Positions 1 to 36,371 of a DNA stretch of 36,371 nt are shown piece by piece. Origin of the DNA: Candidatus Poribacteria bacterium (GTDB lineage Bacteria > Poribacteria > WGA-4E > WGA-3G); assembly GCA_009841255.1 (NCBI GenBank), contig VXMD01000075.1, forward strand, positions 17,369-53,739, written 5' to 3'. How positions within the stretch are numbered: position 1 is the first letter of the stretch; the number at the start of each line of letters is the position of its first letter. A program made the position numbers and the translations under genes. Under the pieces are notes generated by a model. That model was not told the origin of the DNA, searched no databases, and saw nothing but the letters and a program-made list of their open reading frames with translations.

Positions 1-125
1 GTTATATTTTACGTCGCCTGCGTTTTATTGTCAACTTTTAATCTTACCTTGCGGCCTCGCCTCCTTTGTTGTTATATTTTACGTCGCCTGCGTTTTATTG
101 TCAACTTTTAATCTTACCTTGCGGC
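1..125. repeat. Two copies of a 55-bp direct repeat, 70-bp period
   Basis: Bases 1-55 and 71-125 are identical and separated by a 15-bp spacer. The first copy begins at the window edge, so the array may extend to the left. With only two copies, a long unit and a short spacer, it does not look like CRISPR. The following stretch to 329 holds no gene that I can support; it contains one short repeat, a 12-mer at 193-204 and 227-238. Confidence 0.9.
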
Positions 126-329
126 TCGGTCAGGTGGATTAATGATTTCACGAGCCTCTCCGTATATCCGCCTGCGTGTTTTTGCGAATCAGAATCAACG
201 GTATGAGGTCTCCCGTGTGGGCTTCAAATCAACGGTATTCATGCCGTGTGGCATTCCCCGGGGTATTTCTGCGTATTGTTGCAGGCTACAGGTTCGGGAC
301 TAACGAACACCTCTTAACTGATAACCTTG

Positions 330-950
330 CTAAAATTCCCATCTCAGGAGCGTGGCGCGCTGATGCCAGACCAGCATTCCGATTGCTGTGCCAATTGACG
401 CCCCGGCTATCACATCTGACGTGTAATGCCGCCCGAGATAGATACGCGAAAAACCCACGAGCCCTGCCCCGATGTAGAGTGGAATTCGCCATTTCGGATA
501 TCGATACCCTAAAATCGTTGCTGAACTGAACGCCAAGGATGTATGGCCCGATGGAAAAGCTGGATTCCCCAAACGCTCATCGAGCGGGCGTTTCCGACCA
601 ATCAAGTGCTTCATACCGAACGTTACCAACCCAGTTCCGAGAAAGGCAGAAGACAAAAGCCTTCCAGTTTCCTGATGTGCCTCATCACCGTATGCCATCA
701 AGAGAACAGAAAGCCCCATAACGGCTCGATAATGCCCAAACTCTGTTATCCCTTCCATGAGGGTCCACATCGGTTCTCGGCGTGGCGGCGCATCGTAGAT
801 ACGATCAAAGAGCGTTTGATCCCATCTCAATAGAAAGTCTTGAGCATTTGCTTCTAATCCTGATATAATGGTGCAGAAAACCAGTGTGCATAGAAACCAA
901 AATTTAAGGGATTTCACCAAGGCACAACCGGCACACTGATATTGCGTCAT
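330..950 (-). CDS. PAP2-family membrane-associated phosphatase
   Basis: This 206-residue protein carries the three signature blocks of the PAP2 (type 2 phosphatidic acid phosphatase / haloperoxidase-like) superfamily: KHLIGRKRP, PSGHTS, and SRIYLGRHYTSDVIAG. These supply the phosphate-binding Lys/Arg, the acid-base His and the nucleophilic His. A hydrophobic segment near residues 14-36 is either a signal peptide or the first membrane anchor, and further hydrophobic stretches flank the motifs. Family members dephosphorylate lipid phosphates such as phosphatidate or undecaprenyl pyrophosphate at the outer face of the inner membrane. The substrate cannot be read from the sequence. It stands alone, divergent from the small HTH gene that begins at 1038. 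Confidence 0.85.
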   Translation of the reverse strand: MTQYQCAGCALVKSLKFWFLCTLVFCTIISGLEANAQDFLLRWDQTLFDRIYDAPPRREPMWTLMEGITEFGHYRAVMGLSVLLMAYGDEAHQETGRLLSSAFLGTGLVTFGMKHLIGRKRPLDERLGNPAFPSGHTSLAFSSATILGYRYPKWRIPLYIGAGLVGFSRIYLGRHYTSDVIAGASIGTAIGMLVWHQRATLLRWEF

Positions 951-1037
951 GAAACTTGATCCATCTATTGTGTTATCGCCGCAGAATTTTAATTAGCACG
1001 CGCATTCGGGTTACAAAACCGAAAGGGAGACGAAAAG

Positions 1038-1328
1038 ATGCAAATACGCAATGCCGTGGTTGAGTATGACCTAAAAGAAGCGGCAGCAATGCTGGATATC
1101 TCACCCGCAACCCTCAAACAGGCAGTTAGCACTGGACATCTCCAGTATTACTACCGACTCGGTGAAGACGATTATCGGTTCCATGAAGCGAGTCTCCGTG
1201 CCAATAAAGATTTCCTCTCGCAGGAGGACTCTCTCACTCAAGTGTTAAGCACATGTCCACCTGCAGAAACCACCACGGAGCCTGACGCACCGGAAGAGGA
1301 TCCACCGTCCACACCATCCGACCCATAA
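1038..1328 (+). CDS. Small helix-turn-helix (excisionase/MerR-like) protein
   Basis: A 96-residue protein whose first 65 residues resemble an excisionase/MerR-type DNA-binding domain: a helix-turn-helix (LKEAAAMLDISPATLKQAV) followed by a wing-like segment (GHLQYYYRLGEDDYRF). The last 25 residues are acidic and rich in Pro, Glu and Thr and are probably disordered. A purine-rich Shine-Dalgarno, GGGAG, lies about 10 nt before the ATG, which supports this start. No partner recombinase or regulated operon is nearby, so its target is unknown. It could be a stand-alone regulator or a remnant of a mobile element. Confidence 0.6.
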   Translation: MQIRNAVVEYDLKEAAAMLDISPATLKQAVSTGHLQYYYRLGEDDYRFHEASLRANKDFLSQEDSLTQVLSTCPPAETTTEPDAPEEDPPSTPSDP

Positions 1329-1337
1329 CGCGTTTCG

Positions 1338-2156
1338 TTAGTTTGCTTTGAGCCTGCCCCAAGTCGTCGCGAGTTTCCCTTGCGCACCTACTGCAGTGAG
1401 TGTTGCTCCAAGACCGTTGTTCATAATATCATTGACTTCTTCCTCTGACAAACCGCGTTTCCAGATGTTGAGGTCATCCATTAGGCCAGTGAAAGGTCGG
1501 TTGTCATCAATGTTACGACCAACGCGTGCGCCCTGATCCCAGTCGCCTGCAATAGGAGTAGGGACACGTGCTGTTTCTTCGCCAACAATTTCACCATTAA
1601 TGTAAAGCACGGCTACTCCCTCAGCACGGCTGAAGGTGCCGCCGTAATGTATCCATTCGTTGGCTTTGTTTTCACCACCCCGGATGTCGAATATTGTTTG
1701 ACCCGGGCTTCGATTGAGCCAACGATAGTTTCCATCCCCCCGGGCTTCCGGGTGTACAAGCCATGTATTATCGGCTGCGCGGGCGTTGAAAATCGCCATA
1801 TCCGTTACAGATTCAACGTTGATCCACGCGAGAATACTCATGCCTTCGGTAGGGATATCTTCAGGCTTAACATTGGGTCCATCTAAATCCAGAAAACTGC
1901 CAGATGCGAAATGGGCGGCTTTCCCGAATTTCCCATCATCGGATTGTGTGACATCTCCATCAATCGCTCCGTCGTAACCACGTCCCGATTTCTCAATGAC
2001 AGTATCTCCGGTGAAGTCTTCATAATCAAAATACAGCACCAAATCCGGATCTAAAACATCAGCGGAGGCATCCTGAACCTTTGCTGTTGATATACAGAGA
2101 GCCCCTATCAGAAGTAGACCCACCAAATAAGGGGTTCGTATAAAACTCCGTTTCAT
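1338..2156 (-). CDS. Secreted LamG-domain protein (paralogue A)
   Basis: This 272-residue protein has an N-terminal signal peptide (basic start, hydrophobic core around residues 10-25, cleavage near ADA). It is followed by one LamG/concanavalin-A-like jelly-roll domain of about 200 residues. Typical LamG features are LVLYFDYEDF, GKFGKAAHF, the GGTFSRAEGVAVLYINGE strand pair and FTGLMDDLNIWKRGLSEEEV near the end. LamG domains usually bind glycans or proteins outside the cell; no catalytic residues are visible. The extreme C-terminus carries KLATTWGRLK, also found in four other secreted proteins in this window. It lies 53 bp downstream of a near-identical paralogue on the same strand, so the two are a tandem duplication and probably co-transcribed. 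Confidence 0.85.
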   Translation of the reverse strand: MKRSFIRTPYLVGLLLIGALCISTAKVQDASADVLDPDLVLYFDYEDFTGDTVIEKSGRGYDGAIDGDVTQSDDGKFGKAAHFASGSFLDLDGPNVKPEDIPTEGMSILAWINVESVTDMAIFNARAADNTWLVHPEARGDGNYRWLNRSPGQTIFDIRGGENKANEWIHYGGTFSRAEGVAVLYINGEIVGEETARVPTPIAGDWDQGARVGRNIDDNRPFTGLMDDLNIWKRGLSEEEVNDIMNNGLGATLTAVGAQGKLATTWGRLKAN

Positions 2157-2209
2157 CTTTTGAAATCCTCCTTTTACTTCTTTATGTCGCCATTTTCATT
2201 GGTTTTGCA

Positions 2210-3046
2210 TCACTTTGATGCTTTAAGTTTTGCCCAAGTAGTCGCCAGTTTACCGTATGCTTCCACAGCAAGAAACGCCTCAACACCATCGTTCATGATG
2301 CCATTAACTTCTTCCTCTGTCAAGCCGCGTTTCCAGACGTTGAGATCGTCCATCAGTCCGGCAAAGGGACGGTTGTTGTCAATGTTATAACCGACACGTG
2401 CCCCATTGTCCCAGTCTGGTGCGATAGGCGTGCCGACGCGTGCTTTTTCTTCACCGACATTTCTGCCATTGATGTAAAGTATGGCTTTCCCATCGGCGCG
2501 ACTGAAGGTACCAGCGTAATGCTGCCATTCATTTGCCTTGTTATCTCCAGCACGAATGTCAAAGATCGTCGCACCCCCAGGACTCCGATTCAGCCAGCGA
2601 TACTTGCCACTCCCGCGTGCTTCGGGGTGTACCAACCATGTATTATCACCCGCACGCGCATTGAAAACCGCCATATCTGCCACAGCTTCAACGTTGATCC
2701 ACGCGACAATACTCATGCCTTCAGTGGGAATATCCTCAGGCTTAATGTTGGGACCATCTAAATCCAGGAAACTGCCGGTTACGAAGTGGGCGGCTTTCCC
2801 GAACTTCCCGTCATTCGATTGTGTGACCTTTCCATTGATCGCACCATCGTAACCACGTCCGGATTTTTCAACGACGGTATCCCCCTTAAAATCTTCATAG
2901 TCGAAATACAACACCAAATCTGGATCTAAAACATCAGCTGAAAAAACCTCTATTGTAGACACACAGAGCGTGCCTATCAGCAGTAGGCACACCAGATAAG
3001 ATGTTCGTTTACAAGTTAGCATCATAAATTTTAGGTTTCGTTTCAT
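2210..3046 (-). CDS. Secreted LamG-domain protein (paralogue B)
   Basis: This 278-residue tandem paralogue of the gene just downstream shows close similarity along its whole length: LVLYFDYEDFKGDTVVEKSG, GKFGKAAHF and FAGLMDDLNVWKRGLTEEEV. A signal peptide occupies roughly residues 14-34. The chosen ATG has a GAGGACC Shine-Dalgarno about 8 nt upstream. The C-terminus ends in KLATTWAKLK plus three residues, a variant of the shared tag in which the usual Gly after Trp is Ala. Like its neighbour it is probably an extracellular glycan- or protein-binding module, since no enzyme active site is visible. As the promoter-proximal copy it probably drives expression of both. Confidence 0.85.
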   Translation of the reverse strand: MKRNLKFMMLTCKRTSYLVCLLLIGTLCVSTIEVFSADVLDPDLVLYFDYEDFKGDTVVEKSGRGYDGAINGKVTQSNDGKFGKAAHFVTGSFLDLDGPNIKPEDIPTEGMSIVAWINVEAVADMAVFNARAGDNTWLVHPEARGSGKYRWLNRSPGGATIFDIRAGDNKANEWQHYAGTFSRADGKAILYINGRNVGEEKARVGTPIAPDWDNGARVGYNIDNNRPFAGLMDDLNVWKRGLTEEEVNGIMNDGVEAFLAVEAYGKLATTWAKLKASK

Positions 3047-3160
3047 TTTTTGCGGTCCTCCTTTAGATGAACCATTCCTTCATTTTTTTCCAAAACGATT
3101 CACTTCCATTAAAGTTTACCACTTTTCCATTCAGGTCTGCAACCGAAAACCAAAAAAGTC

Positions 3161-3189
3161 TTGATTTTAACTTCGTTTTACGTTAAACT
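3161..3189 (+). promoter_or_regulatory. Candidate sigma70-type promoter for the kdsB-pyrG-larA-TRAP run
   Basis: TTGATT at 3161-3166 and TAAACT at 3184-3189 are separated by 17 bp, about 60 bp before the kdsB start and in the gap between divergent genes. The match is moderate and there is no experimental support. Confidence 0.4.
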
Positions 3190-3249
3190 GATTTGAGAAA
3201 CGCATAGAAAAATGTCTAAAAAAATAGGACGTTACGAGGGAGCGTAAGG

Positions 3250-3978
3250 TTGCAAAGCGTAGGAATTATTCCAGCACGCTATGCCTCAAGTCGTTTTGAA
3301 GGCAAGCCGTTGGCGAATCTACTCGGGAAGCCCATGGTGCAGCATGTCTATGAAAGTGCATGCCGCGCAAAAACATTAGATGAAGTTATTATCGCGACAG
3401 ATGACCAACGGATTTATGACGCCGTAACACGCTTCGGTGGGAATGTTCAGATGACCGGTCCGTGTGCAACAGGTACGGAACGGGTAGCCGTCGTCGCAGA
3501 ACGTTTGACGTGCGATATTGTTGCCAATATACAGGGTGATGAACCCTTGCTTGAACCGGCACAGGTCGACATGATGTTGCAGCCTTTTATTGATCGACCG
3601 GAAGTGCAAGTTTGCACGTTAAAACAGCGGGTTGAAACCGCTGCAGATTATCGAGACGTTAACGTCGTTAAAGTCGTTACAGATCTTCAGGGCGACGCCT
3701 TGTACTTTTCGCGCGCACCCATGCCCGGGCAGGTCAACGAAACAGAGTTACACAAGTTCCCTGTGTATCGGCATGTCGGTTTGTACGCCTACCGTCGAGA
3801 GCAACTTCTCGCGTTTACGAGGTGGAGCCGCACACCTTATGAACTCGCGGAAGGGTTAGAGCAATTGCGTTTTTTAGAGCATGGTATCCCTATCCATGTC
3901 GTTGAAACGGATACTCCGCTTATTGGGGTCGATGTTCCTGCCGACTTGGAGCGGGTGAAACAAATTTTGGAGGCTTGA
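3250..3978 (+). CDS. kdsB: 3-deoxy-manno-octulosonate cytidylyltransferase
   Basis: KdsB activates Kdo with CTP to give CMP-Kdo for the inner core of lipopolysaccharide in the cytoplasm, so its presence implies a diderm envelope. The 242-residue length matches the family. The N-terminus has the nucleotide-binding signature IIPARYASSRFEGKPL, followed by DEVIIATDD, TGTERVAV and the NIQGDEPLL metal-binding motif near the middle. The start is TTG: it places the family's usual short leader before IIPAR, and a GAGGGAG Shine-Dalgarno sits about 10 nt upstream. No ATG fits. It heads a co-directional run in which CTP synthase, which supplies its substrate, comes next. Confidence 0.95.
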   Translation: MQSVGIIPARYASSRFEGKPLANLLGKPMVQHVYESACRAKTLDEVIIATDDQRIYDAVTRFGGNVQMTGPCATGTERVAVVAERLTCDIVANIQGDEPLLEPAQVDMMLQPFIDRPEVQVCTLKQRVETAADYRDVNVVKVVTDLQGDALYFSRAPMPGQVNETELHKFPVYRHVGLYAYRREQLLAFTRWSRTPYELAEGLEQLRFLEHGIPIHVVETDTPLIGVDVPADLERVKQILEA

Positions 3979-4000
3979 CCACAATACTTTTCAACCGCTG

Positions 4001-4154
4001 AAACTTATTCACAAGGTAAGTTAGAAAAAATGACAAATCTGGTTAATACCAGAAACCAAGCCTGTAACGTAGTGGAAGGCGGCTCGAACACGAAAACGGT
4101 CATAGTTCTGAACATCCAAACTTATCCGCAAGGAACAATTAAAAAATGACAAAA
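4001..4154 (+). repeat. Imperfect duplication of the pyrG translation-start region
   Basis: About 37 bp at 4001-4038 are repeated imperfectly at 4118-4154. Both copies have AAACTTAT, CAAGG and AAAAAATGACAAA in the same order and near-identical spacing, so each carries an AAGG-type Shine-Dalgarno and an ATG. The second copy is the real pyrG start. The first opens a 39-codon reading frame that ends on pyrG. Confidence 0.75.
4030..4149 (+). CDS. Possible 39-residue leader peptide overlapping pyrG
   Basis: An ATG at 4030 opens 39 sense codons. The TGA at 4147-4149 overlaps the pyrG ATG at 4146, giving the ATGA arrangement typical of translational coupling. An AAGG-type ribosome-binding site precedes the ATG, and the whole initiation region is a near copy of the one used by pyrG. 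The peptide begins MTNLVNTRNQ and ends PQGTIKK; it resembles no family I know. It may be a coupling leader or simply a by-product of the local duplication. Confidence 0.3.
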   Translation: MTNLVNTRNQACNVVEGGSNTKTVIVLNIQTYPQGTIKK

Positions 4155-5780
4155 TATATTTTCGTGACGGGCGGAGTTATTTCAGGTATCGGCAAAGGAA
4201 TCACAACTGCATCCCTTGGCAGATTACTCATCAACCGCGGGTTTAAGGTGATTGTTGTCAAGATCGATCCGTATCTCAACGTAGACGCGGGTGTGATGAA
4301 TCCATTTCAACACGGCGAGGTTTTCGTCACCCATGATGGCGCGGAAACCGACCTGGATATAGGGAACTATGAACGGTTTCTTGGCATTGACCTGAACAAA
4401 TATTCTAACTTCACGACGGGTTCCGTTTACAGCGAAGTCATCGCAAAAGAACGGCGAGGGGACTATCTCGGTGAAACCGTGCAGCTGATTCCGCATATTA
4501 CGGACGAAATCAAACGCCGTATCTACCAGATTGGCAAGGATAACGAAGCCGAAATCGTCATTACAGAGATAGGCGGAACGATCGGCGACTTTGAAATGCC
4601 TCCTTTCGTTGAAGCGATTCGTCAGATGGCAGTTGAGGTGGAGCGTGAAAATATGATGTTCCTCCATGTCTCCCTCATTTATACCTTACCCAACGGTGAA
4701 AGCAAGAGTAAACCCACACAGCACAGTATCCGTAAACTCCAAGAATTGGGAGTCCAGCCAGATTTGTTGCTGTGTCGCACCAGTCAATCATTGGATGAGG
4801 CATTTCGGCGGAAAATCGCACTCCTCTGTGGTATTAGCGAAAACTATATTTTTGAAGGATTGGACACAAAATGCGTAGATGAAATCCCTCTCAACTTTGA
4901 ACGGCAAGGGATGGGACATCTCGTTCTAAAGAGACTTGGACTCGAAGCACGCCCACCGATGGATGTAGAATGGGTCGCAATGGTTGAAAAACTCAAAAAT
5001 CCGAACCAGAAAGCCCGGATCGCTATTGTCGGAAAATACACAACCGGTAACGATGCCTATATCAGTGTCCAAGAAGCGCTCAAGCATGGTGGAATTGCTA
5101 ACGAAACCGCTGTTGAAATTGAGTGGATAGAAGCTGAATCGCTCACAGACCATCCCGACCTCGATAGTGTCTTTCGGAACGCCGACGGGATACTGGTTCC
5201 GGGAGGGTTCGGTTATCGCGGAATTGAAGGGATGTTGGTTGCCGCGCGATATGCCCGCGAAAATAAGATTCCGTATTTGGGTTTGTGCCTCGGAATGCAG
5301 TGTTTAGTGATTGAGTTTGCTCGACACGTAGCGAAATTAAAAAATGCAAACAGTACAGAAGTCGACGAAGAAACACCCTACCCTGTTATAGACTTAATGC
5401 ATGACCAACGCACGGTAGCTGACCTCGGCGCAACAATGCGACTTGGACATTACCCGTGCGTCCTCAAAGAGAACACCAGAAGCTACGCCGCCTATCAACA
5501 ACCGATTATTGTAGAACGACACCGGCATCGCTATGAATTGAATAACCAATACCGATCCCAATTAGAATCGGCAGGACTCCGTTTTAGCGGTCTGTCGCCG
5601 GATGAAAGCCTTGTCGAAATTGCCGAGGTGACTGAGCATCCGTGGATGGTAGGTTCTCAATTTCACCCCGAATTTCAATCGAAACCACTTGCCCCGCATC
5701 CACTTTTCCGAGATTTTATTGCGGCGGTCCTCTCCCGCCGATGCCAAGTTAACCACCCGGAAGAGGGAAAAAAACAATGA
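4146..5780 (+). CDS. pyrG: CTP synthase
   Basis: PyrG makes CTP from UTP, ATP and glutamine, the last step of de novo pyrimidine nucleotide synthesis, in the cytoplasm. The protein is 544 residues, the normal length. The amidoligase domain starts with KYIFVTGGVISGIGKGI and continues with KIDPYLNVDAG and the EIGGTIGD motif. The class I glutamine amidotransferase domain (from about residue 290) has LVPGGFGYRG, the nucleophile Cys in GLCLGMQC, and HPEFQSKP with the catalytic His-Glu. It follows kdsB, whose reaction uses CTP, and its stop overlaps the next start by ATGA. The pairing with lactate-racemase-like and TRAP genes downstream is not a usual operon. Confidence 0.97.
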   Translation: MTKYIFVTGGVISGIGKGITTASLGRLLINRGFKVIVVKIDPYLNVDAGVMNPFQHGEVFVTHDGAETDLDIGNYERFLGIDLNKYSNFTTGSVYSEVIAKERRGDYLGETVQLIPHITDEIKRRIYQIGKDNEAEIVITEIGGTIGDFEMPPFVEAIRQMAVEVERENMMFLHVSLIYTLPNGESKSKPTQHSIRKLQELGVQPDLLLCRTSQSLDEAFRRKIALLCGISENYIFEGLDTKCVDEIPLNFERQGMGHLVLKRLGLEARPPMDVEWVAMVEKLKNPNQKARIAIVGKYTTGNDAYISVQEALKHGGIANETAVEIEWIEAESLTDHPDLDSVFRNADGILVPGGFGYRGIEGMLVAARYARENKIPYLGLCLGMQCLVIEFARHVAKLKNANSTEVDEETPYPVIDLMHDQRTVADLGATMRLGHYPCVLKENTRSYAAYQQPIIVERHRHRYELNNQYRSQLESAGLRFSGLSPDESLVEIAEVTEHPWMVGSQFHPEFQSKPLAPHPLFRDFIAAVLSRRCQVNHPEEGKKQ

Positions 5781-7027
5781 AAAATACCGCTACAGTACGC
5801 ACCCGCGCCTGGTACGGAGATGAGGAACTGACGCTGAATTTCCCTTCAGACTGGGAAGTAGATGTGTTGGCTCCGAAAGATGCGTCCGCGCTTTCTGATG
5901 CCCAGATTGAACGTGCATTCGCCGAACCGATCGGCACACCCAGAATCTCAGAATTGGCAAAAGCAAAAAAGAGTGCCACTATCATTGTTGATGATCTGAG
6001 TCGTCCGACGCCTGCCGCCAGAATTATTCCATATATTTTACGCGAGTTAACCGCGGCAGGTGTCCCGAAATCCGAGATCCGCTTTGTTGCCGGCGTCGGT
6101 GCCCACCGACCCCTCACCAACGCAGATATTGTGAAAAAGGTTGGCGCAGATATCGCTGCTGAATATGAGGTCACCAATCATAACTTTATGAGTGGTGACC
6201 TACGGGCATTTGGCAACCTTGAGAACGGCATGCCGGTGTATCTCAACCGTATCGTCGCGGACGCGGACTTTAAAATCTGTCTCGGTGGCATCTATCCCCA
6301 CAGTTCTGTCGGCTTTAGCGGCGGCGCGAAACTTATTGTCCCTGGTATCGCAGGATTTACCACAATGTTCTATTTCCATACTTTTCCACCGGGTCGCGGA
6401 CCCGCTGTGATTGAGGGGCAGAGTAGTGAACCTGACCGTCGCGACAGTGCCGAACTGGCAGCAGGTGTGCTCGGTCTTGATATGATCGCTAACGTTGTGC
6501 TGAATAGCCGTCGGGAAATCTGTGGAATGTTTGTCGGTGATTTCATCAAGGCGCATCGTAAAGGGGCACACTTCGCCATGGATACCTATGGAACAGTGAT
6601 ACCGGAAACAATCCGAAAAGAGACAGATCTGGTGGTGATTAATTGCTATCCGCTTGATGCGGATGCGATTCAGCTTGATAAGGCATTGGCGGCTTTAAGT
6701 TATTTCGAAAACGCTTACACAATAGCACTCTACCCGGCGAGTGATAGTAGCTGCTACCACGGGTTGTTCGACCGAATCGATTACCCACGTTATCTCCGAC
6801 AACGCGCCGAACAGACGCCCCCTGAAACCCCTAAGCAGGAGATCGGGCGACGTGGACAACTCCATGTTTGGTCCAAGCATTTTTTGGCGGATGACTTCTA
6901 TAAGGAGTATCCGGCATCGCTGCTTTTTCGCAACCTTGAAGAACTGATCCAACTGTTCACGGAGAAACTTCCAGCACACGCAAGAGTCGCTATTTTACCT
7001 GTAGGCGGGATACAGGTGCTCACATAA
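5777..7027 (+). CDS. LarA-family (nickel-pincer) 2-hydroxyacid racemase/epimerase, copy 1
   Basis: LarA enzymes racemise or epimerise 2-hydroxyacids using a nickel-pincer nucleotide (NPN) cofactor bound to a lysine. This 416-residue protein has the family landmarks at nearly the positions of Lactobacillus LarA: D73 and R76 in VDDLSRPTP, H110 in GAHRPLT, H175 in IYPHSSVGF, K185 in SGGAKLIVPG (cofactor lysine) and H201 (nickel ligand). All key residues are present, so it should be active if cofactor is made. The cofactor genes larB, larC and larE are not in the window. The start overlaps the pyrG stop (ATGA). The substrate is unknown; other LarA-family members act on malate, phenyllactate or sugar acids rather than lactate. 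Confidence 0.85.
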   Translation: MKNTATVRTRAWYGDEELTLNFPSDWEVDVLAPKDASALSDAQIERAFAEPIGTPRISELAKAKKSATIIVDDLSRPTPAARIIPYILRELTAAGVPKSEIRFVAGVGAHRPLTNADIVKKVGADIAAEYEVTNHNFMSGDLRAFGNLENGMPVYLNRIVADADFKICLGGIYPHSSVGFSGGAKLIVPGIAGFTTMFYFHTFPPGRGPAVIEGQSSEPDRRDSAELAAGVLGLDMIANVVLNSRREICGMFVGDFIKAHRKGAHFAMDTYGTVIPETIRKETDLVVINCYPLDADAIQLDKALAALSYFENAYTIALYPASDSSCYHGLFDRIDYPRYLRQRAEQTPPETPKQEIGRRGQLHVWSKHFLADDFYKEYPASLLFRNLEELIQLFTEKLPAHARVAILPVGGIQVLT

Positions 7028-7040
7028 ATGGAGGATAATT

Positions 7041-8300
7041 ATGAATAACACAGCTACGGTGTACTCTCGTGCTTGGTACGGAGACGAGGAACTGACGCTG
7101 AATTTTCCGACCGGCTGGGAAGTAGAAGTATTAGGTCCGAAAGATGCTCCTGTGCTTTCTGACGCCCAAATTGAACGCGCGTTTGCTGAACCGATCGGCA
7201 CACCCAGGATTTCGGAACTCGCAAAAGGCAAGAAAAGTGCCGCTATTGTCGTAGATGACTTGAGCCGTCCGACACCCGCTGCGAGAGTTATTCCATTTCT
7301 GCTGCGTGAGTTAACCGCGGCAGGTGTCCCGAAATCTGAGATCCGGTTTGTTGTCGGTGGCGGTTCGCACCGTCCCCTCACTGATGAAGAGATCGCGAAA
7401 AAGATCGGCGCGGATATTGCGGCTGAATATGAGGCGACAAACCACAACTTTATGGGTGGTGATTTACGTGCCTTGGGGAACCTTGATAGCGGTATGCCTA
7501 TCTATCTGGATCGTGTCGTTGCGGATGCGGATTTCAAGGTGTGTCTCGGTGGCATCTATCCACACGGTTCCGTTGGATTTGGGGGTGGCGCGAAATTGGT
7601 TGTGCCGGGAATTGCGGGTTTCGCGACGATGTTCTATTTCCATACCTTTTCACCGGGGCGTGGACATGCTGTGATTGAAAGAAGGGGTGGTGAACCCGAC
7701 CATCGCGATTTCTCTGAAGCGGTCGCTGCTGTTCTCGGTCTCGATGTTATCGCCAACGTCGTGCTCAATAGCTCTCGGGAAATCTGTGGAATGTTTGTCG
7801 GTGATTTTGTGCAGGCGCACCGTAAGGGCGCACACTTCGCCTTGGACACTTACGGCACAGTGATACCGGAAACGAGCCGAAAAGAGACGGACCTGGTTGT
7901 GCTTAACTGTTACCCACTTGATAGCGACCCCATTCAAACAGGCAAGGCTATGTGGGCACTGTCGCATTTTGAGAAGGCGTACAGCATGGCACTTAACCCC
8001 GCGAGTGACGGTATCTGCTACCACGGTTTATTTGAACAGATTGATTATGCCCGCTTCCTACAGCAAAGAGAAGAACGGGCACAGTCTGAACTGCCAACAC
8101 CACAACTCGGAACGCAAGATCAACTCCACGTCTGGTCGGAACACTTCTCGGTGGACGATTTTTACAAGAAGCATCCGGGCGCGCTGCTCTTCCGAGACCT
8201 TGATGAACTGATTGCACTGTTCGCGGAAAAACTCCCAACACAAGCGAAGGTCGCTGTGCTGCCAGCTGCTGGCATCCAGGTACTCGCAAATGACTCATAA
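7041..8300 (+). CDS. LarA-family 2-hydroxyacid racemase/epimerase, copy 2
   Basis: A tandem paralogue of the preceding gene: 419 residues, clearly similar from end to end, with the same residue numbering for H110, H175, K185 and H201. The SGG before the lysine has become GGG and GAH has become GSH, but the ligands are kept. A GGAGG Shine-Dalgarno lies in the 13-bp gap before the ATG. Retention of two intact copies suggests different substrates or a hetero-oligomer rather than a decaying duplicate. The C-terminal end overlaps the start of the TRAP small permease by 11 bp, tying the pair to uptake of an organic acid. Confidence 0.85.
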   Translation: MNNTATVYSRAWYGDEELTLNFPTGWEVEVLGPKDAPVLSDAQIERAFAEPIGTPRISELAKGKKSAAIVVDDLSRPTPAARVIPFLLRELTAAGVPKSEIRFVVGGGSHRPLTDEEIAKKIGADIAAEYEATNHNFMGGDLRALGNLDSGMPIYLDRVVADADFKVCLGGIYPHGSVGFGGGAKLVVPGIAGFATMFYFHTFSPGRGHAVIERRGGEPDHRDFSEAVAAVLGLDVIANVVLNSSREICGMFVGDFVQAHRKGAHFALDTYGTVIPETSRKETDLVVLNCYPLDSDPIQTGKAMWALSHFEKAYSMALNPASDGICYHGLFEQIDYARFLQQREERAQSELPTPQLGTQDQLHVWSEHFSVDDFYKKHPGALLFRDLDELIALFAEKLPTQAKVAVLPAAGIQVLANDS

Positions 8301-8817
8301 ATTAAAAACCCGCCTCGAAGACATCAATGCCTTCTTGGGTAAAATCGAAACCGGGTTCCTATGCCTTGTTATCGCAATGATGTTGGGACTTGCAGTCCTC
8401 AAGATTGTCATGCGCTACGTGTTCAGCGCAAGCCTACTGTGGAGCGATATGATGCTACAGCACTTGACACTCTGGCTGTGCTTCTTAGGCGCCGCGGTTG
8501 CTACCTGCGAAAGACGACATATCAGTATCGACGTGCTGAGTCGGATCCTGCCCGAAAAGATTACGCGCTGGAGCGATCTTATTATTGATTGCCTCGCTTT
8601 GATTGTCATTGCGATCTTAGCCTATTACGGCTTTATCTTTCTACACGATGAACAATTGAGTGAGGCTGTATTAATTGGAAGTGTTCCGTTATGGTGGGCG
8701 AAGACGATTATCCCCTACGGTTTTGTTCTCATCGGTGTCCACGTGGCACTTCACATCGGCATCCATTTAACAGGGCGCGAACACGTCTCGGATACTATTG
8801 AAGGAGAATCGGATTAA
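8290..8817 (+). CDS. TRAP transporter small membrane subunit (DctQ family)
   Basis: The small integral membrane subunit of a tripartite ATP-independent periplasmic transporter. With the large subunit it couples sodium or proton flow to uptake of organic acids. I place the start at the ATG at 8290 (MTHKLKTRLE), giving 175 residues. The longer frame that opens at 8212 would put a non-hydrophobic tail deep inside the previous gene. Four hydrophobic segments lie at about residues 18-40, 50-70, 90-110 and 130-150. The DctQ signature region VLKIVMRYVFSASLLWSDMM and the central ATCERRHISID are clear. It overlaps the upstream larA-like gene by 11 bp and the next gene by one base (TAATG). Confidence 0.88.
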   Translation: MTHKLKTRLEDINAFLGKIETGFLCLVIAMMLGLAVLKIVMRYVFSASLLWSDMMLQHLTLWLCFLGAAVATCERRHISIDVLSRILPEKITRWSDLIIDCLALIVIAILAYYGFIFLHDEQLSEAVLIGSVPLWWAKTIIPYGFVLIGVHVALHIGIHLTGREHVSDTIEGESD

Positions 8818-10103
8818 TGGGATTACTCATCGGCATTGGGTTGGCAGGATTCGCGCTTTTCGGCGGGGCACTTTTCGTCTTACTGGGTGGCGCCTCAATC
8901 ATCGGATACGCGACAGCGGGTGAACCGATCTCAACAATTCTGATCGACTTCAACCGTCTCACTCGGAATTCGACGATTCTCATTATCCCGCTCTTCACCT
9001 TTGCCGGATATATAATCGCTGAAGGGAAGGCACCACAACGGCTGGTTGCGTTTGCGCGCGCGAGCGTCGGTTGGCTCCCGGGCGGTATCGCTGTCGTTGT
9101 GCTCTTTACCTGTGCGTTCTTTACCACTTTCACAGGCGCATCCGGCATAACGATCATTGCTCTCGGTGGACTGCTCTATCCGATTCTGCGGCAAAGCTAT
9201 AATGACAGGTTTTCACTCGGTTTAGTAACGGCTTCTGGAAGTATCGGGTTGTTGTTTCCCCCCAGTGTCCCGCTTATCCTTTACGCGATTATTGCCCAAG
9301 TCCGTATTGACAGGATGCTCCTTGCGGGTATTATCCCTGGCATACTTATTCTTAGCATTCTGAGTCTTTACTGTTGCGGGTGGAGTATTACCAAACGGAC
9401 AGAGAAGACCCCGTTTGATTGGGGCGTTTTCTGGCAAACGTTCTGGGAAGCGAAATGGGAACTGCTGCTGCCGTTTATTGTGTTAGCGGGCATTGTATCC
9501 GGGAAAGTTACGCTGGACGAGGCAGCGGCATTAACTGCTCTCTATGCCTGTATCGTAGAAATGGGCATCCACCGCTCCATTTCTTTCAGAGTGTTACCGC
9601 GCATCGTCAAAGAAAGCACGGTGCTTGTCGGGGCAATCCTCATCATCCTCGGTATCGCTTTAGGATTGACAAACTACCTCATCACGCTTGATGTACCTAC
9701 AACTGTCCTTGATTGGATTCAATCAACAACAGAAAGCCGAATTATTACGCTGATCGGACTCAATATTTTCCTGCTCATTGTTGGGTGTCTGATGGACATT
9801 TTCTCAGCGGTGATTATCGTTGTGCCGTTGCTGCTTCCGATTGCGGAGCAATTTGGTATTGACAAAGCACATCTCGGCATTATTGTCTTGACGAACCTTG
9901 AAATCGGGTATCTGACACCACCCGTCGGAATGAACCTGTTCATCTCAAGCATGAAGTTTGATCGGTCTGTCCTACTGCTGTATCGCTCTGTGCTATTGTT
10001 CATTGGATTGTTGCTGATAGCACTCGTGTTGGTGACGTATGTCCCAGAGTTGAGCCTCTGGTTACCGCGGGCTCTCGGGAAAACGCCACAGCCCCTTTTC
10101 TGA
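8817..10103 (+). CDS. TRAP transporter large permease subunit (DctM family)
   Basis: The 428-residue large subunit forms the translocation channel of the TRAP transporter and has about 12 hydrophobic segments. Family features include the early GxGLAGFALFGGALF block, FFTTFTGASGITIIALGGLLYPIL, LLFPPSVPLILYAI and the late GYLTPPVGMNLFI motif. The first base of the ATG is shared with the dctQ stop, and a GAAGGAG ribosome-binding site precedes it, so the two are co-translated. No periplasmic substrate-binding protein (DctP) is encoded in the window, so it must come from elsewhere. The upstream racemase pair suggests a 2-hydroxyacid substrate, which is inference. Confidence 0.92.
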   Translation: MGLLIGIGLAGFALFGGALFVLLGGASIIGYATAGEPISTILIDFNRLTRNSTILIIPLFTFAGYIIAEGKAPQRLVAFARASVGWLPGGIAVVVLFTCAFFTTFTGASGITIIALGGLLYPILRQSYNDRFSLGLVTASGSIGLLFPPSVPLILYAIIAQVRIDRMLLAGIIPGILILSILSLYCCGWSITKRTEKTPFDWGVFWQTFWEAKWELLLPFIVLAGIVSGKVTLDEAAALTALYACIVEMGIHRSISFRVLPRIVKESTVLVGAILIILGIALGLTNYLITLDVPTTVLDWIQSTTESRIITLIGLNIFLLIVGCLMDIFSAVIIVVPLLLPIAEQFGIDKAHLGIIVLTNLEIGYLTPPVGMNLFISSMKFDRSVLLLYRSVLLFIGLLLIALVLVTYVPELSLWLPRALGKTPQPLF

Positions 10104-10165
10104 ACCTTCCTTTCTTCCACAAGCAAGGTTTCAGTCTCCTTCAAGAGGACCCGCGTTAAAATAAA

Positions 10166-10194
10166 TAAGTCTGGCGATAAAATCACCAGACTTA
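10166..10194. terminator. Hairpin between convergent genes
   Basis: A perfect 9-bp stem (TAAGTCTGG with CCAGACTTA, loop 11 nt) lies between the convergent dctM and LamG genes. Read on the minus strand it is followed by a T-rich tail, so it fits best as the terminator of the LamG gene; it may work weakly for dctM as well. Confidence 0.65.
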
Positions 10195-10229
10195 CTTAAT
10201 GATTGTGCTATGATAACTCGGCTACACTC

Positions 10230-11024
10230 TTATTGCCTTGCTTTCAGTTCACCCCATGTAACAGCCAGTTTTCCTGCCGCTTCAACATCCAGACTGGTAT
10301 CCATCATTTCCTGAATCTCATTTTCCTCAAGTGCACGTTGCCAAAAAGAGATTTCGTCAATGACCCCCTCTGCACCATTTTTGAAGGGAATGTAAGGAAT
10401 AGTTTCCCATCCGAATCTGGGTTTCTCGTGAAGCGCGGGGAAACCGCCAGTGATCTTTTTACCGCTGGTTGCGGCTTCTTTCCCATCGATGTACAGGAAT
10501 GGGTTGCCACCATCGAAATCCCACGTCGCTGCGACATGAAACCATTTATCCTTTGTTATAACCCCTGCCGGATCAAATTCAACATCCTGCCAATCGGCAT
10601 CATCAGCAGCTTCAAAGTAGAATCCAAAGTCTTCGGGGTTGATGTCAGCGTGATTCGCCCCCTTGGAGATGAAAAAATAGATGGGACCCAAACTGGCATC
10701 AAAAATCCGGTAATCGTCGCCGTCCTTGCCGTTCCAATCAGGTTTGAACCAGAATAGCAAACTTCCTGCTTCAGCGATAACTAGAGGAACCTCCAAGTAA
10801 GTTTCTGCACCTTTGAGAGAAATCCCGGCTTGGTATTTGCCGTCGCCAACCCATTTGGCATTACCGTGAAAGGTGCCATCGTTTCCGTTTCCGGTGCCGT
10901 CAACTGCTTTATTTCCACTGCCCTCGCCGATCCACATGAGTAGATCCTTATCGTCAGGGATTCCAGCAAACGCAGAACTTACAACGAATACACTAATAAG
11001 CAGAACCAAGTAAACGTGTTTCAT
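10230..11024 (-). CDS. Secreted LamG-domain protein (paralogue C)
   Basis: A 264-residue secreted protein with a clear signal peptide (MKHVYLVLLISVFVVSSAFA) and one LamG/ConA-like domain. It is more distant from the two at the left of the window: DLLMWIGEGSGNKAVDGTGN opens the fold, FHVAATWDFDGGNPFLYIDG is the central strand pair and VIDEISFWQRALEENEIQEMM the terminal block. The C-terminus is GKLAVTWGELKARQ, the same tag as in the other secreted proteins. The ATG is preceded by GGAAGGT. It is a single-gene unit with a hairpin just downstream. It probably binds glycans or proteins, and no active site is visible. Confidence 0.8.
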   Translation of the reverse strand: MKHVYLVLLISVFVVSSAFAGIPDDKDLLMWIGEGSGNKAVDGTGNGNDGTFHGNAKWVGDGKYQAGISLKGAETYLEVPLVIAEAGSLLFWFKPDWNGKDGDDYRIFDASLGPIYFFISKGANHADINPEDFGFYFEAADDADWQDVEFDPAGVITKDKWFHVAATWDFDGGNPFLYIDGKEAATSGKKITGGFPALHEKPRFGWETIPYIPFKNGAEGVIDEISFWQRALEENEIQEMMDTSLDVEAAGKLAVTWGELKARQ

Positions 11025-11085
11025 GACCTTTTACCTTCCTAATGTTCAAATTATAAGAAGATTTTAGCAAAAATCATGAATTAAG

Positions 11086-11340
11086 TCAACTACCTTTTTG
11101 GGACACTCTGGTTTCTTTTCCAGAGGATGGCTCCTGTGAAACCCTCTGCGTCGCTTTCACAGCACTTGCTACGTGTAGCAGTCGTTTCGGAACGGGTTGT
11201 GGTTGCGATGCTGGACTTAATTTTGGACGGGATCGAAATTGTGGAAGTGGTCCCGGCGGTTCGTAAGTCGCATGTATTGGGCGTTGACCTATTGAATGTC
11301 CAATGACGTGTTCTCTGTTTTCAACGGGTTGCTCTTTCAT
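11086..11340 (-). CDS. Small basic proline-rich protein, coupled to upstream membrane gene
   Basis: An 84-residue hydrophilic frame, rich in Pro, Arg, Ser and Gln (for example YEPPGPLPQFRSRPK), with no membrane segment or recognisable domain. Its ATG overlaps the stop of the upstream membrane-protein gene in the ATGA arrangement, the main reason to believe it is translated. Composition suggests an unstructured protein. I do not recognise the family; a non-coding fortuitous frame remains possible. Confidence 0.4.
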   Translation of the reverse strand: MKEQPVENREHVIGHSIGQRPIHATYEPPGPLPQFRSRPKLSPASQPQPVPKRLLHVASAVKATQRVSQEPSSGKETRVSQKGS

Positions 11341-11867
11341 ACAATCATATCTCCCATCTGCTGGTTCAACTTTTCTTGAACTTTCTGGCGGTGCCTACGT
11401 GTCAAGACAAAATCGTCCTTTAGCATTTGCGAACCCACCAACAGCCATTCTCGATACTGCTCAAATGTGATTTTGAACTGCTCCAATGGGAAGTCCGGAT
11501 TGGCTTCCATCTCGTAGATAAACCGCTCCATATTGAGACGTAAACTCTTGAAATACTGTGAATTGTGACTCAAATCTGCAACGCGGTCCGAAATCTTAAG
11601 AATGACATGCAGAAGTGCTAAAAATGCCGCACTTCCTGCGATGAGTAACCACGCTACTTTTCCTGCTGGTGTGCCCCATGCCATCCATCCGACCATGACC
11701 GAGGCAATAGTAGCGACTGTCACAGTGCCTTTGAGGATTCCATCCACCGGTCTCCATATTTGAAGTGCCGAGGTCATGAGACTTTCAGTGTAAGCAACGC
11801 GATAGAAAGTTTCAAGCGCTGCCTGCCAGAGGAGGTCTTTCTGGTAGTCTGCAGCTGTCCTGTCCAT
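11337..11867 (-). CDS. Two-TM membrane protein with cytoplasmic helical tail
   Basis: A 176-residue protein. The layout is an N-terminal amphipathic helix (residues 1-35), two membrane segments at about 46-66 and 70-92 separated by a short turn, then a charged, helical C-terminal 80 residues ending QKVQEKLNQQMGDMIV. An AAAGGAG ribosome-binding site precedes the ATG. The layout, two close membrane helices plus a helical soluble tail, is reminiscent of SLATT-type 2TM proteins linked to nucleotide-signalling conflict systems. I see no diagnostic motif and no nucleotidyltransferase next door, so this is only a suggestion. It is coupled to the 84-residue gene downstream. Confidence 0.65.
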   Translation of the reverse strand: MDRTAADYQKDLLWQAALETFYRVAYTESLMTSALQIWRPVDGILKGTVTVATIASVMVGWMAWGTPAGKVAWLLIAGSAAFLALLHVILKISDRVADLSHNSQYFKSLRLNMERFIYEMEANPDFPLEQFKITFEQYREWLLVGSQMLKDDFVLTRRHRQKVQEKLNQQMGDMIV

Positions 11868-12040
11868 AAGAAGTACTCCTTTCGGAAATGCATTCCATCA
11901 GAATAATAAGTGCCTTATGCACTGTCCATATAGACTTTACTAACTAATTATCAGAAGTAACGAAAGGATTGAAATTAGGTAACAGGTTTTTTCAGTAGCA
12001 GAAAAATAAAAATGTAGGAAGGATCCCATTTACGGCTCTA

Positions 12041-13186
12041 TCAGTACACGCGATGATACTTCAAAAGATCCCAATTCGGAAGGAAACCGATACCGGGTCG
12101 AGTCGGAACGGGGACGTGTCCGTCGGTTTCTAAAACCATCGTTGGTAGGAACATTTCGCCTCGTAAGGGGTCAACGGCAGGTGGGTAATACTCTAACATC
12201 AAGCCGTTATCTCGGCTTGCGGCGATATGGATCTGCAATTCTTGTGCCCCGTGCGGGGCAATTGACTTTTCGGCTGTTAATGCCTCTTCCACTACCTGCA
12301 ATGCGGGCTCATAGCCAGGGAGAATGGCGACATCCAGATTGAAAACGTCTGCGCCTTCATAATCAATGAGCGTTTGGAAATAGTGTAACCCGTATCCGTT
12401 TTCTCCGGTGGCAATTTGGATCCCATAATCCTGTGCCATTTCGCGCAGTGCCTTATGCCCTCTGTAATCGTGGCTGTGGATCGGTTCTTCAAACCAGAAA
12501 ATGTCGTTCGCCTGAAGCGCGGGAAGGCATTCGCACGCCTTTTCAACCGACCATGCACAATTCGCGTCCACCATTAGCGTTGTATCGGGACCAATAGTTT
12601 TGCGAACTGCCTCAATCCGCTTGATGTCTGTCTCAAGTCCGGCATTTGGATCCCCAACCTTCATCTTGACTGCCGTGGCATTGAATTCGTTTATGTTGCG
12701 CGCCATTTCCTCGCGAAGTTCATCAAACCCTTTACCTCGACCGTAATAGCCACCAGCAATGTATGTGCGGATACGTTTTTGCGTTCCACCAAGCAGGGCG
12801 TGAACGGACTTTTCTTCTATCTTCCCGCGGATATCCCAACACGCTTGGTTTATCGCTGCCAAAACTTGCGTATGATAGCCACCAGGTCCGTAGATTTTAT
12901 AGTTCTCGGCGAATCGCGAGACATAAGCGGTATCCGTTACATCGTGTCCGATCAAAACAGGACGGAACAGATCCACAAACATTGGAAACAGATGGAGGGG
13001 ACGCGTCGCAGCGGTTCCGCCATTGAAACCGTATCCAACGAATGCGTCACTTCCATTTTGGGCGGTAACCTTAACCAGATGGAGCCTACCCTTATCGTAG
13101 ACGTGCATGCCGTTCCAGATCGGGGGCTTGTCCCACTCGTAAAGTTCGCTTTCAACAGCAACGATTTTGAAAGAATGTGGAGACAT
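12041..13186 (-). CDS. Mandelate racemase / muconate lactonizing enzyme family protein
   Basis: A 381-residue member of the enolase superfamily, mandelate-racemase subgroup. These enzymes abstract the alpha-proton of a carboxylate and stabilise the enolate with Mg2+, leading to racemisation or sugar-acid dehydration. The catalytic set is visible: K174-M-K176 (base), metal ligands D207 (MVDANCAW), E233 or E234 (WFEEPIH) and E262 (TGENGYG), and the D285/H312 dyad (NLDVAILPG, IAPHGAQ). All are intact. The capping domain spans roughly the first 130 residues. The gene stands alone and the substrate cannot be named. Sugar-acid dehydration is the commonest role and would fit an organism that eats glycans or organic acids. 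Confidence 0.85.
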   Translation of the reverse strand: MSPHSFKIVAVESELYEWDKPPIWNGMHVYDKGRLHLVKVTAQNGSDAFVGYGFNGGTAATRPLHLFPMFVDLFRPVLIGHDVTDTAYVSRFAENYKIYGPGGYHTQVLAAINQACWDIRGKIEEKSVHALLGGTQKRIRTYIAGGYYGRGKGFDELREEMARNINEFNATAVKMKVGDPNAGLETDIKRIEAVRKTIGPDTTLMVDANCAWSVEKACECLPALQANDIFWFEEPIHSHDYRGHKALREMAQDYGIQIATGENGYGLHYFQTLIDYEGADVFNLDVAILPGYEPALQVVEEALTAEKSIAPHGAQELQIHIAASRDNGLMLEYYPPAVDPLRGEMFLPTMVLETDGHVPVPTRPGIGFLPNWDLLKYHRVY

Positions 13187-13419
13187 CGTTTTCTATCCTA
13201 ATGCAGATTAGTAAAAAAATTAACCGAATTCCATTACATTTCGTCCAACGGCGTAAATGCTACGGATTGGACCTCAATCGTATCACTATTATATTGTAAA
13301 TTCATTTTTTTTAGTCCTTTTTTCATCAAAGTTTACGGATTGGAACCCCCTGCCTTCAGGCGAGGGAGGAAAATCCGCCCTCTTGAATTAGACCAAAGCG
13401 TTTTCTTGTGAAAAAACAC

Positions 13420-13448
13420 TTGACATTTTTTGTAAATTATGGTTTAAT
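13420..13448 (+). promoter_or_regulatory. sigma70-type promoter of tnpB copy 1
   Basis: TTGACA at 13420-13425 and TTTAAT at 13443-13448 with a 17-bp spacer. The predicted transcript start falls at about 13454, the first base of the structured leader. The same layout occurs at the other two leader copies. Confidence 0.7.
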
Positions 13449-13452
13449 AGAT

Positions 13453-13534
13453 GTATCGTGTTGGCAGACATACAACGCATTACCGCTTGGTAATGTGTCT
13501 GCCTCCCACGTTGTAGGGGATAAACGCACGATAC
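13453..13534 (+). ncRNA. Structured pseudoknotted leader RNA, copy 1 (before tnpB)
   Basis: Helices: outer stem 13453-13460 (GTATCGTG) with 13527-13534 (CACGATAC). Inner stem 13463-13470 (GGCAGACA) with 13496-13503 (TGTCTGCC). Apical stem 13478-13484 with 13489-13495, closing a GCTT loop. The bulge 13472-13477 (ACAACG) pairs with 13509-13514 (CGTTGT) downstream, forming a pseudoknot. Unpaired conserved pieces are CCCA (13505-13508) and GGGGATAAA (13516-13524). It begins at the predicted transcript start and ends 10 nt before the tnpB ATG. Copies 2 and 3 keep the pairings with changed bases. Confidence 0.8.
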
Positions 13535-13544
13535 ACGATATACC

Positions 13545-14744
13545 ATGAGATTAACCTTCAAATATCCTGTGTATCCGACGAAAACACAGGAAGAAATATT
13601 GTTATTGTGGTTTGACCACTTGTGTGAACTTCAGAACTCTGCCCGCGGTAACCGCAAACATGCCCATCAGACCGAGGGGCGTTTCGTCACGCAGTTTGAG
13701 CAACAGGCACTTTTGACAGTAGCCCGTGCGAAGTATGACGATTTTCGCGAAGTACCACAGGATTTCCAAGTCTCTATCCTCAAGCGCGTTGACAAAGCGT
13801 TTGATGCATTCCGTAGGCGGTGTCGCGAAGGAGCAGAGAAAAAAGGGTATCCTCGCTACAAAACGCGTGTCCGTTCTCTAACATGGTGCTTACGAAAGCA
13901 CAAACTCAAAACAGGTGAACGTGTCCGCCAGAATCCGATAATAGAAACCGGGTTTCGCCATAATCGCTTAAAAGTGCCGAAGTTAGGTGAAGTCAAGATA
14001 CGCATGCACCGTCCCTTACAAGGTGACCCGAAAGAGGTCACGATCGTCAAGAAAGCGTCGGGTTGGTATGCTCACATCTCTTGTGAGATACCGGATACGC
14101 CAAAAGTTGAACCGACTGACGCTGTCGCAGTTGACGTAGGCACGACACACTATCTGACGACTTCTGAAGGTGAAAAAGAGGACAACCCGCGCTGGTATCG
14201 TCAGGCAGAAGGACTGCTCCGAAAACACTCTAAAGCCCTTTCCCGAAAGAAAAAAGGGAGCCACCGAAGGAAAAAACAGCAACACACACTCGCCTTACAC
14301 CATGAGCGAACGACAAACAAACGCAAAGACTTTATCGGAAAACTCGTCTATAAACTCTACCACCACCAAGAAAACAATGTTTTAGTGGCAGAGGATTTAA
14401 GCGTATCGAACATAGTAAAGAATAAACACCTCAGCAAGAGCATTTCCGATGCGTCTTGGGCAACCTTCTTTGAATGGTGTGCAAGCATAGCCGAAAGAGA
14501 CGGCTTGCACTTCCACCAAGTAGACCCCAAGAACACTTCGCAAACCTGCTCGACTTGCGGTGAAAAATCGCCAAAGAAACTTTCACTGGCGATACGGACC
14601 TTTGATTGTAGTTTTTGTGGCACGTCTTTAGACCGAGACCACAACGCTGCGATAAACGTACTCTTACGGGCGGCTTGCGCCCATCGTGGAGAGCGTTGGG
14701 TTACCGACCTCTGTGAAACGAGAAACTTATCGGTAGACCGATAG
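13545..14744 (+). CDS. tnpB: TnpB RNA-guided nuclease, IS605 OrfB family, copy 1
   Basis: TnpB is an omegaRNA-guided DNA endonuclease, ancestor of Cas12, that helps IS200/IS605 elements persist. This 399-residue protein is intact. It has an N-terminal helix-rich region beginning MRLTFKYPVYPTKTQ, RuvC-I Asp in VAVDVGTTHYL (about residue 193), RuvC-II Glu in VLVAEDLSVSNI, a zinc-finger pair CSTCG/CSFCG, and RuvC-III Asp in DRDHNAAINVL. All catalytic residues and zinc ligands are present, so activity is plausible. No good Shine-Dalgarno lies close to the ATG; the nearest AGGGG is about 25 nt upstream inside the leader RNA. The terminal codons form a hairpin that is probably part of the guide RNA. 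The protein is very different from the second TnpB here. Confidence 0.93.
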   Translation: MRLTFKYPVYPTKTQEEILLLWFDHLCELQNSARGNRKHAHQTEGRFVTQFEQQALLTVARAKYDDFREVPQDFQVSILKRVDKAFDAFRRRCREGAEKKGYPRYKTRVRSLTWCLRKHKLKTGERVRQNPIIETGFRHNRLKVPKLGEVKIRMHRPLQGDPKEVTIVKKASGWYAHISCEIPDTPKVEPTDAVAVDVGTTHYLTTSEGEKEDNPRWYRQAEGLLRKHSKALSRKKKGSHRRKKQQHTLALHHERTTNKRKDFIGKLVYKLYHHQENNVLVAEDLSVSNIVKNKHLSKSISDASWATFFEWCASIAERDGLHFHQVDPKNTSQTCSTCGEKSPKKLSLAIRTFDCSFCGTSLDRDHNAAINVLLRAACAHRGERWVTDLCETRNLSVDR

Positions 14745-14796
14745 GAAACCTGTTAGCACTCTTAACAGGTTTCTCCCTGCCTTTAGGCGGGGGTAC
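14729..14796 (+). ncRNA. Candidate omegaRNA scaffold and right end of IS copy 1
   Basis: Three consecutive hairpins span the tnpB stop: 14729-14744 (TATCGG/CCGATA), 14745-14773 (an 11-bp perfect stem, GAAACCTGTTA with its complement, loop 7 nt) and about 14774-14793 (CCCTGCC/GGCGGGG around TTTA). TnpB guide RNAs come from this location, with the guide read from the DNA just past the right end, here from about 14797. The full scaffold probably begins further upstream within tnpB. Confidence 0.55.
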
Positions 14797-14870
14797 ATTG
14801 ACTATTTGTACCGAGTGCACGTTTTTTACGTTAAATTCCTGCAAATTGGAAGCGTTTAGAGGAGTTTAAA

Positions 14871-15056
14871 ATGTCGAAATTGACAAGGGAAAGTATCGTA
14901 AAACTGGTAAGTGTGAGAAGAACCGCCCTCTACAATGCCATGGGATGTCGGCATGGTAGTGCTCACTATAGAACTTCGCAGTCGAAAAGTCATCAGCACA
15001 GCGGTGTCGCAACGCTTCTATGGTACGCGATTAACGCGATGCCGAGACGAAAATAA
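14871..15056 (+). CDS. Possible 61-residue protein
   Basis: A short frame beginning MSKLTRESIVKLVSVRRTALYNAM, with a good Shine-Dalgarno (GAGGAG) 7 nt before the ATG. The first 25 residues could form a helix-turn-helix like the C-terminal domain of serine resolvases, but the rest is rich in His, Ser and Arg and looks unstructured. It lies just right of the IS and about 100 bp before a plus-strand terminator-like hairpin. It could be a remnant of a gene broken by the IS. I do not recognise it. Confidence 0.3.
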   Translation: MSKLTRESIVKLVSVRRTALYNAMGCRHGSAHYRTSQSKSHQHSGVATLLWYAINAMPRRK

Positions 15057-15151
15057 CCGGATTGCTACCGAAACCCATTAAAAAACGCATCAAACTGAAT
15101 GCCCCTAACGTTACACAAAGGGTTCTTGCCGTACCTGTTATCGTTTGAAAG

Positions 15152-15182
15152 AGCCCCACTGGTGGTTAACAGTGGCTTTTTT
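15152..15182 (+). terminator. Rho-independent terminator (plus strand)
   Basis: AGCCCCACTG at 15152-15161 pairs with CAGTGGCT at 15170-15177 (two-base bulge on the left arm) and is followed directly by five more T residues (six in all). It would end plus-strand transcripts from the IS/61-codon region before they meet the minus-strand operon. Confidence 0.5.
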
Positions 15183-15209
15183 GTCTTAAAGAACATCTCA
15201 CTTTTTAAG

Positions 15210-15368
15210 TCAAGTGTAACGCTCAGCAATGGATGTCAAGAGCATCACACCCACGACAGAAAGCACCATTGCATTAAAACCGAAGAACGTAACCAGTAGA
15301 AAGGCTACGCTGGCAATCCCAAAACCTGCGAAACAGCGAACGATCCACTTATTGATTTTCTGTTCCAT
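15210..15368 (-). CDS. 52-residue membrane protein
   Basis: A small minus-strand frame starting MEQKINKWIVR and ending IAERYT. It has two hydrophobic segments, at about residues 13-29 and 33-46, with a basic N-terminus, so it is a small two-helix membrane protein. An AAGGAGAC Shine-Dalgarno lies 5 nt before the ATG, an unusually good match. It sits 45 bp downstream of the alpha/beta hydrolase on the same strand and is probably the last gene of that operon. No family recognised. Confidence 0.6.
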   Translation of the reverse strand: MEQKINKWIVRCFAGFGIASVAFLLVTFFGFNAMVLSVVGVMLLTSIAERYT

Positions 15369-15413
15369 TTTTGTCTCCTTGATCTGAGTTCAGACTTTAT
15401 TAAAGCCGCATTA

Positions 15414-16094
15414 TCAATTCAGTGTCTCGATCCATTCACTGAGCACCCGCGCCATCTCCACGAACACGTCTTCTTCCGTTTTACGCGAGCGTTTAAGGAC
15501 TTTGAACCCGTGATCCGCTGTATCTAATAGATGTAAGGTCGCCTCATCACCGAGTTCCTCGCAGACTGGAACCAATAGGTCGAGGACCGCTAACTTATCG
15601 CGGGTGCCGGACAGGAACAGCATCGGCACGGTAACATCGTCGAGATGTTCCGCGCGTTCCGTTCCCTTCTTTCCAGCAGGATGTAGTGGAAACGCAAAGA
15701 ACACGAGACCGCGGACATGTTCGATCGGTGCTTCTGCCGCCGTGAGCGACGACATACGCCCGCTATAGGAATGTCCTCCAACAAGAATCGATACATCCCC
15801 CGCAGCCTCGTGTGCAGCTGCGACCGCGGAGCGCACGGTTGCCAGAGCCACCGCCTGTGCCTCTCTACCCCCGCCACCACGTTCCATGTAGGGGAACTGA
15901 TAGCGGAATGTGGCGATTCCTACATCTGCTAGCCGTTCAGCGATCGTCTGGAGTGTTGTATGGCGCATATTCGTGCTTGCCCCATGCCCCAGAACGAGCA
16001 ACCATTTGGCGTTGTCTGGACGCATCAGCAACGAGGAAACCTCGCCTTTTTCTGGCGTTGCGATGAACTTCGATTCGATTGCTTCGTAGCTCAT
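15414..16094 (-). CDS. Alpha/beta hydrolase (KANL3/Tex30-like, dienelactone-hydrolase fold)
   Basis: A 226-residue cytoplasmic alpha/beta hydrolase. The oxyanion-loop region LVLGHGASTNMRHT and the strand-turn ATFRYQFPYMERG resemble the KANL3/Tex30 group. The nucleophile elbow is GGHSYSGR, the acid is probably Asp in SGTRDKL, and the base is His in TADHGFK near residue 195. All three catalytic residues are therefore present. The substrate is unknown. A GAGAGGT ribosome-binding site precedes the ATG, and the gene follows the HD-domain gene by 16 bp. It may therefore process a product of the phosphonate-oxidation pair upstream, though that is only context. Confidence 0.75.
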   Translation of the reverse strand: MSYEAIESKFIATPEKGEVSSLLMRPDNAKWLLVLGHGASTNMRHTTLQTIAERLADVGIATFRYQFPYMERGGGGREAQAVALATVRSAVAAAHEAAGDVSILVGGHSYSGRMSSLTAAEAPIEHVRGLVFFAFPLHPAGKKGTERAEHLDDVTVPMLFLSGTRDKLAVLDLLVPVCEELGDEATLHLLDTADHGFKVLKRSRKTEEDVFVEMARVLSEWIETLN

Positions 16095-16110
16095 TTTTTA
16101 CCTCTCTTGA

Positions 16111-16746
16111 TTAGTGGATTAAGCACTGCTGCACAATATCTCGGTAGGCTTCTAACCCAACAGTCTCCAGCCCTTTCACCTTGGCGAGATCGTCCCAGCG
16201 CCGTAAAGTGAGCGCGTCCTGAAAATGCGGGATCTGTTCAAAGGCGTTTCGCTCCTCGTTCGACATGATACCGCCCTGAAGCCTGAAACTCCTTTTTGAT
16301 GCCTCCGATAACCCGTCGTGGTAAGAAGCGTCGACTGTACATAGATACCTTTTCGCCGGAACGTGCAACCGAATCGGTGTTGTAACCGCGTCCGGGAAGA
16401 AGGGTTCCAAATACTGCGCACCGACCTCTTCGTGCGTCAGGTCTGTATCAAGGAACGCTCTATCCGCATTGTGTTCATCTAAAATGATATGTCCGACATC
16501 GTGGAGTAATGCGCCCGTAATCAGTGTGGCACTTGCGCCGTTTTGTTGCGCGAGGGTGGCACATTGGAGCGCATGCTCCAACTGCGTCACGACTTCATCG
16601 TAGAACGACTGCCCCCGTTTTTCCATGTAACTGAACAACGTAACGACCTTTTGCGCCGCTGTCCCGCTTTTCATGTTCTGGGCGAGACTCGGATCAATAT
16701 ACTTTTCAATGTCGCTTGAGAGTTGAGATTTGCTATCAAAAGTCAT
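16111..16746 (-). CDS. PhnZ-like HD-domain mixed-valent diiron oxygenase
   Basis: A 211-residue HD-domain protein of the phosphonate-degradation class. PhnZ and TmpB use a diiron centre to cleave the C-P bond of a 1-hydroxyphosphonate. Ligand-like residues match PhnZ spacing: H58 (LEHALQ), H82-D83 and H86 (LLHDVGH), H105, H128 and D185. A Glu seven residues before H58 is also kept, as in PhnZ; the nearby gating Tyr appears shifted by one residue. The start ATG lies inside the end of the upstream dioxygenase gene (11-bp overlap), indicating co-translation. That pairing, a 2-oxoglutarate dioxygenase followed by an HD oxygenase, is the PhnY-PhnZ or TmpA-TmpB arrangement. Confidence 0.75.
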   Translation of the reverse strand: MTFDSKSQLSSDIEKYIDPSLAQNMKSGTAAQKVVTLFSYMEKRGQSFYDEVVTQLEHALQCATLAQQNGASATLITGALLHDVGHIILDEHNADRAFLDTDLTHEEVGAQYLEPFFPDAVTTPIRLHVPAKRYLCTVDASYHDGLSEASKRSFRLQGGIMSNEERNAFEQIPHFQDALTLRRWDDLAKVKGLETVGLEAYRDIVQQCLIH

Positions 16747-17521
16747 GATTCACCGATCTCCCTTGAAAATGTGCGATTTTGCTAATTTGTTTGTCCCGAT
16801 CGGAGCCATCCGTTGCGTATTGCAAGAAAGCTTGCCGTTTGTCTGCGTAATACTGCTCACGCCAGTCGCCTTGAGAACTGGCATTATAGGTGAGATAAAT
16901 GATACGTCTCGGTCGATCTGAACGGTTGGTTGGACTCTTGTGCGGGATGTAAGAACCGAAGAGAAGAATGTCCCCTGGATCCGTCGGCACAGCGACCCAC
17001 TCCATCTTTGAAGCGGTTTCAGGTGCGACGCACCCCTTTTCATCCAAGGCGATGAATCCTTCCGTGTGCCGACCCGGCGCGAAGTAAAGACAACCGCTTT
17101 CCAGAGTTGCTGGATCCACCGAAATCAGACACGTGATATGGTAGTTAATAAACTCGTAAGCGGGTGCATCCTGATGTGCAGCGTAGCCACCACCGCCAGG
17201 GTACTTATAGTTGATTTTCTCTTTGTAGAGCACCGCCGGTTCCGCCATCAACTCAGAAACCACATCTAACACCTTGCCGCGCGTCACAGTCGCTTTCATA
17301 CCGATGTGATACGGCACGAAATTTTCCGAACGCGAGAGCCGCGGTCCGGCGGGCGTGGATTCGTAGTGATGCATCCACTTTTCGAGCGTCGGTTCCCAGC
17401 ACGAGATCTCAGAGACCCATGTCTGTAGATCGTTCACCTCTTCGGTGGAGAAGAAGCCGGGAATTCGCAGATAACCGTTCGTTTTCCAGTCTCCGTGCAG
17501 TGCCGGGTTGAGATAAGACAT
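16736..17521 (-). CDS. PhnY/TmpA-like Fe(II)/2-oxoglutarate dioxygenase (PhyH family)
   Basis: A 261-residue PhyH-family dioxygenase. The metal triad is H116-x-D118 in AAHQDAPAY and H194 in IPHKSPTN; R203 or R205 a few residues on would bind 2-oxoglutarate. The segment LYKEKINYKYPGGGG just before the HxD is what I recall from phosphonate-linked members rather than from generic PhyH proteins. PhnY and TmpA hydroxylate the carbon next to the phosphonate, making the substrate for the HD-domain oxygenase encoded immediately downstream with an 11-bp overlap. The role in 2-aminoethylphosphonate or trimethylaminoethylphosphonate use is inferred from family and pairing. The gene starts the operon. 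Confidence 0.75.
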   Translation of the reverse strand: MSYLNPALHGDWKTNGYLRIPGFFSTEEVNDLQTWVSEISCWEPTLEKWMHHYESTPAGPRLSRSENFVPYHIGMKATVTRGKVLDVVSELMAEPAVLYKEKINYKYPGGGGYAAHQDAPAYEFINYHITCLISVDPATLESGCLYFAPGRHTEGFIALDEKGCVAPETASKMEWVAVPTDPGDILLFGSYIPHKSPTNRSDRPRRIIYLTYNASSQGDWREQYYADKRQAFLQYATDGSDRDKQISKIAHFQGRSVNHDF

Positions 17522-17597
17522 AATTCACTTCCTTAAGGATGATCCTTTTGCCTGTCAGTGTAGCGTATAGCAGATTTTTTGTCAAATATAGGGTTTT

Positions 17598-17659
17598 GGT
17601 GCGGATCCGATCAAAAAGGGATACCCATGTAACACCCTAAGGAACTCGGAAACCGCACC
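17598..17659. repeat. Imperfect inverted repeat
   Basis: GGTGCGGATCCGA at 17598-17610 is nearly complementary to TCGGAAACCGCACC at 17646-17659, enclosing 35 bp. It lies just past the 3' end of the metallophosphoesterase gene. It may be a small interspersed repeat or form a long-looped hairpin in the transcript. Confidence 0.5.
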
Positions 17660-17673
17660 TATTGGATTGGGGC

Positions 17674-19464
17674 TTAATCTGGGCTAGCACTGAATTGGAG
17701 AGCATCCATTGTGTTGTCAACCGCCATTTGGTAACTCCACCCACCTGTGTAGTCCCCGGAGTGGACAGTTATAGTATTCCATCCAGCTTTCAGTGACAAT
17801 TCAACATAGACTCTACCGTAAAACAGATGCTCTCCAGGTCTCGCCGCGGTACTGAGTTCAACGCCGTTCACAAAGAGTCTACCGAGGTTGCTTCCCCAGC
17901 GAATTTCTGCAAAAACCTTGCGTGCGTCAGGACTTTTGATGTGGGTTACGCCGTAAGCGGATGCCCACTCAGGCTTCTCGAAAACCGCATCCAAGTTAAC
18001 GGACCCCGAATCAACATGATGGACTTTCCACTGGGTGTCTCCACGCTTTCCTTGGTAGGTTTTATTAGCAGACTTATCGTATATGGGCAGGGGATCAGCG
18101 ATAAAATTCGACGGAACGATATCCGACCCAACAAGTTCTTCTGGAACATCAAGCCCGAAAGTACCAAGAAGCATCCAATCGGTGATTTTCTCCATCTTCG
18201 ATGGTTCGATGGGATAAACCATCTCGGTTCGTCGGTACAGTTGTTCACCACCGTATAAAACGGAATAGTCATAGATTGGCAAAGGCAGCACCTCCGTCGA
18301 TGCCGAGAACACAACACTACCTGTTGCATCCTGCCCCGGTTTGAGTGTGAACGCAAGCTGGTGCGGTGCTGTCTGCCAGTTCTCGCTTGCATGGAACACG
18401 AGATCAACATCGACTTCCTTTTCCAGATTATTCTTCAATGCGATTTCAAGTTCTCCACCAGATGAGGAACGCTCCCGCTCAATTTTAAGGTGAGACTGAA
18501 TTGTAACTAACTCTCGGAGTCGTGCTTTGAATTCGGCAGTCGATAGGTCAGCAGGGAAGATGTTCCCGGGTTCAACGATCGCAACATTAATTTCGTTTCC
18601 ATCCACCGTCACGATACTGTAGTGATCAAAGGCACCGTATTCTCGGACTTCTCGTGTTGTGAATCCACCACCTGTCGCACCGAGTACGAAGTATCGTCGG
18701 TCATTACGCGTGTGTAATGTCAAGTTATGGTAGTGTCCAGCGAACACGGTATAGGGGCGATCCGCAAGTGCCTCTTCAATTTGAGACCAGCCGGAGTCTT
18801 CGTGTAACCATGCGGGTTTGTGTAACATAACAAAAGTATGGCGTACATTCCTGTGCTGCGCTAATTCATCCGTTATATATGCGACTTGGGCATCGCCAAA
18901 CCACGTTTCTGCCCAACCTTCGCTACCTTCAGGTTGACTGTGTTTTTCCTCTGTGTTGAGTAAGAGAAATAGACAGTCTTTATAGGTAAATGCCGAATAG
19001 GAGCGTCCGAGGTGCTTTTGCCAATAGTCGTACATCATCGGGTTGGTAATGTCGTGATTACCCGGCAGCGGTAGAAATGGGATTATCAAATCGGATTGAT
19101 GTTGCCAAAATTCTTTCCATTCCGCTTCAACTTGTGCCTTATCATAGGTATATCCTTGTATCAAATCTCCCACCATGATGGCGAAATCGGGTTTCAGGAC
19201 GTTGATTTCGTCGATCGCGCGGTCAAACACGTGCCATTTGTCGTAACCGCCACCTGTTTTATCACCGATAATAGCAAAACTGAACTTATCTGGGTCATCC
19301 GAGAAAGGACGTTCAACGATAGACATGCGTTCTGGGAAATTAGGTGTTTCTGCGGTGACTATAGCAACAGTGCCAAGGACAAGGCATAAAACAAGGCTTG
19401 TTGCAATCTCAGTGAAACTTGCGGATTTCCACGATTGCCCTATCTGTTTATATGGACGAAACAT
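17674..19464 (-). CDS. Secreted calcineurin-like metallophosphoesterase
   Basis: A 596-residue protein with an N-terminal membrane or signal segment at about residues 20-38, so the enzyme acts outside the cytoplasm. The metallophosphoesterase core (about 60-280) has D68 in IIGDKTGGG, D100 in MVGDLI, GNHD at 135-138, H215 in LHKPAW and H244/H246 in GHYHN. The usual first-block DxH reads DKT, so one metal ligand may differ. The C-terminal half contains two beta-rich regions, the last (about 490-590) ending KAGWNTITVHSGDYTGGW, like a carbohydrate-binding jelly roll. It could be a phosphodiesterase or phosphomonoesterase for scavenged organic phosphate. It lacks the shared C-terminal tag. Confidence 0.82.
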   Translation of the reverse strand: MFRPYKQIGQSWKSASFTEIATSLVLCLVLGTVAIVTAETPNFPERMSIVERPFSDDPDKFSFAIIGDKTGGGYDKWHVFDRAIDEINVLKPDFAIMVGDLIQGYTYDKAQVEAEWKEFWQHQSDLIIPFLPLPGNHDITNPMMYDYWQKHLGRSYSAFTYKDCLFLLLNTEEKHSQPEGSEGWAETWFGDAQVAYITDELAQHRNVRHTFVMLHKPAWLHEDSGWSQIEEALADRPYTVFAGHYHNLTLHTRNDRRYFVLGATGGGFTTREVREYGAFDHYSIVTVDGNEINVAIVEPGNIFPADLSTAEFKARLRELVTIQSHLKIERERSSSGGELEIALKNNLEKEVDVDLVFHASENWQTAPHQLAFTLKPGQDATGSVVFSASTEVLPLPIYDYSVLYGGEQLYRRTEMVYPIEPSKMEKITDWMLLGTFGLDVPEELVGSDIVPSNFIADPLPIYDKSANKTYQGKRGDTQWKVHHVDSGSVNLDAVFEKPEWASAYGVTHIKSPDARKVFAEIRWGSNLGRLFVNGVELSTAARPGEHLFYGRVYVELSLKAGWNTITVHSGDYTGGWSYQMAVDNTMDALQFSASPD

Positions 19465-19569
19465 TTAATTAATTTGTAACCTCCTCTGAATATGGGTGAA
19501 GAACTATCCTATCGATAGTATACCACTCAATTGTAGCGCAATAAGGTCTGAACCCCGGTTCCACGCTTT

Positions 19570-20427
19570 TCAATCGGATTCTGGAATGGGTAAAACGTCC
19601 CAGTAGACGGGTTCCATCTTTTCTGAGTATGTTTTTCCCCGAACCCACATGACAGGACGGACATTTTTGCCATCCTTTTTAGGGATACGTTCTGCCTTTG
19701 CGCTGATATAATGCGCAACATTACAACGCCGAAACCGCAAACTGTGGTTATCCGTGCTTTTATGGAGGAGTTGATTGTTGAACCAAACGACGGCTCCAGG
19801 CGGTACTTCAACGGCAACACCATCTTCGTCCTTAGCCTCGCGTGCTATCTTAAACTCGCTCTGTTGTGAGCCTTTGAGGTCTTCATGCGCAAGAATGCCA
19901 TATTTGTGGCTACCCGGGATAACGTAAAGACACCCGTTGTCTTTATCTGCGGCATCAATAGCCGTCCATGTTCCGACCGTCATTTCAGTTCTGTACTGAT
20001 GGTTGAAATACCATTTGTCCTGATGCCACGGGAACCCTAATCCAATCTTCGGCGATTTCCAGATATACAGATTGTTCAGACCGAGGAGATCCGGACCAAG
20101 TAGATCAGCGATCGGATCCGTTAAGCGCGGATCACGGACACGAGCAAGGAATTCAGGGATGTAACAACTCACATGATGGATTTTATGCATCGCATGGATA
20201 CCGGAGGCTTCCACTTTCCCGTCCCTGACTAACGCGTTTTGATTGATATTCGCTTTCGGGAAAGGTCGTTTCCCATCAGCAATATCATCAGCGATGTGCC
20301 GCAAGCTGTCATTTTCTGCTCCCGTGAAAACGCCGTAACGGACAAAATATCCGTTTCCTTCCCAAGAAGTTCGCTCTTCAGGCGTCAATCTAAACTTCCG
20401 TGCTTCGGATGCTATTTTTCTCTCCAT
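19570..20427 (-). CDS. PhyH-family Fe(II)/2-oxoglutarate dioxygenase, tandem copy 1
   Basis: A 285-residue phytanoyl-CoA-dioxygenase-like enzyme: RLTPEERTSWEGNGYFVRYG at the N-terminus, HxD in PWHQDKWYFN, then NGCLYVIPGSHKYG and the distal His in NQLLHKSTDNHSLRFRR with the Arg for 2-oxoglutarate. Family members hydroxylate small molecules or lipids using Fe(II), O2 and 2-oxoglutarate. A short insertion carrying Lys and Glu follows the SHK strand. AAAGGAG precedes the ATG. The gene lies 44 bp downstream of a close paralogue, so they are a tandem duplicate and probably one operon. Substrate unknown. Confidence 0.85.
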   Translation of the reverse strand: MERKIASEARKFRLTPEERTSWEGNGYFVRYGVFTGAENDSLRHIADDIADGKRPFPKANINQNALVRDGKVEASGIHAMHKIHHVSCYIPEFLARVRDPRLTDPIADLLGPDLLGLNNLYIWKSPKIGLGFPWHQDKWYFNHQYRTEMTVGTWTAIDAADKDNGCLYVIPGSHKYGILAHEDLKGSQQSEFKIAREAKDEDGVAVEVPPGAVVWFNNQLLHKSTDNHSLRFRRCNVAHYISAKAERIPKKDGKNVRPVMWVRGKTYSEKMEPVYWDVLPIPESD

Positions 20428-20471
20428 TAATACTCCTTTTCGTAAATTGTATATTATATTATGACGACGCT

Positions 20472-21323
20472 CTATTCTAAAATCGGTATAACGTCCCGTT
20501 GAACTTCATCTTCCATACCGGGATAGGTCTCACCACGAATCCACATCGGCGGTCGCTTTTTATTTACTGCCTCCGGGCGCGTCCATTCCGCTGTTGCCCT
20601 GATATAATGTGCGATGTTTGCGCGTCTGAAACGTTCACTGTGGTTATCCGTGCTTTTATGGAGGACTTGGCTATTAAACCAGATGACCGCGCCAGCAGGG
20701 ACTTCTACCGCAACACCATCTTCATCACGAGCCCCTTCTGCCTGCTTAAACTCTCCCTGTTGTGAACCTTCAAGCTCAATGTGCTCACGAACGCCACACT
20801 TGTGGCTACCCGGGATAACGTAGAGACACCCGTTTCCTTTATCTGCGGCATCAATCGCAGACCACGTTGCGACTGTCGTTCCCGTTTTATACTGATGGTT
20901 AAAATACCATTTATCTTGGTGCCACGGGAAACCGAGACCAATTTTTGGAGGTTTCCAAATATAAAGATTGTTGAGACCGAGAAGATCTGGACCGAGTATG
21001 TCAACAACGGGGTCGGTGAGACGCGGATCACGAGTGCGATCAAGGAATTCAGAGCAATTACAACTCACATATTGGATATTGTGCATCGCGTAGATACCTT
21101 GCGCTTCGATTTTACCGTCTCTGACTAAAGCGTTTTGAAAGATATGATAGTTTGGAAAGGATCGCCTTCCGATAGCGATGTCATCAGCGATTTGCGCTAA
21201 AGAGTCGTTTTCTTCTTCGGTAAAAACGTCGTAACGGACAAAGTATCCGTTTTCTTCCCAAGAGGAGCGTTCTTCAGAAGTTAGTCTAAATTTTCGTTCT
21301 TCAGGCGTTGTCTTTGTGCCCAT
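20472..21323 (-). CDS. PhyH-family Fe(II)/2-oxoglutarate dioxygenase, tandem copy 2
   Basis: A 283-residue paralogue of the downstream gene, with the same HxD block (PWHQDKWYFNHQYKT), NGCLYVIPGSHKCG and NSQVLHKSTDNHSERFRR. All iron and cosubstrate ligands are present. Differences cluster in the segment around residues 60-80 and at the C-terminus, so the two copies may accept different substrates. An AAAGGAG ribosome-binding site is 5 nt before the ATG. It follows the DMT transporter gene by 32 bp and may be in one transcript with it. Confidence 0.85.
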   Translation of the reverse strand: MGTKTTPEERKFRLTSEERSSWEENGYFVRYDVFTEEENDSLAQIADDIAIGRRSFPNYHIFQNALVRDGKIEAQGIYAMHNIQYVSCNCSEFLDRTRDPRLTDPVVDILGPDLLGLNNLYIWKPPKIGLGFPWHQDKWYFNHQYKTGTTVATWSAIDAADKGNGCLYVIPGSHKCGVREHIELEGSQQGEFKQAEGARDEDGVAVEVPAGAVIWFNSQVLHKSTDNHSERFRRANIAHYIRATAEWTRPEAVNKKRPPMWIRGETYPGMEDEVQRDVIPILE

Positions 21324-21355
21324 CGATTCTCCTTTAATACGCGTCGGTCGGTGCT

Positions 21356-22255
21356 TTAACGCCTCATATTTACAAGATAAATTCCTGCTGCTATCAATAC
21401 AGTTCCGGCTAATATACTCAACGACAGTTCATCCCCTAAAAACAGGTTGCTAAACAATACACCCGACACAGGCATGAAAAAATACAAGACTACCAATTTG
21501 CTCGCCTTGTATTTTCTTAACACTGAGGTCAACGTCAGAAAACAGAAACCCGTGAGTATCCACCCTTGATAGAGCATTCCTGCACCGCTTGCCAATGTCA
21601 ATGCAATCGGTTTCCCACCCTCGAAGAAATAACTCAAAACCAGAAAACACGGAATGTTTAAACTTAACAACCAAATGAGGAGTCGGTGGGGATAAATGTC
21701 TTGAACATACACCTTCGTGAGTGTAATGCGGAGTCCAAAGAAACAGGCAGCCAGCGTCACAATCAGGTCTCCAATGAGATGTTCCAAAATGCCGCTGCCT
21801 CGTAGATTCGGCGCGATGGCTGCAATAACACCACCAAAGGCAGAAAGAATCCCCAATGTCTTCCTAACAGAGAGCCGATCGTCCGGAAGCCAAAAGTGCC
21901 CGAATATGACAGTGAAAATTGGGTAAAGCGAGAAAAAAATCGTTGAGCGAGAAGCGATAGTGAGCTCAGTACCGATGTTCAACAGAACGGTATGCAATGC
22001 GTGCAATACCGCCATTACCGACAACCGGCGCACTTCTTCAAAGCGCAACCGCATCGACATTCCCTGGAAAAGGCCCACACCGCCAACAGCAATAACCCCT
22101 AATATATAACGAAAAAATGCCATTTTCAGCGGCGGAAAGCCTTGCAAACTGATCTTAACGGCAAGTGAATTCCCGCCATAGAGAGAAATGGTAGACAATA
22201 CAAGGGCAATAATCTTACCGGGCGGATCTTCGTTTCTAAATTCTTTTTCTATCAT
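21356..22255 (-). CDS. EamA/DMT-family transporter
   Basis: A 299-residue integral membrane protein with about ten hydrophobic helices in two five-helix halves, the EamA arrangement of the drug/metabolite transporter superfamily. Typical pieces are FRYILGVIAVGGVGL and the family turn FFMPVSGVLFSNLFLGDELS in the ninth to tenth helices. I use the ATG at 22255 (MIEKEF); the frame also allows a TTG one codon earlier. DMT transporters export amino acids, metabolites or toxins. The neighbours do not define the substrate; the two PhyH dioxygenases just downstream might act on the same compound. Confidence 0.85.
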   Translation of the reverse strand: MIEKEFRNEDPPGKIIALVLSTISLYGGNSLAVKISLQGFPPLKMAFFRYILGVIAVGGVGLFQGMSMRLRFEEVRRLSVMAVLHALHTVLLNIGTELTIASRSTIFFSLYPIFTVIFGHFWLPDDRLSVRKTLGILSAFGGVIAAIAPNLRGSGILEHLIGDLIVTLAACFFGLRITLTKVYVQDIYPHRLLIWLLSLNIPCFLVLSYFFEGGKPIALTLASGAGMLYQGWILTGFCFLTLTSVLRKYKASKLVVLYFFMPVSGVLFSNLFLGDELSLSILAGTVLIAAGIYLVNMRR

Positions 22256-22387
22256 CAATCTTTTCCGAACTCACGTTATGGTAAGTTTCCAATTACCAAT
22301 ACACTATAGACAGATACAGAGAAGGGTGAGGCACCGGACCTCACCCAACACGATTTGCCAGAAGAAAAGGGCGACTTCTGGGAACCC

Positions 22388-22756
22388 TTATCCCTCAATG
22401 AGTTCAATATGAACGTTGTCAGGTCCCTTGAAAAACGCCCTCTTGACCTCAGGTAACAGATAGTCGAGTTCCGCCCCTTTCGCCTGGAGTTCTGCGACAG
22501 TCGCGTCGAGGTCTTCTACAGTAAAGGCAAGTTGGAAAAGCCCCCAGCGTGGATTGCCGCTGGTATTTTCTACCTCCATATCCCCTAATTTAGGGGAGAG
22601 GAATATCCGTTCCCCACCGATTTCCATACGGACGACTTCTAACCTGCCGACATCAACTGTTTCTATGACTTTGCCGTCAAACATCTTTTCATAATAACTG
22701 ACTGCACCGTCCAAGTCCTGGCACCGAAGATGGACGTGGTCAAACGTAACTCTCAT
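22388..22756 (-). CDS. VOC-family (glyoxalase/bleomycin-resistance) protein
   Basis: A 122-residue single VOC unit with two beta-alpha-beta-beta-beta modules. The first begins VTFDHVHLRCQDLDGAVSYYEKMFDGK, with H8 a likely metal ligand, and the second ends GPDNVHIELIEG with Glu near residue 119 the other ligand. The central GLFQLAFTVEDLDATVAELQAKG is typical. Such proteins dimerise and act as epimerases, dioxygenases, lyases or resistance proteins. The closest overall look is methylmalonyl-CoA-epimerase or glyoxalase-like, but the function cannot be fixed. It stands between the DMT transporter and the sulfatase-fold gene, with gaps on both sides. Confidence 0.8.
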   Translation of the reverse strand: MRVTFDHVHLRCQDLDGAVSYYEKMFDGKVIETVDVGRLEVVRMEIGGERIFLSPKLGDMEVENTSGNPRWGLFQLAFTVEDLDATVAELQAKGAELDYLLPEVKRAFFKGPDNVHIELIEG

Positions 22757-22945
22757 TGTTAAAATTTCCTTTCCTTAGAAGAAGCGCGCCTGACAGCACG
22801 CACGTGAAAATATGATACAGGATATGTCATTATCCCATAATTCGTTGATTGTGTGAAACAAAAAAGCACTTTAGGTAGTGTCTATATTTGATTTACATTG
22901 AATCAAAATGGGAATATAAAAAACAAACTGGCGTCAATGTTGAAC

Positions 22946-24214
22946 CTACTCAACATATCCGAGATCTCGCAACTTACCTTCCAGAATCTCTGTCTCCTCA
23001 GCCGTAGATTCTTGTGTTTTCAGGTGGTGGTAATTAGAATTCATCAGGATGTCGTCATAAGCGTCGCGGAAGCGATCTGGATCTTCACAGGCACACGCTT
23101 CACCGCTCAGCACATGTCGATACACGAACTCACCTGTCTGTTCATCTTCACGATACAGATACTCACCATCCGTTAGGGACCAGAGTCGAACGCCTTCCGA
23201 ATACCTATCAATCTCTATATTGTCAACCATTGCCCGGGAAGTTACGCGATGGTGCGGTATCTCCAAGTTGTTTTTGTCAAGAAACCTGACACCGTAGAGA
23301 CTATCCAACTCCGACAGGACCAATCGGTTTGGATCAATTTTAGATGAAGATAGCAGGTCTTGTCCATAGCCGTGATAGTCCACATCAATAGCTGCGAGGT
23401 TTGTAATTGTCGGGAACAAATCAATCGCTGAAATCGGCGGATTCGGAAATTCCAGACTCCCGATGTCAGGAACATGTGCTAACAACGGCACGTGTAGCAC
23501 GTTCTGATGGAGCGTGGCACCGTGGTTTATAATCTCATCACAGATACCCTCACCGTGATCCCCAAAGATGAAAATCGCCCACTCTGAGAGAGGAAGTTGC
23601 TTCAAAATTTCAACGAGCTTAAATTCGAGTATATGCGTCACAGCGGCGTAGTAGATACGCAACGCCTCATCCATCCTACCGTTATCGACGAGCCACTCGA
23701 AACTTGGAGCATCCGGAATTCCGCTCATGCCATAGTCAGCGTGTGCATACCAGAAATGCAGGAAACAAAATTGCGGTACGTCCGAAGGCTGCTTGAGCTG
23801 TCGGATCAAGTCTTCAAGTGAACCGAGATGTTGTTCCGATGCATTCGGATCCATTACTGTAATGAACGGCTCAAAGTCGAGAAATCGGAACACATCCGGT
23901 CGTTCTGAACGCCCAGTGATGTGATAACCCGCATCACGAAATATCTGAAATAGATTTGGAATATCCTCGAACATCTTAAGGTAAGCCTGCCCATAAAGAC
24001 CGTGTTCAAACGCGTAAAGTCCGGTGAAATAGGAGGTATGAGACGGACGTGTCGCCGGTGCGGGTACAAAAAACTTTTCAGCAAGCGAGAACTTCTGGGT
24101 TAGTAGGTCGAACTTCGGCGTGTTAAAAAGGGGGTTCGTCCGACTGAGTGCATCGAACCGCCAGCAATCAATTGAGATGAGTAAGAATTTATTGACAGTG
24201 TTGATTTTCATCAA
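22946..24214 (-). CDS. Sulfatase-fold (alkaline phosphatase superfamily) hydrolase, Thr nucleophile
   Basis: A 422-residue cytoplasmic-looking member of the sulfatase family (no signal peptide). The first metal Asp is D16 in ISIDCWRFDAL; the second metal pair is in IFGDHGEG; a later His is in TLHQNVLHVPLL. At the position of the formylglycine Cys or Ser there is T55 in TRPSHTSYFTG. It therefore belongs to the T-x-P-S-H subclass, which uses threonine directly like alkaline phosphatase or phosphoethanolamine transferases, and is not a formylglycine sulfatase. Substrate could be a phosphoester, phosphonate or sulfate. The start codon lies only 3 bp from a solo IS605 left end, so its promoter region has been replaced or interrupted. 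Confidence 0.8.
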   Translation of the reverse strand: MMKINTVNKFLLISIDCWRFDALSRTNPLFNTPKFDLLTQKFSLAEKFFVPAPATRPSHTSYFTGLYAFEHGLYGQAYLKMFEDIPNLFQIFRDAGYHITGRSERPDVFRFLDFEPFITVMDPNASEQHLGSLEDLIRQLKQPSDVPQFCFLHFWYAHADYGMSGIPDAPSFEWLVDNGRMDEALRIYYAAVTHILEFKLVEILKQLPLSEWAIFIFGDHGEGICDEIINHGATLHQNVLHVPLLAHVPDIGSLEFPNPPISAIDLFPTITNLAAIDVDYHGYGQDLLSSSKIDPNRLVLSELDSLYGVRFLDKNNLEIPHHRVTSRAMVDNIEIDRYSEGVRLWSLTDGEYLYREDEQTGEFVYRHVLSGEACACEDPDRFRDAYDDILMNSNYHHLKTQESTAEETEILEGKLRDLGYVE

Positions 24215-24217
24215 AAA

Positions 24218-24307
24218 TACGGATTGGAGCCCACATCTTCAGGCGTGGAAGGAAAATTCGCTCTCATGTATGAGACCACAGCGTTTTTTGAAAAAAAACA
24301 CTTGACA
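24218..24307 (+). mobile_element. Solo left end of an IS605-type element (remnant)
   Basis: These 90 bp align with the left end of the IS at 13334-13425. Shared pieces in the same order are TACGGATTGGA, CTTCAGGCG, GGAAAAT, GAGACCACAGCGTTTT-like and AACACTTGACA. The match ends at the -35 hexamer; the leader RNA, tnpB and right end are gone. A degenerate GGGATAA and CACGAT follow at about 24370-24390 and may be leader debris. It begins 3 bp outside the start codon of the minus-strand sulfatase-fold gene. Confidence 0.75.
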
Positions 24308-24408
24308 TCCTGGTCAAGGCACCCACTGCCTAACTGATGGGTTAAGATTACGGTCGGAGGAAATTGACGGGATAAGTTACAAACCACGATTCCGATGGGT
24401 GTAAGGGG

Positions 24409-24440
24409 TGTCTGTAGCTACCCAGAGGTAACTACAGACA
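24409..24440. terminator. Strong hairpin downstream of the DUF1326 gene
   Basis: A 14-bp stem with one mismatch (TGTCTGTAGCTACC with GGTAACTACAGACA) and a 4-nt loop, 10 bp past the stop of the minus-strand DUF1326 gene. There is no T-run on either side, so it may protect RNA ends or be a Rho-assisted stop. Confidence 0.45.
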
Positions 24441-24449
24441 TTCACTGCC

Positions 24450-25103
24450 TTAAATCGAGAAGTTGCCGACGAAGACGTTATTCTCTGTGCCACTCTGCTG
24501 CCATGTCACCGGGAGGTGAGCATCCTTATAGCGATAAACTTCGGATTTACCGACAATGGCGTTCTGAATCGTTGTCAGCGGTTTGTACCAGATCTGATGG
24601 GGCTGTGTGCAATCGGCACACGGATAGCGATTGGCGGAAAGTTTGAGAACTTCACCAACGGTTACATCATATTTGGTGCCTTCTTTTGTGAATTCAACGG
24701 AAGCGGTTTGGGTCGCGACGACTTCACCCAAAACATCAGCGTATTTCGTCGTGAGCAGGTCGCTGAGTGCGGAGCGCTGTTCTACGGTGGTACTCGGATC
24801 CATGTATAACACGCTCTTTCGGGTCTTGGTCTCGATTGCCAAATTGTTTTTCGCGCTAATAACAGCAACGACAGTTAGGTTCTCCAAGGAAACGTCGTTC
24901 CACGTTCCACTCTGGATATTCCAGACGGCGGTTGCCTCTCTGCCACCCTCCACGAATTCGGAACCATAGTGGCATGCCCCGACATAGACACTCGCGGAGC
25001 GGGCTTCAATGTATTCGCCTTGCACAGTCGGTGATTCGGTGGCAAAAGCGAAACCCGCTATGAAAGTCAGTGCGAGTACCGTCAAAACAAAGATATTTCT
25101 CAT
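24450..25103 (-). CDS. Secreted DUF1326-family protein
   Basis: A 217-residue protein with a signal peptide (MRNIFVLTVLALTFIAGFAFA). The mature protein starts VQGEYIEARSASVYVGACHYGSEFVEGG, then AVWNIQSGTWNDVSLENLTVVAVISAK, the pattern of DUF1326 proteins, where a Cys-containing strand after GxYxEA is conserved. Two more Cys occur in PCADCTQPHQIW, so a metal site or a disulfide is possible. Function of the family is unknown. A GGAGA ribosome-binding site precedes the ATG, and a strong hairpin lies just downstream. It appears to be transcribed alone. Confidence 0.7.
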   Translation of the reverse strand: MRNIFVLTVLALTFIAGFAFATESPTVQGEYIEARSASVYVGACHYGSEFVEGGREATAVWNIQSGTWNDVSLENLTVVAVISAKNNLAIETKTRKSVLYMDPSTTVEQRSALSDLLTTKYADVLGEVVATQTASVEFTKEGTKYDVTVGEVLKLSANRYPCADCTQPHQIWYKPLTTIQNAIVGKSEVYRYKDAHLPVTWQQSGTENNVFVGNFSI

Positions 25104-25258
25104 CTTGATTTCTCCATTTTTTTCGGATTCACCTTACGAAACGCAATAGTAACACTATACCATTTTAACTTTAACTTTTATTATACCTTAAATGAATTTA
25201 AAAAGCAACTTTTTCTGCGTTTTCTGTCACCGATCCTTGGGCTATCGACTGAGGGGTA

Positions 25259-26107
25259 CTATTTGCCAGCGTTCTCAAGTAGACGCTCGAGCGTGCCGCC
25301 TAAAATCTCTGATTTGTCTGCCTCCGGGATAAATGTACAGTGTGTTCGGAACGCCTCAAGGGCGTGTTGATAGGTCATAAAGTTGCGAACCACCGGATAG
25401 TCGGACCCCCAACAGAGACGCCCAGGACCGAAGTGTTCGTAGAGGGCACGTACAATCCAGTGCGTATCCGATTGCGGATAATCCCATGAGACCTGTGAAA
25501 CGTAAGCGAAACCCGACATCTTGATATGAATGTTCGGCACGTTCCCTGATGCAAGCACCTGCTTGAGCTGCGGATACGGCGGCTCTTCACCCGCTCGCGC
25601 ACCCCCCATGTGATGGCACAGAAACGGAACAGTCGGGAACTGCGCCGCGAGTTCTCGGAGTGCCTCGTGCTGATGACTTCCCATGGCGATGCTAGCGATG
25701 AGTCCAAGGTCGCCTGTCGTGTGAAAGAACCGTTGTCCCTCCTCTGAAAAGAACCAACTCCCATCGTCATCACCTCTGAGGTAATGGGTATAACCTTTGA
25801 GGGCATACGTTTCCGCGGCAGTTTTCAACCGATCGGCGGCACCATCCGTGTGATACGTCTCTGTCCATGAGCAATCCACATCGGCGAATTGGATAAGCCG
25901 CTCCGGATAGCGTTTGACACACGCTGCGACGTAATCGTTGTTTTCGGGATTCCGATCGATGCGCGCACAGATAAGCACGGCTTTATCGACATCGTGCAGA
26001 TCCATTTCGTGGAGCAGTTGTTCAACTCTGCCGCGACTTTCGTCATCGGGAACAGGGGGTTGATAGGGCCATCGGGGCCATGCATGAGTATGTGAATCAA
26101 TTATCAT
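25259..26107 (-). CDS. Amidohydrolase-2 family metal-dependent hydrolase
   Basis: A 282-residue TIM-barrel protein of the amidohydrolase 2 (PF04909-type) family. Metal-binding HxH is at the N-terminus (IIDSHTHAWP), a further His sits in FLCHHMGGARAGEE, and the terminal Asp in RLCWGSDYPVVRNFMTY. These are the usual ligands for a mononuclear Zn or Mn centre. Family members hydrolyse lactones (as in rhamnose or fucose breakdown) or decarboxylate aromatic acids. The neighbours do not say which. The ATG follows an AGGAACT Shine-Dalgarno. The coiled-coil protein gene upstream on the same strand is 26 bp away, so they may share a transcript. Confidence 0.85.
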   Translation of the reverse strand: MIIDSHTHAWPRWPYQPPVPDDESRGRVEQLLHEMDLHDVDKAVLICARIDRNPENNDYVAACVKRYPERLIQFADVDCSWTETYHTDGAADRLKTAAETYALKGYTHYLRGDDDGSWFFSEEGQRFFHTTGDLGLIASIAMGSHQHEALRELAAQFPTVPFLCHHMGGARAGEEPPYPQLKQVLASGNVPNIHIKMSGFAYVSQVSWDYPQSDTHWIVRALYEHFGPGRLCWGSDYPVVRNFMTYQHALEAFRTHCTFIPEADKSEILGGTLERLLENAGK

Positions 26108-26133
26108 TTTTCTGTAGTTCCTTATTTAGACAT

Positions 26134-26595
26134 CTACGGACCTACGATGTGCCGTTGTTTCAGGGCTTCTATTTCTCGTGACAATTCTTCTATTTTTCTA
26201 TCTTGTGACCGCTCGTTTTGCCCCCGCCACGCGATAATAATCTGCGGGATACCGATAGTTACAACAATGAGAATTATGAGTCCGGATACAAATCCCACAA
26301 CTAAGATGATCCGTTTGTCAAGTTCTTCAAATTTGATATCGACCCCTTTAAATTTGGTATCAACCTCATTAAATTTGGTGTCAACGTACTCTTTCATACG
26401 CGTCTCAGATGCCGCGATCTCCTCTCTGAGCAGCGTCTCAGATGCCGCAATTTCTGCTCTGAGCCGTGTTTCCACTTCAGAGATCTCCTCTTTGACGATG
26501 AAACGGATTTTGTCAAGATCTTGAGACGTTAATTCGCCAAAGGTAGGCGATATAATCAGAAAAAACGCGGCACAGAAAAATAAAGTATATTTCAT
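26134..26595 (-). CDS. Exported/membrane coiled-coil protein with heptad-like repeats
   Basis: I choose the ATG at 26595 (MKYTLFFCAAFFL), preceded by GGGGGAAGG, over the one 42 bp upstream; this gives 153 residues. It has a signal peptide or first helix at residues 3-20, a long coiled coil (about 25-80) with internal repeats (AEIAASETLLR/EEIAASETRMK, then three turns of VDTKFNE-type units), a membrane helix at about 83-107 and a short basic coiled tail. It resembles the DUF1640/CCDC90-like bundle of coiled coil plus C-terminal anchor. No enzymatic motif. It follows the ABC ATPase gene by 50 bp, the place where permease genes would be expected. Confidence 0.65.
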   Translation of the reverse strand: MKYTLFFCAAFFLIISPTFGELTSQDLDKIRFIVKEEISEVETRLRAEIAASETLLREEIAASETRMKEYVDTKFNEVDTKFKGVDIKFEELDKRIILVVGFVSGLIILIVVTIGIPQIIIAWRGQNERSQDRKIEELSREIEALKQRHIVGP

Positions 26596-26645
26596 AATGC
26601 CTTCCCCCATCATATAGTATAACGTGTCCCTCCTCATTTGTCAAT

Positions 26646-28187
26646 CTAACGTGAGCACTGCGTCAAACCGAGCATCAGAGCCCCCAATTCCTGTTTGTTT
26701 GTTTCTGCAGGCTTCACAATGCCGACAATCCTGCCATCGTACATCACTGCGATCCTGTCGCTGAGGTGGAGCAGTTCGTCCAATTCAGAAGAGACGAGTA
26801 AAACGGCTTTGGCGCGGTTACGGGCATGAATAAGCCGTGTGTGGACGAATTCCGCTGCATGGATGTCCAAGCCTCGGGTTGGGTGCGCCGCAATGATAAC
26901 CTCAGGACGCGCCTCTAACTCGCGCGCGACAACAACCTTCTGCTGATTGCCACCAGAAAGCGTCCGAATCGGATCGGTGATATTTCCAACACGAATCTGG
27001 TATTTATCGAGGGCATTCAACGCATACCGCTGAATCGATTTTCGCTGAAGCAGTTCATAGCGGCAAAATCGACTGTGTTTATGATGTCCGATGATGAAGT
27101 TATCGTCAATTCGGTCATTTAGACTAATGCCGTGTCGATGTCTATCGGCAGGGACGTGCGCGATGCGTTCCCCGTTTAGTGTAAGCGTCCCGCTATCAAT
27201 CCGCTGTAACCCCGTCAGGACCTGAATGAGCTCTGATTGTCCGTTCCCTTCCACACCTGCTATGCCGACGATTTCACCGGGGAATACTTCAAGGTTCACT
27301 TTGTCGAGACGCCGTTTGTTAGACACGCTATTCGCCAAGATCTTCTTCCATTTGTGTCTTTTTGTGGTATCAGAATCCTCTGAAAGCGTGACATTTTCCA
27401 AACGGAGTAGAGGCGTTGTGTCTGTTGTCCGTTCTCGCGTCACGGCGGTCGGAATAACAGGTTCGCCGAGAATCATTTCCGCCAACGTTGTCGGATCGGT
27501 GTCTTCTATCGGACAGGAGGCGACGGTTCGCCCGCGTCGCATTACCGTGACAGTGTCGGCAATTGCCATCACTTCATCGAGTTTGTGTGTAATGATGATC
27601 AGGCTTTTCCCTTCACTTTTGAGGCTACGCATACAATTAAAAAGCCCCTCGACCTCTTGCGGTGCGAGCACAGCTGTCGGTTCATCCATGATGAGGATAT
27701 CTGCACCGTGGTAGAGAACTTTCAGGATTTCGGTGTGTTGTTGTCCACCGATCGGTAGAGATTCGACGGGGATGTTCAGCGGCACATCGAAACCGAGCTG
27801 CGCCGCGAGTGCAGCAATCTGTTCTTCCGCCCGTTGCGCATCAAGGAGCGTGCCGAATTTGCGCGGCTCTTTGGCAAGAACGATGTTCTGAAGAGCCGTG
27901 AAGACGGGAATCAGCGTAAAGTGCTGCTGGACCATCCCCAAACCGAGCTGCATGGCGCGCCGCGGCGAGGCAATATTCACCGCACGTCCATCGACAAAAA
28001 TCTCGCCTGCATCGGGTTGATACAGTCCATAGAGAATTTTCATCAGTGTAGACTTGCCTGCCCCATTTTCGCCAACAATCGCGTGGATCTCACCCCGATG
28101 GAGCGTGAAATCTACAGCGTCGTTCGCTTGCACTTGTCCAAAATGCTTACTGATGCCATGCATCTCGATGATGGGTGTATGTGCCAT
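26646..28187 (-). CDS. ABC importer ATPase, two-domain (BMP/nucleoside type, NupO-like)
   Basis: A 513-residue fused double ATPase of the sugar/nucleoside importer class. The first domain has Walker A GENGAGKST, signature LPIGGQQHTE and Walker B ILIMDEPTA. The second has a reduced Walker A (GVEGNGQSEL), signature LSGGNQQKVVVAREL and EVIIAAHPTRGLD, in which the usual Asp-Glu is lost, as is normal in this class where the second site is degenerate. The substrate is probably a nucleoside or purine, given the BMP-type binding protein 2 bp upstream. The two permease genes expected with it are not on this window; the next gene encodes a coiled-coil membrane protein. Confidence 0.92.
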   Translation of the reverse strand: MAHTPIIEMHGISKHFGQVQANDAVDFTLHRGEIHAIVGENGAGKSTLMKILYGLYQPDAGEIFVDGRAVNIASPRRAMQLGLGMVQQHFTLIPVFTALQNIVLAKEPRKFGTLLDAQRAEEQIAALAAQLGFDVPLNIPVESLPIGGQQHTEILKVLYHGADILIMDEPTAVLAPQEVEGLFNCMRSLKSEGKSLIIITHKLDEVMAIADTVTVMRRGRTVASCPIEDTDPTTLAEMILGEPVIPTAVTRERTTDTTPLLRLENVTLSEDSDTTKRHKWKKILANSVSNKRRLDKVNLEVFPGEIVGIAGVEGNGQSELIQVLTGLQRIDSGTLTLNGERIAHVPADRHRHGISLNDRIDDNFIIGHHKHSRFCRYELLQRKSIQRYALNALDKYQIRVGNITDPIRTLSGGNQQKVVVARELEARPEVIIAAHPTRGLDIHAAEFVHTRLIHARNRAKAVLLVSSELDELLHLSDRIAVMYDGRIVGIVKPAETNKQELGALMLGLTQCSR

Positions 28188-28189
28188 CT

Positions 28190-29167
28190 TTATTGCCGTT
28201 CGTGCGGAACAACGATATCGCCCGCGATAATTTTTGCCTTAAATGCCTCGACCTGTTCCAGAATCTCTTTCGAGAGAAGGTCGCGATTGACATCATCAAT
28301 GATGTACTCGACACCCCCCTCTTTAAGCCCGTAATCTTTCAAACCGCCAGAAAAATTTCCTTCTTGGACGCTCTTTATCGTTTCATAAACCGATATTTCC
28401 ACGCCTTTGATGACACTCGTGAGCACTAAACCGGGAGCGAGGTTATTACCGTTAGAGTCGACCCAGATGATCGATTTTTGTGTCGCTTTCGCTGCCTCAA
28501 GAACACCCAGACCGCTCGCACCCGCAGCCGCAAGGATAATATCTATCCCACGGTTGTATTGCGAGAGGGCGAGTTCTTTCGCTTTCGCTGGATCGTTGAA
28601 GGCTTGTGGTGTAACACCTACATAATCCGCCAGCAGTTCAAGATCGGGGTTTGTTGCCTGAATACCGGCGCGATAGCCGATTTCAAAAGCCTCAACCAAC
28701 GGCACCTTCATTCCGCCGATGAAACCTATCTGCTTTGTCTCTGTTTTCAACGCCGAGATAACCCCCGCCAAGAACGTCCCTTCGTGTGCTCGATAGGTCA
28801 GCGACGCGACATTGGGTTGTTCTATGATTGCGTCGATAAGTGCGAACTTGACATCCGGAAAGTCGCTTGCGACACGGTTCATCGGTTCTTGAAAAAGGAA
28901 ACCGACCCCGATGATAAGATCATATTTCAGTTTCGCGAGCCTCCGGAGCGTTAATTCGTTATCTGTGCTGAGGCTTGGCGTGACCTCCGTGAGTTTGAAT
29001 CCCCATTCGTCTTTTGCTTTTTTCGCGCCTGCGTAGGCGGCATCGCAGAATGAGAGATCGCCGCGTCCGGTGACATCATAGATGAGACCGACCTTCAGTG
29101 CCGCCGATGTTGTTTCTATTACAGCAAAGCAGGCGATAAAAAGTGTGATTAAAATCCTTACACGCAA
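28190..29167 (-). CDS. BMP-family periplasmic substrate-binding protein
   Basis: A 325-residue binding protein of the BMP/PnrA/Med family, which binds nucleosides for ABC import. It has a signal peptide (residues 1-21, cleavage near TSA-ALK) without a proper lipobox, so it is probably soluble in the periplasm. Family features: LKVGLIYDVTGRGDLSF, NVASLTYRAHEGTFLAGVIS, IGFIGGMKVPLVEAFEIGYRAGI, and IIWVDSNGNNLAPGLVLTSV. The start is TTG (M-R-V-R-I), with an AAAGGAAA ribosome-binding site at good distance. Its stop is 2 bp from the ATPase start. Divergent from the DUF1080-like gene at 29413. Confidence 0.9.
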   Translation of the reverse strand: MRVRILITLFIACFAVIETTSAALKVGLIYDVTGRGDLSFCDAAYAGAKKAKDEWGFKLTEVTPSLSTDNELTLRRLAKLKYDLIIGVGFLFQEPMNRVASDFPDVKFALIDAIIEQPNVASLTYRAHEGTFLAGVISALKTETKQIGFIGGMKVPLVEAFEIGYRAGIQATNPDLELLADYVGVTPQAFNDPAKAKELALSQYNRGIDIILAAAGASGLGVLEAAKATQKSIIWVDSNGNNLAPGLVLTSVIKGVEISVYETIKSVQEGNFSGGLKDYGLKEGGVEYIIDDVNRDLLSKEILEQVEAFKAKIIAGDIVVPHERQ

Positions 29168-29296
29168 AATGTTTTCCTTTCTAATTTTGTAGCGTTATCA
29201 TGGATAGCTTCTAAGCGTATCTGAATACCTTTAGGATACCCGATAATAGGGTTAGATGCAAGCCTTATTGTGGTTCTAACGTCTCTAAAGTTAATG

Positions 29297-29325
29297 TTGA
29301 CTTTTTTGATTTTTAACGTTATCCT
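29297..29325 (+). promoter_or_regulatory. Candidate promoter for the DUF1080-like genes
   Basis: TTGACT at 29297-29302 and TATCCT at 29320-29325, spacer 17 bp, in the divergent gap between the BMP gene and the first DUF1080-like gene, about 80 bp before its ATG. Confidence 0.4.
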
Positions 29326-29412
29326 ATTTGTAGGATTTCTGCTATCGTTATGATGGCAGGAAATGTGTTGACGAGTCCTATATTGTATTGACAGCAAACA
29401 GGAGGAGAAAAT

Positions 29413-30096
29413 ATGAGAACGGCTATTGGATTCTCGAAATTCGCCACCTTCAGCCTCATTATGTTTTTGGGGTGCGCTTTATCACTACCAACTTTCGCAG
29501 GGACCCAATTATGGGACTTTGAGGAAAAACACGATGACTGGAAAGTCGCGAACGGAAATTGGGAAATCAAAGGTGGTATCTACCAAGTCGAAAGAGGCGG
29601 GAAAGCTGAACATTCTCTCGTCGGTGAAGAGGACTGGGACGACTACACCGTTGAAGCAAAAATCCGAATAGATGAGCACAATTGGGCAGGTCTCGTTTTC
29701 CGGGCACAAAGCGAGCATGAGTACTATGTCTATTATCTGAACATTCCGAACAACAAGTCTGAACTCTGGCGACACAGCAAGGGCGCATGGGATACACGTC
29801 AAGCAATTAACAGTAATATCCCTGCGACTAAAAAAGTGAAGATAGAGCTCGAAGAATGGCTTGACGTTAAAGCTGTGATTGAAGGTGAAATCTTTAAATT
29901 TTATATTAACGGCGAATTGCAGGGTGAACAGAAGGATAACGTCTACAAGACCGGCAAAATCGGTGTGTGGGCATGGGAGACCGCCGCGAGTTTTGACGAT
30001 GTCATGATTACCGGTGATAATGTCATCGATACCCTTGCCGTTGATGCGAATGATAAGCTCACCACGACATGGGGACGCCTCAAAAGGGTCTACTAA
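29413..30096 (+). CDS. Secreted DUF1080-like (ConA-fold) protein, copy 1
   Basis: A 227-residue secreted protein: signal peptide over residues 1-29 (core MFLGCALSLPTFAG) and one beta-jelly-roll of the DUF1080 (3-keto-glycoside-hydrolase-like) or LamG-related type. Marker segments are WDFEEKHDDWKVANGNW, AEHSLVGEEDWDDYTVEAKIRI, GLVFRAQSEHEYYVYYLN and GKIGVWAWETAASFDDV. It ends KLTTTWGRLKRVY, the shared C-terminal tag. A GGAGGAG ribosome-binding site precedes the ATG. The full DUF1080 catalytic set is not evident, so glycan binding is as likely as hydrolysis. It is the first of two tandem copies, the second starting 120 bp downstream. Confidence 0.78.
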   Translation: MRTAIGFSKFATFSLIMFLGCALSLPTFAGTQLWDFEEKHDDWKVANGNWEIKGGIYQVERGGKAEHSLVGEEDWDDYTVEAKIRIDEHNWAGLVFRAQSEHEYYVYYLNIPNNKSELWRHSKGAWDTRQAINSNIPATKKVKIELEEWLDVKAVIEGEIFKFYINGELQGEQKDNVYKTGKIGVWAWETAASFDDVMITGDNVIDTLAVDANDKLTTTWGRLKRVY

Positions 30097-30149
30097 TTTT
30101 GAGGTGATTCAACCTCAGAAGTTTTAGTGGCAGAATCGTTCATCCTTGC

Positions 30150-30172
30150 TGGCGGGGTTAGAAACCCCGCCA
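30150..30172. repeat. Perfect 10-bp GC-rich hairpin
   Basis: TGGCGGGGTT pairs perfectly with AACCCCGCCA across a 3-nt loop (AGA). It lies between the two DUF1080-like genes and has no T-run, so it is more like an interspersed palindrome or RNA stability element than a standard terminator. It could attenuate the second gene. Confidence 0.75.
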
Positions 30173-30216
30173 TAGTGTATAAGTGATTGTAATTTCACGA
30201 CAATAGGAGCAACTAT

Positions 30217-30885
30217 ATGAAATATCTGTTTTCAACTGCTTTGGTATGCTGTTTCCTCGTACTCGTAACCTCTTTCGCTTTTGCAGGCGAACAAGCGTGG
30301 TCCTTTGAATCGGAGGCTGATGACTGGACACCGGCTAACGGCTCTTGGAGTGTTGAGGACGGCATATATAAACTCGCTAAGGGCGGCAGAGCCGAGCATT
30401 CCCTCGTCGGTGACGTTGAATGGGACGACTACACAGTTGAGGCAAAAGTTCGACTCGATGAAGGAAACTGGGCGGGTGTTGTGTATCGCGCCCAAAGCGA
30501 GATGGAATACTACGTCTACTATCTCAATGTCCCGAATAACAAGACAGAACTTTGGCGACATAAGACAGGGGCATGGGATGCCCGCGACAAGATCGGTGAA
30601 CTCCCCGGATCTAACGTCACCATCGCGAACGACGAATGGTTTGACATGCGGGTCGTCGTGGAAGGCGATTCAATGAAACTCTGGATTAACGGTGAAGAAC
30701 AGGGAGAACTCAAGGATGAAACCGGTGCTGGATACTCCGCTGGGCAAGCGGGGGTTTGGGCATGGGAAACAGCCGCGAGTTTTGATGATGTCAAGGTCTC
30801 CGGGGATACTATCGCTGGTCTTACGCCGGTGGAACCCCTGGACAAATTGACTACCACATGGGGACACCTCAAACAGCGTTTTTAG
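30217..30885 (+). CDS. Secreted DUF1080-like (ConA-fold) protein, copy 2
   Basis: A 222-residue tandem paralogue of the preceding gene, with signal peptide MKYLFSTALVCCFLVLVTSF-type (cleavage near FAFAGE). The fold blocks match copy 1: WSFESEADDWTPANGSW, AEHSLVGDVEWDDYTVEAKV, GVVYRAQSEMEYYVYYLN and AGVWAWETAASFDDV. It ends KLTTTWGHLKQRF. The loop regions differ, so they may bind different ligands. The TPR gene follows 35 bp downstream on the same strand, so a shared transcript is likely. Confidence 0.78.
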   Translation: MKYLFSTALVCCFLVLVTSFAFAGEQAWSFESEADDWTPANGSWSVEDGIYKLAKGGRAEHSLVGDVEWDDYTVEAKVRLDEGNWAGVVYRAQSEMEYYVYYLNVPNNKTELWRHKTGAWDARDKIGELPGSNVTIANDEWFDMRVVVEGDSMKLWINGEEQGELKDETGAGYSAGQAGVWAWETAASFDDVKVSGDTIAGLTPVEPLDKLTTTWGHLKQRF

Positions 30886-30920
30886 GTGGTGTCTCCATCG
30901 TACCACTGGGACGGTAGAAG

Positions 30921-32462
30921 GTGATAAGGAAACTTTCCTATTACACAGCAGCGTTGGTGGCACTCATTGCGTGCCACCTTACGTTCTATCAGCTCCCAGT
31001 CGCGTTCTGTCAAGAAACAGACGCTACGGATATCACAACGCGAATTCGTGCTTATAAGGCAGAACTGGCGGTTGACGGCACACGGGTTGAGACTCGACTG
31101 GAACTCGCGAAAGTGTACCTCCAAATTGAGGCTTATACGGAAGCCGTTGCGGAGTATCGTCGCATTATAGCATCGATGGAAGTGCGGACGGTTCCCGGAA
31201 GCAAAAGTGTCGGACGCAACCCAGATATTTCCACCGCTTACTACGGTTTGGGGTTAGCATATGCCGGACTTGAAAAATTTGAGGAGGCCGTTGCGGCATA
31301 CCAGCGTGCAATTACGGTCGTCCCCGATTGGGCATATACGCACGCGGCTTTGGCGAGTGCTTATGCAAACATGCACCGTTACGCTGAAGCACTCGATGCT
31401 TACAAAGTCGCTGTTGCTTTGGATCCGAGCGATGAGATGATACACCATCAGCTTGGAAACGTCTATAGCAAACGCGGTGAACGTTCAGCAGCAATAGCAC
31501 ATCAACAACGCGCAATTGCAATCGCACCGGAATTCGCAGCGGCACACTACCAGTTAGGCATCCTCTATGCCCAAGAAAAGCAGTGGACCGATGCGATTGT
31601 CTCCTATCGGGCCGCATACAAGCACGATGAGATGTTAGTTGAAGCGCTCTACAATCTCGCACAAGCGTCCCTCCGTGCCGGCAATCCGTCTGCAGCGCGC
31701 CAGCAGATGGCACTCTTTGAGAAACGCAAAGCGGTGCTCACTCCCCTTCACCAGTTACGTGGCGCGCTACAACGGACACACGCCTCAAGTGAACGCGCAC
31801 AGATTCTCGCCAACATCGGTAGGCTCTACCTCAAAGATGGGCGCTACGAGAAAGCAGTTTGGGAATACCAGAAAGCACTTGGCATGGATCCACAACTGGC
31901 ATCTGCTTACAACGGCATAGGTATCGCGTATACGCTGCTGGGAAAACACTCAGAAGCCGTTACTGCACAGCGGAAAGCGTTGGAACTCCAGCCGAATTTC
32001 GCGAAGGCATCCGCAGGACTCGGTTTGGTGTATCTCAGTCAAAATGAAGCCGAATCTGCATTGGAACATTACCGACACGCAGTCGCTGTGGATCCCCAAT
32101 TTTTGGAGGCACATCTAAAAATTGGCGCAATTCTGCTGAATCAGAAGCGGTATGCAGAGGCGGTGGAGACCTATAAGGCGAGCAAGGCATTAGCCCCTGA
32201 CAATGCCGAGATACACCACAACTTGGGTATATGTTATGCGCGTCAAGCGAAAGCGGATTTAGAAACCGCTCGGCATCATGCCCAAGAAGCCGTCCGCTTA
32301 GATCCAAACGTCGCGAGTTATTATAATACGCTTGCACTCATCGATTTTCGACGCGGCGACTACCCACAGGCAGAGAAAGCCATCCGAAAGGCGTTGGACC
32401 TTGAACCGGAAAATCGAAACTATCAACAGGGGTTAAAACAGATTTCTGGTAGAATTCGTTAG
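30921..32462 (+). CDS. Exported tetratricopeptide-repeat protein
   Basis: A 513-residue protein with a signal peptide or anchor (residues 1-30) and at least ten TPR units. Clear repeats include AYYGLGLAYAGLEKFEEAVAAYQRAITVVPD, HAALASAYANMHRYAEALDAY and YNTLALIDFRRGDYPQAEKAIRKALDLEPEN-type helices (positions about 90-130, 135-165 and 470-505). A poorer linker lies at about residues 265-290. TPR arrays scaffold protein complexes; here it would sit in the periplasm. The start is GTG with a weak AGAAG box. It follows the secreted DUF1080-like genes and may help assemble or export them, which is inference. Confidence 0.85.
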   Translation: MIRKLSYYTAALVALIACHLTFYQLPVAFCQETDATDITTRIRAYKAELAVDGTRVETRLELAKVYLQIEAYTEAVAEYRRIIASMEVRTVPGSKSVGRNPDISTAYYGLGLAYAGLEKFEEAVAAYQRAITVVPDWAYTHAALASAYANMHRYAEALDAYKVAVALDPSDEMIHHQLGNVYSKRGERSAAIAHQQRAIAIAPEFAAAHYQLGILYAQEKQWTDAIVSYRAAYKHDEMLVEALYNLAQASLRAGNPSAARQQMALFEKRKAVLTPLHQLRGALQRTHASSERAQILANIGRLYLKDGRYEKAVWEYQKALGMDPQLASAYNGIGIAYTLLGKHSEAVTAQRKALELQPNFAKASAGLGLVYLSQNEAESALEHYRHAVAVDPQFLEAHLKIGAILLNQKRYAEAVETYKASKALAPDNAEIHHNLGICYARQAKADLETARHHAQEAVRLDPNVASYYNTLALIDFRRGDYPQAEKAIRKALDLEPENRNYQQGLKQISGRIR

Positions 32463-32487
32463 GTGCACGTTGAATTGTCATAAAGAC

Positions 32488-32611
32488 AGGACTTACGCAA
32501 TGCGCAGTTTTTTCGTCTACGAACCATGCCCCTTTTGAGAAACGGGCGTCTTTCAAAGGATAACTCTTATGTTTGTAGTGATGCGATTTATCGCATCAAT
32601 GCGTAAGTCCT
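32488..32611. mobile_element. MITE-like element with 12-bp terminal inverted repeats
   Basis: AGGACTTACGCA (32488-32499) and TGCGTAAGTCCT (32600-32611) are perfect inverted repeats bounding a 124-bp non-coding segment. Inside, 32579-32596 is a perfect palindrome (GATGCGATTTATCGCATC). No clear target-site duplication is visible. Such ends are used by small DDE-type insertion sequences, so it is probably moved in trans. It lies between the TPR and UbiD genes. Confidence 0.75.
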
Positions 32612-32684
32612 AAAAGATATAAAAATTAACTGAAAATCCGCGCGAAACGAAGTGGAGCGCAGTCCAGGAGCCTATAGTTAAAAA

Positions 32685-34130
32685 ATGGCATACAATAGCC
32701 TCACAGATTTCGTCAAAGCCTTGGATCGAGCAGGTGAACTCAAACGCATTAAAACAACTGTATCACCGGAGCTGGAAATCGCTGAAATCACCGATCGGGT
32801 GAGTAAATCAGCCGGTCCTGCGCTTCTCTTTGAAAAGGTCGAAGGCAGCCGGATGCCGCTCCTGATCAATACCTACGGTTCTTATCAGCGAATGGCGATG
32901 GCTCTCGGCGTTGACGATCTCGGGCAAATCGCGTCGGAAATCGAGGGTATGATTAAATTGCCCCCCCCCGATTCCCTCCTCGATAAGATGAAAATCCTCC
33001 GACTCCTGTCGCAATTGACGAACTTTCCGCCTAAGACGGTAAAAAAAGGTGCCTGTCAAGAGGTCGTCCTTACGGGTGAGGATGCATCCTTAGATGTCCT
33101 GCCACTCATTAAATGCTGGCCCCTTGATGCCGATAGATACATTACCTTACCCCAAGTCTTCACGCATAGCCTTAAAACCGGTCAACGTAACGTCGGTACA
33201 TATCGCTTACAAAAAATAACACCTTACGCCTTAGCGATGCATTGGCAAATTCACCACGATGGTGCTTCGCATCATCGAGAATATCGACAAGCAGAACAAC
33301 AGATGCCCGTCGCTATCGCACTCGGTGGAGATCCAGTGATGTCTTATATCGGCACGGCACCCCTTCCGTCTGGAATCGATGAACTCCTCTTCGCGGGGTT
33401 TCTGCGAAAATCGAATGTAGAGATGGTGCCTGCCAAGACAATCGATATGCTCGTGCCTGCGGACGCGGACATCGTGATTGAAGGATACATTGAACCAAAT
33501 GAGACCTGTATAGAAGGTCCCTTCGGCGACCATACCGGATTTTATTCCTTGGCAGATGAATATCCGCTACTTCACATCACAGCGATTACGCATCGAAAAA
33601 ACCCTATCTATCAGACGATCATCGTCGGTAAACCACCGATGGAGGATTGCTACATGGGGAAGGCGACTGAGCGGATCTTTATGCCGTTGATTAAAACGCA
33701 ACTCCCGGAACTCGTCGATATGAATCTACCCCTGTTCGGCGTATTCCACAACTTTGCGCTGATTTCCATTGACAAACGCTATCCTTACCAGGCGAAGAAG
33801 ATTATGCACAGCTTGTGGGGACTCGGGCAGTTAATGTTCAGCAAAATTATCATCGTTGTGGATAAAGACGTCGACGTCCAGAATCTCGAAGAGGTGCTTT
33901 TCTATGTCGGCAGCAATGTCGATCCGAAAAGAGATGTGACGATTGTCGAAGGTCCTGTTGATGTGCTGGACCATGCGGCACCCCTTATGGGTGCAGGATC
34001 AAAGATGGGCATCGATGCAACAACGAAATGGGCAGAGGAAGGGTATCAACGTGAGTGGCCCCAAGAGATACAAATGTCTGACGAGGTGATAGCGTTAGTC
34101 GATGAAAAATGGAAAAAGTACGGGTTTTAA
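32685..34130 (+). CDS. UbiD-family prenylated-FMN decarboxylase
   Basis: A 481-residue UbiD-family decarboxylase. These enzymes use prenylated FMN, made by a UbiX partner, to (de)carboxylate aromatic or alpha,beta-unsaturated acids, for instance in ubiquinone or menaquinone synthesis. The catalytic set is present: R174 in VGTYRLQ, E277 in IEGPFGDHTG and an acidic residue D282 in the same block, where Fdc-type enzymes have Glu. The metal/prFMN-binding region around residues 165-195 (QRNVGTYRLQ, MHWQIHHDGASHH) is intact. No ubiX is in the window. An IS605-type element begins 5 bp after its stop codon, without damaging it. Confidence 0.9.
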   Translation: MAYNSLTDFVKALDRAGELKRIKTTVSPELEIAEITDRVSKSAGPALLFEKVEGSRMPLLINTYGSYQRMAMALGVDDLGQIASEIEGMIKLPPPDSLLDKMKILRLLSQLTNFPPKTVKKGACQEVVLTGEDASLDVLPLIKCWPLDADRYITLPQVFTHSLKTGQRNVGTYRLQKITPYALAMHWQIHHDGASHHREYRQAEQQMPVAIALGGDPVMSYIGTAPLPSGIDELLFAGFLRKSNVEMVPAKTIDMLVPADADIVIEGYIEPNETCIEGPFGDHTGFYSLADEYPLLHITAITHRKNPIYQTIIVGKPPMEDCYMGKATERIFMPLIKTQLPELVDMNLPLFGVFHNFALISIDKRYPYQAKKIMHSLWGLGQLMFSKIIIVVDKDVDVQNLEEVLFYVGSNVDPKRDVTIVEGPVDVLDHAAPLMGAGSKMGIDATTKWAEEGYQREWPQEIQMSDEVIALVDEKWKKYGF

Positions 34131-34234
34131 TTTACCTGAAGATTCGGGCAGAAAGCCTAATCCTTTAGGTTTAGGATGAATGCCCGCCCCTGTTAATTAG
34201 ACCAAACTGTTGCTTAAAAAAAGCATTTTTTCCC

Positions 34235-34263
34235 TTGACAAAAACACAAAAAAATGCTATAAT
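34235..34263 (+). promoter_or_regulatory. Consensus sigma70 promoter of tnpB copy 2
   Basis: TTGACA (34235-34240), 17-bp spacer, TATAAT (34258-34263): a perfect consensus on both hexamers and spacing. The expected start is at about 34268-34270, the first base of the structured leader. Confidence 0.85.
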
Positions 34264-34267
34264 GATA

Positions 34268-34350
34268 GTATCACGTTGGCAGACATGAATAGCGTTACCG
34301 CTTGGTAACGTGTCTGCCATCCCACTATTCAGGGGATAAACGCGTGATAC
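34268..34350 (+). ncRNA. Structured pseudoknotted leader RNA, copy 2 (before tnpB)
   Basis: Same architecture as the copy at 13453. Outer stem 34268-34275 (GTATCACG) with 34343-34350 (CGTGATAC). Inner stem 34278-34285 with 34311-34318 (GGCAGACA/TGTCTGCC). Apical stem 34293-34299 with 34304-34310 (CGTTACC/GGTAACG, loop GCTT). Pseudoknot 34287-34292 (GAATAG) with 34325-34330 (CTATTC). Relative to copy 1, two outer-stem pairs and one apical pair change in a compensatory way and all six pseudoknot pairs are new. Confidence 0.82.
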
Positions 34351-34360
34351 GTGATATACC

Positions 34361-35470
34361 ATGAAAACCTACAAATATCCGCTTTATGATCAGTCGAATA
34401 CGATCTGTCTTGGCAATCTGCTTGATGATATGTGGCAAGTCCACGCGTATTTCCATAAGTGGCAACGTCAGCGATATAAAGACGGGCTGCCGTATGCCAA
34501 CCACGCTGCGATGTGTTCCCACGTGACGGATTTGAAACGCACGACGCACCCACATTGGAAAGCTTTGCCGAGTCAAGCGATTCAAGAAGAACTCAAACGG
34601 ATTCACTTGGCGTATGATCGTTTTTTCAAGAAACTTGGCGGTAGACCCAAGATTAAAAAACGGCATAGGTTCAAGTCCTTCACATTGAAACAAACGGGCT
34701 GGTCTCTGAAAGAGAATCGCTTCACCCTCAATTTCAGAAAGTGGGAAAAGGGTAAATGGCGACATAACAAAGTCGCTTATACGTTCCGTAAACACCGCGA
34801 TTTCTATGGGACTATCAGTCGTATCACGATAAAACGCGACGCTTGCGGTGATTATTGGCTTTATCTCATAACCGAGTTTGTAGAAACGAAACCACTGCCA
34901 ACGACGGGTCAAAGTGTCGGGGCAGACTTCGGTATGAAAGACGCATATTTGACGCTGAGCACGGGTGAGAAGAAACAGCACCCACAACCTTTGAAACAGT
35001 CCTTGAACCAACTTCGGTCTCTCAACAAAGCATTGAGTCGTAAGCAAAAAGGTTCTCATGGCTGGTGGCAGTGTGTAAGACAAATAGCACGCCTGTATCG
35101 GAAAATCAGCAACCAGCGCAAAGACTTTCACTGGCAACTCGCCTCTGAACTCTGTAAGAAGTTTGATACGATTGCCATTGAAACCTTGAACCTTGACGGC
35201 ATGAAACGGCTTTGGGGACGGAAAGTCTCCGATCTTGGGTTCTATCAGTTTGTTGAGATATTGAAGTATAAGTGCCAAAAACATGGGCGTAAGTTGCTCG
35301 AAGTCGGTCAATGGACAGCTACGACAAAACCGTGTAGCGATTGCGGATTTCACAACGAAAATCTAACTCTGAACGATCGGCAGTGGACGTGTCCTGACTG
35401 TGGTTCACACCACGATAGAGACGTAAACGCTGCGATAAACATTTTGCGGGCAGGGATAGCCACGACTTAG
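34361..35470 (+). CDS. tnpB: TnpB RNA-guided nuclease, IS605 OrfB family, copy 2
   Basis: A 369-residue TnpB, intact but only distantly related to the one at 13545. The RuvC-I Asp is in VGADFGMKDAYL (about residue 189), RuvC-II Glu in IAIETLNLDGM, the zinc finger is CSDCG with CPDCG, and RuvC-III Asp is in DRDVNAAINIL near the C-terminus. The N-terminal half begins MKTYKYPLYDQSNTICLGN and has the OrfB helix-turn-helix-like domain. All active-site residues are present. As with copy 1, there is no close Shine-Dalgarno, only AGGGG 25 nt upstream within the leader RNA. The element has 130 bp after the stop for guide RNA and right end. Confidence 0.93.
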   Translation: MKTYKYPLYDQSNTICLGNLLDDMWQVHAYFHKWQRQRYKDGLPYANHAAMCSHVTDLKRTTHPHWKALPSQAIQEELKRIHLAYDRFFKKLGGRPKIKKRHRFKSFTLKQTGWSLKENRFTLNFRKWEKGKWRHNKVAYTFRKHRDFYGTISRITIKRDACGDYWLYLITEFVETKPLPTTGQSVGADFGMKDAYLTLSTGEKKQHPQPLKQSLNQLRSLNKALSRKQKGSHGWWQCVRQIARLYRKISNQRKDFHWQLASELCKKFDTIAIETLNLDGMKRLWGRKVSDLGFYQFVEILKYKCQKHGRKLLEVGQWTATTKPCSDCGFHNENLTLNDRQWTCPDCGSHHDRDVNAAINILRAGIATT

Positions 35471-35602
35471 ACGTGATGTGCCTGAGACTCGACTCAGCGT
35501 TTCAGGGAAATGCCCGCGGGTGGAGACGGAATAAGACGGTGGACTCTTTGAGAAAACCGCACTGTCTATGAAACCGAAGCCCCAACCTTCAGGTTGTGGG
35601 TG
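35471..35602 (+). ncRNA. Candidate omegaRNA region and right end of IS copy 2
   Basis: The 3' untranslated part of the IS contains CTGAG/CTCAG (about 35482-35497), the palindrome CCCGCGGG (35513-35520) and the right-end hairpin 35580-35600. This is where the guide-RNA scaffold of TnpB normally lies; the guide would follow from about 35603. Exact ends cannot be fixed by eye. Confidence 0.45.
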
Positions 35603-35712
35603 CTATCACGCAAGCGGGTAATGGACGTTCTTTATATTCGTATAGTTCAACAACTGCATGAAAAGCATCAATAACGTTATCTCTCATCTAAGGAATGACA
35701 TTCTGTTATCAA

Positions 35713-35740
35713 TTGAAAAACATCTATAAACTGCTATACT
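35713..35740 (+). promoter_or_regulatory. sigma70-type promoter of the orphan leader RNA
   Basis: TTGAAA (35713-35718), 16-bp spacer, TATACT (35735-35740). The predicted start is at about 35746, the first base of the orphan leader. The stretch 35606-35712 between the IS and this promoter shows nothing else. Confidence 0.6.
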
Positions 35741-35745
35741 ACCTC

Positions 35746-35825
35746 TATCACGTTGGCAGGCATAATCGGCGTCCCGGCTTGGTGACGTGTCTGTCTCCCA
35801 CCGATTAGCGGATAAAAGCGTGAAC
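35746..35825 (+). ncRNA. Structured pseudoknotted leader RNA, copy 3 (orphan, no tnpB)
   Basis: Inner stem 35755-35762 (GGCAGGCA) with 35788-35795 (TGTCTGTC), kept by two wobble pairs. Apical stem 35770-35776 with 35781-35787 (CGTC/GACG plus a weaker top). Pseudoknot 35764-35769 (AATCGG) with 35801-35806 (CCGATT). The outer stem TCACG/CGTGA is kept, though one T of the 3' arm is missing. CCCA and GGATAAAA are conserved. It is not followed by tnpB but by a 145-codon membrane-protein gene. Confidence 0.75.
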
Positions 35826-35845
35826 GTGAGAGTCAACAAATACTT

Positions 35846-36283
35846 TTGAAAGACAATCGTGAAAGCGAACAGAACAGATCCTCCATGTTTACAGTGCGAG
35901 ACGCTGAAAGCGCGATGATCGCGTTGACAAGTTTCTCGATCGCTGTTATTGTTGGCGTATTTTTATACAATCTTCTCATCGTAGGGAATAGCACCTTAAA
36001 ATCCCTCAGTGTTGTGCTTGGTAATGTTTCAAACATTCTGTCAGCAGCAACACTGTTGACCATACTTGAAGAAGGAATCAGTCTCATGTTTTACCGAATC
36101 AGACTCGCTCTGAAAGAAGAAAGGGAAATCAAAGAACAAGGACGCCAGGAAGCTTACCAAGAAGTGTCCGACTGGAACCAGCGTCGTCTTGAAGCCGAAG
36201 CACGTGGCGAAACGTTTACAGAGCCACCGCCGGGACACGATTCTCTAAAACCTAAAAAGAAAAAACGCTTCATCTTTTTCTGA
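35846..36283 (+). CDS. Small membrane protein with charged cytoplasmic tail
   Basis: A protein of 145 residues from a TTG start (M-K-D-N-R) or 132 from the ATG at 35885 (MFTVRDAESAMI); neither has a convincing Shine-Dalgarno. Two hydrophobic segments, about residues 23-47 and 52-75, are followed by a highly charged helical part (ALKEEREIKEQGRQEAYQEV) and a Pro/Lys-rich tail ending KKKKRFIFF. No enzymatic motif; the family is not recognised, though such two-helix proteins with a Glu/Arg/Gln-rich tail seem common in this kind of genome. Its transcript would start with the orphan leader RNA. The last 88 bases of the window hold nothing I can support. Confidence 0.6.
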   Translation: MKDNRESEQNRSSMFTVRDAESAMIALTSFSIAVIVGVFLYNLLIVGNSTLKSLSVVLGNVSNILSAATLLTILEEGISLMFYRIRLALKEEREIKEQGRQEAYQEVSDWNQRRLEAEARGETFTEPPPGHDSLKPKKKKRFIFF

Positions 36284-36371
36284 TCTCTCTTGATAATCGG
36301 ACCACCGCAATGACTTCAAATATAGTAAATTCTATAAATAAGTTTACATTTTATATCATGTATGTTAGCCT

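Follow-up and report, generated by a model that had tools for sequence, protein, structure and literature searches.

A covarying 5′ leader RNA of Poribacteria with alternative pairing partners, found before TnpB, restriction-modification and membrane-protein genes

Features of the locus

The window, by which we mean the whole 36,371-nt stretch that was analyzed (G000:C75:17369–53739), is part of a 5.73-Mb Candidatus Poribacteria genome and contains two tnpB genes, each preceded by a copy of a leader RNA, as well as a third copy located upstream of a gene for a 145-aa membrane protein (Table 1). The original prediction described this third copy as keeping the promoter layout, an inner stem with wobble pairs, the elements CCCA and GGATAAA, and a pseudoknot AATCGG/CCGATT, followed by a 145-codon frame and accompanied by neither a tnpB gene nor an IS left end. 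All of these features were present: the promoter reads TTGAAA and TATACT, the inner stem is GGCAGGCA/TGTCTGTC with two G-U pairs, and the pseudoknot can be extended to TAATCGG/CCGATTA; the outer stem P1 and the hairpin P4 (UCCC/GGGA and variants) are parts that the prediction lacked. The label “orphan” that it gave to copy 3 was wrong, because the leader family to which this copy belongs has hundreds of members.

Table 1. Features in the window (window positions; all on the + strand)
Feature	Position	Strand	Details
Leader RNA copy 1, upstream of tnpB 1	13452..13549	+	model R1 E = 1.8e-23
tnpB 1, 399 aa	13545..14744	+	Pfam OrfB_IS605 and Cas12f1-like_TNB
Leader RNA copy 2, upstream of tnpB 2	34267..34365	+	model R1 E = 1.8e-23
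tnpB 2, 369 aa	34361..35470	+	Pfam OrfB_IS605 and Cas12f1-like_TNB
Copy 3 promoter	35713..35740	+	-35 TTGAAA 35713-35718, 16 nt, -10 TATACT 35735-35740
Leader RNA copy 3 (G000:C75:53112-53208)	35744..35840	+	R1 E = 6.9e-17, R2 E = 5.7e-14
Copy 3 P1 5′ strand TATCACG	35746..35752	+	
Copy 3 P2 5′ strand GGCAGGCA	35755..35762	+	partner TGTCTGTC at 35788-35795
Copy 3 pseudoknot 5′ strand TAATCGG	35763..35769	+	within P2/P3 internal loop
Copy 3 P3 hairpin	35770..35787	+	two mismatches in copy 3
Copy 3 P4 hairpin, TCCC / CGGA	35796..35812	+	one mismatch in copy 3
Copy 3 pseudoknot 3′ strand CCGATTA	35801-35807	+	inside P4 loop
Copy 3 conserved joining segment UAAA	35813..35816	+	
Copy 3 P1 3′ strand, repeat 1, CGTGA	35819..35823	+	
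Copy 3 repeat 2 of P1 3′ strand, CGTGA	35825..35829	+	alternative partner of P1 5′ strand (P1′)
145-aa membrane protein, family 1	35846..36283	+	TTG start at 35846
Putative DNA methyltransferase gene, first codons ATGACTTCAAATAT	36310..36323	+	truncated just before contig end

Elsewhere in the window, a 70-bp unit is duplicated in tandem at the very start (1–55 identical to 71–125). A solo tnpB-IS left end at 24225–24310, ~82–88% like the left end at 13353–13426, has neither tnpB nor a leader nearby and is likely a deletion product or a non-autonomous element.

A covarying fold next to the start codon

Comparison of many copies showed that the leader, ~100 bases long, consists of an outer stem P1 enclosing P2–P3, followed by the hairpin P4, whose loop (A-7 nt-G) forms a loop-to-bulge pseudoknot with the internal loop of P2/P3; UAAA connects P4 to P1. 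The first alignment used the eight copies found in the genome itself with an exact pattern and contained 29 pairs, with 96.1% pairing. The pseudoknot paired perfectly in 8/8 copies, with double changes at 5/6 pairs and every variable pair altered on both sides; the observed covariation was matched by 0/500 shuffles, and slid controls collapsed. In an alignment of 46 divergent copies (A6), 97.1% of cells paired and 25/34 pairs showed changes on both sides, including pairs in P2 and P4 (P4 U-A to A-U in 22 sequences). There were 269 double-change cells compared with 77 after shuffling, 0/500 shuffles equaled the observed value, and the slid controls again collapsed. Judged from these alignments, covariation support for P1, P2, P3, P4 and the pseudoknot is very strong, and chance pairing is excluded. 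The unpaired letters at the junction are conserved while the helices vary. Like structured cis-regulatory leaders, the element has a conserved, covarying secondary structure and lies in the 5′ UTR, on the same strand as the gene and in a fixed relation to promoter and start codon. In several copies (G005 L149, L150, L158–L160 and G008 L069), the P3 loop carries a similar insertion of ~26 nt that is itself a hairpin (CCCCCTTCC..AGTAACGGG.GGGG.CCCCGG) and may be a small mobile hairpin.

The covariance model R1 found 29 copies in the genome itself. Model R2 matched 50/85 Poribacteria genomes, including all 38 genomes of the host genus (2–47 copies each), parts of the host family and three genomes of another family; it matched 0/10 genomes from other families of the class and 0/2 from the rest of the phylum. 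The whole window had no match in Rfam 15 at the gathering threshold, and lenient searches returned nothing for the leader at E-values up to 5 or for subtypes I and II at E-values up to 2. Pattern matches outside Poribacteria (Clostridia, Treponema and others) were chance occurrences inside coding sequence; across 18 loci chosen for titles other than Poribacteria, the best was one weak R1 match (L229, E = 0.008), and the listed matches lacked the fold. No published description of this RNA was found among titles and the openings of abstracts, in a collection outside which most subscription journals lie.

Upstream of the leader is a near-consensus sigma70-type promoter, with 5–6 matches to the -10 element in 136/143 leaders and to the -35 element in 119/143. 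It ends 5 nt upstream of P1 in 114/143 leaders, and the transcript should therefore begin at P1. The P1 3′ strand occurs twice in tandem, with 7-nt spacing in 134/154 unique leaders, and both repeats follow the 5′ strand: TATCACG occurs with CGTGATA-CGTGATA, TATCAGG with CCTGATA-CCTGATA, and TATCGTG with CACGATA-CACGATA. The alternative helix formed with repeat 2 (P1′) had 38 double-change cells compared with 8.7 in shuffles. Because both repeats track a single 5′ strand, P1 and P1′ are mutually exclusive; in an energy model that excludes the pseudoknot, the two states are nearly equal in energy, with P1′ a median of 2.6 kcal/mol above P1. A sequence-specific DNA operator at the tandem repeats was rejected, since the repeat word covaries with the P1 5′ strand.

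The covarying P1′ helix sits 4–6 nt from the start codon: an ATG follows repeat 2 at this distance in 108/138 leaders tested, and the tnpB start codon lies ~93 nt from the leader 5′ end (ATG mostly at +93/94). In copy 3, repeat 2 lies ~16 nt before the TTG start, farther than in the tnpB copies. A Shine-Dalgarno-like motif, scored at -16 to -4, was present in 1/112 leader genes vs 20/26 window genes (Fisher p = 8e-18). Most leaderless tnpB genes of the same genome have such a motif, either at the start itself or at another in-frame start close by; at one leaderless locus (L362), only the tandem repeat is left of a decayed leader. A TnpB group without a clear R2/R3 leader (L363, L364 and L365, on G000 C17, C46 and C26) carries another kind of leader, short and structured-looking (TACATCGTG...CACGATGTA in L365), which ends in an SD-like AAAGGAA ahead of the ATG and may be a third type, one that retained the Shine-Dalgarno sequence.

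The conserved alternative pairings suggest that the RNA switches translation of the downstream genes on and off. On balance, we favor the reading that it is a bistable, cis-acting, Poribacteria-specific 5′ leader that controls translation of mobile-element and defense-type genes. Points that weigh against this reading are the TnpBs without a leader, the small-protein targets with no known defense role, the more distant annotated starts of some subtype II operons, and the wider gap between repeat 2 and the start codon in copy 3. The missing Shine-Dalgarno sequence in 111/112 leader genes, when most leaderless genes have one, together with the fixed distance to the start codon, would also be expected if the fixed fold acted like an IRES, standing in for a Shine-Dalgarno sequence by recruiting or positioning the 30S subunit, with no need for regulation. 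We consider this unlikely, since recruitment does not need a second covarying P1 partner beside the start codon and would be blocked by it. Somewhat less likely still is that a host RNA-binding protein recognizes the leader and thereby represses or stabilizes all these mRNAs, with the tandem repeat as part of the control. The conserved unpaired junction letters amid variable helices and the association of the leader with one bacterial family agree with such a protein, but a small-molecule aptamer fits equally well, and no candidate for the protein was found.

Genes downstream of the leader

Among the leaders examined in detail, 144/161 (~90%) precede TnpB, and three more are cut by contig ends. 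Approximately a quarter to a third of the TnpBs in the window genome have no leader; TnpB as such can thus do without it. Model R2 found extra copies upstream of a GIY-YIG/NUMOD3 nuclease and also picked up, weakly, a second subtype. In a 54-kb phage contig (IMG/VR, IMGVR_UViG_3300033059_000057; L322, L323), one leader precedes tnpB and another a short ORF that has DGTHHFLG-like repeats and no Pfam match; this ORF adjoins RuvC-like and cytosine methyltransferase genes. A type I leader also precedes a family-2 coiled-coil membrane protein (L014/L204, G000:C8:155343), whose reading frame is broken and continues in another, as in a decaying copy.

The second subtype was searched with the pattern GGGTGGCA...TGCCACCC, which had sites in 25/58 genomes of the family, while the reversed pattern had 0. 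Subtype II retains the core UCCC-A-PK-G-GGGA-UAAA, its pseudoknot covaries, and CTGG occurs twice in tandem in 29/43 of its tails vs 0.3% in shuffles. Its targets include N6/N4 methyltransferases (one followed by a BglII enzyme), BglII, DpnII-like and Mrr enzymes, HSDR_N, an ISP-type enzyme, HmaA (PADLOC E = 2e-203) and a nucleotidyltransferase; in some of these operons, the annotated start lies 100–200 nt farther downstream. A further 40 sites were taken from R3 matches by rank and genome, blind to the genes, and the first gene was scanned, with two adjacent genes scanned at three loci. The first genes gave nine N6_N4 methyltransferase matches, and others encoded MvaI/BcnI and DpnII enzymes, HSDR_N, an SNF2/HmaA-type helicase, NACHT, an FRG-domain protein and many small signal-peptide coiled-coil membrane proteins. 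Because N6/N4 methyltransferases number 13–37 per genome (G000, G005, G010, G018), roughly 0.5% of genes, finding nine among 40 sites greatly exceeds the chance expectation (p ~1e-11 to 1e-13, with the gene total estimated). The small-protein targets of families 2 and 3 have no known defense role. Leaders thus stand before many non-transposon genes besides that of copy 3, and the target set is dominated by TnpB and restriction-modification or other defense-type genes. In copy number and in this preference, the family goes beyond what the original prediction had described.

The ends of IS200/IS605-type elements fold as single-stranded DNA hairpins, and many leader copies lie within such elements. 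That the fold works as single-stranded DNA, at a transposon end or a recombination site, rather than as RNA is nevertheless very improbable: the orientation and the distance to the start codon are strict, the promoter lies exactly at the 5′ edge of the element, restriction-modification genes also carry it, and the IS has a separate left-end hairpin upstream of the leader.

The 145-aa protein encoded after copy 3 has two predicted long helices and the C-terminal sequence W..RR.EAEARGE.FTEPPPG; it had no match in Pfam or PADLOC, and its AlphaFold model was of low confidence (pLDDT 63). The C-terminal motif YQE...WN.RRLEAEARGE.FTEPPP (residues 94–132) turns up by itself in numerous further proteins of Poribacteria, in the manner of a common tail or docking motif. 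Homologues of the protein were missing from just 1 of the 22 host-genus members searched. As the original prediction had anticipated for related genomes, the leader lies directly upstream of homologues in G013 (94% protein identity), G008, G019 (two), G005 and G001, making six genomes with the window genome, and the same arrangement occurs in two more Poribacteria contigs (L275 and L317). The TTG start is kept in full-length homologues; one G019 locus (L072) is matched over just the final 69 residues, and the TTG region is missing there. In G013, the gene after the membrane protein encodes a DNA methyltransferase, and from this gene order we infer that 36310–36323 in the window is the start of such a gene, the codons of which diverge at the window end, apparently through an insertion or an assembly break.

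The promoters of these orthologous leaders read TTGAAA/TTGACA-17-TATACT, the family-1 leaders are monophyletic (7/7, support 0.77), and their pseudoknots compensate (AATCGG/CCGATT, AATAGG/CCTATT, ATCGAG/CTCGAT). The genes flanking the unit vary between genomes, and these homologous loci contain no tnpB between leader and membrane-protein gene, nor IS ends or tnpB relics. Although a tnpB IS lies 100 nt upstream of copy 3 and most leader copies belong to tnpB, the alternative that copy 3 is a recent remnant of a deleted third IS, which the original prediction had allowed, is refuted at this locus and has a negligible chance of being right, because leader and gene are conserved together without tnpB in differing surroundings and the leaders form their own clade with compensatory changes. 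The same evidence bears out the other half of that prediction, that the fold is maintained outside the transposon: on these comparisons, copy 3 is a maintained leader of the membrane-protein gene and not a relic.

A possible translational switch and its relation to known systems

At the level of sequence, the fold, the promoter, the fixed start codon, the second covarying helix, the absence of a Shine-Dalgarno sequence and the target set are established, and a translational switch is the mechanism that we would derive from them. A strong promoter should start the transcript at P1, and the RNA folds into P1–P4, with the P4 loop kissing the internal loop of P2/P3 in the pseudoknot. For the one P1 5′ strand there are then two possible partners, repeat 1 (giving P1) and repeat 2 (giving P1′). 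With P1 formed, the pseudoknotted core would stack on it and leave ~11–13 nt ahead of the start codon free, so the ribosome could load (ON); with P1′ formed, the segment beside the start codon would be paired, and initiation would thus be blocked (OFF). This assignment of ON and OFF follows from the geometry. A ligand or protein bound to the core (junction U, A-pseudoknot-A, UAAA) may hold the ON form. In this manner, the leader would determine how much is made of DNA enzymes that could do harm (TnpB, restriction-modification, Hma and homing nucleases) and of small membrane proteins, including the 145-aa protein of the window.

Known control of self-damaging DNA enzymes in bacteria is mostly exerted by proteins such as repressors and C proteins. 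In this lineage, by comparison, hundreds of unrelated genes for DNA-acting proteins have come to carry a single RNA fold, which has a conserved, putatively bistable helix and no Shine-Dalgarno sequence; if the switch is real, selfish nucleases and immunity have RNA-level control in common. More speculatively, one RNA aptamer class could serve mobilome and immune system of the lineage alike as a sensor. A single signal, e.g., a phage- or stress-induced nucleotide, would then jointly open the TnpB, restriction-modification, Hma, NACHT and homing nuclease genes to translation, by exchange between two identical tandem strands and without a Shine-Dalgarno sequence; we hold this only tentatively. 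The proposed switch is directly testable, the element being ~100 nt with known pairing partners.

The transposase mRNA of IS200 has a structured 5′ UTR that controls its expression. Similarly, a 5′ structure in the transposase mRNA of ISPpu9 governs expression of the IS protein (PMC8450116). In contrast to both, the Poribacteria RNA family is common to many unrelated genes (tnpB, restriction-modification, membrane proteins). The guide RNA of TnpB is located where the 3′ end of tnpB meets the right end of the element, overlapping both. Although the leader is likewise a structured RNA of the tnpB locus, it differs from this guide RNA (omega RNA/reRNA, PMC11061315) in lying 5′ of tnpB and in also preceding genes unrelated to TnpB. 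Like RptR, reported as a repressor protein that serves as one regulator for restriction-modification and defense genes (PMC12255303), the leader would place such genes under a single control, with a cis RNA as the regulator instead.

The element also resembles riboswitches and other translation-gating 5′ leaders, with which it shares a compact 5′ fold, conserved junction letters, a pseudoknot and a predicted alternative pairing at the start codon; unlike them, it has no Rfam match, uses a tandem duplicate of the P1 strand as its alternative partner, and precedes mobile and defense genes rather than metabolic genes. In the ZTP (pfl) riboswitch, a pseudoknot joins the internal loop of a stem to the loop of a downstream hairpin. 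The Poribacteria leader has the same pseudoknot topology, but with other conserved letters, no Rfam match, and an enclosing P1 with a tandem 3′ strand.
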